Shown here one piece after another: positions 1-64,000 of a stretch of DNA of 64,000 bases; the stretch's first letter is position 1; the number at the start of each line of letters is the position of its first letter. The translations under genes and the position numbers were made by a program. Source of the DNA: Nitrospina sp. (lineage in GTDB: Bacteria > Nitrospinota > Nitrospinia > Nitrospinales > VA-1). Where the stretch lies: the NCBI GenBank assembly GCA_018697205.1, contig JABHTG010000135.1, forward strand, positions 1 through 64,000, in the 5' to 3' direction. Under the pieces are notes generated by a model that ran no database searches, was not told the DNA's origin, and saw only the letters and a list, made by a program, of their open reading frames with translations.

Positions 1-119
1 TCTACTTTTAATTACCATCGTAACGATATGTTTTTTCAATACATTCAAAAAATATATCAAAACTGACCATGTCTACAGTTGAGAAAAAAAATATAGAAAG
101 AGCTTAGAAAATAAACGTG

Positions 120-148
120 TTGACAAGTCTAACTAGCCTAGATAACGT
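120..148 (+). promoter_or_regulatory. Possible sigma70 promoter for the parvulin gene
   Basis: A TTGACA hexamer at 120-125 is followed by a 17-nt spacer and TAACGT at 143-148. The -35 box is perfect but the -10 box is poor, so this is a weak call. It lies about 50 bp before the start of the PPIase gene at 196. Nothing else recognisable was seen in 1-195. Confidence 0.3.
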
Positions 149-195
149 AAAGCCATAGTAAAGTATTGTAACTTCACTAGAAGAAAGTATATACC

Positions 196-1203
196 ATGTA
201 TCTAACTGGCAACAAATCCATCTATATGAGTATTTTTAGTTTTTTTACGATAACACTAACAGGAACTTTTGCATTTGCGCATTCCGGACATACACACGAA
301 GAAAAACTTCGAATATCTTTACCTAATGTTGTTGCAAAGGTAAATGATCAAGATATTCACAATAACGACATCCTCCGCGAACTAAAAAAAACTTTAAAAA
401 ACTATAAGGATAGAGGAATACCTCTCACTGCCGAAGAAGAGAAAATTACAGCAAAAAAATTAATCGACAATGAAATTGGGCGCGCACTATTACTACAAAA
501 GGGCAATGAAATAAAAGCTTTGGTCACTGAAAAAATTCTGAATCAAAAAATTAGAGAAATCAAGTCTACTTTTAAGTCCGATGCTGTTTTTGAACATGAA
601 TTAAAAAATCGAAAATTAACCCTTGAGCAGTACAAGAAAGAACTAAAAACCGATCTTCTAATGCAACAAGTTATAGATCGAGAAATCGAACCAAATATTA
701 AGATAAGTGAAGAGGATATAAAATCATTTTACGAAAAGAATAAAAATAAGTTTAAAACGGATAAAAAAGCCCGAGCCAGCGTAATCCTCATTAAGGCTAA
801 ACGCGGTGATACTAAATCTGAGATATCAGCTCAACTAAAGCTCGAATCTATTTTAGATAAGATTAAAAATGGTTCAAGTTTTGATAAAATGGCTATTAAG
901 CATTCGCAGGACAGCCTAGCTCCTAAAGGGGGCGACCTAGGCTACTTTGCTAAAAATCAAATATTTGGTGCTTTTAGTGAGAGAGCTTTTGATATGAAAG
1001 TAAACGAGGTTAGCCCTGTTTTTAAAACGGGCCTAGGGTTCCACATCTTAAAGCTTACAGACCTCAAAGATGGCGGAATAATACCACTTGATAAGGCAAA
1101 AACTAGAGTAGAAAAAATAATCAGAAAAAACAGAGTGGGGGCTGCTATTCGCAGCTATGTAGAAAATCTAAAACAAAAATCAAAGATAAAAATCTACTTC
1201 TAA
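196..1203 (+). CDS. Secreted parvulin-type peptidyl-prolyl isomerase (SurA/PrsA-like)
   Basis: Predicted periplasmic proline cis-trans isomerase and chaperone for exported proteins. The N-terminus is a signal peptide (hydrophobic core about residues 11-28, ending near FAFAHSG), followed by a short His-rich stretch (HSGHTHEE). Residues about 45-175 are a charged helical SurA_N-like chaperone region. Residues about 190-290 form the PpiC/rotamase domain, with GGDLGYF and a closing GLGFHILKL segment typical of parvulins. The ATG at 196 has a purine-rich stretch upstream (AGAAAG); a second ATG at 226 would give a shorter signal peptide and cannot be excluded. The gene stands alone, ahead of a minus-strand small gene. 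The family assignment is firm; the client proteins are unknown. Confidence 0.9.
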   Translation: MYLTGNKSIYMSIFSFFTITLTGTFAFAHSGHTHEEKLRISLPNVVAKVNDQDIHNNDILRELKKTLKNYKDRGIPLTAEEEKITAKKLIDNEIGRALLLQKGNEIKALVTEKILNQKIREIKSTFKSDAVFEHELKNRKLTLEQYKKELKTDLLMQQVIDREIEPNIKISEEDIKSFYEKNKNKFKTDKKARASVILIKAKRGDTKSEISAQLKLESILDKIKNGSSFDKMAIKHSQDSLAPKGGDLGYFAKNQIFGAFSERAFDMKVNEVSPVFKTGLGFHILKLTDLKDGGIIPLDKAKTRVEKIIRKNRVGAAIRSYVENLKQKSKIKIYF

Positions 1204-1338
1204 AGCAAGCTTCAAAATTAAAAAACCTTCTTATATTTTTCCATAACAACAATCTACTAATAAAAAAAACGTCACGCAAATTCTTTTTAAAAAATCTCCC
1301 TCACTAACGAGGTGCAAAAAATATCCTTTAATTCATGA

Positions 1339-1527
1339 TTACTTTTTCTTGTCTTTGCTGGATGTAGATTTTTTATTCTCAATCTGACTACGCTTTCTTT
1401 TAACAATTTTTCCCGTATCATTTTTAAAGTCTATCTTAAAATAAACTGAACTTGGAAAAAGTTTAAATACCACAGCGTCTTTTTTCTTACCCGCAAAATC
1501 AACTTTAATTTTATCTCCTGCTTTCAT
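1339..1527 (-). CDS. Small basic conserved-looking protein (62 aa), function unknown
   Basis: The protein has 62 residues. The N-terminal half (GDKIKVDF, AVVFKLF, VYFKIDF) looks like a small beta-barrel of SH3 or KOW type. The C-terminal tail is strongly lysine-rich and ends SSKDKKK. The start is supported by an AGGGG Shine-Dalgarno sequence about 8 nt upstream (1538-1542 on the plus strand, read in reverse complement), so I regard it as a real gene. The basic tail suggests RNA or DNA binding, but no family is recognised. Confidence 0.6.
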   Translation of the reverse strand: MKAGDKIKVDFAGKKKDAVVFKLFPSSVYFKIDFKNDTGKIVKRKRSQIENKKSTSSKDKKK

Positions 1528-1728
1528 AAAACACCCCTATTTATCGTGCAATTCCGCGATCCTCAAATCGTTCAGAACTCTACTTGAAAGTTGTTTAATT
1601 TGTAAAAGAGTGACAAGACTAATTTAAAACGGCTTGAGAGTCAACGGTTTCTTCGTCAAAGATATAATGCAAGTTTGGTTCAAGTCCGTTCTCTGGTACA
1701 ATCTGAAGAAATTAACAATAACCTTATC

Positions 1729-4239
1729 ATGAGCACTTCCCAACCTAATTCAGCCATATTATTGCCAAATCCAAAAACTTATTTCTCATGTGCAGATGTG
1801 GTATTCAACTTACCTGTGAAGGATGCATTCACTTATGAAATCCCCTTTCATTTTAATGGTATAGTTAAAAAAGGGATGAGGGTTTTTGTTCCATTTGGTC
1901 GACGTCGACTCACTGGATATGTTGTTGACATATCGCACCATAATGAAAAAAATATTACGTTAAAAGCAATTGAAGAAGTCCCGGACACAGAACCAGTTAT
2001 TTCGAAAGAACTTCTTTCTCTAACTCGATGGATAGCAGACTACTACCATTCGTCTTGGGGTGAGGCTATTAAGGCTGCTTTACCAGCAGGGCTTGATGAT
2101 ACAAGTCTTTACAAACTATATCTTACAGAAAAAGGATTCAAGGCCCTCTCTGAAAATACGGAGCCCACCCAAGCAGCTCACATTCTTCAAGCCTTACGCT
2201 CAAAAAAAAAATTAACCTCAAAGCAACTAGAGCGTTCCCTTGGGAAAAATTATAACCCAAGTTCTCTGGTAAAACTAAAGCGCAATGGGCTAGTAGAAGT
2301 AGAGAATAAAATAAAGCGTAGCCCTTTAAACTATAAATATAACAAGGTTATCCGACTCGCAGAAAATTTACCTACGAAAGAAAATATTGAAAAATTATTA
2401 ACGCGAAGCCCGAAACAACGTGCGATTTACGACTTTATTTGCAGAGGCCAAACCACCACTTCTATTTTAAATCGTAAAATATCAGGGTCTTCGCAATTGC
2501 TTATAAGCCTTCTTAGAAAAAAGCTTATTGAGATACATATTAAAAAAGAGGAAAAAAAATTACCCCAATCTAATTTGGACCAAGAGTGGACGGCTGAAAA
2601 ACCCCTCCAATTAAACAAAGAGCAAGATAAATGCTATAAAGAACTAAAACAATCTATCCAGAAAGCAGCTTTTCAGCCTTACCTATTATATGGAGTAACG
2701 GGAAGCGGAAAAACAGAAATTTATCTTCGCTGCATTCAACTGGTTCTCGATCTAAATAAATCTGCCATAATGGTAGTCCCTGAAATTTCACTGACTCCAC
2801 AGACTGTTGAGCGGTTCCGTCGTCGGTTTGGCAATCAAGTTGCCGTTCTTCATAGCGGATTAACACAAAAAGAACGTTTTAATGAGTGGAAAAAAATTCA
2901 AGACGAAAAGGTTTCTATTGCTGTAGGAGCTCGTTCTGCTATTTTTGCGCCATTCAAAGATATAGGTATTATTGTGATTGATGAAGAACATGACACATCC
3001 TACAAACAGGATTCATGCCCACGGTATCATGCAAGAGATAGTGCCATTATAAGAGCCCAGAAACAAAATGCTGTCGTGCTGCTTGGATCAGCAACCCCTT
3101 CCCTTGAATCGATTAAGAATGCAGAAAAAGGTAAATACCATTATCTTTCCCTTGAAAACCGAGTTCACAACAGGTTGCTCCCTATTGTAAAAATCATAAA
3201 TATGAAACAGGAAATGGCGTTAAAAAAAAACTTTTCTATTTTTTCAACCTCCCTTAAAAAAGCTATTTCCGAACGTTTACAACGAGAAGAACAAATATTT
3301 CTATTTCTTAATCGTAGAGGAACAGCTAACTATATCTCTTGTAAAGAATGTTCCTTTGCCTTCGAGTGCCCTTACTGCAGTGTAACGCTTACTTTTCACA
3401 GTAAAAATAATATCTTACTATGCCACTACTGTAATTTCATCATACGCAAGCCTACGTCCTGCCCTGACTGCGGAGGAGAGGTTATACGATTCAGTGGGTT
3501 TGGAACGCAAAAACTTGAAGATGAAGCTAGAAAATTATTTCCTCAAGCACGTATCAACCGGCTTGATAGAGATACTGTAAAAGGCCGAGAGTCATTCGAG
3601 TCTGTTCATCGTAAAATGAATTTAGGCACTATCGACATCCTTATTGGGACTCAGATGATAACGAAAGGACATGATTTTCCTAACGTGACGTTAGTAGGCG
3701 TTATCTACGCAGATATTTCTCTACATATTCCTGACTTCCGATCAGCCGAACGTTCTTTTCAGCTTTTGACTCAAGTTGCAGGGCGAGCAGGACGTGGCAA
3801 GGTACCGGGACTAGTAATTATTCAATCATTCTTACCAAATCACTATGTTTTTGATTTCGCAAGGGAACACGATTTTAGAGGATTTTCAAAAAAAGAATTG
3901 GCATTGAGGGAAAAATTAAAATATCCTCCTTTCACTCGAATGGTTTCGATTGAAATTGAAAGTAAACAGGAGAAAGCCGGTGAAGTTTTTGCCAACAATA
4001 TACAGAAAGATTTGGCACGAATTCTCAAAGGTACAAATGACATCGAGGTTCTTGGACCGGCAAGAGCTGCGCTTTACCAAATCAATAACCGCTTCCGACG
4101 ACATATTATTCTTCGTTCTTACGACCACAAAAAACTGCAATCTGTGTTAGGCCGTCTTTACGAAATTCCTGAATTAAAGAGATCATCTAATTCGAAAATA
4201 AAATTAACCTTTGATGTCGACCCAGTTAACCTCATGTAG
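1729..4239 (+). CDS. priA: Primosomal protein N' (replication restart helicase PriA)
   Basis: 3'-to-5' superfamily 2 DNA helicase that reloads the replisome at stalled forks. From the ATG at 1729 it has 836 residues. An N-terminal 3'BD/winged-helix region precedes the Walker A motif GVTGSGKT (about residues 322-329) and the DEEH box (about 418-421). Eight zinc-ligand cysteines follow (about 538, 541, 547, 550, 565, 568, 578, 581), then the helicase C-terminal segments GTQMITKGHDF and QVAGRAGR. The reading frame stays open upstream to a TTG at 1675, but that extension has no family counterpart and the ATG at 1729 gives the usual length. It heads a co-directional run with the YqaA-like, CutA and MsrP genes. 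Confidence 0.96.
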   Translation: MSTSQPNSAILLPNPKTYFSCADVVFNLPVKDAFTYEIPFHFNGIVKKGMRVFVPFGRRRLTGYVVDISHHNEKNITLKAIEEVPDTEPVISKELLSLTRWIADYYHSSWGEAIKAALPAGLDDTSLYKLYLTEKGFKALSENTEPTQAAHILQALRSKKKLTSKQLERSLGKNYNPSSLVKLKRNGLVEVENKIKRSPLNYKYNKVIRLAENLPTKENIEKLLTRSPKQRAIYDFICRGQTTTSILNRKISGSSQLLISLLRKKLIEIHIKKEEKKLPQSNLDQEWTAEKPLQLNKEQDKCYKELKQSIQKAAFQPYLLYGVTGSGKTEIYLRCIQLVLDLNKSAIMVVPEISLTPQTVERFRRRFGNQVAVLHSGLTQKERFNEWKKIQDEKVSIAVGARSAIFAPFKDIGIIVIDEEHDTSYKQDSCPRYHARDSAIIRAQKQNAVVLLGSATPSLESIKNAEKGKYHYLSLENRVHNRLLPIVKIINMKQEMALKKNFSIFSTSLKKAISERLQREEQIFLFLNRRGTANYISCKECSFAFECPYCSVTLTFHSKNNILLCHYCNFIIRKPTSCPDCGGEVIRFSGFGTQKLEDEARKLFPQARINRLDRDTVKGRESFESVHRKMNLGTIDILIGTQMITKGHDFPNVTLVGVIYADISLHIPDFRSAERSFQLLTQVAGRAGRGKVPGLVIIQSFLPNHYVFDFAREHDFRGFSKKELALREKLKYPPFTRMVSIEIESKQEKAGEVFANNIQKDLARILKGTNDIEVLGPARAALYQINNRFRRHIILRSYDHKKLQSVLGRLYEIPELKRSSNSKIKLTFDVDPVNLM

Positions 4240-4262
4240 TAAAAAATCAAGGATTAAATAAA

Positions 4263-4850
4263 ATGCACCTAATTAGAAAACTTTATGACTGGATCCTGCA
4301 ATGGGCAACTACACCCTATGCACTTCCTGTTTTATTTATCATTTCATTCGTAGAGTCCTCTTTCTTTCCTATTCCTCCAGATATATTACTGATTGCGATG
4401 GTTGTAGCATCACCTGCTGGATGGTTTCGCTTTGCATTTGTTTGTTCTGTGGGGTCTGTCTTAGGAGGTATGTTTGGATACCTGATCGGATACCAATTTA
4501 TGGATCTAATTGGAAATCGTATCGTAGCGTTTTATCACTTTCAAGAAAAATGGGATAGAATCGGTTTACTTTATGACAAATACAACGCTTGGGCCGTAGC
4601 AGCTGCTGGCTTTACGCCTTTACCCTATAAAGTTTTTACCCTATCAGCAGGAGCATTTAAAATTAATTTCCCTATTTTCATCCTAGCTTCTGCCGCTAGC
4701 AGAGCAGCACGATTTTTTCTTGTAGCTGCGCTATTATATAAATTTGGGCCACCATTCAAGGCACTTATAGAAAAGTATTTTAACCTCTTTACCATTATTT
4801 TTATGATTCTTCTGGTCTTAGGTTTTTTCATTTTAAAAATTATTCTTTAG
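4263..4850 (+). CDS. YqaA/DedA-type VTT-domain inner membrane protein
   Basis: Polytopic membrane protein of the SNARE-associated/DedA (VTT) superfamily, closest in layout to YqaA. It has 195 residues and about five hydrophobic segments. An acidic residue lies in the re-entrant region (FVESSFFPIPPDI), with a central AAGFTPLPYKVFTLSAG segment and a downstream SRAARFF arginine motif. DedA proteins are linked to proton-coupled lipid-carrier or phospholipid flipping, but the substrate of this one is unknown. AAGGA lies 9 nt before the ATG, and the gene follows priA by 23 nt, so it is probably co-transcribed. Confidence 0.85.
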   Translation: MHLIRKLYDWILQWATTPYALPVLFIISFVESSFFPIPPDILLIAMVVASPAGWFRFAFVCSVGSVLGGMFGYLIGYQFMDLIGNRIVAFYHFQEKWDRIGLLYDKYNAWAVAAAGFTPLPYKVFTLSAGAFKINFPIFILASAASRAARFFLVAALLYKFGPPFKALIEKYFNLFTIIFMILLVLGFFILKIIL

Positions 4851-4865
4851 CTAATTAGCGTCATT

Positions 4866-5183
4866 ATGAATGAACATATTGTTATTCTTACTACGGCAGG
4901 TTCTGAAGAAGAAGCAACGAAAATTAGTCGAGGCTTAGTTGAAAAAAAATTAGCCTACTGCGTAAACACAATTCCTTCTATCCAGTCAACTTATTACTGG
5001 GATGGAAAATTATGCGTCGACGACGAACTTCTTCTCATAATAAAAACTAAAGAAGAAAAATTTTCTACTGTAAAAGATTGGATACTTGCCAATCATAGCT
5101 ATGATGTTCCTGAAGTAATTGCTCTACCTATCACACAAGGTTCTTCTGATTATCTTCAATGTATTGATGAATGGATTGGATAA
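4866..5183 (+). CDS. cutA: CutA1-family protein (divalent ion tolerance)
   Basis: Small ferredoxin-fold protein of the CutA1 family (105 residues, standard length), which forms trimers and is tied to copper or divalent-metal tolerance. Diagnostic features are the N-terminal ILTTAGSEEEA, the KKLAYCVNTIP strand with its conserved Cys, STYYWDGK, and the HSYDVPEVIALPI segment near the C-terminus. It begins 15 nt after the YqaA-like gene with no clear ribosome-binding site, so translation may depend on the upstream gene. The role in metal handling is inferred from the family only. Confidence 0.92.
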   Translation: MNEHIVILTTAGSEEEATKISRGLVEKKLAYCVNTIPSIQSTYYWDGKLCVDDELLLIIKTKEEKFSTVKDWILANHSYDVPEVIALPITQGSSDYLQCIDEWIG

Positions 5184-5211
5184 TGAATATTAATTTCTGG
5201 AGTTTCTTATT

Positions 5212-6180
5212 ATGAGTAATCTTATTTTCCCTAAATCGTGGAATATGGCTGAAAGTGAGGCTACGCCCGAGTCAGTCTATATGAATCGACGTGATTTTAT
5301 TAAGGGGACTTCAATAGCTACATTGGCTGCAACAGCCTCGTTTTATGGATGTGGTATTGGCCCTACTCCAAGTAGTAATGCACCTATTGAGTGGTCTGCA
5401 ACTGAAGAAAAAATATACCCCGTAAAGCGCAACACAAAATATTCTCTTGACCGAAGCGTAACAGAGGAAAAAATCGCAGCAAGATTCAATAATTTTTTTG
5501 AATTTAGCGAGCTTAAAAGCGACCCAGCTTTTCATGCACAAGCGTTATCTACTCGACCATGGGAACTAGAAATCACAGGACTTGTCAATAAACCACGAAC
5601 TTTTGATCTGGATAACTTCTACAAGTTGATGAATATTGAAGAACGCCTATATCGGTTACGTTGTGTTGAAGCTTGGTCGATGGCGGTGCCATGGACAGGA
5701 TTCCCCCTTAAAGCTCTTCTGGATCTTGTTGAGCCAAAATCTAATGCAACACACGTTGCCTTTACTACTTTTTATAAACCTTTTACAGCCCAAGGACAAT
5801 TAGCTTTTTGGCGTCCTTGGCCTTATAGAGAAGCGCTCACCATAAAAGAAGCAACAAACGAACTGACTTTCATGGCTCTTGGCATGTATGGCCACCCTCT
5901 TAGAAAACAACATGGTGCCCCTATACGATTGGTAGTACCTTGGAAATACGGTTTTAAAAGCATCAAATCCATCGTTAAAATCGAATTACTTAACAACCAA
6001 CCCCCTACCTTTTGGAACACCGTACTACCTCTAGAGTACAGCTTCGAAGCTAACGTCGATCCAACTATCAACCATCCTCGCTGGTTGCAAAAAACAGAAA
6101 AAATGCTAGGAACTGGTGAAGTTCATAAAACGCAACTGTATAATGGATACAAAAAACAGGTAGCCCATCTCTATGGCTGA
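5212..6180 (+). CDS. msrP: Protein-methionine-sulfoxide reductase, molybdopterin subunit (MsrP/YedY)
   Basis: Periplasmic molybdenum enzyme that repairs oxidised methionines in exported proteins. A twin-arginine motif (RRDFIKG, residues 26-32) precedes a hydrophobic stretch and a GCG segment, as expected for Tat export. The molybdopterin (oxidoreductase) domain follows, with the molybdenum-ligand cysteine at residue 151 (RLRCVEAWSMAVPW) and the conserved HGAPIRLVVPWKYGFKS segment. GGAG lies 10 nt before the ATG. Its usual membrane haem partner MsrQ (YedZ) is not adjacent and was not seen in the window. The 3' end overlaps the convergent FGE-like gene by 10 bp. Confidence 0.95.
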   Translation: MSNLIFPKSWNMAESEATPESVYMNRRDFIKGTSIATLAATASFYGCGIGPTPSSNAPIEWSATEEKIYPVKRNTKYSLDRSVTEEKIAARFNNFFEFSELKSDPAFHAQALSTRPWELEITGLVNKPRTFDLDNFYKLMNIEERLYRLRCVEAWSMAVPWTGFPLKALLDLVEPKSNATHVAFTTFYKPFTAQGQLAFWRPWPYREALTIKEATNELTFMALGMYGHPLRKQHGAPIRLVVPWKYGFKSIKSIVKIELLNNQPPTFWNTVLPLEYSFEANVDPTINHPRWLQKTEKMLGTGEVHKTQLYNGYKKQVAHLYG

Positions 6181-6920
6181 TAATTTTTTTTTATTTTTTC
6201 ATTTTTTACGCAACGAAACCCAAAATTTTTAAACTTAGCACTTGGTAAATCCCAATTGCGTCTGGTAACGCGGAGTCCGTCCGTTTTATCCATAAATGAC
6301 CCACCTCTAAGCACTCTATGTTTTCCATTGAATGGACTTTTTGGATTCCTTAATGAGCGGCTCTGATAATAGTGTTGGTCGTACCAATCTGCTGTCCACT
6401 CCCAAACATTTCCAGCAGTATCGTAAAGACCTAACTTATTAGGTTTCTTTTCTCCTACGGGACGAGTTTTTCGGCCAGAGTTGTCCCAGTGCCAAGCATA
6501 CGAGTCATCAATTTCTTCTCCCCAATAATATTTTGATTTAGATCCAGAGCGAGCTGACTTTTCCCATTCCGCCTCCGTTGGTAAACGTTTACCTGACTTA
6601 TTACAATAATCCCTTGCCTGATACCAGTCGACACGATCGACTGGTAAACTTTCTCCTCGAAACTCAGACGGATTAAAATTCATAATTTTTTTAAATTCTT
6701 TCTGGGTTACTTCAAATTTATCAATATAAAAAGTATCTAAGTAAATCTTTCTACTGGGTCGTTCGTCATTATATTTATTCGAGCCAGAAATATAGAGACC
6801 TTCGGGAACTAATACCATCCCAATTAAAGATGATTTTTCTGAAGCAAAAGACATCTGCAAAGAAATTCTTGAGAAAGAAAGGCAATAGACTAAAAAAATT
6901 AAAAATAAAAAATTTTTCAT
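6171..6920 (-). CDS. Secreted SUMF1/FGE-fold protein lacking the catalytic cysteine pair
   Basis: The protein has 249 residues, with an N-terminal signal peptide (about residues 1-26) and a complete formylglycine-generating-enzyme fold. Signatures are FYIDKFEVTQKEF, RLPTEAEWEKSARSG, GNVWEWTADWY, VLRGGSF and a terminal FGFRCVK. True FGEs carry two cysteines just after the RGGS segment; here that stretch (MDKTDGLRVTRRNWD) has none. Formylglycine formation is therefore unlikely, and a structural or sugar/peptide-binding role is more plausible. Its start overlaps the end of the upstream 111-aa gene by 4 nt (ATGA), so the two are translationally coupled. Confidence 0.88.
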   Translation of the reverse strand: MKNFLFLIFLVYCLSFSRISLQMSFASEKSSLIGMVLVPEGLYISGSNKYNDERPSRKIYLDTFYIDKFEVTQKEFKKIMNFNPSEFRGESLPVDRVDWYQARDYCNKSGKRLPTEAEWEKSARSGSKSKYYWGEEIDDSYAWHWDNSGRKTRPVGEKKPNKLGLYDTAGNVWEWTADWYDQHYYQSRSLRNPKSPFNGKHRVLRGGSFMDKTDGLRVTRRNWDLPSAKFKNFGFRCVKNEKIKKNYQP

Positions 6921-7252
6921 TTGTTTTTTAAAAATAGTGATCCCTGTGCTCCCATGAATCCGGCAATAGCTCCGCCAGTTCCGGCAGCCATAATAAGAAT
7001 ATCTCTATCTCCAGAACGATAACCTAAAAATGCGCCCATCAACACGCCGAAGCAAATAATAATTAGAAAAACTCTTCCACCTGCCCAACCTACTAACCCC
7101 CCTATTAAAGAACCTAAAAGACCTACAGCAATCATCGCCATTTCGCTATCTATAACAACACCAATCAATACACCGGTAGTTCCCATTAATAATGTGCCAA
7201 AGGGGATGTCATTTCTTGATTTTATTCTGGACAAATCCTGACTTTTTTTCAT
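6917..7252 (-). CDS. Small glycine-rich integral membrane protein, unknown
   Basis: The protein has 111 residues and about four hydrophobic helices, rich in GxxxG-like patterns (VLIGVV, LLGSLIGGLVGWAGG, GVLMGAFLG, GTGGAIAGFMG). No family is recognised. The glycine zippers suggest a tightly packed oligomer in the membrane. It overlaps the FGE-fold gene by an ATGA junction, which implies a shared function at the cell envelope. Confidence 0.7.
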   Translation of the reverse strand: MKKSQDLSRIKSRNDIPFGTLLMGTTGVLIGVVIDSEMAMIAVGLLGSLIGGLVGWAGGRVFLIIICFGVLMGAFLGYRSGDRDILIMAAGTGGAIAGFMGAQGSLFLKNK

Positions 7253-7358
7253 ATTCTATCTTTAGCACAAAAAATAAAAATTTTTCTATATTTACTCTAG
7301 GATTGCCTAATTTTTTCAACTATTATTTTTTTAAATTATCCTACTTTCCTGGCACACT

Positions 7359-8972
7359 ATGACGATTCGACTACTTTTCTTTACAATAGTTTTTTATAGC
7401 TTTAACGCTAATTATACTATTCATCCAATTCAAGCAGCCTCTAAGTTAGGTGAAATAGAATTCCCTACCTCCGGGTCAGGTGTTGCGCAAAATCATTTTA
7501 TAGCTGGTGTAGCTGCACTCCATTCTTTTTGGTATCCAGAAGCCTTGCAAGAATTCCGAAACTCGACTAAAGAAGATCCTAGTTTTGCAATGGGTTACTG
7601 GGGTGAGGCTATGGCCCACAATGCCCCGCTTTGGGAACAGCAAGATTCTAAATCGGCCAAGGTCGCACTTACAAAAATATCTAACCTATCAAAATTAACT
7701 CAAAGAGAGAAATACTATATCCAAGCTGTCCAACTTCTTTACGGAGAAGGGGAGAAAACAACTCGAGATCAAGCTTATTCAAAAGCTATGAATAATATTT
7801 ATACCAAGTATCCAAATGACCTTGAAGCAGCTTGTTTTTACAGCCTCTCTTTATTAGGAATAGCTAGAAACACAAAAAAAAACATAAAGTTAAAAGTTGA
7901 TTCCGGTGCAATTGCATTAGAGATATATGAAAAAGACCCCGACCATCCGTGTGCAGCGCATTATGCAATCCATGCGTTTGACCACCCTGACCTCGCTAGG
8001 CTTGCCTTACCTTCCGCGCAACGCTATGCCAAAATTGCACCTTCCTCACATCATGCTCAGCATATGCCAGCACATATATTTATTCAACTTGGCATGTGGT
8101 CTGAAGCAGCAAAATCAAACGAAAGTGGCTGGACCACCTCCAAAAAGTGGGTTGATAGAGAAAAGCTAGCCAAAAGTAATCGCGATTATCACAGCCTGCA
8201 ATGGCTTCATTATGTATACACACAACAAGGTCTTATGCGCAAGGCAGAAGCTGTTTTTAAGACTCAGCAAAACGATATGTTAGAAGGAATACAAGCTGCA
8301 GCAAAGTCAAAACCTAATCCCAATTTAAGATCCGGTAAATATTACTACCGTATGTTCGCTGCCACTATATTAGAAACAGAGCAATGGGAAAAAGCGAAAC
8401 AACTTGTCCCCCCTAATGGATGGAAACCAAAAAAATTTTCCAAAGCAGGGTATAGTTTTGTTCGTGGCTACGCTGCAGCTATGCAAGGAAATGATGACGC
8501 AAAAAAATATATCCTAGAATTAAAAACAATAAGGGATAAAGGGTTTCGCAAAAATCATTTCAGCCGATCAGAGTATTTAGAAGTATGGGAACTAGAAATC
8601 AAAACCGCTATAAAACTTTATGAAAAATCTTATGAAGCTGCCATTCAACTTGCAAAAAAAGCAACATTGGTTGAAGAAAAACTTCCATCACCTAGTGGCC
8701 CGCCCCGTATCCTTAAACCCACCTACGAATTACTAGGAGAAGTTTATCTTAAAGCAGGGCAACCCAAAAAAGCCAGAGAGCAGTTCACCATCTCTTTAGC
8801 ACGTCATCCGAACCGTATTCGTTCCCTAATGGGGGCTGCACGGTCAGCAAGATTAGATGGCGACAAAATAGCCGCTAAGGAGATCTATTTAAAAGTCCTA
8901 TCTATTTTAAAAAATGCCGATAAAGATTTTTCTGCTCTGAAGGAAGCGACAATATTTATTAAAAATTTATAA
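7359..8972 (+). CDS. Secreted TPR-repeat protein
   Basis: The protein has 537 residues with an N-terminal signal peptide (core about residues 4-25). The first repeat-like block, AALHSFWYPEALQEFRNS followed by GYWGEAMAHNAPLW, is a hallmark of a widespread family of about 550 residues. Further conserved features are HYAIHAFDHPDLA and SHHAQHMPAHIFIQLGMW. The many conserved His residues in these helices could bind metal or a ligand. C-terminal TPRs follow (about residues 440-530). The stop codon is directly followed by the ATG of the 2OG oxygenase, so the two genes are translationally coupled. Its biochemical role is unknown. Confidence 0.8.
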   Translation: MTIRLLFFTIVFYSFNANYTIHPIQAASKLGEIEFPTSGSGVAQNHFIAGVAALHSFWYPEALQEFRNSTKEDPSFAMGYWGEAMAHNAPLWEQQDSKSAKVALTKISNLSKLTQREKYYIQAVQLLYGEGEKTTRDQAYSKAMNNIYTKYPNDLEAACFYSLSLLGIARNTKKNIKLKVDSGAIALEIYEKDPDHPCAAHYAIHAFDHPDLARLALPSAQRYAKIAPSSHHAQHMPAHIFIQLGMWSEAAKSNESGWTTSKKWVDREKLAKSNRDYHSLQWLHYVYTQQGLMRKAEAVFKTQQNDMLEGIQAAAKSKPNPNLRSGKYYYRMFAATILETEQWEKAKQLVPPNGWKPKKFSKAGYSFVRGYAAAMQGNDDAKKYILELKTIRDKGFRKNHFSRSEYLEVWELEIKTAIKLYEKSYEAAIQLAKKATLVEEKLPSPSGPPRILKPTYELLGEVYLKAGQPKKAREQFTISLARHPNRIRSLMGAARSARLDGDKIAAKEIYLKVLSILKNADKDFSALKEATIFIKNL

Positions 8973-9758
8973 ATGCAAAACCTACAGGGTATAATAAACT
9001 TTAAACTTCATCCTATTGATGATTTAAATTTTTATGTAAAACATTGCAGGAGTATCTTACAAAAAAATTCCATACTTTTTTTGAATAACTTTCTAACAGA
9101 AGAATCTTTAGTTAACCTTCAACGTGAAGCTCAAATATTACATAATAAGGCATACTATTGTTCCCAGAATCATAATATTTTACTTAGAGAAAAAAATATC
9201 GAATTAGACGATAAGCATCCCTGCAATATTGAAGTGTTTAGCGATAAAGGCTGCGTACCGTATGACTTGATTCCAGAAAGCTCTAGTTTGAGAATAATTT
9301 ACAACTCTTCTTTTTTTAAAAAATTTATTCAGTCGTTACTGTCAGTTAAGAAAGTATACCCCTATGCTGATACCCTATCATCTGTCAATTATAATTATTA
9401 TGAAAAAAATCAGCAGTTGGGATGGCATTTTGATAACGCAACATTTGCTATCTCATTGATGATCCAATCACCCGCATCAGGAGGAAGTTTTCAGTATGTC
9501 GTCAATGCACGTAATATCGAAAAAAATATTCTTGATATAAAACTCATAGATTCTGTTTTAAAAAATAAATACCCCGTAAAAGAATTGGAAATCGAGGAAG
9601 GCGCATTTGTTCTTTTTTATGGGAGTAACTATCTTCATCGGGTGACACCGGTAAATTCTGACAAGCGTCGAATTCTTGTCACCCTAAACTACAACCTTCA
9701 AAAGAGTATTAAATTATCAGAAAACGCAAGGTTAACGTTTTTTGGAAGAACTCATTAG
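8973..9758 (+). CDS. Fe(II)/2-oxoglutarate oxygenase related to the HalD/BesD family
   Basis: The protein has 261 residues in the cupin-like jelly-roll of 2OG-Fe(II) oxygenases. The metal triad is visible as H152 and D154 (GWHFDNATF) plus H222 (NYLHRVTPV), with R232/R233 as the likely 2-oxoglutarate ligand. The overall plan, including a closing RLTFFGRT segment, recalls the HalD/BesD amino-acid halogenase family. Halogenases replace the Asp of the HxD motif with Gly to make room for chloride; here Asp is kept, so hydroxylation is the expected chemistry. The ATG follows the TPR gene's stop with no gap. The substrate is unknown, and the family link rests on recalled pattern rather than a search. 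Confidence 0.72.
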   Translation: MQNLQGIINFKLHPIDDLNFYVKHCRSILQKNSILFLNNFLTEESLVNLQREAQILHNKAYYCSQNHNILLREKNIELDDKHPCNIEVFSDKGCVPYDLIPESSSLRIIYNSSFFKKFIQSLLSVKKVYPYADTLSSVNYNYYEKNQQLGWHFDNATFAISLMIQSPASGGSFQYVVNARNIEKNILDIKLIDSVLKNKYPVKELEIEEGAFVLFYGSNYLHRVTPVNSDKRRILVTLNYNLQKSIKLSENARLTFFGRTH

Positions 9759-10166
9759 AAACAACTGAAACTACGACGTATTGATTGAGATTTTAACTAA
9801 AAACCCCACCAAGCTACCCAAAAAGTGATTGCTATATAAATCACACACAACACATAAGCAAAAATGGGCTTTGTATAAGTGTTTGGTAATTTAAACAGGG
9901 CTTAGAAAGCAAAAAAGCCTACCTTCAACCAACCTATTGAAAATTAAAAAGTTGAAAAATTAAAAAATTCAAAAGAAACTAAAATTATCTTAATTTAACT
10001 GACAAAGTACCCCTCATACACTTCCTTAATTTTAAACTCTAATTTCTAAGCATTAAATTTTTATAGACAATGGATAGATTTACCTTGTAAAAAATAAAGA
10101 GTATGATTCAATTCTCGAAAATATTGTATGAATGTTCTCTACCATTTATTTCTTTGGAGGAAAAAT
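9759..10166. other. Intergenic region ahead of the YVTN gene
   Basis: This stretch of about 400 bp is very AT-rich with no convincing gene. It has a short hairpin-capable repeat (GTGATT ... AATCAC near 9826-9845) without a T-run. A good ribosome-binding site, GGAGG at 10156-10160, sets the start of the next gene at 10167. I see no clear promoter. Confidence 0.5.
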
Positions 10167-11198
10167 ATGCCTAGTGAAAAAAATAAAATTACTAATCAAG
10201 TTGAAGGGATTTTAAAAAATTCTTTTTGGAGAAAACAGCAACTATTGACTTTCTCTACAGTCTTTATATTCACAGCTATTTTTCTCGCTGGAATGTTGTC
10301 GAGCAAAGAAAGTTTAGCTGGCGAAGTATGGGTTGCAAATATGAAGGGAGCCAATGTACAAATCATAGATAGCAGTTCCAACCAAATTGTAAATACAATT
10401 GCTACTGGCGCCGGAGCTCACAATGTAACTTTCAGCCCAGATGGCAAACTAGCTTACATTGCAAACTTGGGGACTAACAGCATAACCATTATAGATGCCG
10501 TAACAAAAAAGAAGATAGCTGATGTATTAGCAGATACTAAGGCTCACGATGTAGCCGTATCTCCTGATGGGAAAACAGCTGTTTCCTGCAACGTTGGTGC
10601 AGGGAATATTACATTCATTGACGTTGCGACTAAAAAATCCACTCACACCATGGCGACCGGTAAAAAAGCTATTACCGCTGTATTTTCTCCAGATGGAAAA
10701 ACTTTATATGTGGTCAACGCAGGTGATGGAAATATTTCGGTTGTTGATGTGAACACTAAAAAAATTACCAAAACTTTTCCAGGTGCCAAAGGTGCCATGG
10801 CTATTAAACCCAATGATGATTGGAGTCAACTTTGGATTACAGATCCCACTGACAATAAATTGTTACTAATGAATCCCCAGACGGGTTTGGTTGAGGCTTC
10901 AATTGACGTCCCTGGAGAGCCTCACGGACTGGTACACAGCCCCGATGGGAAAAAAGTATACGTTGGCCAACGAAAGCTTAATCAGATATCCATGATTGAT
11001 ACCGACAGCCGAAAAATAGTTAAAACAACTCCTATTGGCCAACGTCCCGACATGATGGCTATCAGCTCGGATGGAAAAACAGTTTTCGTAGCGGTTAGAG
11101 ATGAGAATAAGCTAGCGGTAGTTTCAGCATCAGATCTAAGCATGACAACTAAAATCGATACCGATGGTGAAACACATGGTGTGGGTTATCGAGACTAA
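10167..11198 (+). CDS. Secreted or membrane-anchored YVTN beta-propeller protein
   Basis: From the ATG at 10167 the protein has 343 residues. This start is chosen because GGAGG sits 6 nt upstream; an ATG at 10128 lacks a ribosome-binding site. A hydrophobic segment (about residues 27-45) acts as a signal or anchor. The rest is a seven-bladed propeller of about 42-residue repeats, each with a phrase such as FSPDGK, VSPDGKT or HSPDGKK followed by YVVN/YIAN and an I-x-V/I-D strand. The family (YncE/surface-layer type) is usually periplasmic or extracellular and binds proteins or substrates. No metal site or haem motif (CxxCH) is present, so this is not an obvious redox enzyme. Confidence 0.88.
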   Translation: MPSEKNKITNQVEGILKNSFWRKQQLLTFSTVFIFTAIFLAGMLSSKESLAGEVWVANMKGANVQIIDSSSNQIVNTIATGAGAHNVTFSPDGKLAYIANLGTNSITIIDAVTKKKIADVLADTKAHDVAVSPDGKTAVSCNVGAGNITFIDVATKKSTHTMATGKKAITAVFSPDGKTLYVVNAGDGNISVVDVNTKKITKTFPGAKGAMAIKPNDDWSQLWITDPTDNKLLLMNPQTGLVEASIDVPGEPHGLVHSPDGKKVYVGQRKLNQISMIDTDSRKIVKTTPIGQRPDMMAISSDGKTVFVAVRDENKLAVVSASDLSMTTKIDTDGETHGVGYRD

Positions 11199-11251
11199 AA
11201 TACTAGAAAAAAGGTAGGGAATGGCAATAAAAAAATAGTTAACCAAGCGGG

Positions 11252-12649
11252 CTAAAGATTTTTGAATACAGCATCTAGGCTAGATTTAGCATCGCCGAAC
11301 AGCATGCGGGTGTTCTCTTCAAAAAATAATGGGTTTTGTACCCCAGCATACCCTGTTGCCATTCCTCTTTTTAAAACAATAGTGGTTTTGCCCTTCCAGC
11401 ATTCGAGGACCGGCATGCCTGCAATGGGACTATTTGGGTCTGTCAGTGCAGATGGGTTCACAATATCGTTGGCTCCGATAACTATTGAAACATCAATGTT
11501 TGGGAAATCATCATTGATCTCATCCATTTCATAAACAATGTCGTAAGGAACCTTGGCTTCAGCTAATAAAACATTCATGTGCCCTGGCATGCGACCTGCA
11601 ACAGGGTGAATACCAAAACGAACATTTATTTTTTTACTTTTAAGTGTTTTTGTGATCTCACAAACGATGTGCTGGGCTTGAGCTACTGCCATACCATAAC
11701 CAGGAATAATCATTACTTCCTTAGACTCGGTCAATAGACTTGCGACTTCTGGTGCTTCCAAAGCTATTACTTCACCTTGTTCAGCGTCGGAACCGGAAGA
11801 GGATCCACCTGTCGTCGTACCAAACCCACCTGCAATGACCGCTAAAAATTTTCTATTCATAGCTTTGCACATGATGTAACTCAGAATGGCACCACTACTA
11901 CCCACCAAAGCTCCTGTCACAATGAGAAGGTCGTTATTAAGCATGAATCCTGTTGCAGAAGCAGCCCAACCCGAGTAACTATTGAGCATGGAAACGACTA
12001 CCGGCATATCAGCACCCCCGATTGCCATCACCATATGAATTCCAAAAAGCAAAGCAATCCCAGTCATAACCAATAGTGGCGACATTCCATTACCCGCTGC
12101 TGATTGTTCTACAAATTGAATGCAGTACCAGATGGAAGCAATTAATAGGCCAAGGTTGAGCCAGTGCCGTGCGGGGAGCAACATGGGATTCCCGCCAATT
12201 TTTCCGCTAAGCTTTCCAAAAGCTATAATTGACCCTGAAAAAGTAATCGCCCCAATTAAGATCCCTAAATAAGTCTCAATATCATGGATCGTCAATTCGA
12301 CACCTGCATAGTGTTCTAAGCGCGCAGGATCCATAAAATTAGCAAAACCAACCAAGACTGCTGCCAAACCAACGAGGCTGTGAAGAATTGCAACCAACTC
12401 CGGCATCTCCGTCATCTGCACGCGCTTTGCCAGAATTAATCCAATCGAAGCACCTATCACCAATCCACCAATAAGGATTTCAATATTAGAGGTAACACCG
12501 GCAATTGTGACAATTAAGGCAATTACCATGCCAGCGATACCAAAGATATTACCTCGTCTGGAGGTTTCCTGATTGCTCAAACCACCTAAAGCTAAAATAA
12601 AAAGAATGGTTGCGCCCACATAAGAGGCCGTTATAATTCCTTGACTCAT
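11252..12649 (-). CDS. pntB: NAD(P) transhydrogenase subunit beta
   Basis: Proton-pumping transhydrogenase beta subunit: hydride transfer from NADH to NADP+ driven by the proton gradient, supplying NADPH. It has 465 residues. The first 280 or so form the membrane domain dII (eight or nine helices). The C-terminal dIII NADP-binding domain carries [37 protein letters not shown] and [17 protein letters not shown]. It lies 11 nt downstream of pntA on the same strand and is co-transcribed. Length and motifs are canonical. Confidence 0.97.
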
Positions 12650-12660
12650 CTTGTCGCTTT

Positions 12661-14214
12661 CTATTTACGAAACATTTCAAGCATACGTCGCGTTACCGCG
12701 AATCCGCCTGTTATATTAATAGCCGTGATGGTCACAGCAAAACCCGAAACCCACATAATCACACTATTCTCTGAGCTTATCTGTAGGATTGCACCAATAA
12801 CGATAATACTGCTAATGGCGTTAGTCACACTCATTAGCGGGGTGTGCAGAGCCGCTGACACATTCCATATAACCATGTAACCTACAAAACAGGCTAAAAC
12901 AAATACAGTGAAATGAGCCATAAAGGATGCTGGAGCTACAGAACCCAATCCCAACAAAGCAAGTCCACCAATCATAAATGTGACTAGAGGCCCGAACCAA
13001 GAAGGTTTTTCCTCGACCACTTGAACGGGTTCCACTGGCTTCTCTACTGGTTTGGGAGGTGTAGCGGACAGCTTAGGAGCAGGAGGTGGCCAAGTAACTT
13101 CTCCATCTTTAACGACTGTGGCTCCTCGGACTACCTCGTCATCCATATCAACAGTAATATTTCCATCCTTGTCTTTACACATATCAGTTAAGAGATGACG
13201 CAAATTTGTTCCATATAGCTGGCTGGACTGGGCGGCAAGGCGACTGGGTAAATCTGTATAACCAATGATTGAAACACCGTGTACCTTTTTTACCACGCCT
13301 GCCTCTGATAATTTGCAATTGCCTCCTTGCTCAGCAGCGAGATCAACTATCACGCTTCCATCTTTCATTGAAACAACCATCTCTTCTTTGATTAGTTCTG
13401 GAGCGGGTTTTCCTGGGATCAAAGCCGTAGTAATAATAATGTCGACTTCTTTTGCTTGTTCAGCAAATAATGCCATCTCCGCCTCTATAAACTCCTTACT
13501 CATCACCTTGGCATATCCACCAGTACCTGAACCCTCTTCTTCAAATTCGAGCTCTAAAAATTCTGCGTCCATGCTCTCAACTTGTTCTTTAACTTCTGGT
13601 CGAGTATCAAAGGCTCTCACAATAGCACCCATACTTTTGGCAGCACCAATTGCAGCAAGCCCCGCAACGCCTGCACCTATAACCATAACCTTGGCCGGAG
13701 GTATTTTACCTGCAGCTGTAATCTGTCCCGTAAAAAACCTACCAAAGTGTTGAGCAGCCTCAACTACAGCTCGATACCCTGCAATATTTCCCATCGAACT
13801 AAGTGCATCCATCTTTTGAGCACGGGAAATACGTGGCACGCTATCCATTGAAAGAGCAGTAACCCTTTTCTCAGCTAATTTCTTAAGTAAGTCGGGATTC
13901 TGAGCTGGCGCAAGAAATGTAATTATCACCTGCTTTTCACGCAGCAAATCAACTTCATCAGAATTAAGATTCGAATTAAATTCTAGTGATCGTACTTTTA
14001 GAATAATGTCGCTATTGTCCCAAACGGCTTTCGGACCTTCCACAACTGTTACACCCGCATCCTTATAAGCTGCATCAGACAAACTAGAACCTTCGCCTGC
14101 ACCTGATTCTACTAGTACTTCAAAACCCAACTTGATAAGATGCTTAGCGACATCGGGTGTGGTTGCCACTCTTTTTTCACCATCGTGAATTTCTTTAGGG
14201 ATACCAATCTTCAT
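12661..14214 (-). CDS. pntA: NAD(P) transhydrogenase subunit alpha (NAD domain plus membrane segment)
   Basis: The protein has 517 residues, matching the single-chain Escherichia coli-type alpha subunit rather than the split PntAA/PntAB form. Domain dI occupies about residues 1-380: [17 protein letters not shown] at the start, the NAD-binding [20 protein letters not shown], and [18 protein letters not shown] proline-rich linker follows (about 385-410), then four transmembrane helices. The gene leads the pntAB operon. Upstream, 14215-14334 shows no obvious promoter. The assignment is secure. Confidence 0.97.
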
Positions 14215-14334
14215 AACTTCAAACTTTCATGAAGGTTAATTTTAAATAATAAAGGGCAATAATAAACAAACCAAACCGAATATCAACGAAAAACATTCAA
14301 TCTGGTAAAAAATCTCCCTTAAACCCCTAAAATT

Positions 14335-15996
14335 TTAGTCCATATCGTCAAATACACCGGTTGCCAAACTTTTGCGGGCAGTCCGTGCTTCCTGCTCAGC
14401 CCGAGTAATCCCCTGATCATAGTCATTATAATCAACAAATTTTAATACCGATTCCATTTCAGGATGCCGTTCCAGAAATAGTTTTGCCATTACTTGAACC
14501 GTACGACGATATTTGGGGTGCCCAGATTTTTGCGAGCGCAATTCAGTGAAATGCCCCAATTCTCTTAGATTCATTCCCATATTCCATCGAATGAAGTGGT
14601 TAAACAGGGGAGCATATTGAGCTTCTCGGATCAATCCCGCCTTAATCAAATCACTATGAAGCGACTCCGCTCGCTCAAAGCATTCCTGAACAACGTCACC
14701 CTGCCCCATTTCTTCAATTTCTTCTGGGACTGAATAACCAAGTGATACATTTAAGTCTTGTCTTTGTTGAGTCAACATACGGTGTCTTTGTAAATCTCTA
14801 TATTCAGCGAATCCTGTAACAACATCAAAATTTATTGGATAACCATATTCAAAGGCACGAGGTGGCCGATCTCTTTTAGTCCTCCGTTTGCCGATAACCG
14901 TAGCTAATATTTCATCTCGCTTTTCTTCTGGTAAAGAACGAACGACATCTCTGATTTGCATAGTCGAGTGTTCCACATATGGGAAAATTACATTTGCCAA
15001 GAGGTTAATTGTATAATCTTCGACTCGGTCCTCAATTAAAACAACCTCTGGAACTGTTTGAATAGGGATATCTTTAAATAGATCTACGGAAAGTTGTCTA
15101 ATACAACTCTGGTTTTCTGCAAGGTAATCATTTTTTTCTGCTCGCCTGATAAAAGTTGGTATCTGCGTCTCTAATGCTTTTCGAATATTCTCCGCGAGTA
15201 ACCAGCCTTCATCAAGCTCTTGAGATAGAAGTTTAGTAATCAGTCCACTATAAAACCTACCATTCCCAACAATCCCCATATTTGCCTTTGTCGAAGCAGG
15301 AAGAATACAACGAAGAACGTCACAGGCTGCGCTTCGCATAGTGAAACCATAAGCCAGACGATGAGCCCTTTTTTCATTGTCGTTTTCTAATGCATCTGCG
15401 CCAACAAGCACAACACGATTATTTCGCTCAACCTCAATCTTAAACTCTGATGCTGGAAGTTTTTTGCGAAAAAAGTTCTGCATCGGTTCTACAAGTCCCG
15501 CATAAGTTTCAAATAAAAAATCCATCGTCTGGATATAAATTTTTGCTAACCCAGATTTCATAATTGATTCGGGGCGGACATACCTCCATTGCTCATCGCG
15601 TTTTATGTCATATAAAACGTATCGCGTAGACTCTTCAATCGGCGAACCGCCAATCCTACAATCTTCAATAATTTTTGTCATTAAATTAGAAACATTTTCA
15701 ACACAAAGAGGAGCGACCGCAAGTTCTGCCACAGATTCATCTCCATATTTATTAACCACTCGGTCAATAAGTTCGCTTCCTTTGATCTCATTGGGTGTTC
15801 CATCTTGATCAAGGAATTCACGAACCACGGTCTCTTTAAGTCCTGTCGGCGCTCGACTGTAGCGAGCAAGAGCGGCGCCAACGACCTCTGGGTTAAGATT
15901 GCTGATCACAAACACATCCGCATTTACATCCGAAATATATGAAGAAAGGTTTTCTCTTTCTTGTTTGGTTAGCTCGTCAGCCCTTTTCGGTTTCAT
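14335..15996 (-). CDS. Double-domain ThyX-like flavin-dependent thymidylate synthase family protein
   Basis: The protein has 553 residues, about twice the usual ThyX length, with two ThyX-like domains. The first (about residues 20-270) has an ESTRY segment (122-126) and a CDVLRCILPASTKAN helix like the ThyX nucleotide-binding region, but no RHR motif. The second (about 320-540) has RHR at 404-406 inside a degenerate signature (RHRMLTQQRQDLNVS instead of RHRxxSxNxxSxR), followed by LRELGHFTELRSQ. It may synthesise dTMP from dUMP with a composite active site, or be a divergent paralogue with another role. No ThyA or normal ThyX was seen in the window. It overlaps the upstream FGE-fold gene by 4 nt. 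Confidence 0.82.
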   Translation of the reverse strand: MKPKRADELTKQERENLSSYISDVNADVFVISNLNPEVVGAALARYSRAPTGLKETVVREFLDQDGTPNEIKGSELIDRVVNKYGDESVAELAVAPLCVENVSNLMTKIIEDCRIGGSPIEESTRYVLYDIKRDEQWRYVRPESIMKSGLAKIYIQTMDFLFETYAGLVEPMQNFFRKKLPASEFKIEVERNNRVVLVGADALENDNEKRAHRLAYGFTMRSAACDVLRCILPASTKANMGIVGNGRFYSGLITKLLSQELDEGWLLAENIRKALETQIPTFIRRAEKNDYLAENQSCIRQLSVDLFKDIPIQTVPEVVLIEDRVEDYTINLLANVIFPYVEHSTMQIRDVVRSLPEEKRDEILATVIGKRRTKRDRPPRAFEYGYPINFDVVTGFAEYRDLQRHRMLTQQRQDLNVSLGYSVPEEIEEMGQGDVVQECFERAESLHSDLIKAGLIREAQYAPLFNHFIRWNMGMNLRELGHFTELRSQKSGHPKYRRTVQVMAKLFLERHPEMESVLKFVDYNDYDQGITRAEQEARTARKSLATGVFDDMD

Positions 15997-16949
15997 AAAT
16001 TTTCATCTTTTTTGGCGCATCGAAATCCCGTATCGTTAAACCTTACTTCAGGCTGACTCCATCGTCGAAAGGAGCTACGCAGGGTATCAGGGTGATTAAC
16101 CCAAGACCCACCCCTCACCACTTTAAACTCTCCTTCTGCTGGACCTCTTGGATTCTTTTTGCGCCGCCAATTATAATATTTTAAGTCATACCAGTCATCG
16201 ACCCATTCCCAAACATTTCCCGCCATATCATATACACCATACAAGGAAGACCCTTGAGAATAAGTTCCCACATCTGTCATTGTAAAAACACCACGCCATT
16301 TCCTTCCATAGGTAGCTCGGTTTTTAGGTGATTCAGCCCCCCAAGGATATAAGTTACCACTTGGGCCTCGCGCGGCCTTTTCCCATTCTGCTTCTGACGG
16401 GAGACGTTTTCCTCTCCATCTACAATAAGCATCAGCATCGAACCAACTCACTTGCGTTACTGGCTGACGTTTAATTCTGGAAGGAAAAGATGACCCTTCC
16501 CAAAGGTTACCCTCGCGACATTTATCTGTCTCGCAAGTTTCGTCTAGGGCGAAGCGATGCCCGGTAGCTAAAACAAACTCAAGGTATTTTTCATTTGTTA
16601 CTTCATATCTATCGATCAAATAACTATCAAGAAAAATTAGCTTGTCGGGATATTCATCATTAAACCACCATAACTCGCAGGACTTGTCATATTTACGGCA
16701 TTTTTTTAGATGCCTCTTATTTTCCACAAAACTCGATCCCATTTTAAAGGTCCCCATTGGGACACGAATCATCATGGAATTATCTGCTTTTCTAAAGGAA
16801 ACTTTGGCAAGTGCTTCTTGCTGGTTATCAGGCAACTCTTTGTTATGATCTTCCTCATTATGAATCGCAAACGCTACAGAGGTCGCTGAAAAAAACCAAA
16901 CCAAGCTAAAAAAACAAACAAAAAAGGAAAATAAGAAACGAGCCATCAT
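15993..16949 (-). CDS. Second secreted SUMF1/FGE-fold protein, cysteine pair absent
   Basis: The protein has 318 residues with a strong signal peptide (about residues 1-28) and the FGE-sulfatase fold. Signatures are MIRVPMGTFKMGS, YLIDRYEVTNEKYLEF, RLPSEAEWEKAARGPSGN, GNVWEWVDDWYDLKYY, VVRGGSWVNH and a terminal TGFRCAKK. An insertion at about 75-105 has paired cysteines (KKCRKYDKSCELWW), and CETDKCREG forms another pair; these are probably disulfides. The catalytic Cys pair after RGGS is missing, as in the protein at 6171-6920. Its ATGA overlap with the ThyX-like gene indicates an operon. Either of the two adjacent ATGs at 16949 and 16946 may be used. Confidence 0.88.
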   Translation of the reverse strand: MMARFLFSFFVCFFSLVWFFSATSVAFAIHNEEDHNKELPDNQQEALAKVSFRKADNSMMIRVPMGTFKMGSSFVENKRHLKKCRKYDKSCELWWFNDEYPDKLIFLDSYLIDRYEVTNEKYLEFVLATGHRFALDETCETDKCREGNLWEGSSFPSRIKRQPVTQVSWFDADAYCRWRGKRLPSEAEWEKAARGPSGNLYPWGAESPKNRATYGRKWRGVFTMTDVGTYSQGSSLYGVYDMAGNVWEWVDDWYDLKYYNWRRKKNPRGPAEGEFKVVRGGSWVNHPDTLRSSFRRWSQPEVRFNDTGFRCAKKDENL

Positions 16950-17005
16950 GCGTTAAGACTTAAAAGTTAACTTAATGGTGAAAGGACCTTCACTCATCAG
17001 TTTCA

Positions 17006-17548
17006 CTAATCAGTTTCATTAGGGGCTTTTCGAAACCGAGTCATCTCTTTTCCATGAATATAGAGAAGCGCTAGCCCTAGAATCATATTAACTGAATAAA
17101 CATTAACAAATTTTGAATGAAAACGATCAAAACGAATTTGTAGTTTTTGATCTGTCGGATTGGCTTTTTTTAATTTATCGACTTCGTGCATTTCGGGCCG
17201 TAGAAAACTTCCCATATAAATTGCGAGGACAATCATAATACCAAGAATCCATTGCTTTAAATATCTACGTTTGGTAACGGGAAGTTGAGCAAACTCAAGT
17301 TTGCTAAACTTACCTACCAATAGCTTAATTAACTCGGCCGCAACAATAAACCCGATACAAGTATAAATAATTTCAATATTAAACACATCCATGATGGTGT
17401 TCATTACTTTGCTAGCCAGCAGTGGCTGTTCTTTAAGCTTGACCCTCACGATAATCTCTACCAAGATACCAAGCAAGAACATCCCCCCAACCCACAAAGA
17501 TAGTCCCAAAAGGTAAAACATATTGAATGTGTATACTAAGCGTTTCAT
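17006..17548 (-). CDS. DUF4149 (TMEM205-like) inner membrane protein
   Basis: Integral membrane protein of about 180 residues with four hydrophobic helices. The DUF4149 pattern is clear: LGLSLWVGGMFLLGILV near the start, FLRPEMHEVDKL after the third helix, and FDRFHSKFVNVYSVNMILGLALLYIH at the end. The frame is open to a TTG at 17572, but the ATG at 17548 begins the protein just before the first helix. The function of the family is unknown. It is in a co-directional run with the FGE-fold and ThyX-like genes. Confidence 0.75.
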   Translation of the reverse strand: MKRLVYTFNMFYLLGLSLWVGGMFLLGILVEIIVRVKLKEQPLLASKVMNTIMDVFNIEIIYTCIGFIVAAELIKLLVGKFSKLEFAQLPVTKRRYLKQWILGIMIVLAIYMGSFLRPEMHEVDKLKKANPTDQKLQIRFDRFHSKFVNVYSVNMILGLALLYIHGKEMTRFRKAPNETD

Positions 17549-17684
17549 CACATGGCACCACAAGGGTGGCAAAAAAATACTTAAAGACTATTAAACTGTG
17601 TTGCAATCAAACAACCAAATGGTATCAGAAAACTGTGAGGTCCTGTTTTATTCTATTTTTTTCTTTCAGCCTTTCAAATTGGGA

Positions 17685-18002
17685 TTATCGACCTCCAGAA
17701 ACTCTTTTTCGAATCATTTTTTTAAAACTATTTCCTAAATATTCCTTTTCCTGTTTTAGTGCTTTAACTATCTCTGACCGATCACCACCGTACCAGGTTT
17801 TGATAGCATCCATACCCTTACCTCGGTTAACTGTATTGAGAATAGAAAGATAAATCACGCCATAAATAACTGCAACTGTATACAGAGTAAGTGGAATAAA
17901 AGACTTGAGGCGTTTTTGTTCCTCCTCTCCCTTATTAAGCCACCAATGATAAGGGCGTTTCCAAAGAATTTTCTTCTGGTTTTTGAATGCATTATCACCC
18001 AT
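17685..18002 (-). CDS. Hypothetical single-pass membrane protein
   Basis: The protein has 105 residues from the ATG at 18002 (a TTG at 18026 would add eight). A basic, tryptophan-rich N-terminal part (WKRPYHWW, then KGEEEQKRLKS) precedes one transmembrane helix (FIPLTLYTVAVIYGVIYL). The C-terminal tail is basic and helical (KALKQEKEYLGNSFKKMIRKRV). No family is recognised. A TGAGGG sequence lies rather far (about 17 nt) upstream of the ATG. It precedes the DUF4149 gene by 136 bp. Confidence 0.5.
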   Translation of the reverse strand: MGDNAFKNQKKILWKRPYHWWLNKGEEEQKRLKSFIPLTLYTVAVIYGVIYLSILNTVNRGKGMDAIKTWYGGDRSEIVKALKQEKEYLGNSFKKMIRKRVSGGR

Positions 18003-18157
18003 AACAAAGGCTGGATAAACCCTCAACGTTAAAAGCTTTAGAGATTGCTCATTTTCTTTACAAACCAGACGATAATAGCAAACCCGCTCTAACGAAACAA
18101 GCCAGTCATATATCGCTTGCTTCTCCCTATTCTAATATCTTTCGACTAGATTGGTTA

Positions 18158-18180
18158 TGCTATAGTTTAACTTTAAACTA
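18158..18180 (+). promoter_or_regulatory. Extended -10 promoter overlapped by a perfect dyad, upstream of aroA
   Basis: TG at 18158-18159, one base, then TATAGT at 18161-18166 forms an extended -10 element that places a start of transcription near 18173. A perfect inverted repeat, TAGTTTAA (18163-18170), CT, TTAAACTA (18173-18180), overlaps the -10 box and start point. With only two central bases it cannot form a stable RNA hairpin, so a protein operator is the likelier reading. The aroA start follows at 18194. Confidence 0.5.
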
Positions 18181-18193
18181 TGGAGCCTTTTTT

Positions 18194-19450
18194 TTGAAAG
18201 AAATTCTCCCTGCAGGAAAAATATTTGCGACGGTTAAATGTCCCGCTTCAAAAAGTTATACCAATCGAGCTCTTTTGATTGCAGCGCTTGCTAATGGTAT
18301 TTCTACTTTACGAAACCCTCTGCTTAGCGACGATACAAAATATATGCATCTCGCTTTGGAACAATTTGGGATCCCTGTTAAACAAGAAGATAGCACCTTC
18401 GTAGTTTCAGGAAATGGTGGACATGTGAAATGCCCACAAAACGAAATTTCTATCGGCCTTGCCGGAACCACCATGCGTTTTCTGACAACTTTTGCAGCTC
18501 TGTCTCCGGGAACAACTCAACTTACAGGTGAAAAACGGATGCTGGAACGTCCTATTTCAGATTTACTTAAAGCACTCAATCAAATAGGTGTAAAGGCTCG
18601 TTCAATAAAAAATAATGGCTGCCCTCCTCTGGAAATTCCGGGAGGTGGCATTCCAGGAGGAACAATTGATCTGGCAGGTAACAATAGTAGCCAATACTTA
18701 ACGTCTCTTCTACTTTCTGCTCCTTATTTTAAAAATAAAACTACTATCAATATTATTGGTGCTCTTACATCCAAACCCTATGCAGACATAACTCTCGATA
18801 TTATGAAAACCTTTGGGGTGTTGGTTGAGTCTACTGATTATACTCAGTTTCATATTCCAGCAAATCAATACTACCGGGCGATAGACTACAACATAGAATC
18901 CGATTGGTCGAGCGCGTCCTATTTTCTTTCCGCAGCAGCAATTACCCAAGGGGAAATAACTTTAATTGGCCTTAACTCTAAAAGCGTTCAAGGTGATGCT
19001 GGGTTTCTCGATGTTCTCGAAAAGATGGGTTGCACAATTGAACGGTCCTCTGAAAAAATTTTTATAAAAGGAAATCCTTTGCATGGAATTGACATCAATA
19101 TGAATAGCATGCCTGATGTCGTTCAAACTCTTGCTGTAACCGCCCTATTTGCTAAAGGAGAAACATGTATATATGGCATAGGTAATTTAAGGATTAAGGA
19201 AACCGATCGGATAGGAGCACTTGAGCAGGAACTGACTCGATTAGGAGCCGATATTGAATCAGGCGAAGATTTTTTAAAAATTCGACCTGGGACCTATACT
19301 CCAACTGACATTGAAACATATGATGACCATCGCATGGCAATGAGTCTCGCTTTGGTCGGACTCAAGGTTCCCGGAATCCGTATTAAAAACCCCAGCTGTG
19401 TCGAGAAATCTTTTCCTGATTTCTTCGAACAACTGGAAGGGATATTGTGA
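18194..19450 (+). CDS. aroA: 3-phosphoshikimate 1-carboxyvinyltransferase (EPSP synthase)
   Basis: Shikimate-pathway enzyme joining phosphoenolpyruvate to shikimate-3-phosphate. It has 418 residues. Key motifs are [12 protein letters not shown] near the N-terminus, [15 protein letters not shown], the [12 protein letters not shown] segment, [15 protein letters not shown] and [13 protein letters not shown]. The start is TTG, supported by GGAG at 18182-18185 eight nt upstream; no ATG fits. The stop overlaps the GTG start of the next gene by 4 nt. The family assignment is certain. Confidence 0.97.
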
Positions 19451-21531
19451 ACGAAGCTTACTCTAATCAGTTAATCTATGAAAAAAGTCCTTACCTGCTT
19501 CAGCATGCTCATAATCCTGTTAACTGGTTTCCTTGGGGAGAAGAGCCCTTTAAGATAGCCAAAGAAAAGAATCTTCCCCTTCTGGTAAGTATCGGTTATG
19601 CAACTTGTCACTGGTGTCATGTTATGGAACGAGAGTTGTTTGAAGATCCCGATTTAGCAGAACTTCTCAACGCCAATTTTGTCAGTATCAAGATTGACCG
19701 AGAGGAAAGACCTGATATTGATAGCATATATATGAAAGCAATTCAGGCAATGGAACAACAAGGTGGCTGGCCGCTCAATGTATTCGTAACTCCTGAAGGA
19801 ATTCCTTTTTACTCTGGCACCTACTTTCCTCCCGAAAAGCGTTTCAACTTACCTTCTTTCACTGACGTTTTGATATTCCTAACTAAAACTTGGATTAACG
19901 AACCAGAAAAAATAAAAAAACAAAGCGAGGCTCTCGCAACGGCAATTCGCGAAAGCTCGGAACGCGAAGCAAATACAGAGACAACCGAATCGCTTGGCTT
20001 CGAAGGTGAGAACAAAGCAGCCCATCTTTATCAAAGTCATTATGACAACCTTAACCACGGATTCCGGTTTCAGCCTCAAAACAAGTTCCCACCCTCAATG
20101 GGTTTGTCAATGCTGCTTCGTCACTACCGCCGTACAGGAACTGCATCGAGTCTGGATATGACAAAAAGTACCCTTCGAGCTATGAAGTGGGGTGGTATCT
20201 ATGATCAGATCGGAGGAGGACTTTCCCGTTATAGCACCGACCATAGATGGCTAGTACCACATTTTGAAAAAATGCTTTACGATAACTCATTATTTATCAC
20301 CGCGCTTATCGAAACTTTTCAAGTCACAGAAAATCCAGAGTTTTCTGACTATGCAAACGATGCTCTATCTTACATTGATAAAGATATGACCTCATCGGAA
20401 GGTGCTTTTTTTAGTGCTGAAGATGCTGATAGCGAAGGAGTTGAAGGGAAGTTTTACATCTGGTCAAAAGAGGAAGTAGAATCAATATTAGGCCGACAAA
20501 CATCGTCTATTTTTATTCCATTTTTCAACATCACAAAAGATGGAAATTTTGAACAAAAAAATATTCTTAATCAAACTCGAACCTATAAAGAACTAGCAAA
20601 GGAGTTAGGGCTTACAGAAGATACCGTTATTGCCGAATTAAGTTCTGCGCGAAAAAAACTTCTGCAAGAGCGTAGCAAACGTATTCGCCCCTTATTAGAT
20701 GACAAGGTACTAACATCATGGAACGGACTAATGATTTCTGCTATGGCCAAAACAGGTCGTGTTTTAGAAGACGCCGACCGAATAGCTAAAGCGGAAAAAG
20801 CAATGAAGTTTATTCTAACTAATTTGAAAACCCCTGAAGGGAAACTTCTTAGACGTTTTAGAGAAGGCGAAGCCCGCTATAATGGATACCTGTTTGACTA
20901 CTCTTCAATTGCCGTTGCCTGTCTGGAGCTTTATGAAGCAACCTACAATAAAGATTACATAATTGAAGCGCAAGATCTAATGCATGTCGTGGAAGAGAAG
21001 TTTTCCTCTGAGGGTGCTTTTTATGAGACCGCGGTTGATGCAGAAAAGCTGATTGTTAGACAAATTTCCGGATATGATGGAGTCGAGCCATCTGGCAACA
21101 GCAATGCAGCTTTAGCTTTCCTGAAATTAGGTGCCTATCTTGCCAACCCCAATTTTATTAGAAACGCTGAAAAAATTTTTCTAGCTTTCAACGAAGATCT
21201 AGAAGAACGCGGAGTGAACTCCTCATTTATGATGCAAGCGCTGCATCTCTATCTAGGAGGTCTTAATGAGGTGGCTGTCATAGGCAAGAAAAATGACCCG
21301 TCCACCAAAGAAATGCTAAAGACTATTCGTTCCAAGTTTTTTCCTAATGCCATTTTCGCATTCTCTTTTGAGGATGAAGCCGCTAGAAATAGTGTTGACG
21401 TGCCATTACTGGCAGGGAAAAAAATAACCCACGATAAGGTAACTGCTTATGTTTGCAGGTTGGGAAGCTGTCTAGCACCCGTCAATTCATCTGAAGATTT
21501 GATCAATCTTCTCAAATACGAAGAAAACTAA
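19447..21531 (+). CDS. Thioredoxin-domain protein of the YyaL/DUF255 (SSP411-like) family
   Basis: The protein has 694 residues. The N-terminal thioredoxin-like domain (about 1-165) carries a CHWC motif (C54, C57) inside [17 protein letters not shown], then [11 protein letters not shown] and FYSGTYFPP. The remainder is an (alpha/alpha)6 barrel resembling six-hairpin glycosidases and epimerases, with [38 protein letters not shown] and the late [11 protein letters not shown]. The GTG start overlaps aroA's stop (GTGA) and has GGAAGGG just upstream. The family is widespread in all domains, and its reaction is still not well defined. Confidence 0.93.
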
Positions 21532-21580
21532 AACAAACTGTGGTAGGATTTCCCGAAACATTATAAATAAATTCTCTAAA

Positions 21581-22573
21581 ATGAAAAAAAATCTAATCGA
21601 TGAAATGATAGATTCTACCCTTGATGGGAAAGGGATCACCCGTAAACAAGCTCTCGAACTAGAGTTTTTATCCTATGAAGAACTAGACTATTTGTTCGAA
21701 GGTACTAATCGTCTTCGTGATTATTTTAAAGGAGATGATGTTAAAATTTGTTCAATTGTTAATGCAAAGGCCGGTAAATGTGAGGAAGACTGCGGTTTTT
21801 GTGCTCAATCTAGCCAATTCAAGACCGATAGCCCCGAGTATGGATTGATGGATGTAGACAAAATTGTTGCGGCTGCGAAGGAAGCTGAGGCATTCGGATC
21901 TAACGAATTCTCTATTGTCACTTCTGGAACAGCACTAAACCGTCGTGAGGAACTTGATCAAGTCATCGCAGCTATCAAGCGAATAAAAGAAGAAACTAAT
22001 TTAGAAACCTGCTGTTCGCTTGGATTGATGAATTTGGAAGATCTTCGCGAGTTGAAAGAGGCCGGGCTCGACAGGTGCCATCATAATTTAGAAACAGCAG
22101 CTAGCCATTTTGGGGAAATTGTCACCACTCATAACTATGAAGATGAAGTTCGGGCAGTACAAAACGCTAAAGACGCTGGGCTACAAGTTTGCGTTGGAGG
22201 TATTTTTGGGATGGGAGAAACTTTTGCTCAACGAGTAGAGCTTGCAATAGATATCAGAGATCTGGAAGCACAGTCGTTCCCTATTAACTTCCTTAAACCA
22301 CTGGAGGGAACTGCACTAGAAACAATGGAACTAATGGAATTATATGAAGCACTTCGAACCATAGCTATGCTAAGGCTTGTCCTTCCAACTATTGATCTAT
22401 TTGTCTGTGGTGGAAGAGAGGAAGTGTTCACTGATAATCAAGAGCAGATTTTTTCTGCTGGAGCTAATGGCATCCTTGGAGGCAACTATCTTACAACCAA
22501 AGGGCAAGATCCAAAAAGGGATATCGAGATGATTGAACGGCTTGGCTTAAACCCTATATATCAATCTGTCTAA
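21581..22573 (+). CDS. bioB: Biotin synthase
   Basis: Radical SAM enzyme inserting sulfur into dethiobiotin. It has 330 residues, the usual length. The [4Fe-4S] cluster motif CxxxCxxC is at C67, C71 and C74 (GKCEEDCGFCAQS). The cysteines and arginine for the sacrificial [2Fe-2S] cluster appear in ETCCSLGLM, LDRCHHNLETA and QVCVGGIFGMGE. GGNYLTTKGQ near the C-terminus is typical. No other biotin gene is adjacent, and no BirA operator was recognised upstream. Confidence 0.96.
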   Translation: MKKNLIDEMIDSTLDGKGITRKQALELEFLSYEELDYLFEGTNRLRDYFKGDDVKICSIVNAKAGKCEEDCGFCAQSSQFKTDSPEYGLMDVDKIVAAAKEAEAFGSNEFSIVTSGTALNRREELDQVIAAIKRIKEETNLETCCSLGLMNLEDLRELKEAGLDRCHHNLETAASHFGEIVTTHNYEDEVRAVQNAKDAGLQVCVGGIFGMGETFAQRVELAIDIRDLEAQSFPINFLKPLEGTALETMELMELYEALRTIAMLRLVLPTIDLFVCGGREEVFTDNQEQIFSAGANGILGGNYLTTKGQDPKRDIEMIERLGLNPIYQSV

Positions 22574-22617
22574 TCTGTTTTTTTCACTTTAAATTGGGAA
22601 ACTATACTTCATTTAAA

Positions 22618-22950
22618 TCAAGCTAGACTCTCGTCAATTATTTTTTTTATTTCAGTTTTAGACTTAACTCCTGTTATCTGTTGGATCACTTGACCACCCT
22701 TAAAAAATAGTAGTGTAGGAATACCTCGAATACCATACTTGGTGGCTGTGTTTGGATTATCATCCACATTCAATTTACCAACTTTAACCGTATCCTCATA
22801 TTCTCCGGCAATTTCCTCTACTGTTGAAGCAAGCATCTTGCAGGGTTGACACCATTCTGCCCAAAAATCAAGAACGACTAGTCTTTCAGATTGAAGGACA
22901 GTAGAATCGAACTCATCATCTGTTACAACAACGACTTTATCTGACGACAT
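22618..22950 (-). CDS. trxA: Thioredoxin with WCQPC active site
   Basis: The protein has 110 residues from the ATG at 22950, preceded by GAGGAG 7 nt upstream; a TTG at 22968 is rejected for lack of a ribosome-binding site. The fold signatures are LDFWAEWCQPCKM (C34 and C37), KLNVDDNPNTATKYGIRGIPTLLFFKGG and the cis-Pro in GIPT. The active site is CQPC rather than the canonical CGPC, which should shift the redox potential somewhat. It is expected to be a cytoplasmic disulfide reductase. Confidence 0.93.
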   Translation of the reverse strand: MSSDKVVVVTDDEFDSTVLQSERLVVLDFWAEWCQPCKMLASTVEEIAGEYEDTVKVGKLNVDDNPNTATKYGIRGIPTLLFFKGGQVIQQITGVKSKTEIKKIIDESLA

Positions 22951-23087
22951 ACTAAACTCCTCTTTCAAAATATGAGTTTTATAATATATAGGATTATTTT
23001 AAACCTAGAACCTTCAGGCACACTGCTTGAATTATTTTTCAACTTTCCTAAAAATTAAAGCAGTGAATTTTGTAGATTTATACTATC

Positions 23088-23099
23088 ATAGTGCACTAT
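23088..23099. repeat. 12-bp perfect palindrome between trxA and the GGCT-like gene
   Basis: ATAGTGCACTAT is a perfect palindrome in the 225-bp divergent intergenic region (22951-23175). It lies about 75 bp before the plus-strand start and could be an operator for either gene. There is no independent support. Confidence 0.3.
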
Positions 23100-23175
23100 A
23101 AGCCATCAATGGTTTTCGACGTGTCAATAATTTAAACTTATCATTATATTAGCCAGCCTATCCTGAGGACCACGC

Positions 23176-23649
23176 ATGTCAGAAAAAATAAGTGTTTTTT
23201 TATACAATGAACTAATAAATGAAGACTATTTTAAAGAAAAGGGATTCGAGTACATCGATAGAGTTACTGTAACGCTATCAGCCCAAAGAATAGTTTTCAA
23301 TAGACTACCACTTGAAGGAGAGGGTATTAAAGGTCAAGGATTGCCAAACATTGAACCGACCCCAAATAACGCCGGGATGATGGAAGGTATGCTTTATGAT
23401 ATGTATGATACCTTCCTTCCTAAGTTAGATGAATTCCATGGATACCCAAAAGAATGTAATCGAAAAGTGATGGATCTCAACGCTCATGATTTCCATACTG
23501 TAAGAGGAATCGTCTACTTCTCTCAGCCAGATAAAATTGAGGAAAAGCTTAAACCTAGTAAAGAACTTATGAAACTTTTTAGAAAATCAAGAAAAGAGTT
23601 TTCTATGCTCTACTTTGCCCGGTTGATGAATACTCGAACCTGTGATTAA
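23176..23649 (+). CDS. Gamma-glutamylcyclotransferase-like (AIG2/GGCT fold) protein
   Basis: The protein has 157 residues. The start FLYNELINEDYF replaces the usual YG[ST]L opening. RLPLEGEGIKGQGLPNIEPTPN and the MEGMLYDM ... LDEFHGYP run match the GGCT-like fold, in which a conserved Glu acts in cyclising gamma-glutamyl groups. The missing canonical YGTL loop makes the enzymatic activity uncertain. It ends 8 nt before the DDAH-like gene, so the two are probably one operon. Confidence 0.7.
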   Translation: MSEKISVFLYNELINEDYFKEKGFEYIDRVTVTLSAQRIVFNRLPLEGEGIKGQGLPNIEPTPNNAGMMEGMLYDMYDTFLPKLDEFHGYPKECNRKVMDLNAHDFHTVRGIVYFSQPDKIEEKLKPSKELMKLFRKSRKEFSMLYFARLMNTRTCD

Positions 23650-23657
23650 CCTCGTCA

Positions 23658-24422
23658 ATGACCAAGATCATCGCTTTTGTTCGAAGACCTGGGTCTTCTT
23701 TCAACCAAGCTATTTCTGCTAAACCAAAAAATCAGCCAATCAATGTTAAACTTGCCTGCTTGCAACATGACCGATATATTGTGGCTTTAGAAGAAGCCAA
23801 CGCAGAGGTTGTCTCACTCCCAGCTATTAATGAATACCCCGATGCACCTTTTTTAGAAGATACAACCGTTATTCTTGATAATACGGCCGTCGCCTGTCCT
23901 AATAAAGAAAAATCAAGACGTGGTGAAGGTACCAGCATTCACAATAAAATTAAAAAATATAAACCCATAACGACACTCCCTGATTCTGTAACTTTAGATG
24001 GAGGTGATGTGCTAAACACAGAAGAAAAAATCTTTGTAGGAATATCTGACAGGACAAATATGGGAGCTGTAGACGCTCTAGCTAAGTTAACAAAAAAGCC
24101 TGTTGTTCCCATCAAAGTCCTCTTAGGGCTTCATTTGAAAACTTCGGTTACATATTTGGGGAAAAACACCTTGATACTTAATTCATCTTCGATAGATACT
24201 GCAGCACTAAGAGGGTTTAAATGGATTGAAACTGGGAAGGCTAATCCTTACGCTGCTAACTGTCTAGCTATTGGAAATACTGTTTTAATGTCAAAAGCAT
24301 CTAATGCATTGGCAGATAAAATTCACCGTAGGGGATTTAAGGTACTCGAACTAGATATAAGCGAATTTGAAAAAGCTGATGGGGGAATCACCTGTTTGAG
24401 TATAATTTTAAATGAGTCCTGA
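23658..24422 (+). CDS. Dimethylarginine dimethylaminohydrolase-like amidinohydrolase (DDAH)
   Basis: Predicted guanidine-group hydrolase in the pentein fold, 254 residues. DDAH would convert methylated arginine to citrulline and an amine. The catalytic Cys is C246 (GGITCLSI), the His is H159 (LLGLHLKTS), and the acidic substrate-binding residues lie in FLEDT (66-69) and DGGDVL (114-119). The order FLEDT, DGGDV, LHLKTSV, GGITCLS matches DDAH more closely than arginine deiminase, which is much longer. The substrate in this organism is unknown. It follows the GGCT-like gene by 8 nt. Confidence 0.85.
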   Translation: MTKIIAFVRRPGSSFNQAISAKPKNQPINVKLACLQHDRYIVALEEANAEVVSLPAINEYPDAPFLEDTTVILDNTAVACPNKEKSRRGEGTSIHNKIKKYKPITTLPDSVTLDGGDVLNTEEKIFVGISDRTNMGAVDALAKLTKKPVVPIKVLLGLHLKTSVTYLGKNTLILNSSSIDTAALRGFKWIETGKANPYAANCLAIGNTVLMSKASNALADKIHRRGFKVLELDISEFEKADGGITCLSIILNES

Positions 24423-24443
24423 CTCATCCTCATCAAATTTCAT

Positions 24444-24713
24444 TTATAGGTCATTATTCTTTAAAATACTATCCAGGCTTTCAAGAAATAACTCTTTCTT
24501 TTGATCATCAAATTTAAAAACTTGATCAAATTCACTTTTAATCACCTCAGTTAGGGGACTGCCCTCTTCAAACATTTTAGTTTTCTTTGCTTCTTCCGAA
24601 AACTCAACGTTAATAGAAGCATATTCATTATACTTTTGAGATAAATTATTTTGCCTTTGGGAGTCTGGTGCTGTAACAAAAGATTTAGTTGCATTGCTAA
24701 CTGGACTTACCAT
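24444..24713 (-). CDS. 89-residue unknown protein under a sigma54 promoter
   Basis: A small acidic, largely helical protein with no cysteine, no signal peptide and no recognised domain. The N-terminal third is polar and Ser/Gln/Asn-rich. The middle reads INVEFSEEAKKTKMFEEG and the C-terminus FDDQKKELFLESLDSILKNN. A phrase like V-x-F/L-S-x-EA-K is seen in many flagellar regulators and adaptors, but the FlgM C-terminus is not evident. GGAG lies 7 nt before the ATG. A strong sigma54 promoter lies 50 nt upstream (24763-24778), so a flagellar or motility-linked role is a reasonable guess. Confidence 0.65.
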   Translation of the reverse strand: MVSPVSNATKSFVTAPDSQRQNNLSQKYNEYASINVEFSEEAKKTKMFEEGSPLTEVIKSEFDQVFKFDDQKKELFLESLDSILKNNDL

Positions 24714-24762
24714 TGCTTTCTCCGGTTCGGTTAAATTTTTCCTTATACAATCTCCTTAAGAT

Positions 24763-24778
24763 AGCAAGTTTTGTGCCT
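24763..24778 (-). promoter_or_regulatory. Sigma54 (-24/-12) promoter for the 89-residue protein
   Basis: On the minus strand the sequence is AGGCACAAAACTTGCT, matching TGGCAC-N5-TTGCT at every defined base except the first. GG and GC are separated by exactly 10 nt, as sigma54 requires. Transcription should start near 24752, about 40 nt before the ATG at 24713. No TGTCA dyad was found upstream of this copy. Confidence 0.7.
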
Positions 24779-24880
24779 AATGTTAAACAAAACAAACTCT
24801 TTATTTTTAATGCTTTACATTTATTTTATTATATTTCTTTCAGGCTTATTTTTCCTAACAGGAAACGTTTGCCTAGTTAT

Positions 24881-26017
24881 TCAATCTGGTAGATCCTGAA
24901 GAAGAGGTTTGCCGTATCCTACTAGTTCCACATACCCCTTACCTTTAACTAGATCCCCACCAACATTACCTTCTATTGAAACGCTCCCTTCCCAGTATGA
25001 TGCAGAAATAGACCTTAGGCCATAAAGCTCTTGATCAAGCAAATCGGGTGATAATTTCACCTTAATTCTAAAACTAGGTAATTCCAGCTCCCAACCCGAA
25101 GGATAGATAATACCTGACCGCTTACTCTTCCATTCAGTTAAAGGTCTCACGATAAATTCATTACGCTTTAAATGCCGAGATACTCCATCTGCTGTAACCA
25201 AAGTACCACTAGAAAAAGAATCTACCCCCCCCGCTTTAAGGCGCAACTGATACAACATCAACTCTGTCTGATCATCAAGCTTTAATGAAAACCAATCCCA
25301 ACCAGCAAGTTCATTATTAAGCTGGTTACTTGAGTATTCATGATCCATCCAGCTTGTGCCAAGAACTTTATAAGTTTTTCCCTCTATAAATATGGTTCCA
25401 CTAGTTTTCATACGTGTATATGAAAAGTAGTGAGAAGCATTTCCTGGGTCACGCCCTTTTTTACTAATTCCATTTTGTCCATGAAAAACTAAGTTCTTCA
25501 TCGGAACTAATTGCAATTTAATTCCCGTCCCTACTTCAACTGCTTCAATCAAGTGTTTTTCATCCTCGCTCTTAAGAGACCAATCTTCATTCCAAACCAT
25601 TAATCGTTCAGAGTCAGCACCTGCATTACCAACCCCCTTGCGGTTAATCCGCTCAAAGTAATGAAACTTTTTACCGTCTATATCAGTTAATGTCATATGA
25701 GCAAAATAAATATGGTCCACCTTCCACTTGGATGAGTTAATTTTTCTATCTGTGGTATCAAGAGCTACACGAAAAAATGTAAGCTGATAGCCAAAGGGTC
25801 GAGAGGTTCCCACCTCTTCAAGGTTTCCGGTGTAGTACCACCATTCGATTCTAAAATCATCATGAGAATTAAAATCTCTTGGGAACCTATAGGTATAGCC
25901 GGGAAGAGCCTGACTAAAGACTTCTGACTCTTGAGCATTAGCAACCCTAAAGTCTGATATCCTCAGACTCATCATCAAAGTTAGGGAAAGAAAAAATATA
26001 ATAGTAAATCTAACCAT
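24881..26017 (-). CDS. Secreted CrtC/AttH-type lipocalin-like protein (COG5621 family)
   Basis: The protein has 378 residues with a signal peptide (about residues 1-28). The diagnostic start of the family is YRFPRDF followed by FRIEWWYYTGNLE. Later conserved pieces are FGYQLTFFRVALD, YFAHMTLTD, GTSWMDHEYSSNQL and GWDWFSLKLDD. The family includes hydroxyneurosporene synthase (CrtC) and many uncharacterised predicted secreted hydrolases or hydratases. No carotenoid genes are nearby, so a carotenoid role is not supported here. It stands alone, convergent to nothing within the neighbouring genes. Confidence 0.85.
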   Translation of the reverse strand: MVRFTIIFFLSLTLMMSLRISDFRVANAQESEVFSQALPGYTYRFPRDFNSHDDFRIEWWYYTGNLEEVGTSRPFGYQLTFFRVALDTTDRKINSSKWKVDHIYFAHMTLTDIDGKKFHYFERINRKGVGNAGADSERLMVWNEDWSLKSEDEKHLIEAVEVGTGIKLQLVPMKNLVFHGQNGISKKGRDPGNASHYFSYTRMKTSGTIFIEGKTYKVLGTSWMDHEYSSNQLNNELAGWDWFSLKLDDQTELMLYQLRLKAGGVDSFSSGTLVTADGVSRHLKRNEFIVRPLTEWKSKRSGIIYPSGWELELPSFRIKVKLSPDLLDQELYGLRSISASYWEGSVSIEGNVGGDLVKGKGYVELVGYGKPLLQDLPD

Positions 26018-26199
26018 GCAGCTTAAGCCTCTTAGAAATAATGCCGTTTAAGAAGTAATTATTAATAAATTAACCATAATATTTCTAGACGCAAATATTT
26101 TAGTTTCTTGGTTTAAAAATACTGTATAAATATTTCAAAAGACCCGTTTTTTGAAGTAAGACACACAAATATCTTATAATTTTTCAAAAAAGGAAACCA

Positions 26200-27069
26200 A
26201 TGCAAGTTGGCGTAACCGGGGCATCAGGATTCTTAGGCTCACACCTTACAAACGCTCTTAATAAGTTAGCTGGTTTTAAGGTTAACACCGTTAAGAGCCG
26301 TTCTTTAAAAAAATTTTCAGACATAAACAAGTTAAAGTCATTTGTTGAGAATTTGGATCTTATTTATCATATTGCCGGTGTAAACCGAGGAACAAATGAA
26401 GAAATTCTCAAAGGTAACATCCAAACAACTTTCAACCTTCTCGAAGCAATGAAAAAATATGGAAAGTCTTCCCCTCGTATTATTTTCACATCTTCATCGC
26501 AGGTTTACAAAAAAATAAGGCAGCCTGAAAAATTAATTAGCGAAACTTATAAGGCTGAACCAGAAACGATATTCGGTATTGCAAAAAAAACTTCGGAAGA
26601 TCTGATTAGACTTTCTGGTTTTGAACACGCTATAATTCGTCTTGCAAACGTTTATGGGCCAGGCTGTCGTCCTAATTACAATTCAGTGATCGCCACATTT
26701 TGTCATAAGTCAGTAATCAAAGAACCTCTTAAAATTGATGGCGATGGCTACCAAAAAAGAGATTTTATATACATAGAAGACGTTATCAAAGCAATGATAT
26801 TGGCAGGAACTAAAACAGATGATTTTATTTCAGGGGTTTATAATATAGGCAGTAACCGGACAACATCATTGCGTCAGGTTGTACGAAGCATTAAATCTTT
26901 AGGTGCAAAAACAAAAGCATCTTATTCTTTAAATACAAGTACTGGGAAAAATTCATTTCCATTAGATGCCAAGCGCTTTAGAAAACAGTTCAAATGGGCA
27001 CCGAAAACAACTCTTCGCTCAGGAATTAAAAATACACTTCTCTGGTTTCAAAAGGAAGTTGCTCGATGA
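26200..27069 (+). CDS. NAD(P)-dependent sugar-nucleotide epimerase/reductase (CapF reductase-like half)
   Basis: Extended short-chain dehydrogenase of 289 residues. The nucleotide-binding motif GxxGFLG is at the start (VGVTGASGFLGSHL), with a catalytic FGIAKK (in place of YxxxK) at about residue 128 and RLANVYGPGCRPNYNSVIATF and RDFIYIEDVIKAM downstream. The RLANVYGP and PNYNSV phrases are characteristic of CapF/WbjC-type enzymes. The catalytic Tyr is replaced by Phe in FGIAKK, as also seen in that subgroup as far as I recall. AGGAAA precedes the ATG. It overlaps the cupin gene by 4 nt, and together they reproduce the two halves of CapF. Confidence 0.82.
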   Translation: MQVGVTGASGFLGSHLTNALNKLAGFKVNTVKSRSLKKFSDINKLKSFVENLDLIYHIAGVNRGTNEEILKGNIQTTFNLLEAMKKYGKSSPRIIFTSSSQVYKKIRQPEKLISETYKAEPETIFGIAKKTSEDLIRLSGFEHAIIRLANVYGPGCRPNYNSVIATFCHKSVIKEPLKIDGDGYQKRDFIYIEDVIKAMILAGTKTDDFISGVYNIGSNRTTSLRQVVRSIKSLGAKTKASYSLNTSTGKNSFPLDAKRFRKQFKWAPKTTLRSGIKNTLLWFQKEVAR

Positions 27070-27470
27070 AAGATATTCAGATAGAAAACCTTGATTGCAA
27101 ATCAGACGAACGAGGTTGGTTGATAGAGGTTCTGGGTGGTAAAAGCTTAGAGGTCCCTCATGAATTTGGTCAAATTCATGTTTCAGTCGCTTATCCCGGA
27201 AAAATTCGTGGGAACCATTATCATACCAGAAAACTAGAATGGTTTTGTGTCCCACAGGGTAAAGGCCTCTTAAGACTAAAAGATCTAAAAACTGGCGAAC
27301 AAAAAGAATTGCTCATGGGAGAAGGCGCCCTGCGAACAGTAAAAATAACCCCTGGTATCATTCATGCCATAAAAAATATCGGGGATACTGATATGGTACT
27401 CATTGTTTACGCTAATGAATCTTTCGATGCTAATGATCCAGACACTTTCTACGAAAAAATTATAGAATAA
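27066..27470 (+). CDS. Stand-alone cupin, CapF C-terminal-like
   Basis: The protein has 134 residues. It is a single cupin barrel with RGNHYHTRKLEWFCVPQGKG, two histidines and a nearby acidic residue for zinc, and the late TPGIIHAIKNIG motif. This pattern is that of the C-terminal domain of CapF, which handles the keto-sugar step before reduction in UDP-L-FucNAc-type synthesis. Here it is encoded as its own protein, joined to the reductase gene by an ATGA overlap. A WxcM/FdtA-like sugar isomerase is the alternative. CapE and CapG partners are not in the window. Confidence 0.78.
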   Translation: MKDIQIENLDCKSDERGWLIEVLGGKSLEVPHEFGQIHVSVAYPGKIRGNHYHTRKLEWFCVPQGKGLLRLKDLKTGEQKELLMGEGALRTVKITPGIIHAIKNIGDTDMVLIVYANESFDANDPDTFYEKIIE

Positions 27471-27633
27471 TTATATACCTATTTAAGATATTAGAGACTT
27501 AACTAGTTTATAAATTAACATTTCTCAACAAAGCCCTCAGAATATTTAAATCATAAGTATTAATACTTTCAGAATTCCATGTCTAGAGTAATCACGACTC
27601 CCAGCTATTTAATATTTTTTTACTTTCACTAAT

Positions 27634-28665
27634 ATGTTGAATATGAAACCTTTGAAAAAAGTAACTGCTATTATAGTCAACTGGAATGATAAAAATGTAA
27701 TTGATGAGTGTATTCAATCTCTACTTGATCAAGATAGAAGTGAAATAGAGGTTATTATCAGTGACAATGGTTCCAAAGATGGCTCAATCGAATATCTTCA
27801 AAGAAGCTTTCCCTCTATTAAAATTATTGAAAATGGTAAAAATCTAGGTTTTGGTTCTGCTATCAATAAAGGCTTAGTAATCGCCAAAGGTGACTATATT
27901 ATTTTTCTAAACAGTGACCTCAAACTAAACCCAAAGTGTATCGGAGAGTTGGTGAAACTTTTAGAAAGCGATTCTAATATAGGGGGAGCAATCCCAAAAA
28001 TTTTACATATCGATCAACAAAACACAATCAACTCTCTTGGAGTATTGATCAATTTCACAGGTATCGCCTACCCTAATTTACTTGGCCAAAAAGATCCTGA
28101 CTGGATAGAACCTTTCGAGTCTGCTTGTGGTGGAATTTTTATGTTAAGAAGAGAAGTTTATGAAACAGTAGGAGGGTTTGATGAAGATCTATTTCTTTAT
28201 CATGAAGATCATGACTTATCCTGGAGAATTCGACTAGCAGGATGGTATTTAAAAGTTAATCCAAAAGCTACTATGTACCACCATTATAAATTTAATAAAG
28301 GCGTTCGAAAATATTATTCCTCGGAAAAGAACCGCCTCTATCTTTTAGTTAAAAATATGGAGGTTAAAACACTGGTATTGATTTTTCCTGCTTTACTTAT
28401 TGTTGAAATTTCTCAGTTGTTTCACGCTGCCATTAATAACTGGTTTTTTCTAAAAGCAAAAAGTTACATTGAACTCCTAGCCCTTTTACCAAGAATATTG
28501 GTTAAAAGAAAAAAACAAAAGCATTTACGCAGGGTACCAGATAAAGAGATCACCCGTATTTATCAAGGAACTCTCGCAGTCAGTGGCATAAAGAATCCTC
28601 TCCTAACACATTTACTAAGCCCTTTATTGAATACGTATTGGAGACTAATTCGTCATTTGGTTTAA
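27634..28665 (+). CDS. GT2 glycosyltransferase (rhamnosyltransferase/WbbL type)
   Basis: The protein has 343 residues with a GT-A fold at the N-terminus: VTAIIVNWN, IISDNGSKDGS, NLGFGSAINKG, and the DxD-like FLNSDLKLNP. A CGGIFMLRREVYETVGGFDE acceptor segment and HEDHDLSWRIRLAGW follow. The C-terminal third has one or two hydrophobic stretches (LVLIFPALLIVEIS) for membrane association. The family transfers deoxyhexoses in O-antigen synthesis. The ATG at 27634 has no clear ribosome-binding site, and a second ATG at 27643 is possible. Confidence 0.88.
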   Translation: MLNMKPLKKVTAIIVNWNDKNVIDECIQSLLDQDRSEIEVIISDNGSKDGSIEYLQRSFPSIKIIENGKNLGFGSAINKGLVIAKGDYIIFLNSDLKLNPKCIGELVKLLESDSNIGGAIPKILHIDQQNTINSLGVLINFTGIAYPNLLGQKDPDWIEPFESACGGIFMLRREVYETVGGFDEDLFLYHEDHDLSWRIRLAGWYLKVNPKATMYHHYKFNKGVRKYYSSEKNRLYLLVKNMEVKTLVLIFPALLIVEISQLFHAAINNWFFLKAKSYIELLALLPRILVKRKKQKHLRRVPDKEITRIYQGTLAVSGIKNPLLTHLLSPLLNTYWRLIRHLV

Positions 28666-28686
28666 TTATATTAACTTATAATTAAA
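28661..28686. terminator. Perfect AT-only hairpin between convergent glycosyltransferase genes
   Basis: A 10-bp perfect inverted repeat, TTTAATTATA (28661-28670) and TATAATTAAA (28677-28686), flanks a 6-nt loop and spans the stop codon of the upstream gene. It lies between two convergent genes, where a bidirectional terminator is expected. The stem has no G-C pair and there is no T-run, so termination is uncertain. Confidence 0.35.
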
Positions 28687-28743
28687 GTGAACATTTGTTA
28701 TCTCCTCTATTTTATATTTTTAATAATCCTTTCCTTGTAATTT

Positions 28744-29877
28744 TCATCGATTCTCTACCAAGTCCTGATAAATTTTTAGCATTGATGAAGCATTACGCTC
28801 TTGTGTAAATTTTTCGGCTAAAATACGAGCTGAATGTGACATTAGTTTTCTGGTTTTTGAATCCATCAGATAGTCTATAGCTTTAGCTATAGAATTAAAA
28901 TCTGATGGTTCTTCTAAAATAATGCCTTCCTTATTATGTGTTATTATTTCTGCAGCACCGCAGAAACGACTTGTGATGATAGGTAACCCCGATGCCAAAG
29001 CTTCTAAGTTAGCATTTCCAAATGGTTCGTAAATTGAAGGTAGAATAAAAAAGTCTGCTGCTGCATACAATTTTTCGATTTTATCAATTGGTTCTAGGTG
29101 GGTTATTTTTTCTAGGTTATCTTTCGAGGCATAGCTTAAATATTTTTCCCATTTACCCTTTCCGACAAGGACTAATTTCCAGTTTTTTTGTTTCATGTGC
29201 TGAACGGATTTAATTAGATACTTTAACCCCTTGCGTTCGAACCCCGACCCTACAAATAAAATCATTACTTCTTTATCAGAAATTTTTAACTGTTGTCTAA
29301 TATCATCTCGAAAAATTTTTTTATTATTCGGATTAAACCTATCTAATCTCACACCATTATAGACTACCTTTACTTTGCCTTCAGGAAGCCGATAATGCTT
29401 TAAAATATCTCGCTTGACCATCTCCGAAATAGCTATGATATTTTTACACTCTCCATTTTCAAAAATTCTTTTCTCTAGCCATAAGATTAACTGATGGAAA
29501 AAACTTAACCGAAAAAAGAACCGCTTAATAAATGGCAAATAATATGCACGTCTTTCAAGCCATTCACGATGACACCCGTCTCCAGCTCGATATATGTCTT
29601 GACTCCATGTTCGCTCATGACTTTGGACAATATCGAATGATTCAGAGCTTATTGATTTAAGGGAAAACCAGGCAAAGGATAAGACTCGCAAAAAAGAATT
29701 TCTTTTAATAGCTTTTACAGAATGAATTTTTATATTAGGATGCTTAGATGGTGTCCATTGATTGGCAAAAATATGTATCTCATGTCCAATGTTAGCAAGA
29801 TGCTTTGCATAGCCAGAAACAAATTGTTCCGCTCCTCCATAGTTAACAAATTTTTGTCTAATGACTGCAATTTTCAT
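28744..29877 (-). CDS. GT4 glycosyltransferase
   Basis: The protein has 377 residues from the ATG at 29877 (a TTG four codons upstream is less likely). It has the GT-B fold. The N-terminal Rossmann domain carries RQKFVNYGGAEQFVSGYAKHL. The donor-binding C-terminal domain has VVYNGVRLDRF, VGSGFERKGLKYLI and the E-x7-E motif region YEPFGNANLEALASGLPIITS. Such enzymes retain configuration and add hexoses or heptoses to LPS core or O-antigen. A GT4 next to it on the same strand lies 38 nt away. Confidence 0.88.
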   Translation of the reverse strand: MKIAVIRQKFVNYGGAEQFVSGYAKHLANIGHEIHIFANQWTPSKHPNIKIHSVKAIKRNSFLRVLSFAWFSLKSISSESFDIVQSHERTWSQDIYRAGDGCHREWLERRAYYLPFIKRFFFRLSFFHQLILWLEKRIFENGECKNIIAISEMVKRDILKHYRLPEGKVKVVYNGVRLDRFNPNNKKIFRDDIRQQLKISDKEVMILFVGSGFERKGLKYLIKSVQHMKQKNWKLVLVGKGKWEKYLSYASKDNLEKITHLEPIDKIEKLYAAADFFILPSIYEPFGNANLEALASGLPIITSRFCGAAEIITHNKEGIILEEPSDFNSIAKAIDYLMDSKTRKLMSHSARILAEKFTQERNASSMLKIYQDLVENR

Positions 29878-29914
29878 AAATGATCCCAAAAACTTAATTC
29901 ACATCTAACTATTT

Positions 29915-31030
29915 TTACGAAGATGATATAACTTCTTCATAGATGGCTATTGTTGAATCCATCATTTTATCTACCGTTAATTCATTAAGGCAAAATTGAT
30001 TTGCATTTTCAACGAGACAGTTTGCAGTCTCAGGATTTCTAATTAGTTTCAAAACGGCCTTGGCAATTTCCAACGGATTTTGAGGTTCGATCAATATTCC
30101 TCTTTCACCATTTCCTAAAAGCTCTGGGATTGAGGCTATCTTAGTTGCTACCACAGGAGTTTTCATTGCAAACGCCTGTGGTATAACCTGAGGAGTACCT
30201 TCTCCAGCAAATGAAGCTAGCACTTGAACGTCTAATGCCGCCATAATTTCAGGAACGTCTTCCCTATGTCCAAGAAGAGCTACCCTATCGTCTAAACCCG
30301 CTATCTTAATTTTAGATTCTATTTCTTTAAAACCTGGCCCATCGCCAACTATTACAAACCGAGTTTGCGGAATCTCTTTTAAAATTAAAGGAATAGCCTC
30401 TAAAAAATAATTGTGACCCTTCCAACCGCGAATAACACCAATTTTCCCCACAAGAAATTGACTAGAGTCAACCTTCAATTCTTCACGAATCTTTTGCCCA
30501 GAAATACTAGAATTAAATTTTCGTAAGTCTACTCCTGCAGGAATTGAAACCACATGACTCGAATTAACACAACGAATCTTTTTCATAATATCCGAAATCA
30601 TATTTCCACTAGTAAGAATTCGTTGTGGTATGTGCGAATATAACAGGTGGTTTGGAAAGAAATCCTTTACAGGCAGCGAAACATGTCGAGTGCGGACAAC
30701 AGGCACTCTTAATAGTTTACCAACTAGACCACCTAACCAACTATCAACAGAGCTATGAGTATGAATAATATCGAAATTATTTTTTAAAACATACCGATAT
30801 AAGGCCACAAATGTACTGAGGTTCATCATTTTTTTCATTAAAAGTGATTGAAAATGAAAGTCCGCGTTAGAGACTGCTCCACATTTCTTTTCTAGAGGGC
30901 TATCGGCCTGACATATTAAAGAAACGCTATAACCCCTCTCAAGGAGCAATAAAGTTTCTTGGAAGACTCTTATTTCCTGGCCACCCCAACCTGCGGCGGC
31001 TTCGACATGAAGTATATGAAGGGGTTTCAA
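29915..31030 (-). CDS. GT4 glycosyltransferase
   Basis: The protein has 371 residues. The start is TTG at 31030; its product begins MKPLHILHVEAAAGWGGQE, exactly where this family normally begins. Motifs include THSSVDSWLGGLVGKLL, SIPAGVDLRKF, GVIRGWKGHNYFLEA, GDGPGFKEIE and the donor site GEGTPQVIPQAFAMKTPVVAT. It is predicted to be a cytoplasmic-face LPS or exopolysaccharide transferase. The weak upstream ribosome-binding sequence implies modest expression. Confidence 0.86.
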   Translation of the reverse strand: MKPLHILHVEAAAGWGGQEIRVFQETLLLLERGYSVSLICQADSPLEKKCGAVSNADFHFQSLLMKKMMNLSTFVALYRYVLKNNFDIIHTHSSVDSWLGGLVGKLLRVPVVRTRHVSLPVKDFFPNHLLYSHIPQRILTSGNMISDIMKKIRCVNSSHVVSIPAGVDLRKFNSSISGQKIREELKVDSSQFLVGKIGVIRGWKGHNYFLEAIPLILKEIPQTRFVIVGDGPGFKEIESKIKIAGLDDRVALLGHREDVPEIMAALDVQVLASFAGEGTPQVIPQAFAMKTPVVATKIASIPELLGNGERGILIEPQNPLEIAKAVLKLIRNPETANCLVENANQFCLNELTVDKMMDSTIAIYEEVISSS

Positions 31031-31140
31031 GGTAGGAACTCAAGATAGACAATTGGTTACAAATAACAGAAAATCAATTTAGCATAACGCTTCGCACAAG
31101 TCGAACTACAAAACCTTCTTCATTCGCTATAAATATAATT

Positions 31141-32040
31141 TTAAATTAATTTTTTAAAAATAGTGTAAACCTCATCTACCGAAATAGATTCTGGAGGGTC
31201 AAAAGGTTTATGTGCAACTACTTTTGCAAATGGGGAGAGTGGGCCAGCACATTCAACAGGATATCCGATATGAATAGAAAGCATTTTTACATCAAAACAA
31301 GACGCAATATGCGTTAAGCCATTATCCAATCCAAGATAAAAATTTGCTCGGCTGATCATCGCGGCTGAAGGTCCTAAGGGATAACCTTTTAAAAGAATTG
31401 TTCCATCGTAATTATAAGGATTATCTTTAGAAACTAGCGTTATAATTTTAAAGTCATGGTTTTCTCGGATTTTTTGAATGAGGAGCAAGAACCTCTCATA
31501 TGGCCATTCTTTCATCTTTTTCTTCGACCGAGTTTCAGGTGATAGAACTAAAAATTTATTTTTATCAGAAATTCCTAGTTCGTAAATTTTTTTTTGAGCT
31601 TCTTCAAAGTCACTGTCATTTAAATAGATAAGAGGTCTTCGCTCTTCCAAGCTTACTCCACATTTTTCAGCATAAATATCGAGAAGATGTTTCCTTGGCT
31701 GCCACCAATCCTGAGTTCCATTATCTAGAAGAAATACGAGGTCATGCTCTTTATATTTTTCCCTATAGGTCTTTCTACGTGCTCGTTTTTTCCAGACGTC
31801 GTAGAAAAAGGGGGTTTCAAAATGGTCTATATTAGGATCATTTTTAATGGTATTAAAAAAAATCCCATCACCAACACCAAAATTTATTTTGGCATCTGGG
31901 TATTTCCTTTTTAAAGCAGCTACCGAAGGAGCAGCTGAAATCAAATCGCCCACCCCTCCGATTAATCCAATAAAAATTGAGTTTGGAGACTTACATGAAT
32001 GGCGAATTCCAAGCCATTTTTTTAATGCGATAGGAATCAT
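31141..32040 (-). CDS. GT9 heptosyltransferase-like protein
   Basis: The protein has 299 residues of the ADP-heptose:LPS heptosyltransferase (GT9) family. The N-terminal domain has FIGLIGGVGDLISAAPSVAAL, close to the GD-I/V-L motif that marks acceptor handling. The C-terminal domain has LSPETRSKKKMKEWPYERF and the donor segment YLGLDNGLTHIASCFDVK. It lies 103 bp downstream of the heptose epimerase gene on the same strand, consistent with heptose addition to the inner core. Confidence 0.85.
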   Translation of the reverse strand: MIPIALKKWLGIRHSCKSPNSIFIGLIGGVGDLISAAPSVAALKRKYPDAKINFGVGDGIFFNTIKNDPNIDHFETPFFYDVWKKRARRKTYREKYKEHDLVFLLDNGTQDWWQPRKHLLDIYAEKCGVSLEERRPLIYLNDSDFEEAQKKIYELGISDKNKFLVLSPETRSKKKMKEWPYERFLLLIQKIRENHDFKIITLVSKDNPYNYDGTILLKGYPLGPSAAMISRANFYLGLDNGLTHIASCFDVKMLSIHIGYPVECAGPLSPFAKVVAHKPFDPPESISVDEVYTIFKKLI

Positions 32041-32143
32041 TATTTAAGTTCGCTTAGCTGAAATAGTGAATTTTAAACCAAAACCATATTAAGGAATTCG
32101 TCTTTGATCGACAGTATTTTTTTGGCTCAAAAAATACTTTTGA

Positions 32144-33112
32144 TTATTCGAGGCGCTTATTAGCAAAAAGGTAGTTTTGCACATAATCGGTGGTAGCCTC
32201 TTCTAAAGAAGCGATTTGTTGAGAAAACCCTGCATTTCGAATTTTATCTATTTTTGCGCAGGTACGATACTGAAATTGGTCACGAATAGAAATTGGCATA
32301 TCAATATATTCGATCGCAGTATTTTTACCCATAGCTTTAAAAACTGCTACCGCAAGATCATTCCAAGTTCTTGCTATACCAGTCCCTGCATTAAATATTC
32401 CCGCAATTTTTAAATTATCCAAGAAAAAAAGTGTCATCTCTACTGCATCTTTGACGTATAAAAAATCGCGTTCCTGTTCTCCGTCACCATAATCGGAATT
32501 ATATGACTTAAATAGGCGAATCTTACCACTATCAAGTACTTGTAAAAACCCTCTACGAATCATACTTTGCATTTCTCTTTTGTGGTATTCTCCCGGACCA
32601 AAAACATTAAAATACTTTAACCCAACAATTTGGTCAAGAACGCCCTGTTCCTTTGCCCACAAATCGAACTCCTGCTTGCTATGCCCATAAAGATTAAGTG
32701 GGTTTAATATTTTAAGATCCGTCTCATCAGAAAAACCATTTTTCCCGCTACCATAAGTTGCAGCACTAGAAGCATAGATAAATCGGATACCTTTATTAAG
32801 GGCATAAGTTGCTAGCAGCTTGGTGTAATTATAATTATTTTTGGTTAAGAAAGACTCGTCTCTTTCAATAGTTGAAGAACATCCTCCCATGTGGATAATC
32901 GCATCCACTGACCATGGAATACTAAGATTTAAAATGCGGTCTAGGAATATTTCCTTATCTTCCAATGCAAAGTAGCTCAGTGACGCAATATTCTTTTTTT
33001 TTTCTGGGTTATCAACCCCATCCACCAATATGATGTCAGTAATACCACGTTTATTTAAAGCCCAAATAATAGCACTCCCTATGCACCCTGCCCCACCTGT
33101 GACAATAATCAT
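32144..33112 (-). CDS. hldD: ADP-L-glycero-D-manno-heptose 6-epimerase
   Basis: Short-chain dehydrogenase that makes the heptose donor for LPS inner core, about 322 residues. Motifs: IIVTGGAGCIGSAIIWAL (NADP site), VDGVDNPEKKKNIASL typical of HldD, SSAATYG with the catalytic Ser/Thr, and YGHSKQEFD with the Tyr and Lys of the YxxxK motif. GPGEYHKREMQSMIRRGFLQ is a further HldD hallmark. A GTG at 33121 and the ATG at 33112 are both possible; the ATG has GAG eight nt ahead. HldE and GmhB are not in the window. Confidence 0.93.
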   Translation of the reverse strand: MIIVTGGAGCIGSAIIWALNKRGITDIILVDGVDNPEKKKNIASLSYFALEDKEIFLDRILNLSIPWSVDAIIHMGGCSSTIERDESFLTKNNYNYTKLLATYALNKGIRFIYASSAATYGSGKNGFSDETDLKILNPLNLYGHSKQEFDLWAKEQGVLDQIVGLKYFNVFGPGEYHKREMQSMIRRGFLQVLDSGKIRLFKSYNSDYGDGEQERDFLYVKDAVEMTLFFLDNLKIAGIFNAGTGIARTWNDLAVAVFKAMGKNTAIEYIDMPISIRDQFQYRTCAKIDKIRNAGFSQQIASLEEATTDYVQNYLFANKRLE

Positions 33113-33233
33113 ATTTTTCACTCTATAAGGTCACTGCATCAATCAGAAAAACTAACACACCCTATCAAGGTTTAAAAAATTAAGTAGCTTAATATTTTTT
33201 AAAAATTTTTATTTACCTTACCTATATGCTGCG

Positions 33234-34307
33234 TCAAGTTAAGCTTTCATTAAACAAACGCAGTAACTGGTCACAACTTTCATCCCAACTAAACTCATTT
33301 ATTTTAAGATACCCACTTTCTGATAGTGATTTTAGCAGTGCTTCGTCCTCCAGAAGGCGAATCAGGTTTCGGCTTAAACCATTAATATCTCGAGACGCTG
33401 ACACCAATGCAGTTTGTTCATCTATCGCATATTCAAGGCATCCACCTGTATCAGTTGTTACCAACGAACAACGGCAAGCCATTGCTTCCATTGCGGTCAA
33501 ACCAAGCCCTTCATACCAACTCGAACATAAAAAAATATCACATGAAGTATATATTTTTCTCAGTTCCTCCCCCGCTGGACGGTAATGGTATTCAAAATCA
33601 AAGCCAGCGGCATCAAACAACGATTGTGGGTCCTCTAGTTTTTCCCCAAAAACCACGAGTTGTAGGTCATACCCTAAAGCAATAACCTCCTTTACTGCTT
33701 TAATTCCATCTTCATACCCTTTCCAGTCATAATCATGATGAAGCATGCAAACTCGGCGTATCGAATTCCATCTTTTCACTTCGCAATGAAACATATCCTG
33801 ATCAACTGGTATGACAACTATATCAGCGTTTTGTCCATGATTTTTTTTAAGAGTATTTTTAAGCCAATTTGAAATTGTAAGTTTTTTCATTGGCAAATCA
33901 TAAGTTTTAACCGCTTCACTTTTGTACCGCGTCCAAAGGCTTTCATAATGAAGGATAAAGTAAAAGGGAATTCCCTTTTTCGCTGGAAGTTTGGCTGCAA
34001 AATCTGCTGTCTGCCAAGCTGTTGCGACAAGAATATCGGCTTCAGAAATATATTTGTGGTGATTAGTCGGAAGTATCTCAATAGGAATCGCATTATCAGC
34101 CCAATCAATAGTTTCGGGAGACAGAGTAACCACTCTCTTTATAGATGCTATGATTTTTTTATCCAACCTATACCATCTAATAGGTTTAGCAAGAACAAAC
34201 CAACGCACTTCATGACCTAGCTTCTTTAACCGGTTAGCATATTCAAAGAGTACCCGGTTGCCTCCACTAATCCGGGCATACTGATTAACCATAAAAGAAA
34301 TTTTCAT
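33234..34307 (-). CDS. GT4 glycosyltransferase
   Basis: The protein has 357 residues, GT-B fold. The N-terminal part holds VNQYARISGGNRVLFEYANRLKKLGHEV. The C-terminal domain holds MLHHDYDWKGYEDGIKAV and the donor-site segment SSWYEGLGLTAMEAMACRCSLVTT. The motif after GG is NRVLFE, typical of transferases linked to rhamnan or methylated polysaccharides in mixed clusters. The 2OG oxygenase gene lies 46 nt upstream on the same strand. Confidence 0.86.
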   Translation of the reverse strand: MKISFMVNQYARISGGNRVLFEYANRLKKLGHEVRWFVLAKPIRWYRLDKKIIASIKRVVTLSPETIDWADNAIPIEILPTNHHKYISEADILVATAWQTADFAAKLPAKKGIPFYFILHYESLWTRYKSEAVKTYDLPMKKLTISNWLKNTLKKNHGQNADIVVIPVDQDMFHCEVKRWNSIRRVCMLHHDYDWKGYEDGIKAVKEVIALGYDLQLVVFGEKLEDPQSLFDAAGFDFEYHYRPAGEELRKIYTSCDIFLCSSWYEGLGLTAMEAMACRCSLVTTDTGGCLEYAIDEQTALVSASRDINGLSRNLIRLLEDEALLKSLSESGYLKINEFSWDESCDQLLRLFNESLT

Positions 34308-34353
34308 TTAATCTCTGAAGTAAAGGAATGAGTTTATCGGAAACCAACAACTA

Positions 34354-35157
34354 TTATTGACTAAATAACTTTGACCACCTGTTTAAAATTTTTTTAGTTT
34401 TGAGCATTAATTTACTTTCGATTTTCTCATCAGGGCGTAATTTAAAAATGGTAGAATGGTAGTCACTCTGATCTTTTCCCAGCTGATCATTAGTATAATA
34501 ATACAGGGCTAGGCTTTTTCGGCTCATATTTTCCGGACAAGCCAAAGGCTCTGGGTGTCCGTGAAACGATGTTTGAGTAGTTGTAAAAATAACTACTCGA
34601 TTGAATTTTGGCAGGTAACTACTCACACATTGATTCATATCTTTGTTCCACAATTCGATGTGCCCTCCATATTCTTCACGCCAATCTTTGTTGAGATATA
34701 GAAGCAGATTCAATCTCCTATCGAACCCATATTGCTCATGCTTGTTAAAATCAGCGTGAACTCCTAACATTCCTCCTCTAAAGATATTATGAAGTCCGCC
34801 CCCTCTAAAGGATGGGTCAGAAATCAGACATTCAATTCCGGTTAACTCTTCAAGAAACTTTAAAAACAATGACGAGTTAAGTGAATATAGAAGATGTCGG
34901 CTAAATAAACCGATATTTTTTTCATTTTCATTAGCAAGTTTTTTCTGATATCCATCGTAGTATTTGACCCAGTCAATATCGTTTTTACCTGGAAACTCTT
35001 TAAGCACTCTCTCCAATACATTACTACTAAAAAAATCATCAAAATAAATATGAGGGAATGGTTCGGCTTGTGCGTAAACTTTTTTAGCCTCTGGCAGAAG
35101 TAACCTCATATTTTCCAGCGGCAGAAGCGACTCTTCAAAATTGGCAATGGCAGACAT
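34354..35157 (-). CDS. Fe(II)/2OG oxygenase of the prolyl-4-hydroxylase-like class
   Basis: The protein has 267 residues. A typical 2OG-FeII_Oxy_3 layout is seen: YFDDFFSSNVLERVLKEFP near the N-terminus, then GMLGVHADFNKHEQYGFDRRLNLLLYLNKDW with the HxD pair, GGHIELWN, and the distal His in TSFHGHPEP followed by SRKSLALYYYT with the Arg for 2-oxoglutarate. Related proteins sit in polysaccharide clusters and may hydroxylate sugars or glycopeptides. The substrate is unknown. Confidence 0.82.
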   Translation of the reverse strand: MSAIANFEESLLPLENMRLLLPEAKKVYAQAEPFPHIYFDDFFSSNVLERVLKEFPGKNDIDWVKYYDGYQKKLANENEKNIGLFSRHLLYSLNSSLFLKFLEELTGIECLISDPSFRGGGLHNIFRGGMLGVHADFNKHEQYGFDRRLNLLLYLNKDWREEYGGHIELWNKDMNQCVSSYLPKFNRVVIFTTTQTSFHGHPEPLACPENMSRKSLALYYYTNDQLGKDQSDYHSTIFKLRPDEKIESKLMLKTKKILNRWSKLFSQ

Positions 35158-35464
35158 CTTTATTTACCAGTAGAAATAGGGGCTACGTTGATCTGTTGAT
35201 TATCAGGTAATAGAATAAAAAGAAACCGGGAAATTTATTATATCAACTTTTATTATGAATTAAACAAACAAAAAAATATTCTTTAGTTAGAGCTCGACTA
35301 GAGTCGGAGTTAAATTTTAAGTTTGAACTTGAAAAGCACTCACAAAGGTATATACACTAGCCATATTATTAAATCTTTCTCTAAAAAATATAGTAAATTA
35401 GGATAAATTTTGCTACGAAAGACTTAATACGCATTTCTCTAGCTCGATAAAATAGGAAGCTAAA
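35158..35464. other. Divergent intergenic region
   Basis: This region separates the minus-strand 2OG oxygenase from the plus-strand methyltransferase. It is AT-rich with no recognisable gene. AGGAAG at 35455-35460 is the ribosome-binding site of the next gene. No clear promoter was identified for either direction. Confidence 0.4.
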
Positions 35465-36154
35465 TTGAAATTTAAAAATCCATACTCCAAATTAGACTTA
35501 ACAAAAGAAACTAACTCAAATAATCTAAATGCCCCCGACACCTCTTATCTTTTAGATTATCTAAAAAAATATCCCGATCATTACGTTTTAATCTTAGGCT
35601 CAGGCAATTCACCAAAAGTAAGCAAAAAAGTAATAAATCTTGATGTAATGAAATTCGAGCCTGTGGATTTAATCGCGTCGGGGTCAGCTCTTCCATTTAA
35701 ACCATACACTTTTAATGCAGTGTTTTGCCATGATGTATTAGAACATGTAACACAACCCTTTGAAGTCGCATCAGAAATGATAAGAGTTACCAAAAAAAAT
35801 GGCTACATGGAGTGCTCTACTCCATTTCTTTTTCCTTTTCACGATGTCCCAGACCATTACTTTAATTCCTCCACTAGTGGAATTCAACAGCTCTTTCTAG
35901 GCACTAAATTGATAGATGTCGGAGTAAAAATGGGTCCTTGGCATGCAATGAACAATATTGTAGGAATCTATAAAAAAATGTTAAAACGCGTCTACAAGGA
36001 CCCAATCACTCCTTGGACCGAAAAGATAAGGATATTTATAATTTATCGACTTTTATCTTGGGGTATGAAATTTGACCATAGGACGATCGTATTAACTAAA
36101 GATGAGGAAAACGTATTAGCAAGCGGTGTTTATATAAAAACTCGAAAAATTTAA
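35465..36154 (+). CDS. Class I SAM-dependent methyltransferase
   Basis: The protein has 229 residues and starts at TTG, supported by AGGAAG five nt upstream. Motif I is VLILGSGNSPKVSKKVINLD, a variant of the usual ExGxGxG. Later segments are SALPFKPYTFNAVFCHDVLEHV and PFEVASEMIRVTKKNGYMECSTPF, the normal Methyltransf_11 order. LEHV is the conserved post-IV motif. The substrate is probably a sugar or lipid-linked glycan because of the surrounding cluster. Confidence 0.82.
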   Translation: MKFKNPYSKLDLTKETNSNNLNAPDTSYLLDYLKKYPDHYVLILGSGNSPKVSKKVINLDVMKFEPVDLIASGSALPFKPYTFNAVFCHDVLEHVTQPFEVASEMIRVTKKNGYMECSTPFLFPFHDVPDHYFNSSTSGIQQLFLGTKLIDVGVKMGPWHAMNNIVGIYKKMLKRVYKDPITPWTEKIRIFIIYRLLSWGMKFDHRTIVLTKDEENVLASGVYIKTRKI

Positions 36155-36172
36155 CCAAATTAGAATACATTT

Positions 36173-36190
36173 ATTGTGGTTAACTACAAT
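36173..36190. repeat. Near-perfect 18-bp inverted repeat
   Basis: ATTGTGGTTAACTACAAT reads as a dyad with a single mismatched pair (a G-T in the RNA sense) around GTTAAC. It lies 19 bp after the methyltransferase stop. It may be an operator for the GT9 fusion gene at 36385, or chance in AT-rich sequence. Confidence 0.25.
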
Positions 36191-36384
36191 ATCTATCAAG
36201 ATACGAATTATTTACCATACTCCAGCTAAAAATTAATACGCTCATTAAACTAATAGGGGTCTATTAAAAAACTTATGCTCTAGAAAGGCAATTGATTGCT
36301 ACAAATATTAGTTTAAAGTTTAAAAAATCCTGATTCAAGATAATCAAAAGCTATATTTCTCTTCATTTTATTCTAACTAATTTC

Positions 36385-38187
36385 GTGAACGAGCCTACTT
36401 CAAAAATAAATCTTACCGCCGTTGTTTCTTTCGAAGGTTCTTTAGAGAAACTACACTCCTGCTTAAAGGCATTGGACACCTGGGTTCCAAAAATATTAGT
36501 CATTCTGCCCGAAGGAGACGAAGACGGAACTAAAATAGTTGAAAATCTTAAAGTATCTATCTGTACAGAAAGAGCTACCACAACAAAAGCTCGCTGGGAG
36601 TCTGGATTAAATAAAATTAGCTCACCTTGGGGTTTATTCCTCCGTTCTAATGAAATTGTAACTGGAAAATTGAGGAAAGCAATTACTGATAAAATAAAAA
36701 GTCCCGACAAAAAACCTTATAAGTATCCACTCCCTCTTACGATGGTGTTTCTAAAAAAACGTTTAAAATTTTCACTAGATTGGCATTGTTCTGAACGATC
36801 CCACCTCGCCTATGTTCTAGAAGAAAAAAATTTTTCATATCAACAAGAAAAGCATGTGTTGCTTGACGGCGAACTAATTCGTTATGGTGAAGATACTCTT
36901 TCTGAGTGTGCGGCTATGGTGATCAAAAAAGCCGATGAAAGGGCCTCTAATCTAGCCCAATACATAGAAAATTTTTCACCCCTGTCCCTTATCCTTCGCA
37001 GCGTTATTTGTTCTACAAAAATATTTCTTCAGACATACATTTTAAATAAAGGGTTTAAGGAGGGTTTCGAGGGAATTACATTTGCTGTATGCAATGCACA
37101 TGCAGAAATCTTAGGGCATCTTCGATACTATGAGCTTTATATTCGAGGAGGAAAGTTACTTCACGGCAACCTGTCATCTCTCGAAAATATTTTAATTATA
37201 AAACTTCGTGATATTGGCGACAATATTCTATCCACTCCCTTGATTCGTAATTTAAAACATCATCTACCAAACACTTCTATTTCTATATTAACATGGTCCT
37301 ATTCTGTTCCTATTTTCGAAAAAAACCCGCATATTGATCACCTTTTCAGACTCTCCAAAAATCCATCCTCTGAAAGTATTACAAAACTTCAAAATGAACT
37401 CAGTTCTTTTAACTTCGATTTAGTTATAAGCACTCATAGCGGGGGATTGCCTTCCAGACTCCTCTCAAAGATAAAAACTTCAAATAAAATTAATAATTTT
37501 TATAGAGGACGTAACAAGCATTACACTGTTCTAACCAATGAATCAGATTATTATCGTTCCTCCATCGAACGGGACTTAGACTGCTTACGAAGTTTAGGTC
37601 TTGAGCCAGTAAACACTCATACCGAGATCTTTATAGATAAAAATGAAATATCTTGGGCTCGTGAAGTGATGAAGGATAAGGGACTAGATCCCACAAAAAA
37701 AACTATCCTAATTCATCCTACAGCTGGGGTCACTATCCGGGAATGGCCGCTTGAGAAGTTCAAACAACTGATAAAAACTTTAAACCAAAATACAAAAACT
37801 CAATCTATTGCTATTTGCACAGAGCTTGAATACTCTAAAGTCAAAACATTACTTGATGATATTCCTGAACTAGTTATATTTCACAAAACTACAGTCCGTC
37901 AAATGGTGGCAATCATCAACGAATGTGATTTGGTTATTGACAATGATTCCTCGCCAAGTCATGTAGCAACAGCACTTAGAGTCCCTACCATTGTTTTATT
38001 TAGTCAGGCTATTAGAAAAATATTTCGTCCCTATCACCCAAAAAAAGATAAACACTTTATTTTTTACAATGATGTTGATTGCAGAGAATGTGAATTGACT
38101 GAATGCGAGAATCGCATATGTCTTGACTTTTCTTCAGACGAAGTCTACACCCAAGCACTAAAAATGCTTTCTATTGAAAAGAACTAA
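36385..38187 (+). CDS. Fusion of a WaaE-like GT2 domain and a GT9 heptosyltransferase domain
   Basis: The protein has 600 residues, about twice a single transferase. Residues 1-255 resemble GT2 enzymes of WaaE type: INLTAVVSFEGSLEKLHSCLKAL, ISSPWGLFLRSNE, and a C-terminal KGFKEGFEGITFAVCNAHAEILGHLRYYELY helix. The usual DDDSTDGT donor motif is degraded to PEGDEDGTK, so catalysis by this half is doubtful. Residues about 265-595 are a full GT9 domain with ILIIKLRDIGDNILSTPLIRNL, HPTAGVTIREWPLEKF and LVIDNDSSPSHVATAL. The start is GTG at 36385 without a clear ribosome-binding site. It is likely an LPS core assembly enzyme. Confidence 0.82.
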   Translation: MNEPTSKINLTAVVSFEGSLEKLHSCLKALDTWVPKILVILPEGDEDGTKIVENLKVSICTERATTTKARWESGLNKISSPWGLFLRSNEIVTGKLRKAITDKIKSPDKKPYKYPLPLTMVFLKKRLKFSLDWHCSERSHLAYVLEEKNFSYQQEKHVLLDGELIRYGEDTLSECAAMVIKKADERASNLAQYIENFSPLSLILRSVICSTKIFLQTYILNKGFKEGFEGITFAVCNAHAEILGHLRYYELYIRGGKLLHGNLSSLENILIIKLRDIGDNILSTPLIRNLKHHLPNTSISILTWSYSVPIFEKNPHIDHLFRLSKNPSSESITKLQNELSSFNFDLVISTHSGGLPSRLLSKIKTSNKINNFYRGRNKHYTVLTNESDYYRSSIERDLDCLRSLGLEPVNTHTEIFIDKNEISWAREVMKDKGLDPTKKTILIHPTAGVTIREWPLEKFKQLIKTLNQNTKTQSIAICTELEYSKVKTLLDDIPELVIFHKTTVRQMVAIINECDLVIDNDSSPSHVATALRVPTIVLFSQAIRKIFRPYHPKKDKHFIFYNDVDCRECELTECENRICLDFSSDEVYTQALKMLSIEKN

Positions 38188-38353
38188 CTTCTAATATTAA
38201 TTTTTTTCTATAATCCATAAAAGATGATATGTTCAAGTGTACTTATCAACACGAGTTGAAAAGGTTTAGTTTAGGTTTTAATCATTAGCTAAACGTTTTA
38301 AATGCTACAATTTAATGGCTGGATTTTCATAAGTAACCCCCCAATTCAAGTTA

Positions 38354-38380
38354 AGCAAATCAAAAATTTGCTCTTTTTTT
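38354..38380 (+). terminator. Rho-independent terminator
   Basis: AGCAAAT (38354-38360) pairs with ATTTGCT (38366-38372) across a CAAAA loop, and seven T follow at 38374-38380. It lies about 165 nt after the stop of the GT9 fusion gene, implying a long 3' untranslated tail. Confidence 0.65.
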
Positions 38381-38462
38381 AGATGGTAAATTTTAATTTT
38401 TAAAAATACTATAGACTATTGCTCTAACATTGAAGATCTCATAGAATATGTGCTCCTTATTT

Positions 38463-38477
38463 CATACTTAAAGTATG
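38463..38477. repeat. Perfect dyad upstream of the SPASM radical SAM gene
   Basis: CATACTT and AAGTATG form perfect 7-bp arms around one central base. With a single central base it is unlikely to act as an RNA hairpin, so an operator is the better guess. It is about 80 bp upstream of the ATG at 38558. Confidence 0.35.
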
Positions 38478-38557
38478 GTATTTTATAGACAGTTTCTTAG
38501 TTTTTTCAGATATTCTGATTTTTTAATCCGAGTAAGTTTAAATCATATACTTTGACC

Positions 38558-39553
38558 ATGTTTAATTTGAATCACCGAATCAATCGACTTCTTATCAAAC
38601 TCAGTTATCGTTTTGGAGTTTCTAAGCTTTACTCCATGCCCAAAATGCTTGCCCTTGATCCAACAAATCGTTGTGATCTGAAGTGTCCTTTATGTCCCAC
38701 GGGACTCCGAGATAAAACAGTGGATCGGGGATCAATTAAGCTAGAACAATTTAAATCTATAATTGACCGATTAGCCAAGAACCTCCAGTCTATAAATCTC
38801 TATAGTTGGGGAGAGCCTCTTCTAAATAAATCTCTAGTGGATATGATTCGCCACACTGCAATAAACCATAAAGTTCGGACCATCACTAGTGTTCATCTTG
38901 GGAACCTGAGTAACGAGCAAGTGGAGGGCCTTATGACTTCTGGGCTAGACAAGCTTATCGTTTCGGTCGATGGCGCAACCCAAGAAGTTTACGAAAAATA
39001 TCGTGTGGGGGGAGATATAGAAAAAGTATTTGCCAATATGACTCGTCTTATGGAAGCAAAAAAGCGACATGACTCTGAAGTGAATGTTGTCTGGAATTTT
39101 CTAGTGATGAAGCAAAATGAACATCAAATGGATATGGCTCGAGAACGTGCAAAAGAAATAGGCGTTGATATAACTTTTAGCATTATGCGGACTAATCTTA
39201 AAGATGATATTATTGGTAAGGTTGAAGACAATATCAAAAATGATGCCGAATGGATTCCAGAAAACCCTGACTTCAACCCTTATGATTTAGAACAGAAAAA
39301 ACAAAAAAAACCTATAAAGTTTTGTAAGAGACCATGGATGGAAACATTCATCAACTGGAATGGAGATGTCTTTCCTTGCGGATGTGTGGTGACTGAAAAT
39401 AAGTACTCGATGGGTAATGTATTTGAAACTGATTTCAAGGATATCTGGAACGGAGAGAAATACATTGCCGCAAGAAAAGAACTTTTAGACCAACCTAATG
39501 ACCTTGAAACTATTTGTCACCTTTGCAAGGCAAATGGTTATTACACACCGTAA
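38558..39553 (+). CDS. Radical SAM/SPASM-domain protein
   Basis: The protein has 331 residues from the ATG at 38558. The radical SAM cluster motif is C39, C43, C46 (NRCDLKCPLCPTGL). The SPASM C-terminal domain carries further cysteines: FCKRPWMETF, VFPCGCVV and ICHLCKAN, which would bind an auxiliary cluster. Proteins of this type modify peptides, sugars or nucleosides. It lies next to the TylF-type methyltransferase (31 nt gap) in the polysaccharide cluster, so a sugar modification is likely. Confidence 0.87.
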   Translation: MFNLNHRINRLLIKLSYRFGVSKLYSMPKMLALDPTNRCDLKCPLCPTGLRDKTVDRGSIKLEQFKSIIDRLAKNLQSINLYSWGEPLLNKSLVDMIRHTAINHKVRTITSVHLGNLSNEQVEGLMTSGLDKLIVSVDGATQEVYEKYRVGGDIEKVFANMTRLMEAKKRHDSEVNVVWNFLVMKQNEHQMDMARERAKEIGVDITFSIMRTNLKDDIIGKVEDNIKNDAEWIPENPDFNPYDLEQKKQKKPIKFCKRPWMETFINWNGDVFPCGCVVTENKYSMGNVFETDFKDIWNGEKYIAARKELLDQPNDLETICHLCKANGYYTP

Positions 39554-39584
39554 CTTCAAAAAACCACTAACCTGAGAGATTGTT

Positions 39585-40349
39585 TTGCTTCAAAATCTTA
39601 TTCGACGATGGGAACCTCGTATACGAAAATATGCCGATCGTTATTTATACCGACCCGATATTATAAAAGATAAAGACTTTCAAAACATTTATGCGAAAGT
39701 TGGGCCAAGAAATTCGAAGTATACCTTAACATCTATGGAGAATTGTTATTCCCTTTACAAGTCAATTCAATATATTACTCAAGGAAATTTTTTAGGTGAT
39801 ATTGTGGAATGTGGTGTGTGGAGAGGAGGCAGCGCTATGTTGGCAGCTCTGACTCTAATCGAAAATCATCAGACCCATCGTAAAATATACCTTTACGATA
39901 CTTACGAAGGAATGGCAAAGCCTACCGATAAAGATATCGATGTGCATGGGACACCTTACCGGCTGATATGGGAAAAAGAAAAAGATCTGCTGACAGTATC
40001 TCTTGAGGAGGTTAAAAAAAACATGTCTTCTACAGGCTATCCTGAAGAAAACATAGTATTCGTCAAAGGAAAGGTGGAGGATACGATTCCAAATATTATT
40101 CCAAACCAAATTGCTTTACTACGTTTAGACACAGACCTATATGAGTCAACCTATCACGAACTAGTTCATCTTTATCCAAAAGTTACTCAACAAGGAGTAG
40201 TTATAATTGATGATTATGGGTACTTTCAAGGTGCAAAAGAAGCAACAGACAAGTATTTCAATCAAGAGTCCACAAAAGTTATGTTCCATAGAATTGATCA
40301 CTCTTGTAGGGTAGGGATAAAACCTTGCGCCTCATTGCAAGTTCCATAG
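39585..40349 (+). CDS. TylF/MycF-family O-methyltransferase
   Basis: The protein has 254 residues with a TTG start and GAGAG about 8 nt upstream. Family signatures are GDIVECGVWRGGSAMLAAL (SAM site), LYDTYEGMAKPTDKD, LLRLDTDLYESTYHELVHLYP and VVIIDDYGYFQGA, the aspartates of which bind the metal. TylF and MycF methylate sugars attached to macrolides; in this setting it probably methylates an O-antigen or capsule sugar. It follows the SPASM radical SAM gene and is probably co-transcribed. Confidence 0.9.
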   Translation: MLQNLIRRWEPRIRKYADRYLYRPDIIKDKDFQNIYAKVGPRNSKYTLTSMENCYSLYKSIQYITQGNFLGDIVECGVWRGGSAMLAALTLIENHQTHRKIYLYDTYEGMAKPTDKDIDVHGTPYRLIWEKEKDLLTVSLEEVKKNMSSTGYPEENIVFVKGKVEDTIPNIIPNQIALLRLDTDLYESTYHELVHLYPKVTQQGVVIIDDYGYFQGAKEATDKYFNQESTKVMFHRIDHSCRVGIKPCASLQVP

Positions 40350-40408
40350 TGACCGGATTTATTTATCATTTCTAATAAAAAGAATAATATTTTCACTCTT
40401 TGTTAATT

Positions 40409-41536
40409 TCAAGCCGAGACTTTTTCAACAAGTTCACGTAAACCTAACTGCAAGTTAGTAATATCGTAATTTTGCTGACATCTTTCACGCGCGGACTGTC
40501 CTTTAGCGTAAGCCTCATCCGGGTGATTTAAAATGTACTTAATCGCATCGGCCAGTTGAGTCGGTTCATTTGGGTTAACTAGATAACCGCAATCATCTAA
40601 GACTTCAGGAATATCTGATATTCGAGTAGCAACAATGGGCTTAGCCATAGCCATCGCATCATATAATTTTGCAGGCATTTGCCCGATTGAATCAGAGGTT
40701 CGGCGCTGAGGAATAGCTATAATATCAGCAACCGATAAAAACTCAGGAAGTTTATCAAAAGGGGTTTGAGGTAAAACCATCACTCGATGTCTGATCGATT
40801 GATCAACTTTTTTTAAAAATTCATGTTGATTTTCCGTTCCTATAATCACCAAGTTTAAATTTCTATCATCAATTTTCTTAAACGCTACCAAAAGATCATC
40901 CAACCCTTTATGTGGTCTTGGAGTGCCAAGAAACATCACCACCTTCTTCCCTTTAAGACCTATTTCTTCCTTTATTTGACCCGAATTAAATTTTATTGGA
41001 TCAAAAATTTTGGTATCTCGACAATGAGGTAATAAAGCACCTCCAAATTTTTTCTGCAAAAACCGATTGCTTACAGTGATAGCATCTGCATGTCTAACTA
41101 GACCCTCCATTCTCCAAACGTAGGGTAAACCATTTGGGTTAGAAAAATTCATAAACCTCCCCATCCTACCCCAAAAACCGGCATGATAAAAAAAACCAAG
41201 TTCCCAGTCATCTATATCCAAAATTAATGGCTTCCCACTAGAGTATTTTTTTTGAAGACCAATACCAAAGCTTGTAGGCATTAGTTTTGAAGCTAGAATT
41301 ATATCTCCATCAATTGCATCTAAAATATTTTTTTTAATTCTAGAAAAATTTGGATATCGACCCCACGCAAACTCTTTTACAGGAATTTCAGCATGACCTA
41401 TCGGAGCCCATGTACCACCTCTTCTTGAAGCACCAATAATCTCAACATCATAAAAGGTAGAAAGAGCTTTAGCTAAAAGCCATGCTCGCCCAAAGGCATT
41501 GATTGAAAGATCAAAACAAAGGACAGAAATTTTCAC
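40409..41536 (-). CDS. GT4 glycosyltransferase
   Basis: The protein has 375 residues and starts with GTG. GT-B fold. Segments include PLILDIDDWELGF, AITVSNRFLQKKFGG, VVMFLGTPRPHKGLDDLLVAFK, and donor-site IPQRRTSDSIGQMPAKLYDAMAMAKPIVAT. The final helix precedes DITNLQLGLREL. It is convergent to the TylF gene, with a 59-bp AT-rich gap that has no obvious terminator. Confidence 0.87.
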   Translation of the reverse strand: MKISVLCFDLSINAFGRAWLLAKALSTFYDVEIIGASRRGGTWAPIGHAEIPVKEFAWGRYPNFSRIKKNILDAIDGDIILASKLMPTSFGIGLQKKYSSGKPLILDIDDWELGFFYHAGFWGRMGRFMNFSNPNGLPYVWRMEGLVRHADAITVSNRFLQKKFGGALLPHCRDTKIFDPIKFNSGQIKEEIGLKGKKVVMFLGTPRPHKGLDDLLVAFKKIDDRNLNLVIIGTENQHEFLKKVDQSIRHRVMVLPQTPFDKLPEFLSVADIIAIPQRRTSDSIGQMPAKLYDAMAMAKPIVATRISDIPEVLDDCGYLVNPNEPTQLADAIKYILNHPDEAYAKGQSARERCQQNYDITNLQLGLRELVEKVSA

Positions 41537-41779
41537 GATCGAGAACTTTAAAAGTTAAAAAGTTGAAAATAGCCATACAAATTACCAAGGGTTTAAAATT
41601 GATCGCTATAATTCATTAGAAAAAAACAAAAAATACACTACGAGCATAAAATAAATTATAATTCAGAACACGAGGTTTGACAGTTCAAAAAATTTTTCAC
41701 GTGTACAATATTATTTGCGAGCTTACTCCGAATGATCCTTTAAAATCAATCCTCTCAAAATCAACCTTCGCTCTAACTT

Positions 41780-43558
41780 ATGCAATCACAGTCGTCACCT
41801 AGCAATTCAAGTATCAAGGAGTTCTTACGACTAACTGTTTTCACTCTTCTTTGCTTCCTTGCGTTAACATACAACCTCAGTGAGGTTCCACCATATCATA
41901 CCGATGAAAATTTTTATGTAACTAGCACTCGTAATATGGTCGCATCGGGAGATTATATAACTCCCGTTTACCATGAAAAAAAACGATTCGCTAAACCAAT
42001 CTTATTTTACTGGATGGTTGCAGTTTCGTACAAAATTTTTGGTGTTGATTTATTCTCGGCACGATTAGTATCTTCATTTTTCGCTTCCCTCTGTATACCC
42101 ATTGTATACATATTAGCCCGACGTCTATTTAACTACAATGTTGCAATTATTAGTGCTCTGCTGCTTCCAGGTTGTTATCTTCATTTTCAAATTGCCCGAT
42201 GGGCCATAACCGATATGGCATTTAATTTTTTCATCCTAACTACTTTTTATTTTTTTATTCGTGGATTCCAAGATTTATCAAACAAAAAAATTTTTTATTA
42301 TTCTTCTTATATTTGTATGGGAATAGGATTTATGATTAAAGGGCCAATTGCTATAATTATTCCTGCTCTAGTCATTGGGACCTTTCTTATAAGTACGCGA
42401 AATTGGCAAGAATTAGCACAGCTACAAATGAGATATGGATTTGTAATTCTTGCTTTAATTATCTTACCTTGGTTTTTTACAATGCTAAGCATTCATGGAG
42501 ATGAATTCAAGAGTCATATTCTAGGAGCAGAGTTACACGACAGAATTGTTCACGACACTCCATTTAGTCTATATTATTTTGGAGTGATTTTTCGTTACTA
42601 CCTACCATGGTCCTTCTTTTTTTTAGCAGCACTTACAGTTAAGTTTGGACCTGCTTTTAAAACTTTACTTTCTTCACGCCAAACGCATAGCAATTTATTA
42701 GTATCTAAGAAATTTAAATTTTGGTATAGCAATATAAAGCTAAAAGACAACCAGTCGTTTCTCTTTTCTTTTATATGGGTTACGTGGCCCCTAATACTAT
42801 TCACTTTATTTCGTATAGAACATAGCAGGTACATGTTACCTGCGACCGTCCCGATTGTAATGATAACGGCAAATTTTTTATCTCAACTCATCCAAAGCCC
42901 AGAAAACTTCCAGAAAAAAATTTTCAAGGTCCCATTTTATCTGAGCCTGGTTTTTTACATCCTTATAATCACTTTATCGTGGGCCGGGATATTCTTTTTC
43001 TTACCTTTTACTCAACCACCTCTTGGGTTCTTAATACTCTTGGTTATAAGTGTCTTTGTATTATTTTTTCTAATTCTTTCTTATAAATCCAAAAAATATT
43101 TTCAAACGATAATTACTTTATCTATCATGCAAATTATAATTCTAACTTCACTGAGTGGAAACTCTCTTTCCTTCTTTAATCAGTATCCAATGAAAAAATT
43201 CTCTAATCTAATCCTGTCTGAAACTTATAACGGGAAAAGTATCGGGATCTATCAACTAGGAAACCATCGAGCGCGCGTGGGGGTAATGACAGGTCTTCCC
43301 TCTATTTATCTTAATAATCCTGAAGAACTAAAACGCTTTATTGAAACTCGAAATTACGCTTATATAATTATGCGTCAATCGGATTGGGAAAAGAACTTCC
43401 GTAGTCTTCCATTATCTATCACAGCAACGGATTTCGGTTGGAAAAAAGAATCTATAAGCAAAAGGGATGTAGAGTTACTCCTTCGAGATGGCCTAAAATA
43501 TCACGCACAAAAATATTCCGAAAGTTATGTTTTACTGAAAACCAATAGCTATGATTAA
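41780..43558 (+). CDS. GT-C membrane glycosyltransferase (ArnT/PMT family)
   Basis: The protein has 592 residues with an N-terminal transmembrane helix and about ten more. The first periplasmic loop has the catalytic acidic pair, YHTDENFYVTSTRNMVASGDYITP. FAKPILFYWMVAVSYKIFG and LVSSFFASLCIPIVYILARRLF follow, as in ArnT and PMT enzymes. Such proteins use lipid-phosphate sugars to modify lipid A, glycans or proteins on the outer side of the inner membrane. The donor is unknown; the DPM1-like enzyme at 52804 could make it. Confidence 0.86.
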   Translation: MQSQSSPSNSSIKEFLRLTVFTLLCFLALTYNLSEVPPYHTDENFYVTSTRNMVASGDYITPVYHEKKRFAKPILFYWMVAVSYKIFGVDLFSARLVSSFFASLCIPIVYILARRLFNYNVAIISALLLPGCYLHFQIARWAITDMAFNFFILTTFYFFIRGFQDLSNKKIFYYSSYICMGIGFMIKGPIAIIIPALVIGTFLISTRNWQELAQLQMRYGFVILALIILPWFFTMLSIHGDEFKSHILGAELHDRIVHDTPFSLYYFGVIFRYYLPWSFFFLAALTVKFGPAFKTLLSSRQTHSNLLVSKKFKFWYSNIKLKDNQSFLFSFIWVTWPLILFTLFRIEHSRYMLPATVPIVMITANFLSQLIQSPENFQKKIFKVPFYLSLVFYILIITLSWAGIFFFLPFTQPPLGFLILLVISVFVLFFLILSYKSKKYFQTIITLSIMQIIILTSLSGNSLSFFNQYPMKKFSNLILSETYNGKSIGIYQLGNHRARVGVMTGLPSIYLNNPEELKRFIETRNYAYIIMRQSDWEKNFRSLPLSITATDFGWKKESISKRDVELLLRDGLKYHAQKYSESYVLLKTNSYD

Positions 43559-43559
43559 T

Positions 43560-45056
43560 CTATCGAACAATTGGAAGTTCCATATTAGAAAAATTATAAA
43601 TAATATTTTCTTTGTTTTTTATTGACGTAAAATAAGCAATTTTTTGATTTGAATAAATCAAATAGAGCTCCCCTGGGAATTTATTTTTTAGTTCCTCAAA
43701 TCTCGAAACTGGCGACAACCATGTTCCTTTTGGATTCTCATTCAGTTTTTGAATTAAAGTTTCCGCATCTTTAACTGGTGATTCTAAAAATCTTTCAGAA
43801 TAGAAAGCCAATGCCTGCGTTGGGTTCCAAGGGCTAAACCCGTAGTTGAAAATTGGTTCTTTTGGCTTCGTATTTATGTTAACAAAGGGAGCAATATTTT
43901 TTATATCAGCATTATTTTGTTCAAGCGAAACTTTTATCTGAACCGGGGTCACATTTATAATCAAAGCAGTTGCCATAATAATCCCAATCATCCATGGTAA
44001 TATCTTTTCTTTATGTAGATTGTTCAACCAACCAGACAAAGTATGCGCTGTTATAATTCCTAAAGCAGGGAAGATCATAAAAAGATATCGTAGAGTTTGG
44101 TTTCTACTGGTACTCAGAATCATAAATGGGATAGAAACCCACAAAAATAGAAACATTGACTGATAGTTTTTGCCTTTAAATGAATTTTTTGCATATACGA
44201 ATATTCCTATTACTGTCACAGGGAACCAAGGCCAGTAGTTCCTCGCCATATCTTTTACATAACCAAATATATATAGCGTATCATTTAAAAAGAAATTGCT
44301 AGGAATAAGTTGCATATGCGATGACTTGAAATGTCTGTCTATGAACAAATCACCAAATGCCAACCAACTCATCAGATACCAACTGCAACCTACTATTATA
44401 GATAGAAGTACTCCTGCCAAAAAACTACAATCAATAATACTTTTCAAGCCGCCATGCCAAAATATAAATATAATCCCTATAATGATAGGGAAAAAACCGA
44501 GTAAACTTTTTGTCAAAATGGCGCATCCTGCCATCAATCCATATAATAAATAGAATTTTCTATTATCTAAACCTTTTAGCAAACAGTACATTGAAGCAGT
44601 AACGAAAAAGGCAAGTGTGATATCTAACATTGCTCGCCGTGATGAATCTAAAAATAAGCCTGGAAAAAGAAGCACAAAAGCAGACAAAAAAGATGTCCAG
44701 TTATCTTTATATAAATAATTACAAATCGAGTAGGTTAAAAAAATTGTCAAAGTACCAAAAATTGCTGAAGAAAAAACAGCGGCATATCCGGACACTCCAA
44801 AAACTTTATACGCAAGACCTGTCAACCAAAATGGCAAGGGAGGATTATCAAAAAATCTTGCTGTTCCATTCCATGTTACTATCCATAAGCTATCTGAATA
44901 AAAAATTTCTCTCGCCTTAATCGCATAATAAGCACCATCGAAGTTTGTAATTCCTCTATCCAGTTGACGCCCTAAAAAAATAAGTAACGCAGAAAAAACT
45001 AAAAATATAACTTGAAAACTTCTATCTGAAAGCAGTTTGGATAAAGGTTCCTTCAA
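43560..45056 (-). CDS. GT-C membrane glycosyltransferase (ArnT/PMT family), second copy
   Basis: The protein has 498 residues. The start is TTG with AGGAAAGGA about seven nt upstream. The first loop reads ITNFDGAYYAIKAREIFYSD, with an Asp but without the DE pair of the neighbour. Other family segments are FDNPPLPFWLTGLAYKVFG and RRAMLDITLAFFVTASMYCLLKG. It is tail-to-tail with the other GT-C gene, with only one base between the two stop codons. A paralogue with a different acceptor is likely. Confidence 0.84.
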   Translation of the reverse strand: MKEPLSKLLSDRSFQVIFLVFSALLIFLGRQLDRGITNFDGAYYAIKAREIFYSDSLWIVTWNGTARFFDNPPLPFWLTGLAYKVFGVSGYAAVFSSAIFGTLTIFLTYSICNYLYKDNWTSFLSAFVLLFPGLFLDSSRRAMLDITLAFFVTASMYCLLKGLDNRKFYLLYGLMAGCAILTKSLLGFFPIIIGIIFIFWHGGLKSIIDCSFLAGVLLSIIVGCSWYLMSWLAFGDLFIDRHFKSSHMQLIPSNFFLNDTLYIFGYVKDMARNYWPWFPVTVIGIFVYAKNSFKGKNYQSMFLFLWVSIPFMILSTSRNQTLRYLFMIFPALGIITAHTLSGWLNNLHKEKILPWMIGIIMATALIINVTPVQIKVSLEQNNADIKNIAPFVNINTKPKEPIFNYGFSPWNPTQALAFYSERFLESPVKDAETLIQKLNENPKGTWLSPVSRFEELKNKFPGELYLIYSNQKIAYFTSIKNKENIIYNFSNMELPIVR

Positions 45057-45168
45057 TTGTTAAATCCTTTCCTAAGTAAAACGCGCACATTCTATGAAAT
45101 TTATGGACAGTTTCTGAAAAGTTAAGTAGTGAGGAAGGGGGAGTATAGAGCTACCACAATATAATTTC

Positions 45169-45456
45169 CTATAAATAGCTGTTCAAATAATCCCTATTCT
45201 TTTGATCAGTCTCAGAAGTAAAGAGGAACCCAAATGTTTCCAAACGCCAGATCAAAACCTCAGGGCCTTTTAAAAGGTGATGCCAGTATAAAAAAATATA
45301 GATTAGAGGCCTACGACTCATCCCCGATCGACAAAAAATAAAATCATACAACTGTTTTCGAGAGTGCCTAATAAGCTTCCAGTTACCTCGTTCTCTCAAA
45401 ACACGCGTTAACTTAATGATATTAAAAAATAATTGAATCACTTTAAAATATCCCAA
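45169..45456 (-). CDS. Hypothetical basic protein, possibly a fragment
   Basis: The longest open stretch begins with TTG at 45456 and has 95 codons and no ribosome-binding site; a GTG at codon 6 has GGGA about nine nt upstream. The product is basic and aromatic (LIYIFLYWHHLLKGPEVLIWRLETFGFLF), resembling the extreme C-terminal amphipathic part of membrane-associated transferases or radical SAM proteins. No family is recognised. It may be the decayed end of a gene whose other pieces lie at 45588-45779. Confidence 0.4.
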   Translation of the reverse strand: MGYFKVIQLFFNIIKLTRVLRERGNWKLIRHSRKQLYDFIFCRSGMSRRPLIYIFLYWHHLLKGPEVLIWRLETFGFLFTSETDQKNRDYLNSYL

Positions 45457-45587
45457 TTAAATTATATCTTGCCGCAAACCTAACCTGCGAAATATTTTGT
45501 ATTTTTTCTAAAAAAGCGTTTAAGATTGTAATAATATATCACATAGTTTTATAAGTAAAGGTTAGCTAAAAGATAGGCCAAGTATTT

Positions 45588-45779
45588 TTATATACGGCTA
45601 TTCATAATAGGCATCAACGTAAAAAAAGGCGCGATGCGCTTCAATAAACATTGCAACCGAGCTTTAAAAAATCTGCATTGTACATTGTAATCAACCGCAT
45701 CCTGCAGGTTCATTCCCTTAAAGTTTTTATGCTCCGCCTCAAAGACTCCTAAGCTTAATGCTGTCTTGCTAATAAAAAT
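45588..45779 (-). pseudogene. Possible decayed coding segment
   Basis: On the minus strand 45779 down to 45588 is open for 63 codons after a stop. It has a protein-like composition (LGVFEAEHKNFKGMN, LQDAVDYNVQCRFFKARL, CLLKRIAPFFTLMP) but no good start: the first ATG is at codon 20. A second short open stretch in another frame lies immediately upstream, ending RVVRFLLARQH. The pattern suggests a frameshifted gene remnant. This is inference from composition only. Confidence 0.3.
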
Positions 45780-45834
45780 CTAACTACGCGATTAAAATCA
45801 ATTAATACGGCTGATCCCTCAAAGAAAAATTTAG

Positions 45835-46587
45835 TTATGTTTTTTCTCTCACTTTAGCAACGGCAAGAATATTCTTACCAAAAATATACCGAAACCCAAT
45901 AAAATCAAAAATTCGACTTACTCTATAAAACAATCGATCATAAATAAAAAGAACTAAAGGGCTAGCTACATGATAGTTCGCTGCTTTTTCATCGTTTAAT
46001 TTGGTAGATGCTCTATGTCTAAGTATGCGTGCTGCAAAGGAAGCAAAAAAACCTAATGAATCGACATAAAAAACTTTTGTCACATCAAACCCTGCGACAT
46101 CTAACTTTGAAAGCAATTCTTTCTTATTATAGCGTCTGTGATGTCCAACTGAATTATCCCATGAAGAATAAAGACACTGAAAAGCAGGGACATAAACCAC
46201 AAGGTTTGATTTTGGCTTCATAACCAACCTAATTTGTTTAAGTGCACGGACGTCATCCTCGATATGTTCAAGCACATTTGAAGTATAAACGCCATCAAAC
46301 AACTCATCTACTTGCTGCATGTTGTCATAACACTTAAAACCTCTATCAACGAGAACACGTTTTAAATTGGGGTCAATTTCTAAACATTTTGGCTCTAGGC
46401 CCTTTGTCGTTTTAAAGTAGGTAGCTAGGGTTCCAATACCGGCACCAAACTCCAATAAATTTACTTTATCTGAAAAATTTTTAGCAATTTTCTTCGCTAT
46501 CGACGAATTATAGACAAGCATGCGCCTTTCTGTATTTATTAAACTTTGCTGTAAATTCATAAATTCTTTAATATGCAAAGTAACCAT
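45835..46587 (-). CDS. Class I SAM-dependent methyltransferase
   Basis: The protein has 250 residues from the ATG at 46587, or nine fewer from 46560. Motif I is VNLLEFGAGIGTLATYFK, the acidic end of strand 2 is CLEIDPNLKRVL, and the post-motif is YTSNVLEHIEDDVRALKQIRLVMKPKSNLVVYVPA. HHRRYNKKELLSKLDVAGFDV is typical of Methyltransf_11/23 members linked to glycan synthesis. The substrate is unknown. It is on the same strand as, and downstream of, the B12 radical SAM gene. Confidence 0.84.
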   Translation of the reverse strand: MVTLHIKEFMNLQQSLINTERRMLVYNSSIAKKIAKNFSDKVNLLEFGAGIGTLATYFKTTKGLEPKCLEIDPNLKRVLVDRGFKCYDNMQQVDELFDGVYTSNVLEHIEDDVRALKQIRLVMKPKSNLVVYVPAFQCLYSSWDNSVGHHRRYNKKELLSKLDVAGFDVTKVFYVDSLGFFASFAARILRHRASTKLNDEKAANYHVASPLVLFIYDRLFYRVSRIFDFIGFRYIFGKNILAVAKVREKT

Positions 46588-46812
46588 CCTTATGGTTTAT
46601 TTTTAAATTATCTACCTACCAGTTATGGAATTAATACTGTAATAAGAGTACGCTATAAAATTGCAAATTACCCCTAAGCCTTTCCCTTTTTGACGTTTAT
46701 TTATAGAAAGAACGGATCTACAAATTTGGAGAAAACCTAGCCGAACAATTACAAACTTCATGTTAACGAGAAACTAAAGTGGACTCGGCTTAAAATCATC
46801 ATGACCTATAAG

Positions 46813-48321
46813 TCAAGATGAAGCGCCTACACCGAATTGCGTAACTTTTTTATCAGGGGATTTTATTTCCAACGCAGTATGATCTTCTATAGCTATATCA
46901 ACTGGTTTGATGTCTAGTGCAACGTGGTTTTTAATAATAATCCAATTACAAAATCGTTTAAACAAGAATTTAAAATGACTAAAACTTTTAACACCTAAAA
47001 TATTTCTAACCAATATGCTTGGTCTCAAATAAAACTTCAAAAATGCTTTTCTTTTTATTTCAAGCAAGTCTTCCCTGCTAATACCTTTTGGCGTGTAAGG
47101 AGCACCCATCATGTAAAAATTATCCCAATCAACATTTTTAATTTCACCTGCTTCCTCTAGCTTATGATAGCTTTCAGTTCCCGGGAGAGGCAAATATGTG
47201 AAATAATTTGCTCTCAATAAAGGTAATTTTAATGATAGTGCGATCGTATCCTTTATTGTTTCCATGGTTTCTCCTGGGTATCCTAGGATAAAAAATGCTG
47301 CAATATCAAAACCATGCTTTTTAATCAGATTAACATCACGGTGGACTTTATGTACCTTTGTTCCTTTTTTCATATCTTTCAAAATTTCGTTATTTCCCGA
47401 CTCAACTGCTATGCTTACCAAATAAAGCCCTGCTTCTTTCAACAAAGCTAGCAATTCATCATCCAAATAATCCATCCTTATACCGTTAGGCATAGCAATA
47501 CTTATATCAAGGTTCAGCTCAATGATTCCCCTAACAATAGTTTTTGCGTATTCAATATCCTGGGTAAAATTGTCATCAACAATATGAATTTCTCTGATTC
47601 CATATGTGTGATATAGGAGAGATATATTTCTTAAAACATATTCTTTTGAGTGATGTCTTAATTTTTTTCCAGACAAAATAGGAGCTGCGCAAAATGTACA
47701 CGAATAAGGGCAGCCTCTTGTGGTTATAATAGGTGCAATTGGAAAGCTATTAAAAAACGCTCCGTGTTGGGCTTCTGGGTATAACTCTGGTCTAATCAGA
47801 TCCCAAGCAGGGTCCCCCAATTGATCCAAGTCATCTTCCATTTCCTGAGGGTTGACAACGAATTCTTCACCATTTTTCCAGATCAAACCAGGGACATTCG
47901 AATAATCAGGCGAGTCTGCGTTACTATTTAAGATATCTACAAAGGTAGGGAAACCAATTTCTGCCTCTCCTGCAAAAGCAAAATCTAAATTATCTCTAAG
48001 ATTTTCAAAACCTCGAACCGGGTCACTAGAAACATGCGATCCCCCGACTACAGTAATAATATTGGGGTCCCATGTCTTAATTACTTTTAAAAGCTTTCGA
48101 ACGTTCCCTACATCAAAGGTATAACATTGAATCCCTATCAAGTCAGGGCGATATTTTCCCAGCACCTTCTCAGCAAACTCTGCTGAAGTTAAGCCATCTT
48201 TTATGCAATCTAATATTTTAACTTCATGGCGTGATCTAATTCCTTGAGCTAAGTAGGCCAGACCCAATGAGGGTTGGATATGATCACTTAAATTATTAGG
48301 TTTAACTAACAAAACCCGCAT
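46813..48321 (-). CDS. B12-binding radical SAM protein
   Basis: The protein has 502 residues. The N-terminal cobalamin-binding Rossmann domain (about 1-150) has MRVLLVKPNN, SLGLAYLAQGIR and VVGGSHVSSDPV. The radical SAM core carries the cluster motif in TTRGCPYSCTFCAAP. Further core segments are IREIHIVDDNFTQD, VESGNNEILKDMKKGTKV and FFILGYPGETMETIKDTIALSLKLP. Such class-B type enzymes usually perform C-methylation or related radical alkylations on lipids, sugars or hopanoids. The C-terminus is a basic helical region followed by an acidic/aliphatic repeat (VALDIKPVDIAIEDHTALEIKSPD). Confidence 0.87.
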   Translation of the reverse strand: MRVLLVKPNNLSDHIQPSLGLAYLAQGIRSRHEVKILDCIKDGLTSAEFAEKVLGKYRPDLIGIQCYTFDVGNVRKLLKVIKTWDPNIITVVGGSHVSSDPVRGFENLRDNLDFAFAGEAEIGFPTFVDILNSNADSPDYSNVPGLIWKNGEEFVVNPQEMEDDLDQLGDPAWDLIRPELYPEAQHGAFFNSFPIAPIITTRGCPYSCTFCAAPILSGKKLRHHSKEYVLRNISLLYHTYGIREIHIVDDNFTQDIEYAKTIVRGIIELNLDISIAMPNGIRMDYLDDELLALLKEAGLYLVSIAVESGNNEILKDMKKGTKVHKVHRDVNLIKKHGFDIAAFFILGYPGETMETIKDTIALSLKLPLLRANYFTYLPLPGTESYHKLEEAGEIKNVDWDNFYMMGAPYTPKGISREDLLEIKRKAFLKFYLRPSILVRNILGVKSFSHFKFLFKRFCNWIIIKNHVALDIKPVDIAIEDHTALEIKSPDKKVTQFGVGASS

Positions 48322-48412
48322 TAGATAACTCCAGTTCGTAATTATGAGGATTAAGGATACATTTTTTTTATACCTAACACAACACTCATCAAAATGATCC
48401 TTTTTATCGCAA

Positions 48413-50698
48413 CTAATTGTTTTGCATATTTATCTTAGTATCGGTCAACTTAAAATTTTCTTTATTTACCTTAGTGTGGTCTAGTTCAAAGTTTTGACCA
48501 ATTTTTATTCGTTCATGCTTTGAACTAGAATAGCCCCAAAGCTGAAAAACCTTTGTTTTGGGAGAAATATTAATCATAGGAATCTTTATAGACCAAGGAA
48601 TTTTTAAAGAACCAGATTTAATCTGAAGCAGACTAATATCATTAGCAGCAACAGCTATAGGTAGACTGTGGCCAACTGAAGTAACGTATAAAGTATCAAT
48701 ATTATAAATATTTTTTAGTTCTAGAATTCCGTTTAGAAAAACAACTGCCCCAGAATTATTATATACAAAATTTTCAATCTTATTTTTAATATCTAATTCG
48801 GTAAGTTTTGCCCCAACCATTCCCCGAGAAGAGCCTTTCCAAAACCAATGATTCCCTACTAACTTATAAGGTCTATAGTTCTGGTAAACAAAATCATAAA
48901 CCTCTGAGTTTGCATGAAAAGTAACAAGCCCTCTATTTGAATTATAGTTTGAAAATAAAATTACTCGAGGACGCTTATTTCTCAATGAATTAATAATTTC
49001 ATAACTTCCTTCTTTGGATAGGGCCCATTGCAGCATATGGTATCTTGAGCAACTTGGTTTTTTGAAATAGTAATACCAAACACCTTCAGAGTTTAGTGTA
49101 TAAAAACATTCCATATCTTTAACTTCAGGACGCATTTCCTTTACCGCATCAAGGTAGCTATACTTTCGCTTAGCGATTAAGAAGTCATCGTCAGCTGATA
49201 TATATTTCCAATATGGCTTTACATGGCGAAAGGCTTCTTTGGGATGCATATTCATAGCAAGCATCGTAACTAGGACAAGGACCCAAATCGTTGTATGAAA
49301 TTTATAAGATTGAACAATAAAAATGCTAAATTTAGTCAACTTACCTAGCCAACGAGAAGTAAAAGCAAATAAAAGTAAAAGACTTGGAGATGCTATTTCT
49401 CTAAAGTGGCCTTTGTCACTCAAGTCTAGAGCTGCTTTTAAAACTAAAGTAGATAAGAATAACAGAATAATAATATGCGTATTTTCCTGGACAAAACTTC
49501 GGTAGTTTTTGGATTCTTTAAAATCCACTATAAGTTGGACACTGCAAATAATTAAAATTCCTATTACTAGCTGAGGAACCCAAAGGTAGTGCTCATTGGC
49601 ATCACTTAGAAGTGGTGCTGAAAATCGAGGAGGATAGTTTTCTATTATATACAAAAACATCTTTCCAACCTCTAATAACTGATCCAAACCCAACGCTAAA
49701 AAAATAATAACCCCTGAGGAAATAACCCCTATTAAAGAACCCATCAATAGTAATTTAAATTCTTTATAAAAAAACAATAGGACTGCGAATAGAATAAAGA
49801 TAACGCAAAATATTGGCCCGTACTTCATAGAATACAAAGGGCCTAGTGGAATTGAAATGCCGACAAGAAGAGATACTACTAAAATAAATTTTCGAGAAGG
49901 ATGTGACTGAGTAAGTTCCCGAAAAAGATGAAGAACCAAACCTAATTGAAAAAAAAAGAAGCCCTGCTGGTAGTTCAATGCGAAAAATGAGCCATTCCCA
50001 AGAATAAAAATCACACTGAATAAAATAAATTGTAATTTAAAAAGAATTTTGTTTTTATTTTCAGTTGTGAACTTCACTATCTCCCAGATTACCCAAATCA
50101 CGCCAAGCCAAGACATAAGGTGCTGAAGAGTAAACAAAATCCTAAACCCCATTAATGAATGGTTTTCTGGAGCAATTAAATAAGCAAAATAAGATGTCAA
50201 AACCTCAAGAAAATACCCATGAATAATAAACATATGCTTAAGTGCTTCATTATTTCCCAGAAAGGTATAGAGAAAAGCAACCTTTTCCCCTTCATGATAG
50301 GTATCAAAAGGAGAGTGGAAAGGATTTTTGTCCTCCACTAAGTTGCGGAAAAATCCATGCTCCATTAGATTAAAAATCCAAAAAACAACAATTCCAACAA
50401 CAAGCACCGTCTCTTTATTTTTTTCTAGAATAAAAAATGCTTTCTTAACCCTCTCCAGAGACTGATCATAAAAACTGTCAATTTTTTTAAAACTTGATCG
50501 ATACAAAAACAAAGAGGCAATGCTGGGGATCAGAAATAGAATAATAAATTGAACATAATTTACTGTCGAGTAGTCGTAAGCAAAAAAGTTGTTATAGTGA
50601 GGCCTGGAGGGTGGATTCATATACCAAACTAGTTTCATAGCTAGATAAGAAACAAGTACTAGTCCAAAAATAAGTGTAAGCATACGCTTTACGTCCAT
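48413..50698 (-). CDS. Large polytopic membrane protein, probable GT-C type
   Basis: The protein has 761 residues with 11-13 hydrophobic helices in the first 510, then a soluble C-terminal domain of about 250 residues on the outer face. An early loop has HSPFDTYHEGEKVAF, an acidic and His-containing motif like the catalytic loop of GT-C transferases. The C-terminal part has KEMRPEVKDMECFYTLNSEGVWYYYF and AVVFLNGILELKN. No exact family is recognised. It lies between two B12 radical SAM genes, suggesting a role in surface polysaccharide or lipid modification. Confidence 0.68.
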   Translation of the reverse strand: MDVKRMLTLIFGLVLVSYLAMKLVWYMNPPSRPHYNNFFAYDYSTVNYVQFIILFLIPSIASLFLYRSSFKKIDSFYDQSLERVKKAFFILEKNKETVLVVGIVVFWIFNLMEHGFFRNLVEDKNPFHSPFDTYHEGEKVAFLYTFLGNNEALKHMFIIHGYFLEVLTSYFAYLIAPENHSLMGFRILFTLQHLMSWLGVIWVIWEIVKFTTENKNKILFKLQFILFSVIFILGNGSFFALNYQQGFFFFQLGLVLHLFRELTQSHPSRKFILVVSLLVGISIPLGPLYSMKYGPIFCVIFILFAVLLFFYKEFKLLLMGSLIGVISSGVIIFLALGLDQLLEVGKMFLYIIENYPPRFSAPLLSDANEHYLWVPQLVIGILIICSVQLIVDFKESKNYRSFVQENTHIIILLFLSTLVLKAALDLSDKGHFREIASPSLLLLFAFTSRWLGKLTKFSIFIVQSYKFHTTIWVLVLVTMLAMNMHPKEAFRHVKPYWKYISADDDFLIAKRKYSYLDAVKEMRPEVKDMECFYTLNSEGVWYYYFKKPSCSRYHMLQWALSKEGSYEIINSLRNKRPRVILFSNYNSNRGLVTFHANSEVYDFVYQNYRPYKLVGNHWFWKGSSRGMVGAKLTELDIKNKIENFVYNNSGAVVFLNGILELKNIYNIDTLYVTSVGHSLPIAVAANDISLLQIKSGSLKIPWSIKIPMINISPKTKVFQLWGYSSSKHERIKIGQNFELDHTKVNKENFKLTDTKINMQNN

Positions 50699-50893
50699 TT
50701 ATCTCTTAACTCCTATTATTTAAAATAAATTATTCAACTGAGAAATTTTCGATATCGTAACACATTTACTTTTTGGTGAAACCATTAGAAAAATTTTCGG
50801 TAAGAAGATATTAAAACAGCCGATACTGAACTATGGAAAGAAATAGCCTCTTTAATTAAGTGGCTGACTGTATAGTTTTTAGGAGAGCATTTC

Positions 50894-51076
50894 TTGAGTA
50901 TGATTAATTTGCCAAGTAAATTCCGTTTTAAATTCATTAAAAAGACAGTTAAAAACCTATTTAAGCCTATAATTTCTTTTGATGACAAGCAATTAGATAT
51001 TATAATACAGGGTCCTGGCTGTCGTAAAAGAAATTATGATTGGTGTGATCTTCCCGATAGCAGAATTGCGGGCTAA
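50894..51076 (+). CDS. Small basic Cys-containing ORF with strong ribosome-binding site, upstream of a B12 radical SAM gene
   Basis: AGGAGAG at 50881-50887 is a near-consensus ribosome-binding site, 6 nt before TTG at 50894 or 12 nt before ATG at 50900. The product (58-60 residues) has a basic N-terminal half (SKFRFKFIKKTVKNLFK) and an acidic/aromatic C-terminal half with two cysteines (IIQGPGCRKRNYDWCDLP). It ends 45 nt before the radical SAM gene at 51122. It could be a short genuine gene, a radical-SAM substrate peptide, or a fragment of a larger gene. I recognise no family. Confidence 0.4.
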   Translation: MSMINLPSKFRFKFIKKTVKNLFKPIISFDDKQLDIIIQGPGCRKRNYDWCDLPDSRIAG

Positions 51077-51121
51077 AATTTAAGACTTAAATAATTAAGA
51101 TAGACTAGAAAATTCTATGAG

Positions 51122-52726
51122 GTGGTTGTGGCACTAACAAAAGAAAAAATAAACGAAACAGAAATGGTAAATTTAACCAGTTTAAACTCGGCCAATAAAA
51201 GTAAAGTTGTTTTACTTCGGACACCAATGGTTGTTCCTAAATGGTCACATGCTTTTTCAATATGTCCTCCATTGGGAATGGCATATGTGGCCGCATCTTT
51301 GCGCCAATCCGGTTACGGCGTCAGGTGTATTGATTCACTAGGAGAAGCTCCTTTTCAAAAAATTATTTGTGAAAATAATAGCAACTTTATAAATTTTGGA
51401 TTATCAACTGAACAAATCATTGAAAATTTAGGTTCCGAAGACTTTAATGTATTGTTTGTTTCGTTGATGTTTTCGCATGACTGGCCTATGACTAAAGGTA
51501 TTATCAAATCAGTAAAAAAATCATTTCCAGACATACTATTAGTTTGCGGTGGCGAGCATATTAGTGCTTGTCCAGAATTTTGCATGAAAGAATGCCTAGA
51601 AATAGATATTTGTGTTTTAGGAGAAGGTGAAGAAACAGGTGTCGATATTGTAAAAACTGCTGAGCAAAACAAATCATTTGCTGATGTTAAGGGTATTGTC
51701 TTTAGATCTGATGGGAAAATCACAACAAACCCGAACCGTGCGCGGATTAATAAGTTGGAGGATATACCTAGACCTGCGTGGGACTTGTTCCCATTAGAAA
51801 ATTATTTAAAAAATAGCTTTGGATATGGCGTTAACCCAGGCAGGTCGATGCCAATGCTAGTCTCTAGAGGCTGCCCATATGAATGCACATTTTGTTCAAG
51901 CCCCCAAATGTGGACTACTAAATGGCAAGCTAGAGAAGTGGACTGGGTCCTTGATGAAATGCAGTTTTATATTGATAAGTATAAAGCACAAAATTTTGAT
52001 TTTTATGATCTAACCACAGTGGTAAGAAAAGATTGGATTGTTGAGTTTTGTCAAAAATTAATTAAAAAAAAATGGAACATTACATGGCAAATGCCTGCAG
52101 GAACTCGATCTGAAGCACTAGATGACGAAGCTCTAGAGTTGATGATTTTGTCTGGTCAAAGAAATATTTCTTACGCCCCAGAATCTGGCTCTATAACGAC
52201 TTTGGAAAAAATCAAGAAAAAAATCAAGCTCGATACAATGAAAAAATCATTAGGTAGTGCCTTATCAAAAGGCATGAATGTGAAACTAAATTTGATTATG
52301 GGATTCCCAAATGAAACAAATAAGGAAATATTTCAAACCCTTAATTTTATGAAGGATGCTGCAGTTTTGGGAGTTCACGACGTATATGTTGCTTGCTTCT
52401 CGCCCTATCCAGGGTCAGAATTATTTGACCAGTTACATGATAATAGTCAGATTGCCAAAATGAATGATGAATACTTTCTTAATCTAACAAGCTACAGTGA
52501 TATGCGCCATTCTTACTCATATTCACCCTATTTGAGTGATCGCATGTTAACTTTTTATCGTTTAGGTGGCATGTTAATGTTTTATATTATTAGCTTTACG
52601 CTTCATCCAAAGCGGATATTTCGTGTACTGGCGAATGTGAAAAATAAAAAAGAAGAGTCTAGATTGGATATGGCACTTATTCAACTGATTGGACGTTTCA
52701 AGGGAACTAAGGAGGCAGGTCTATAA
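51122..52726 (+). CDS. B12-binding radical SAM protein, second copy
   Basis: The protein has up to 534 residues. The N-terminal B12 domain has CPPLGMAYVAASLRQSGYGVRCIDSLG, SLMFSHDWPMTKGIIKSV and LVCGGEHISACPEF. The cluster motif is RGCPYECTFCSSPQ. Later segments include NFDFYDLTTVVRKDWIVEFC, APESGSITTLEKIKKKIK and IMGFPNETNKEIFQTL. The start is uncertain: GTG at 51122 or 51128 or ATG at 51164. GAGGTGG overlaps the first GTG rather than preceding it, so a later start is possible. The C-terminal part (LTFYRLGGMLMFYIISFTLHP) is likely membrane-associated. Confidence 0.86.
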   Translation: MVVALTKEKINETEMVNLTSLNSANKSKVVLLRTPMVVPKWSHAFSICPPLGMAYVAASLRQSGYGVRCIDSLGEAPFQKIICENNSNFINFGLSTEQIIENLGSEDFNVLFVSLMFSHDWPMTKGIIKSVKKSFPDILLVCGGEHISACPEFCMKECLEIDICVLGEGEETGVDIVKTAEQNKSFADVKGIVFRSDGKITTNPNRARINKLEDIPRPAWDLFPLENYLKNSFGYGVNPGRSMPMLVSRGCPYECTFCSSPQMWTTKWQAREVDWVLDEMQFYIDKYKAQNFDFYDLTTVVRKDWIVEFCQKLIKKKWNITWQMPAGTRSEALDDEALELMILSGQRNISYAPESGSITTLEKIKKKIKLDTMKKSLGSALSKGMNVKLNLIMGFPNETNKEIFQTLNFMKDAAVLGVHDVYVACFSPYPGSELFDQLHDNSQIAKMNDEYFLNLTSYSDMRHSYSYSPYLSDRMLTFYRLGGMLMFYIISFTLHPKRIFRVLANVKNKKEESRLDMALIQLIGRFKGTKEAGL

Positions 52727-52737
52727 AGGAAAGTAAT

Positions 52738-52842
52738 ATGGCGCGGGGAAAGCCATCTAATCCAGAAGTTAAGAGTTTTATACCACTCTCAAATTATTTC
52801 TGGTCAACTACTAAAAAAACGAAAACGAAAAATAAACCATAG
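52738..52842 (+). CDS. Short ORF with good ribosome-binding site overlapping the convergent gene
   Basis: The 34-residue product starts MARGKPSNPEVKSFIPLS and ends with a Lys/Thr-rich tail. AAGGAAAG lies 4 nt before the ATG at 52738, and it begins 12 nt after the B12 radical SAM stop codon. It runs 39 bp into the 3' end of the convergent DPM1-like gene. It looks like the start of a gene cut off by rearrangement at this junction, but it might be a genuine tiny gene or chance. Confidence 0.3.
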   Translation: MARGKPSNPEVKSFIPLSNYFWSTTKKTKTKNKP

Positions 52843-53490
52843 CGCGGCGACTCCATCCTTCCAATCTATTTTTTTACCTTCCTCATATCCTCGACCACTA
52901 TATGAAATGGGGACCTCATATACTCGAAATGAGTGACGAGCGACTTTACTAGTGAACTCCGGTTCAAAACCAAAGCGGTTGCATTTTAGAGTAAAAGCAT
53001 CAAGAACTTCTCTTCTAAAAATCTTGTAACCGGTTTCCATATCTGTGAGGCATAAATTGGTACACATATTGGATATTGTAGTTAAAATCTTATTGCCCAC
53101 GTAGTGCCAGAAGAAAAATACCCGATGAGTTCCTCCTAGAAAACGAGAACCATAGACGACATCTGCACGACCATCGAGAATTGGTTTTATTAGTTGAGGA
53201 TACTCTTTCGGATCATATTCCAGATCACCATCCTGAACGATTATAATTTCACCTTCTGCCTTCTCAAACCCAGCACGTAAAGCACTTCCTTTCCCTGCAT
53301 TTTTAGATTGGTAGATTACTTTAAACCTTTCCTGTCCTTCATATTTTTTGAGCAAGTCTCGAGTACCGTCAGTGGAAGCATCATCGATGATTATGATTTC
53401 CTTCTCTAAATTCACTGCCTCTACTCGAGAAACTAACTCACTTAAAGTTTTTTTTTCATTATAAACAGGGATAACAATTGATAGTTTCAA
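52804..53490 (-). CDS. Dolichol-phosphate-mannose-synthase-like GT2 (DPM1 type)
   Basis: The protein has 228 residues with a TTG start and GAGGG eight nt upstream. It has the GT-A fold of the DPM1/polyprenyl-phosphate transferases: LSIVIPVYNEKKTL, IIIDDASTDGTRDLL, NAGKGSALRAGFE, VQDGDLEYDPKEYP and GSRFLGG. It lacks the C-terminal membrane pair of GtrB-type members. It likely makes a lipid-phosphate sugar used by the GT-C transferases at 41780, 43560 or 48413. Confidence 0.9.
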   Translation of the reverse strand: MKLSIVIPVYNEKKTLSELVSRVEAVNLEKEIIIIDDASTDGTRDLLKKYEGQERFKVIYQSKNAGKGSALRAGFEKAEGEIIIVQDGDLEYDPKEYPQLIKPILDGRADVVYGSRFLGGTHRVFFFWHYVGNKILTTISNMCTNLCLTDMETGYKIFRREVLDAFTLKCNRFGFEPEFTSKVARHSFRVYEVPISYSGRGYEEGKKIDWKDGVAALWFIFRFRFFSS

Positions 53491-53892
53491 AATAAAGCCC
53501 TCGGAAATGATTCAAACGAATGGAACAACAGAGTTTTCAAAATTGAATAAGACTACACCAATAAAAAAAGTAAAATTAGGTCGTGTCTGACTTAATTCCG
53601 ATTTATAAAAATTAAATCAATCCAACTATTTTCAAAGACCCCTAGCTAGCTTTCAATTGAATTCTTACCTAAAAATAGAAATTAAGTCGGTATCAAGTAA
53701 AAAGACTCGAATTGATTAATAATACTCAAAGATAAGTTTTCATCCTAATTAACTATCACCTCTTAAAGCATAAAGTGAATGTTTTTTTAAATCACGTTAC
53801 ACTTTAGACTATATTATATTCACAAGACAACTTTTAAAATGTTCTAAATGAAACAAGTGTTTTCGTTTTAACTATTGATCAGGTGCCACAAG
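53491..53892. other. Divergent intergenic region
   Basis: This AT-rich stretch of about 400 bp lies between the DPM1-like gene and the M20 peptidase gene. It holds no recognisable gene or clear promoter. AGGTG at 53881-53885 is the ribosome-binding site of the next gene. Confidence 0.45.
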
Positions 53893-55734
53893 ATGAACCC
53901 AAAAATATTAGACTTTTTTTCTAAAAATGAAATTCAACCTGACTCAAACCTCGTACTAAAGCACCTACGCGTACTAAAAGAAATGGTCCGTATAGATAGT
54001 CGTAGCTTCAGCGTCAATGAGTTTGAAGGAGATCGAAAAACTCCTTCTGACATGAAGGAAATATTAGGCTGCGCTAGTAAATATCTTCAACAAATAGGAT
54101 TTAAGAATATAAAAATTAATACACCACCTGAAAAGGCTATCAACGCTACTCCCATATTGCTAGCTGAACTTTCAGTTTCACCAAGCAAACCTACTCTTCT
54201 TTTTTATGCGCATCTGGATAAGCAACCTTACATGGATGATGATAAGTTCAAAAAATGGAGCGGAATTGCACCTACCGAACTAACTTGGAACCGAGATAAT
54301 ACAAGAGCCTATGGTAGAGGTGCCGCTGATGATCTGAGTGGTGTCATCTCAATAGGAATGGCGGTTGATGCTCTCTTAAGAGCTATCGAAACCAACCCAG
54401 AAAACCTTTCTAAAAATAAACTCCAAGCATTACCCTGTAATATAAAAATTCTTTACGAAACTGAGGAAGAGTGTGGATCTCACTCTTTAACTGAACAAAT
54501 TTCACAGAATCAAAGATTTTTTAATGATATCGATTGTGTGGTCATTACTGATGTAATTAACCCTGCCACCGGCTACCCAGGGCTCACTACATCACTTCGA
54601 GGTATTACACAGTTAGAGGTCTCTGTTGACCCCAGTCCCGCAGCGATCCTAGATCCCCAAACAGCCCTGTATAAACTATTAGCTACATTGATAAAGGAGG
54701 ATCACTCTCTGGCTATCGATTTAATCGTTGACGCCGATATACTTATAACCGAAGAGGAAAGAATAGGACTTTCACATGTCCCAACAACTATTAACTTATT
54801 AAGAGATTCAGCGGGTTTACTACCAGAAACTAGCCTTACCGTTTCAGCTGAAGTAACGTCTATATTGGAAGCCCAACTCAGAAAGTCTGCCGTCAATGTC
54901 AGGCCAGGGCAACGGGTTTCGGGCAGCATTATTTTTGGGCGCGCTGGAGCCAGAATTCGTTTTCATTCATGCTCCAATCCCGAGGCACTTCAATTAAAGC
55001 TACTAGAGTTTTTTAAAAAAAATAACCCATTTAATCTCAAAATAACCTTACGAAGATTTGCAGAGGACTCGAAATTTACTTCATTCGACTTGATTTTAGT
55101 ATCATCAAACAAAGACCCGCACTCTGGGGTAAATGGGGGGCCCTTTCCAGTGGCAGAATTACAGTTGGCTCGTATGATTGACCAGTTAATAAAAAGTGAC
55201 GGCTCTCTTTCGCCTGAAATTCAAAAAATTTGTAGCACAACTTTCAAAAAAACAGTAATTGAAACCAGTTCCCTGTTGGTAGAGGAAGACGGAACAACAA
55301 AAATCTTTGATGACCCTAGCGCTAGAGCCATAGTGGAAATCCGCCTCGCGCCAGGAAATCAGGAAAAAAAAGCTGGAATTGCTCTCAAAAAATACTTACA
55401 AAAAAAACTACCTAAAGATTACAACATGCAAATTAAATTCGATAGAGGAGCTAACCCCTGGATCACGCCTATAACACATCCCGTATTCCCAATCACGTTG
55501 GAAGCCTTAGAAATGGGATATAATCGCAAGCCATGTATTTTTGGCTGTGGGGGCTCAATACCTTTTGTCGCCAAGCTAACTGAAGCCATACCTGGAGCTC
55601 AGCCCATATGCCTTGGACCCTATGACCCTGAATCTCGTATGCACGAACCCGGAGAAAGTCTTTCGCTAATCGACTTATTAGGTTGCACAAGATCTATCCT
55701 TCACCTAATAGCTAGAATAAATAAAGCATATTAA
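53893..55734 (+). CDS. M20-family metallopeptidase
   Basis: The protein has 613 residues from the ATG at 53893, chosen because AGGTG sits seven nt upstream; a TTG at 53875 lies before that site and is rejected. The M20 metal and catalytic residues are H107 and D109 (YAHLDKQPYMDD), a bridging Asp in GRGAADDLSG (D146/D147), and the general-base Glu pair in LYETEEECGS (about 191-193). A late CGGSIPFVAKLTEAIP and GPYDPESRMHEPGESLS segment has the distal His. It is longer than usual dipeptidases because of an expanded central lid domain (about 290-450). The substrate is likely a dipeptide or N-acyl amino acid. Confidence 0.88.
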   Translation: MNPKILDFFSKNEIQPDSNLVLKHLRVLKEMVRIDSRSFSVNEFEGDRKTPSDMKEILGCASKYLQQIGFKNIKINTPPEKAINATPILLAELSVSPSKPTLLFYAHLDKQPYMDDDKFKKWSGIAPTELTWNRDNTRAYGRGAADDLSGVISIGMAVDALLRAIETNPENLSKNKLQALPCNIKILYETEEECGSHSLTEQISQNQRFFNDIDCVVITDVINPATGYPGLTTSLRGITQLEVSVDPSPAAILDPQTALYKLLATLIKEDHSLAIDLIVDADILITEEERIGLSHVPTTINLLRDSAGLLPETSLTVSAEVTSILEAQLRKSAVNVRPGQRVSGSIIFGRAGARIRFHSCSNPEALQLKLLEFFKKNNPFNLKITLRRFAEDSKFTSFDLILVSSNKDPHSGVNGGPFPVAELQLARMIDQLIKSDGSLSPEIQKICSTTFKKTVIETSSLLVEEDGTTKIFDDPSARAIVEIRLAPGNQEKKAGIALKKYLQKKLPKDYNMQIKFDRGANPWITPITHPVFPITLEALEMGYNRKPCIFGCGGSIPFVAKLTEAIPGAQPICLGPYDPESRMHEPGESLSLIDLLGCTRSILHLIARINKAY

Positions 55735-55753
55735 ATCTACACCTATTTAGCTT

Positions 55754-56779
55754 TCATTTTTTATTTTCAACAGGCCCTACAATAGTTTTATTTCTTCCAC
55801 TCTTCTTTGCTTTATAGAGCGCTTGATCTGCCACGGCTACTAACTGTTCGGTATTTTTCATAGACTCTTTATTTAACTCAGCAATGCCACAGCTTGCAGT
55901 CACAGAAAAATTAGATTCCTTTCCAGTAAAGCTCATATTCATCATTTCTTCTCTCACACGCTCGGCGATATTAAAAGCACCCTGAGCATCCGACTGAGGA
56001 AGAATCATTAAAAACTCTTCTCCTCCATACCTAGCTGCAATGTCATTAGAACGACAAAATTTTTTCAACAAAAAGGCAACGGCTATGAGAATCTCATCTC
56101 CTTTTTGGTGACCATAAGTATCATTTACATCTTTAAAGTTGTCCACGTCTAAAAGAATCACTGATAACGGAGAATTGTACCGCGTACTCCGTTCGAACTC
56201 ACTTAGCAAAGATTTCTCCATATCTTGGCGGTTTGAAATTCCTGTCAATCCATCGGTCACCGCTAAATTCTTTGTCTGTTCATATAAAACTGCGTTACTG
56301 ATCGACAGCGCGATAAATTCAGATAGGTTTAAAATAAAGTCTAGGTCGCTAACGTCGAATGGATCTTGGTCTACATCATTAATATTTAACACACCCACTA
56401 TTTCTTTTTCGATCATTAGAGGAATTGATACAAAATAACCCTTTTTAAAAAGTGGATTGTCTGCTCCCCGGTAATACGAAGAAGTAGAAAAATTCTGCTC
56501 TCGGATATATTGACCACGTAAGATAGCAGCTTCCATGATTGGGGAACTCGATAAAGAAATTGAAAAAAAACTCTCTATCTCTGGGTGGTTGTGGCACATC
56601 AAATTCAATTTTCGTTTGTCCTTGTCGTAAAGGAATAATGTGAAATAGTCTATCGCGAAGACTGAAGGGAGACGGCTAATAAGCACTGAGGAGATCTCAT
56701 CCAAGCTTAATAAACTTATAGCCCTATGAAGGTCAATAAGTTCCTGATAACGAGGATGACCCAATTTATTTTTGCTCAT
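55754..56779 (-). CDS. GAF-GGDEF diguanylate cyclase
   Basis: The protein has 341 residues. A GAF sensory domain (about 15-165) precedes a GGDEF domain (about 170-335). The active-site motif is GGEEF at 252-256, and the product-inhibition I-site RxxD is intact at R243-D246. Other signatures are LAVTDGLTGISNRQDME, VILLDVDNFKDVNDTYGHQKGDE and ADQALYKAKKSGRN. It should make cyclic di-GMP in response to a ligand or redox signal at the GAF domain. It is divergent from the AMIN/TPR operon, and the dyad at 56845-56862 lies about 70 bp upstream of its start, so it could be co-regulated. Confidence 0.92.
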   Translation of the reverse strand: MSKNKLGHPRYQELIDLHRAISLLSLDEISSVLISRLPSVFAIDYFTLFLYDKDKRKLNLMCHNHPEIESFFSISLSSSPIMEAAILRGQYIREQNFSTSSYYRGADNPLFKKGYFVSIPLMIEKEIVGVLNINDVDQDPFDVSDLDFILNLSEFIALSISNAVLYEQTKNLAVTDGLTGISNRQDMEKSLLSEFERSTRYNSPLSVILLDVDNFKDVNDTYGHQKGDEILIAVAFLLKKFCRSNDIAARYGGEEFLMILPQSDAQGAFNIAERVREEMMNMSFTGKESNFSVTASCGIAELNKESMKNTEQLVAVADQALYKAKKSGRNKTIVGPVENKK

Positions 56780-56844
56780 TGATAGAACCCCATTTTAGAA
56801 GGCAGATAAAGAACGTCGTGATCTCTTCAAAAAATCCACCAAAA

Positions 56845-56862
56845 TTGTCAAAAAAATGACAA
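56845..56862. promoter_or_regulatory. Dyad TTGTCA-N6-TGACAA, likely enhancer site of the sigma54 regulator
   Basis: Perfect 6-bp arms TTGTCA (56845-56850) and TGACAA (56857-56862) flank six A. The core TGTCA-N6-TGACA recurs at 62304-62319, again upstream of a sigma54 promoter. This copy is about 128 bp (centre to -24) upstream of the promoter at 56980. NtrC-class activators bind such dyads at this distance. Confidence 0.7.
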
Positions 56863-56979
56863 AGATCATTCTCTTAATCAACTATTGTGTTTTTATTAAT
56901 TATGAAAATACCCCTAACTCTATTTTTTTTATGGCCTTGACTGTAATCTCTACAACTCCCTAAAGAAGTATTTCACAAC

Positions 56980-56995
56980 TGGTATAAAAATTGCT
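56980..56995 (+). promoter_or_regulatory. Sigma54 promoter of the AMIN/TPR-kinase-regulator operon
   Basis: TGGTATAAAAATTGCT matches TGGYAYRNNNNTTGCW at every position. GG (56981-56982) and GC (56993-56994) have the required 10-nt spacing. Transcription should start near 57006, 36 nt before the ATG at 57042. Confidence 0.8.
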
Positions 56996-57041
56996 CTACT
57001 ATAATGACAATTGGCAACTCATACTCTTATAGTAAGATATC

Positions 57042-59633
57042 ATGAATCTTGTTAAAAAAAATAGATCAATCATATCTCTGTTTCTTGCTTCGATAGTTTT
57101 TTTCATTATTAGTGGAGAAAAAGCCCACGGACAAGAACACGCCGTGGGAGAGCCCACTAAAGCAAAACAAATCAATAAGATTCGAATTGGCCCACATCCA
57201 AAATACACACGCCTGCTTTTGGATATTTCGGGACCCGTGCAGTACGAAGTAAATGCTAATTTTTCAGAAAAAAAAATTAACCTTATTTTTGATAGCACTT
57301 CAGTAACGCCAAAAGTACAATCGAAAAAATATCGAGATAAAAATCTTGCTGCAATTGACGTTCAGTCCAATGAAGGGGGAATTACCTTAACTCTTCATTT
57401 AATCAATTCAAATACTCGTTTTTTTCACCATAAAAATACTTCTACCTCCCAGATAGTTCTAGATCTAAAGGGAACTACCAAGCCATTTCTCAAAACCAAA
57501 ATTGGCAAGGAAAAGCAAAAAAAAACAAAAACAAAACCAGAAAAAATCAAAGTAGCAAAAATGAAAGGCTTGTCTCCCGGACAGGTAAAAGAAGTAGTTT
57601 TAAAGAATGAAAAAGAAAAAAAAGATAATGGCTGGGAACAATATCAGAAAGCTTTAAAAGTTTATCAAGAAAGGAAGCTTGAGGATTACACAATTAAAGT
57701 TGAAAGCGAACCTGATCCAGAAACGGGGGAAACTGAAGAAATAGATAAAATTGAACCTGGAGCGATTTCATTATTTAGAAAGTACGCTAAAGACTATCCA
57801 AATAGTTCTCTTTTACCGAATATACTTTACCTACTTGCCGAAGCTGAGTTTCGAGTTGCATGGAAGCAAAAACACCCGAACTATGAAAAAGCTTTAGCTG
57901 CTTATAAGCATGCCACTAGAAAGTTTCCTAAGTCTCGCTTTTCTGATCATGCTCTCTATAAAATAGGCAATATCTTTGAGGAAATAGGCTATTCACTCGA
58001 AGCTAGAGTTTTGTATAACGAAGGTATCAATGGTAATAAAAAAAGTCTTTATAATACTGCACGCAAAAACAGTCTAGCCAATATGCTTTTAAAAGAAAAG
58101 CGCTATGACGATGCTTATAAAGCATTTCAAAAAATCCTAAAAAAATCTCCAAAATCTAACGAAGCTCAGTTGGCGATTATCACAATCGCTAACGAATATT
58201 TCAATCAAAAAGATTTTATCCGTGCACTAGATATCTATAATGAGGCTGTAAGGAGATGGCCCTCAGTAGTAAATAAAACACCGCTAATTTATAGCAATAT
58301 GGGAGAAATTTATTTCAAAAAAAGAGACTACCAAAAGGCTAGAAAGTTTTATTTCAATATGGTTAACATGGACCCTGCAAATAAAGAAGCGCATAGAGCT
58401 CTTAACCGTATTGGAGACCTTTATCTTATTCAAGGCAGAGAAATGGAAGCACTTTCAGTCTACGATCAGTCAGCTAAGCTTGATCCCGAAAATCGAGAGT
58501 CTCAATATGGGAAAATTCGTATGGCAGATATTGGGGTTCGTTATCCCAGGCTACCAGTAAATGAAGCGATTTTAGACGTTAATACTTATTTCAAACCACT
58601 AAAAGCTTATAACGAAATCTTGGAATCAGCCAAAGATATAGATATTCTAAGCGAAGTTACCATGAGCAAGGCAATAGCTTTATTAAAAGAACAAAACTAT
58701 CTTGAAGCGATTCAAGAGTTTAAAAAATTATTACCATTAGGTGAGGAGTCTAAGTTTTATCGTGATGCGACAAAATATATACACCAAGCTTTAGTATTCT
58801 TGGTAGATGGTTATGCAAAACAAGGGGGCGTTTTACCAATTCTTTATTCTTACACTGATTATGCTAGTCTTTCTATTGGAAAGATCAAAAGCTTAAAAAC
58901 ACTCTTACAAGTAGGGGAAGCCTATCAATCCTTGGGTATGCTACCCGAGGCTGTCCGGCTGTATGAAAAGGTAAAACAGTTAGATACTAGCAAGATGTAT
59001 AATGATAAAATTTTCCTTAACCTAGGGCAAATTCATTATGAAAGGGGAAATTACAGTGAAGCCGAGTTTGTAGCACGTAGCTTTCTAAAAAACTTTCCAC
59101 GCAGTCAAAAAACCCGTGAAGCCATGAAACTATTAGCTAAATCATTGAATGGACGACAAAAGCATGACGACGCTCTAGAAATTTATCAAAATATCCTAGA
59201 AAAATTTAAAAAATCTCCTGCAGAAATTCATTACCTTATGGCCACTTTGGAAGCGGGTCGTAACCAAAATACACAAGCAATAACCGCTTACGAAAAGACT
59301 ATCGACACCTTTGATCGTACTCAAAAGATAGTCCCAGATTATTTAAGAGAAGCTCATTACAAACTTGCAAACTCACTTTACCAAGAAGGTAAATACACCG
59401 AAAGCATAGATGCATTCGACGCAGCTATTAAATTATTTCCTAAGCACCCACACAGAAACTGGTCGGAATTTATATCAGCCGATGCACTCAAGAAAATTAA
59501 AAGTAATCAAAAAGCAACCGACCAGCTTAACCAATTAATTAAATCTAATCCAAAAAATGAGCTGATAAAAAAAGCCGCCCAATCACAACTTAAGGTAATG
59601 GAGTGGGAAAAAGAAAACACAAACCCCCTTTAA
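57042..59633 (+). CDS. Secreted AMIN-like/TPR protein
   Basis: The protein has 863 residues with a signal peptide (about residues 1-30). An AMIN-type beta domain (about 42-150) has IRIGPHPKYTRLLLDISGPVQY and VNANFSEKKINLIFDS. A Lys-rich linker follows (about 150-200). From about 235 on there are at least ten tetratricopeptide repeats, e.g. YEKALAAYKHATRKFPKS, YQKARKFYFNMVNMDP, YSEAEFVARSFLKNFP. AMIN domains often bind peptidoglycan, so a cell-wall or flagellum-linked scaffold is plausible. It leads an operon with the histidine kinase and sigma54 regulator, under the promoter at 56980. Confidence 0.83.
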   Translation: MNLVKKNRSIISLFLASIVFFIISGEKAHGQEHAVGEPTKAKQINKIRIGPHPKYTRLLLDISGPVQYEVNANFSEKKINLIFDSTSVTPKVQSKKYRDKNLAAIDVQSNEGGITLTLHLINSNTRFFHHKNTSTSQIVLDLKGTTKPFLKTKIGKEKQKKTKTKPEKIKVAKMKGLSPGQVKEVVLKNEKEKKDNGWEQYQKALKVYQERKLEDYTIKVESEPDPETGETEEIDKIEPGAISLFRKYAKDYPNSSLLPNILYLLAEAEFRVAWKQKHPNYEKALAAYKHATRKFPKSRFSDHALYKIGNIFEEIGYSLEARVLYNEGINGNKKSLYNTARKNSLANMLLKEKRYDDAYKAFQKILKKSPKSNEAQLAIITIANEYFNQKDFIRALDIYNEAVRRWPSVVNKTPLIYSNMGEIYFKKRDYQKARKFYFNMVNMDPANKEAHRALNRIGDLYLIQGREMEALSVYDQSAKLDPENRESQYGKIRMADIGVRYPRLPVNEAILDVNTYFKPLKAYNEILESAKDIDILSEVTMSKAIALLKEQNYLEAIQEFKKLLPLGEESKFYRDATKYIHQALVFLVDGYAKQGGVLPILYSYTDYASLSIGKIKSLKTLLQVGEAYQSLGMLPEAVRLYEKVKQLDTSKMYNDKIFLNLGQIHYERGNYSEAEFVARSFLKNFPRSQKTREAMKLLAKSLNGRQKHDDALEIYQNILEKFKKSPAEIHYLMATLEAGRNQNTQAITAYEKTIDTFDRTQKIVPDYLREAHYKLANSLYQEGKYTESIDAFDAAIKLFPKHPHRNWSEFISADALKKIKSNQKATDQLNQLIKSNPKNELIKKAAQSQLKVMEWEKENTNPL

Positions 59634-59696
59634 AGAACTTTTACGATCTTCTATAATGAGAATTAATATTGTTCTTCTAGACTCATCAACTTTCCT

Positions 59697-60917
59697 ATGA
59701 AAAACCCTCGTTCAGAAAAAAGTAGCCCTAGAGAAATTGCGATTCTTAATCAAGCATTTCAATCCTTCAATGAAGCTACGCAACAATTACAAAACTCTTA
59801 TGATGTACTTAATGAGGCTTTAGAAACAAACAAAAACTACCTGCATAATATTATGGAAAGTCTTCCCACAGGTGTAATCGTAGTTGATCAAAATAATGCT
59901 ATTAATACATTCAATAAAACTGCAGGCGCAATAACAGGCCTCGACCCAGAAACTTGCATTAACAAACAACTAAGTGAAGTCTTCACAACAGACCTTTTTG
60001 AAAAAATAGTTGGTCGAACAACCAAAGAAAAACAAAAGTCTCCCGTGATTGAAAGAGAAATCGAAACTCCTCATCATGGTAATATTTATACGCGTATTTC
60101 AACCTCTCCTGTTTTAGATAAAAAAAATAAGCAGATTGGGACAGTTCTCAATATAGAGGACATAACAGAGTTGCGCCGTCTGGGAGAAGAAGCCCAGCGC
60201 AACCGTCGCCTTAGAGCAACCGGAGAAATGGCCGCGGGTATAGCCCACGAAATAAGAAATCCATTGGGAAGCATTGAATTATTTTCATCACTACTTAAAA
60301 AAGATCTTAGTGAGGACCCCGATAAAAAACAAATTGTTGAACATATATCGGCCAGCGTGAAAAACATGGATAGAATTATTTCAAGTTTACTACTATTTGC
60401 AAAGTCTCCTCGACCGTCCCAACAACTATGCGATCTAAATGAACTGCTTAAAGACTTACTCAAAGACTCTTCTGCTATCCTGATCCCTCAAGGAATTAAC
60501 ACTATTTTTAGCTTTAGCGATAATGCCATTGCCAATGGCGACTCACATCTTCTTAAACAAGTTTTTATAAATCTCATCCGAAATGCTATCCAGGCTATGC
60601 CTGAGGGCGGTGACCTGACAATCACAACACAAAAAAGTCCCGACTTTGAAAAATCATCTGATCAACTTAACTATAGTCGACAATTTATAAAGGTTACTTT
60701 TGCTGATCAAGGTAAAGGTATTTCGGAGGAAAATCGAGCGAGTATTTTTAATCCTTTTTTTACAACAAAAGACCATGGAACGGGACTCGGCTTATCAATT
60801 TCTCATAACATTATAAAAGCTCACCAGGGGACTATTGATGTAGAAAACAAAGCGGGCAAAGGAGCCCAATTTATTCTTAAAATTCCATGTTGGGACCACG
60901 ACCTTGACAACAAATAA
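59697..60917 (+). CDS. PAS-domain sensor histidine kinase (FlrB/AtoS/NtrB-type)
   Basis: The protein has 406 residues with no transmembrane helix, so it is cytoplasmic. A coiled-coil N-terminus (about 10-50) precedes a PAS domain (about 50-160: SLPTGVIVVDQNNAINTFNKTAG). The phospho-acceptor is H184 in MAAGIAHEIRNPLGS. The ATPase domain has the N-box QVFINLIRNAIQAMPEG, G1 FADQGKGIS, and F/G2 FTTKDHGTGLGLSIS. It ends 14 nt inside the start of the response-regulator gene. The genetic setting next to flagellar genes suggests an FlrB/FleS-like role. Confidence 0.92.
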   Translation: MKNPRSEKSSPREIAILNQAFQSFNEATQQLQNSYDVLNEALETNKNYLHNIMESLPTGVIVVDQNNAINTFNKTAGAITGLDPETCINKQLSEVFTTDLFEKIVGRTTKEKQKSPVIEREIETPHHGNIYTRISTSPVLDKKNKQIGTVLNIEDITELRRLGEEAQRNRRLRATGEMAAGIAHEIRNPLGSIELFSSLLKKDLSEDPDKKQIVEHISASVKNMDRIISSLLLFAKSPRPSQQLCDLNELLKDLLKDSSAILIPQGINTIFSFSDNAIANGDSHLLKQVFINLIRNAIQAMPEGGDLTITTQKSPDFEKSSDQLNYSRQFIKVTFADQGKGISEENRASIFNPFFTTKDHGTGLGLSISHNIIKAHQGTIDVENKAGKGAQFILKIPCWDHDLDNK

Positions 60918-62280
60918 TTCTTCTAAAAATATTTTAGTCGTCGATGATGAAGTCGAAATGAGAATAGCACTCGAAACAACCCTAAAAAGGGAAGGCCATA
61001 GCATTACCATAGCTGAAAATGGCAAACAAGCCTTAGAAAAGTTGGAGGAAGATACTTTTGATTTAGTATTGACAGACGTAAAAATGCCCAAAATTAATGG
61101 CGTCGAGTTATTAAAGGCTCTTAAAAAAAAATCATCGCAAACAGTAGCCATTATGATGACGGCTTATGGTGATATTGATAATGCTGTTGAAACTATTAAG
61201 GCAGGCGCTTTTGATTATCTACTCAAACCATTTTCTGCAGAAATTCTTATAGCTACTGTAAATAGAGCTTTTATGGACAGTACTTCTACAAAAAACGTAC
61301 TTGTTCACCCTACACCTACAATAAGTAAAACTCCTAATCGTGAACGACGAATAATAACTCAAAATAAGAAAATGCTGGAGCTAATTAAGTTTGTTGAAAA
61401 TATTTCATACAGCAAGTCAACCGTCCTAATTATGGGCGATACCGGAACTGGCAAAGAAATGTTTGCTCGCTATATTCACCAGATGAGCCCCCGTGCACAA
61501 AAACCATTTATGGCAGTAAATTGTGCTGCTCTTCCTGAAGGTCTTCTTGAAACCGAATTATTTGGACACGAAAAAGGAGCTTTTACTGGAGCAATAGAAC
61601 GCAAAGATGGGAAATTTGAACTAGCTAATAAAGGAACTTTGTTGCTGGATGAGGTCACTGAAATGAGCTTACCCCTTCAAGCTAAATTATTACGCGTTTT
61701 ACAAGAACATGAAATAGACAAAGTTGGCGGGAGCAAGTCGGTCCCTGTTGATGTCCGTGTTGTCGCCACAACGAACAGAGACATCAAAGAGCGCATCAGA
61801 GAAAATCAATTCCGCGAAGATTTATATTATCGCTTGAATGTAATTCCCCTGAAACTAATTCCTCTAAGAGATAGAATTGATGACATTCAGACGCTAGCCG
61901 AGCATTTTATCGAAAAACACACTGCTGATCTAAATAAAAATATCTCCCACATTGCGACAGAAACTATCGAACTACTTAAAAAATACAGCTGGCCCGGCAA
62001 CGTGCGAGAACTAGAAAATATAATTGAAAGAGCAACTCTCATGTGCCATGAAAATACTCTACTCCCCTCTCACCTTTTCTTTGATGAAGAAGAAATAAAA
62101 ATCGAAACCCGTCCTCTCGAAACATTTAAAGGAACAATACACGATATGGAAAAAGAACTTATCACCCAAACTCTAGAAGAGGTCAATGGAAACAAAACAA
62201 AAGCTGCCGAAAATTTAGGCATCAGCATACGTACTCTTCGCAATAAACTAGCCTCTTACAAGAACCCCTTAAAAAGCTAA
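60904..62280 (+). CDS. Sigma54-activating response regulator (FlrC/FleR/NtrC-type)
   Basis: The protein has 458 residues. The receiver domain (about 8-120) has the acidic pair D14-D15 and phospho-acceptor D58 (LVLTDVKMP). The AAA+ domain carries Walker A GDTGTGKE (178-185), the sigma54-contact loop GAFTGA at 225-230, and Walker B LLLDEVTEM. The C-terminal Fis-type helix-turn-helix (about 415-455) reads GNKTKAAENLGISIRTLRNKL. The start is TTG overlapping the kinase gene by 14 nt; the next Met would delete the receiver. It is expected to bind the TGTCA-N6-TGACA dyads at 56845 and 62304 and activate the promoters at 56980 and 62453. Confidence 0.94.
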   Translation: MTTNNSSKNILVVDDEVEMRIALETTLKREGHSITIAENGKQALEKLEEDTFDLVLTDVKMPKINGVELLKALKKKSSQTVAIMMTAYGDIDNAVETIKAGAFDYLLKPFSAEILIATVNRAFMDSTSTKNVLVHPTPTISKTPNRERRIITQNKKMLELIKFVENISYSKSTVLIMGDTGTGKEMFARYIHQMSPRAQKPFMAVNCAALPEGLLETELFGHEKGAFTGAIERKDGKFELANKGTLLLDEVTEMSLPLQAKLLRVLQEHEIDKVGGSKSVPVDVRVVATTNRDIKERIRENQFREDLYYRLNVIPLKLIPLRDRIDDIQTLAEHFIEKHTADLNKNISHIATETIELLKKYSWPGNVRELENIIERATLMCHENTLLPSHLFFDEEEIKIETRPLETFKGTIHDMEKELITQTLEEVNGNKTKAAENLGISIRTLRNKLASYKNPLKS

Positions 62281-62303
62281 ACAATGCTATATTTGTCTTG
62301 ACC

Positions 62304-62319
62304 TGTCAAATAAATGACA
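62304..62319. promoter_or_regulatory. Dyad TGTCA-N6-TGACA, second likely enhancer site
   Basis: TGTCA (62304-62308), AATAAA, TGACA (62315-62319), the same architecture as at 56845-56862. It lies about 142 bp upstream of the -24 element of the flgC promoter, and 24 bp after the stop codon of the regulator gene itself. Confidence 0.7.
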
Positions 62320-62452
62320 TGCTTTGCCTCCCCCCAATCCAAAATAATCGCACTTAAAAAAATATTCTCCACCTCAAAAAAAAATAAGCCTTTAAAAGCA
62401 ATAGTTTAATAAAGTTTCTAAAAGTACGTATAAAAAAACCCTTACCTAATTT

Positions 62453-62468
62453 TGGTATGGTTATTGCT
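62453..62468 (+). promoter_or_regulatory. Sigma54 promoter of the flgC-fliF operon
   Basis: TGGTATGGTTATTGCT matches TGGYAYRNNNNTTGCW at every position, with GG at 62454-62455 and GC at 62466-62467 spaced by 10 nt. Transcription should start near 62479, about 64 nt before the flgC ATG. Confidence 0.82.
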
Positions 62469-62542
62469 TTATTAAAACGTATACAAAGTGCAATGTTCAT
62501 TAAGAGGCACAAATTAATCACCTACTTGGAAGGTAGAAGGCA

Positions 62543-62980
62543 ATGGATTTTTTAACATCAATGAAAATCAGTTCATCTGGATTGAACGTTCAACGCAAAC
62601 TTATGGAAACGGTTTCTAGTAATCTCGCAAATATCGAAACCACACGTACACCAGAAGGAGGTCCTTACAGACGCAAAGAACTCGTTGTCACAGCACAACC
62701 ATTTGAAAATAGTCTCAATGAAGCATTGAAGTCTGAACTTGGAGAAAATGTTTTGCAATCTATGATTACAGAAATCATAGAAGACCAAAGTGAGCCTCGG
62801 TTAGTATTTAATCCCAATCACCCCGATGCCAATGAAGCAGGTTATGTAGCAATGCCTAATGTTGATCTGATGACAGAAATGGTAAACCTTGTAACAAGTA
62901 CAAGGGGATTCGAGGCAAACGTCACTGCTATGAATGCTACTAAGTCAATGGCTCAACGAGCTATCGAACTTGGAAGATAA
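62543..62980 (+). CDS. flgC: Flagellar basal-body rod protein FlgC
   Basis: The protein has 145 residues, the normal length for the proximal-rod protein. The N-terminal SSGLNVQRKLMETVSSNLANIETT is the conserved rod/hook signature, and NPNHPDANEAGYVAMPNVDLMTEMVNL with the C-terminal helix MNATKSMAQRAIELGR are FlgC-specific. GGAAGG lies ahead of the ATG. FlgB normally precedes flgC and FliE follows it, but neither is present here: the gene directly follows the sigma54 promoter and is followed by fliF. Confidence 0.95.
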   Translation: MDFLTSMKISSSGLNVQRKLMETVSSNLANIETTRTPEGGPYRRKELVVTAQPFENSLNEALKSELGENVLQSMITEIIEDQSEPRLVFNPNHPDANEAGYVAMPNVDLMTEMVNLVTSTRGFEANVTAMNATKSMAQRAIELGR

Positions 62981-63012
62981 AATAATTAAAAAAACTCTAA
63001 CAAAAAAATATC

Positions 63013-64000
63013 ATGAATCCAATACAGACAATTTTTAGCCAACTTAGCGAACGTTTTACAAGTCTATCACAAGGACAAAAGGTAGCCGCTCTCGTTCTCG
63101 CTACAGTAATCATCGGCTCTATTCTTTCCATGTCATTTTGGATTAAAACACCCGATCTGCAATTATTATATGCAAACCTCAGTGAAAAAGATGCCGCAGC
63201 TATTGTTGATAATTTAAAATCTCAAAAAATTCCTTACGAGTTGTCAAATCAAGGAAAAACTATCCGTGTCCCATCAAACCAAGTACATGAAATTCGCTTA
63301 AAAATGGCGAGTGAAGGCCTCCCAGAAGGAAGCGATGTTGGACTTGAGATATTTGATAAAACGTCATTGGGAATGACTGATTTTATTCAAAAGTTAAATT
63401 ATCAACGTGCACTTCAAGGAGAACTCTCCCGAACTATTCAAACATTGAATTCAGTAGATAGCGCACGTGTACATTTGGTTATCCCAAAACAAACTTTATT
63501 TCTAAGAGAAAAACCCAAAGGAAAAGCATCTGTTACTATCAAAACCAAAGCTGGGAGATCTTTAAACGAGAAACAAGTCCAAGGAATAATCCATTTGGTT
63601 TCTTCTAGTGTTGAGGGAATCACGGCAGATAATGTAGCTGTTGTAGATGTAAAAGGAAATTTACTTAGCGGAGCTCAAGAGGGGAGCGCTAGCGCTGCGC
63701 GTTCATCTTCCAACTATCAACATAAACGCCAAGTCGAAAAAGAGCTTGAAAAAAATATCATAGTCATGCTTGAAGATGCTCTAGGCCAAGGAATGGTTAT
63801 TTCTCGCGTAACAGCCGACTTGGATTTTGAGAAAAATGATCAGACAGAAGAAATTTATGACCCAGAGTCACAAGTTGTTCGTAGTCAACAGACTGCCTCA
63901 GAATCAGTTGTTGGTGCAACTCCTACAGGAGGGGTTATAGGTGTTCAAGCGCAATTACCTGCTGGACAAAATGAAGGTGGAACTGGAACATCAGGGCAAC
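63013..64000 (+). CDS. fliF: Flagellar MS-ring protein FliF, N-terminal part (runs off the window)
   Basis: An ATG at 63013 opens a frame that stays open to the end of the window (329 codons); the C-terminus is not included. A transmembrane helix lies at about residues 24-45 (VAALVLATVIIGSILSMSFW). The periplasmic ring-building motifs follow: LYANLSEKDAAAIVDNLK, KMASEGLPEGSDVG, IFDKTSLGMTDFIQKLNYQRALQGELSRTI and SARVHLVIPKQTLFLR. The final part in view is the Gly-rich linker GVIGVQAQLPAGQNEGGTG. It starts 32 nt after flgC with no clear ribosome-binding site. Confidence 0.95.
   Translation, partial: MNPIQTIFSQLSERFTSLSQGQKVAALVLATVIIGSILSMSFWIKTPDLQLLYANLSEKDAAAIVDNLKSQKIPYELSNQGKTIRVPSNQVHEIRLKMASEGLPEGSDVGLEIFDKTSLGMTDFIQKLNYQRALQGELSRTIQTLNSVDSARVHLVIPKQTLFLREKPKGKASVTIKTKAGRSLNEKQVQGIIHLVSSSVEGITADNVAVVDVKGNLLSGAQEGSASAARSSSNYQHKRQVEKELEKNIIVMLEDALGQGMVISRVTADLDFEKNDQTEEIYDPESQVVRSQQTASESVVGATPTGGVIGVQAQLPAGQNEGGTGTSGQ

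Follow-up and report, generated by a model that had tools for sequence, protein, structure and literature searches.

A conserved sigma54-type promoter precedes a genus-restricted orphan gene in Nitrospinaceae

A small orphan gene in a Nitrospinaceae genome is preceded by a -24/-12 element that is conserved in its relatives, and we regard this element as, with little doubt, a genuine promoter of the sigma54 type. The encoded protein is lineage-specific, and on balance we lean towards an accessory or regulatory role, most probably in the flagellar assembly programme. The window analysed here (64,000 nucleotides) is contig C41 of G000, a 2.48-Mb draft genome that is 85% complete and whose nearest relatives are the Nitrospinaceae genomes AH-679-O07, SI034_bin134, and PW1.metabat2.53. 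The Nitrospinaceae are a group of marine nitrite oxidisers, and a limited literature search found no published account of sigma54 control or sigma54 regulons in the Nitrospinota or the Nitrospinaceae. With this finding, the sigma54 regulon of the family gains an orphan gene whose promoter is conserved; if the flagellar link is true, the gene would also represent a clade-specific regulator added onto a conserved machine.

The promoter, AGGCACAAAACTTGCT, lies on the minus strand at positions 24763..24778 and reads AGGCAC-AAAAC-TTGCT, with the -24 GG and -12 GC elements both present at the spacing that defines a sigma54 promoter (an exact 5-nt spacer). The ATG of the orphan gene (24713) follows 49 nt downstream, and transcription is predicted from the promoter geometry to start at 24752 on the same strand, 12 nt after the -12 C, which would give a 39-nt leader. 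The gene itself (24444..24713, minus strand) encodes 89 amino acids (87 in relatives) and carries a GGAG ribosome-binding site 6 nt before its ATG (24720..24723, minus strand), where CGGAGAAA is kept in all four orthologues. The earlier note had thus described the site correctly in its sequence, strand, coordinates, and spacer, as well as in its position ahead of a small gene with its own GGAG. Its match of "15 of 16" counted the five free N positions; the true figure is 10 of the 11 specified bases of TGGCAC-N5-TTGCT.

Taken alone, the sequence match is weak, one such match per 64 kb being near chance: the window holds three matches with at most one mismatch to TGGCACN5TTGCW, against an expectation of 1.33 ± 1.21. 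A relaxed scan of the window returned only three intergenic matches, namely the orphan site and those of an AMIN/TPR gene (57042) and of flgC (62543), and exactly these three intergenic sites were matched by DGGYAYN5TTGCW (0.65 ± 0.77 expected).

It is conservation in the relatives that decides, and because of it the site is accepted as more than chance. Orthologues of the orphan gene are present in G001, G004, and G007, with 63-74% identity to the window protein and the same flanking genes in each: upstream, a 378-aa CrtC/Lipocalin_9 protein (24881..26017, minus strand), and convergently, a 254-aa arginine deiminase/DDAH-like protein (23658..24422, plus strand), both assigned by Pfam. Judged by its substitution pattern, the orphan gene is under purifying selection, with a dN/dS of ~0.16-0.4 in five of the six orthologue pairs; the remaining one (G001-G007) is too nearly identical to be informative. 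An alignment of the four orthologous promoters (G000, G001, G004, and G007), each read in the direction of its gene, shows no change in GGCA, in TTGCT, or in the spacing between them, the sites being AGGCACAAAACTTGCT once, TGGCATAGGATTTGCT once, and GGGCATAGAATTTGCT twice. The intergenic background outside the site is invariant at 82 of 153 columns (54%), or at 49% within 40 columns, and the chance of finding all nine core positions invariant is ~0.002-0.004 with the columns treated as independent. Furthermore, when the same nine-position pattern was moved elsewhere in the spacer, no other placement was invariant.

The genome possesses the corresponding machinery. RpoN is encoded at G000:C31:108587, and pattern searches across G000 returned 20 matches to the exact core GGCAYN5TTGCT versus five for a reversed control, and 174 versus 68 for the full motif with one mismatch allowed. 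Exact-core sites stand before fliK, fliL, urtA, gltB, and a 142-aa orphan gene (urtA and gltB were named by sequence rather than through a family search). The promoter of the flgC-fliF-fliG operon, TGGTATGGTTATTGCT (62453..62468, plus strand), provides a comparison; since other members of the genus (G001, G002, and G007) have kept this site as well, sigma54 control of flagellar genes in G000 is well supported. The proposal that the sigma54 regulon has a hitherto unrecognised member in the small gene is likewise well supported, because its promoter is conserved and both RpoN and activators are encoded in the genome.

Two further sites came to light in the genome-wide search. The 142-aa orphan (G000:C119, L201 2513-2941), which has no Pfam match, begins 78 nt after the exact sigma54 consensus TGGCACAAGTCTTGCT. 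An identical sigma54 15-mer, GGCATGTTAATTGCT, occurs at G000:C31:39022-39036, before gltB, and at G000:C121:460-474, the latter copy lying near the contig end, with a sigma54 activator domain about 0.8 kb away.

From these elements we infer the following course of events. RNA polymerase-sigma54 would bind the -24/-12 element upstream of the orphan gene and wait for an enhancer-binding ATPase to open the promoter, after which a single small gene would be transcribed to yield a protein of 87-89 residues with two helices at its C-terminal end and an N-terminal half that is probably disordered. The ATPase is possibly the FleR/NtrC-type response regulator with a sigma54 interaction domain that Pfam identifies in the window (60904..62280, plus strand), one candidate among at least six strong enhancer-binding activators encoded in G000. 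In the FleSR/FlgSR-type hierarchy (PMC7064773), polar flagellar genes are served by sigma54 promoters of the -24/-12 type. The window resembles that system in its promoter element, in RpoN, and in a FleS/FleR-type kinase and activator adjoining flgC, and differs from it in that about 36 kb separate the orphan promoter from the fleSR/flgC operon and in that the activator is only a candidate. A by-eye comparison revealed no evident upstream motif in common with the flagellar promoters. Within the window, TGGTATAAAAATTGCT at 56980-56995 stands 46 nt ahead of the 863-aa AMIN/TPR gene, which the FleS/FleR-type pair follows; this position suggests that the regulator operon, too, is under sigma54 control.

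The flagellar reading draws on the distribution of the gene. Our collection includes the four gene-bearing genus members (G000, G001, G004, and G007) and four others (G002, G003, G005, and G006), and the orphan-gene locus is assembled in the former four and in G006. All four gene-bearing genomes keep flhA or other flagellar genes. In G006 (95% complete), both neighbours are present, while the interval between them is occupied by unrelated genes and lacks a sigma54 site; neither flhA nor flgC was found in G006 or G005, and both of these members seem to have become non-flagellated. Across the genus genomes with an assembled locus, the gene and flagellar genes occur together in four and are co-absent in one. 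The association with flagellar genes that the earlier note had proposed looking for in relatives holds to this extent, but it is a single evolutionary contrast and not proof, and no homologue of the orphan gene was found in flagellated relatives outside the genus. The RpoN tree places G006 outside the clade formed by G000, G001, G003, G004, and G007, so that gain in that clade and loss together with the flagella are equally good fits. Flagellar genes are retained in G002 and G003, and neither the orphan gene nor its neighbours were found in these drafts.

The flagellar locus of the two apparently non-flagellated members has collapsed. On G006:C80 (L200 6333-8386) and G005:C56 (L207 151-2195), the AMIN/TPR gene has been shortened to about 330 aa and adjoins fliG with almost nothing in between; fleS, fleR, flgC, and fliF are gone, and fliG is intact and full length. 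Used as a flagellar marker, fliG had made G006 seem flagellated, a view that was abandoned once the locus was read as a collapsed operon.

Because urtA and gltB, too, have sigma54 sites ahead of them, the orphan gene may instead have a nitrogen role: when nitrogen is limiting, an NtrC-type activator would switch on the orphan protein along with urtA and gltB, the protein acting as a small regulator or enzyme inhibitor. The orphan gene shares the same sigma54 core with these genes in G000, and its neighbour encodes an arginine deiminase/DDAH-like enzyme. However, G006 does not have the gene while retaining RpoN, several activators, and the deiminase neighbour, and it is without most of the flagellar genes sought. 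Furthermore, no known nitrogen-regulator family was matched, and a non-systematic look identified no NtrC-type site upstream of the orphan gene. We consider this nitrogen role rather unlikely.

The protein itself is restricted to one Nitrospinaceae genus among the genomes searched. Searching 191 other genomes, from close and distant relatives, with a profile built from the four proteins gave no credible match, and viral contigs, phages, plasmids, and the PDB held no homologue. Searches of Pfam, NCBIfam, PHROG, and the PDB gave no match of any weight; an NCBIfam LegC2/C7 match (19.7 bits versus a cut-off of 350, in one of the four members) was dismissed as composition. The predicted structure is poor (mean pLDDT 59), its best parts being helices at residues 53-66 and 70-86, and the low-confidence N-terminal half is probably disordered. 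A Foldseek search with this model, which is too uncertain for searching, returned zero matches.

The suggestion of a flagellar adaptor or an anti-sigma-like factor fares unevenly against these results: a flagellar link is plausible through the co-absence in G006, but the protein has no homology to FlgM or to a known family, and a FlgM is encoded elsewhere. That the protein is an anti-sigma28 factor of the FlgM kind, highly diverged and exported by the flagellum, is improbable. The orphan protein does resemble FlgM (PF04316) in size (about 90 residues), in its flexible-looking N-terminal half and helical C-terminal part, and in a similar S-x-x-A-K motif (I/V-x-x-S-x-x-A-K), and there is a weak HMM excess, with 2-30 of 500 shuffles scoring equally high. 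It has, however, no significant sequence or profile match to PF04316, hhalign against 21 Nitrospinota FlgM proteins gave a probability of 0.3% (E 0.18, 21 columns), and the canonical FlgM of the genome lies at G000:C84. On its sequence, the orphan protein is not FlgM and should not be filed as such. A bolder form of the flagellar reading, which we think has only a slim chance of being correct, is that a genus-specific protein was recruited to the flagellar hierarchy via its own sigma54 promoter, as a new assembly checkpoint or as an anti-sigma factor unrelated to FlgM.

Several FlgM-like proteins were encountered along the way. Weak FlgM matches (profile positions 13-50) in many relatives, considered as distant orthologues, are unrelated and apparently belong to a TPR-like family. 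Most family relatives possess a second FlgM-like protein (typically MNEL..., with the C-terminus KMVQKIRE.KN; L079, L145-L158), shown within the genus only by G003; this second family (e.g., G003:C162, L145-L158) was rejected as orphan kin, having no sigma54 site upstream and no resemblance. Finally, all eight genus members retain a FlgM-domain protein with a MEIPGN/MDIPGS start (G006 L160 1894-2220; G005 L163 1851-2180), and it may serve a non-flagellar sigma factor because two of these members are without flhA and flgC.

That the motif arose by chance, with transcription of the orphan gene coming from a sigma70 promoter or reading through out of the lipocalin gene, is also improbable. In its favour, the match by sequence alone is close to chance, a sigma70-like pair (TTAACA-N17-TATCTT, 9 of 12) overlaps the sigma54 site in the window, and no intrinsic terminator was called after the upstream gene, but the sigma54 core and spacing are conserved in four genomes, and the sigma70-like pair is not kept in the orthologues in the same four-genome promoter alignment. 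The alignment also revealed conserved blocks upstream of the promoter, and RNA folding a hairpin just 3' of the upstream gene (GGC...TTTCC-TGTTA-GGAAA...GCC; 24841..24875, minus strand; z = -2.8). This hairpin has no T tract, is partially conserved among the orthologues, and is a candidate transcript-end structure or activator site.

Follow-up and report, generated by a model that had tools for sequence, protein, structure and literature searches.

Two copies of the dyad TGTCA-N6-TGACA lie on either side of a sigma54 response regulator gene in Nitrospina sp. (Nitrospinota), which raises the question of what protein acts at them. A sequence-only reading had given both sites to the regulator encoded between them, as activator of its own operon and of flgC–fliF. 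The window, i.e. the whole stretch of DNA analysed, comprised positions 1–64,000 of contig JABHTG010000135.1 (assembly GCA_018697205.1); it was examined together with the rest of its genome (G000; 2.48 Mb, 148 contigs, ~85 % complete) and with 77 genomes of the class. The dyads are very probably FleQ-type boxes, at which a FleQ-like protein encoded on another contig (C57) would start the early operons, with the window regulator starting the rod and hook genes.

Table 1. Features of the window and the FleQ-like gene on contig C57
Position	Strand	Feature	Details
56846..56861	.	dyad TGTCA-N6-TGACA TGTCAAAAAAATGACA	candidate FleQ-type box of the TPR–kinase–regulator operon; core GTCAAAAAAATGAC at 56847-56860
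56980..56995	+	sigma54 promoter TGGTATAAAAATTGCT	exact -24/-12
57042..59633	+	periplasmic AMIN + TPR protein	863 aa; Pfam, structure model, Foldseek
59697..60917	+	PAS-HisKA-HATPase sensor kinase	FlrB/FleS position
60904..62280	+	FlbD/FlrC-like response regulator	proposed target of the boxes, not their binder
62304..62319	.	dyad TGTCA-N6-TGACA TGTCAAATAAATGACA	candidate FleQ-type box of flgC-fliF; core GTCAAATAAATGAC at 62305-62318
62453..62468	+	sigma54 promoter TGGTATGGTTATTGCT	exact -24/-12
62543..62980	+	flgC	first gene of the flgC-fliF-fliG operon; TIGR01395, E 3.3e-45
63013..64000	+	fliF (MS ring)	open reading frame running past the window end; named from position after flgC and downstream fliG homology
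G000:C57:41036-42082		receiverless FleQ/FlrA-like sigma54 activator	349 aa

Both copies of the dyad were exact, with equal arms and a 6-nt spacer, as had been read, except that the first had been placed at 56845–56862, a span that overshoots it by one base at either end. Only 0.06 such dyads are expected by chance per 64 kb, and none of 100 shuffles yielded two. Each was followed by the full-consensus sigma54 promoter that had been described, the dyad start lying 134 bp (dyad at 56846) or 149 bp (dyad at 62304) from the promoter start, and these two were the only exact sigma54 sites in the window (0.14 expected). A divergent GGDEF gene is also close to the first dyad, with its start codon 67 bp away. 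Among the genes downstream, the AMIN + TPR protein gave a model with pLDDT 84 whose best Foldseek match was 9hmf (E 3.4e-18), a Campylobacter flagellar-motor periplasmic scaffold entry, and FliG is encoded after flgC–fliF on the same contig.

A genome-wide scan for dyads within 250 bp upstream of sigma54 sites, as the sequence-only reading had proposed, found 4 exact dyads and 12 exact sigma54 sites in G000. Three of the four dyads lay 122, 134 and 149 bp upstream of a sigma54 site (P = 7e-9 for three of four within 250 bp) and, as had been anticipated, ahead of flagellar genes, namely the TPR–kinase–regulator operon, flgC–fliF and fliL–fliM...flhG; the fourth (C94:27423) fell inside the gene of an ABC permease and had no accompanying sigma54 site. 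The idea of enhancer-like sites at sigma54 flagellar promoters was thus borne out by enrichment across the genome, and also by conservation with operon-specific spacing across the class; judged by sequence, the two dyads are genuine enhancer sites of early flagellar genes.

The core conserved over 66 sites of the class was yGTCAAAwnnATGAC, summarized here as GTCA-N6-TGAC; the inner part of the dyad as originally defined was retained, whereas its outermost T and A were not conserved. This core preceded a sigma54 site with a gap of 106–136 bp in 40 of the 77 genomes and of 137–167 bp in 11, or in 44 with both ranges pooled, and the reversed pattern gave no match in either search of the 77 genomes. 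All classifiable sites were located before flgC–fliF, fliL–fliM, the TPR/AMIN gene or, once, flgB. The core was present at the position orthologous to the first dyad in G053, G054 and G024, and the distance from the flgC–fliF core to its sigma54 site was 147–152 bp in most relatives and 131–133 bp in a few. Loci of SAR324, Krumholzibacteria and others were also scanned and held too few sigma54 sites for any inference.

The class core equals, letter for letter, the published box of FleQ and FlrA, for which the sequences GTCaNTAAAtTGAC and GTCAaAAAAtTGAC (PMC6120874) and the pseudopalindromic consensus GTCAAT-N2-ATTGAC (PMC10723142) have been reported; yGTCA-N6-TGACr is the box of the FleQ/FlrA-like DVU2894 and GTCA-N6-TGGC the FlrA site at flrBC (PMC4641369). 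Its position upstream of the sigma54 promoters of early flagellar and kinase/regulator operons is also that of FleQ/FlrA boxes. FleQ itself depends on FleN to bind well (PMC10723142). In Pseudomonas aeruginosa the early genes and fleSR are under FleQ, and flgBCDE, flgFGHIJKL and fliC are recognized by FleR (PMC3930126, PMC8335546), a split with which the division of targets proposed here agrees.

A candidate binder is encoded on contig C57. The best PDB match of this protein was FleQ (E 1.3e-89, with the alignment reaching the end of the HTH), FlrA gave E 2.9e-85, and both outranked other activators. It possesses an AAA+ domain with a GAFTGA loop and a Fis-type HTH (NRTTLVEKIKKM, compared with RRTTLVEKMRKY in FleQ and SIRTLRNKLASY in the window regulator) with the FleQ recognition helix RTTLVEK; six full sigma54 activators were detected in G000, and no other one carries this helix. 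The protein begins at the AAA+ domain; no match to the N-terminal FleQ domain PF06490 was found in its genome, and a search across the class gave only weak receiver-domain cross-matches. Because this domain is missing, the protein is named FleQ-like, or DVU2894-like, and not FleQ. At the positions of the FleQ c-di-GMP residues R144, R185, N186, E330 and R334 (PMC8335546) it has H, R, A, H and K; a c-di-GMP-sensing FleQ, which the divergent GGDEF gene had suggested, was dropped as a candidate since the binding residues are mostly missing. A box is situated 48 bp before the start codon of the FleQ-like gene, where no sigma54 promoter is present. It was found, with a varying spacer, in all seven members of the genus with readable upstream DNA, being exactly GTCAAT-N2-ATTGAC in G052, G053 and G054, and the remainder of these gene loci held two cores in 180 kb. 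Outside the genus the box was degenerate or missing, with the exception of G048 and G067.

The gene at 60904 does encode a flagellar-type sigma54 response regulator, as its domain and family matches confirmed: a REC domain with D58, an AAA+ domain with GAFTGA and a Fis HTH ('GISIRTLRNKL'), with an end-to-end match to FlbD (NF050807, E 6.9e-120) that falls under the strict equivalog cut-off and is accompanied by matches to other sigma54 families. The gene adjoins that of an FlrB/FleS-type sensor kinase. FlbD-type regulators recognize GGCA-N4/5-TGCC (PMC3333781), and a matching pattern, GGnA-N5-TnCC, occurred in every one of the 21 flgF promoters located, between -122 and -138, compared with a mean of 0.9 and a maximum of 5 in shuffles; all other spacers served as controls, and the pattern was chosen on the same data as those tested, because it was first noticed by eye in these aligned promoters. 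Nine of the 30 flgF loci, in which the script had missed the flgF promoter and mostly settled on flgG, were left out rather than scored negative, and plain 4-mer dyad discovery at the flgF promoters gave nothing clear. In G000 the pattern was present at flgF, flgJ and fliK and at one further promoter, all without the box, and it was not found at the three box promoters (TPR, flgC and fliL). GGnA-N5-TnCC is therefore a candidate operator of the window regulator at rod and hook promoters.

There is little chance that the window regulator itself binds TGTCA-N6-TGACA and activates its own operon and flgC–fliF (and fliL), even though its gene lies between the two sites, it belongs to the flagellar-type sigma54 activators, and it is present in 39 of the 44 box genomes. 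Across the class, box presence showed an association with this regulator (Fisher p 6e-6) no weaker than its association with the FleQ-like gene (0.025), both being confounded by incomplete assemblies and by shared loss of flagella. Gene content alone is undecisive between the two binders, because five box genomes gave no FleQ-like match (G012 and G022, 94 % complete; G013, G017 and G021, 70–72 % complete). The regulator is probably not the binder because the core is that of the FleQ/FlrA box and proteins with its FlbD-like HTH bind a different site, matches to which mark the flgF promoters and not the three box promoters of G000. Furthermore, a better matched protein with a box of its own is encoded elsewhere, and in three relatives (G023, G049 and G050) the boxes and the FleQ-like gene were kept where no orthologue of the regulator was found.

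A variant compatible with FleQ-type boxes would have both proteins act at early promoters, the FleQ-like one at the GTCA box and the window regulator by feedback through the second site at some operons. Such double control is unlikely, although GGnA-N5-TnCC occurred within 300 bp in 11 of 63 box promoters of the class, including four fliL promoters of one genus that carry it at the same place (-102); all three box promoters in G000 lacked the second site, and so wobbly a pattern yields some chance matches. In some genera there may nevertheless be overlap between the tiers. CRP/FNR-type proteins have the site layout TGTGA-N6-TCACA, to which the arms and equal 6-bp spacer of the 16-bp dyad are similar, but it is hardly credible that an unrelated binder of this kind is involved. 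This candidate was rejected on the identity of the cores with FleQ boxes, the placement, solely at flagellar operons, within enhancer range of their sigma54 promoters, and the box at the FleQ-like gene itself.

From the boxes, promoters, conservation, second motif and two HTH types present in these genomes, we infer binding, regulatory direction and order of expression as follows. A dimer of the FleQ-like protein would bind the GTCA-N6-TGAC core through its Fis-type HTH and loop to sigma54-RNA polymerase ~120–150 bp downstream, starting the TPR–kinase–regulator operon, flgC–fliF–fliG and fliL–fliM–fliN...flhB–flhA–flhF–flhG. Its own box at -48, with no sigma54 promoter, suggests autorepression. 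The window regulator, as a product of this early tier activated by the adjoining kinase, would then act at GGnA-N5-TnCC to switch on rod and hook genes (flgF–flgG, flgJ–flgK and fliK).

G023, G050 and probably G049 appear to have lost the flagellum. Tentatively, these Nitrospinota may keep the FleQ-like activator and box–sigma54 promoters for an orphan C-ring module, consisting of AMIN protein–fliG and fliM–fliN–flhG (plus fliA in G050). If so, the box and its binder would have persisted after the window-type regulator and the flagellum had both gone, with the C-ring proteins serving another structure.

In a narrow search of the literature no earlier account of a sigma54 flagellar cascade in Nitrospinota, which are marine nitrite oxidizers, was found, and this is apparently the first sequence-based map of its two tiers. 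GTCA-N6-TGAC and GGnA-N5-TnCC are predicted to be different and largely exclusive enhancers, with one activator assigned to each. A regulator gene between two sites need not encode their binder, an easy error that is corrected here. From the pattern observed, the hierarchy known in Pseudomonas and Vibrio, with FleQ above FlbD/FlrC, seems to reach Nitrospinota, with a receiverless FleQ.

The boxes share with the FleQ sites of Pseudomonas and the FlrA sites of Vibrio, both at class II flagellar promoters, the GTCA-N6-TGAC core, the A/T spacer and the position upstream of sigma54 promoters of early operons, among which are those of the kinase/regulator pair, of fliL and of MS-ring/export genes. 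They differ in their fixed, operon-specific distances (~120–178 bp), and the candidate binder differs in lacking the receiver-like domain and four of the five c-di-GMP residues. DVU2894 of Desulfovibrio vulgaris, from another phylum, is likewise a predicted flagellar regulator with no N-terminal domain, and has a box before its own gene with no conserved sigma54 promoter near (PMC4641369), although it carries GAFTHA in place of GAFTGA, and in Nitrospinota three target operons are conserved class-wide. The window regulator resembles FlbD, DVU1063, FleR and FlrC in domain order, in its proposed rod and hook targets and in a candidate site that fits GGCA-N4/5-TGCC; unlike FlbD, which is controlled by FliX, and DVU1063, which has an atypical receiver, it retains the phosphoacceptor D58 and adjoins a kinase.

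Two TGTCA-N6-TGACA dyads were found in the window, where 0.06 would be expected by chance in 64 kb and none of 100 shuffles gave two. The sequence-only reading had located both correctly, the first being one base narrower than it gave. Exactly two full-consensus sigma54 sites were present in the window, each downstream of one dyad. Genes for a protein with AMIN and TPR domains, a sensor kinase with a PAS domain and a regulator of REC-AAA+-HTH architecture (the window regulator) lie between the dyads, and flgC and fliF come after the second sigma54 site. A GAF-GGDEF diguanylate cyclase gene is divergent from the TPR operon, with its start codon 67 bp from the first box; this arrangement was conserved in the relatives G053, G054 and G024 and absent in G050, and the box could conceivably serve this gene. 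The predicted model of the TPR protein comprised a signal-like helix, a beta-sandwich AMIN domain and a TPR superhelix. Its best fold match was 9hmf, an entry for the periplasmic scaffold of the Campylobacter flagellar motor (E 3.4e-18 over 864 alignment columns, TM 0.27-0.29), and the protein may resemble PflA.

Features in the window and on contigs C57 and C4 of the same genome
Feature	Position	Sequence or description
Dyad 1	56846-56861	TGTCAAAAAAATGACA
Dyad 2	62304-62319	TGTCAAATAAATGACA
Sigma54 site 1	56980-56995	
Sigma54 site 2	62453-62468	
GGDEF gene	55754-56779	
TPR protein gene	57042-59633	
FleQ-like sigma54 activator	C57:41036-42082	349 aa, without receiver domain
Transporter-gene promoter (L005)	C4:53648	exact sigma54 promoter, GGAAGATTATTCC at -109

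The genome carrying the window is a Nitrospinota MAG, and the window regulator was ~85% identical to Nitrospina and Nitrospinaceae MAG proteins. A genome-wide scan identified four exact dyads and twelve exact sigma54 sites. Three dyads lay upstream of a sigma54 site (by 122, 134 and 149 bp), with the TPR-kinase-regulator, flgC-fliF and fliL-fliM operons behind them, and the fourth fell within an ABC-permease gene. The genome-wide enrichment upstream of sigma54 promoters anticipated by the earlier reading was thus borne out (P = 7e-9 for three of four dyads ≤250 bp upstream of the 12 sites). The gene order of the fliL operon was fliL, fliM, fliN, fliP, fliR, flhB, flhA, flhF, flhG, names beyond fliM being assigned from reading translations.

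Among 77 genomes of the class, the full 16-bp dyad paired with a sigma54 site was confined to the window's own genus. The relaxed core GTCA-N6-TGAC was present 106-136 bp ahead of a sigma54 site in 40 genomes and 137-167 bp ahead in 11 (44 combined), and reversed-pattern controls gave no matches in either search. Downstream genes were named by comparison with window and own-genome proteins, four sites too close to a contig end being unclassifiable. Core-to-promoter distances were 131-133 or 147-152 bp for flgC-fliF, 120-124 bp (155 in one genome) for fliL-fliM and 131-178 bp for the TPR/AMIN gene; flgB with fliE was an additional target in one genome. Of 25 fliL promoters with a sigma54 site upstream of fliM, 19 held the core exactly (121-124 bp) and four more held it with one mismatch (113-123 bp). 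The consensus across 66 sites was yGTCAAAwnnATGAC, without conservation of the outermost T and A of the originally proposed dyad.

By sequence, this core is the published FleQ/FlrA box: Pseudomonas boxes include GTCaNTAAAtTGAC and GTCAaAAAAtTGAC (PMC6120874), another published form is GTCAAT and ATTGAC with two bases between (PMC10723142), the FleQ/FlrA-like DVU2894 site is yGTCA-N6-TGACr and the FlrA region of flrBC has GTCA-N6-TGGC (PMC4641369). PMC6120874 describes the P. fluorescens FleQ consensus as loose, and the box alone is therefore no proof. The closest solved structure to the receiverless activator on C57 was FleQ (E 1.3e-89, the alignment reaching the HTH end), followed by FlrA. 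Its recognition helix is NRTTLVEKIKKM, where FleQ has RRTTLVEKMRKY and the window regulator SIRTLRNKLASY; no other full sigma54 activator detected in this genome carries it. An exact core lay 48 bp upstream of the start codon of its gene in all seven members of the genus with readable upstream DNA; the spacer varied, being exactly FleQ's GTCAAT-N2-ATTGAC in G052, G053 and G054. The box had one mismatch in G023, and the core was farther upstream in G048 and G067. No sigma54 site was found near this box, and DVU2894 is similar in having its own box with no conserved sigma54 promoter nearby. The C57 protein lacks the N-terminal domain of FleQ and keeps one (R185) of five c-di-GMP residues; it is called FleQ-like because neither of these two defining features was found. 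FlhG/FleN, encoded in its putative fliL regulon, would be the natural candidate for its signal.

The sequence-only reading had proposed the window regulator as binder of the dyads, which the FleQ/FlrA type of the box argues against. Moreover, G050 (95% complete), G023 (91%) and G049 (65%) had no orthologue of this regulator and no flgF match. All three retained the FleQ-like gene, and in each a box-sigma54 promoter preceded an AMIN gene fused to or followed by fliG, with a further such promoter ahead of fliM-fliN in G050. Boxes retained in this way are hard to reconcile with binding by the regulator. Gene content alone does not settle the binder, since the FleQ-like gene was not found in five other box genomes (three only 70-72% complete, two, G012 and G022, 94%) and the association of the box with the window regulator over all genomes was at least as strong as that with the FleQ-like gene. 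The FleQ-like protein emerges as probable binder mainly from the motif, the HTH and the box at its own gene.

FlhA was also absent from G049, G050 and G023 (loci L247, L248, L285, L246 and L321). Both G050 and G023 had fliM-fliN-flhG, which in G050 was box-led and accompanied by fliA, and in G023 AMIN and part of FliG form a single reading frame. These genes may represent an orphan C-ring module under the FleQ-like activator.

The window regulator aligned end to end with FlbD (E 6.9e-120), other sigma54 families scoring equally or higher, and retains the phosphoacceptor D58. FlbD-type sites are GGCA-N4-TGCC for DVU1063 of D. vulgaris and CCCGGCA-N5-TGCCGGG in Caulobacter (PMC3333781). In Nitrospinota, GGnA-N5-TnCC was present at -122 to -138 in all 21 flgF sigma54 promoters located (21 genomes; shuffles, mean 0.9, maximum 5). 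No alternative spacer was comparable except N6, whose nine matches were mostly N5 sites offset one base within G-rich runs. The only promoters with the element in the window's genome were those of flgF (-122), flgJ (-107), fliK (-92) and an outer-membrane transporter-like gene (-109). The GTCA box was confined to the TPR, flgC and fliL promoters, and no promoter had both. Overlap is possible in other genomes, as 11 of 63 box promoters class-wide also held GGnA-N5-TnCC; a GTCA core at an flgF promoter was seen once (G047, at -243). The transporter gene, POTRA/ShlB-like from reading its translation, may be a non-flagellar target of the window regulator. A conserved TTGAC followed GGnA-N5-TnCC within ~8-14 bases in most flgF promoters outside the genus (L260-L281), and GGAAAAnCATTCC lay at -102, immediately downstream of the FleQ-type box, in fliL promoters of four genomes of one genus (G037, G039, G040 and G045; L153, L154, L155 and L159).

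Both in sequence and in context the sites fit the definition of FleQ-type boxes, and we infer that the two activators would bind and regulate in two tiers. In P. aeruginosa and V. cholerae the master activator FleQ/FlrA, with sigma54, activates early genes including a second kinase/regulator pair, which activates rod and hook genes (PMC3930126); FleR recognises flgBCDE, flgFGHIJKL and fliC (PMC8335546). The targets divide in the same way in the present analysis. The component parts are of known kinds; a receiverless activator, differing from FleQ as described, together with two largely exclusive enhancers appears, on a narrow literature search, to be new in this phylum.
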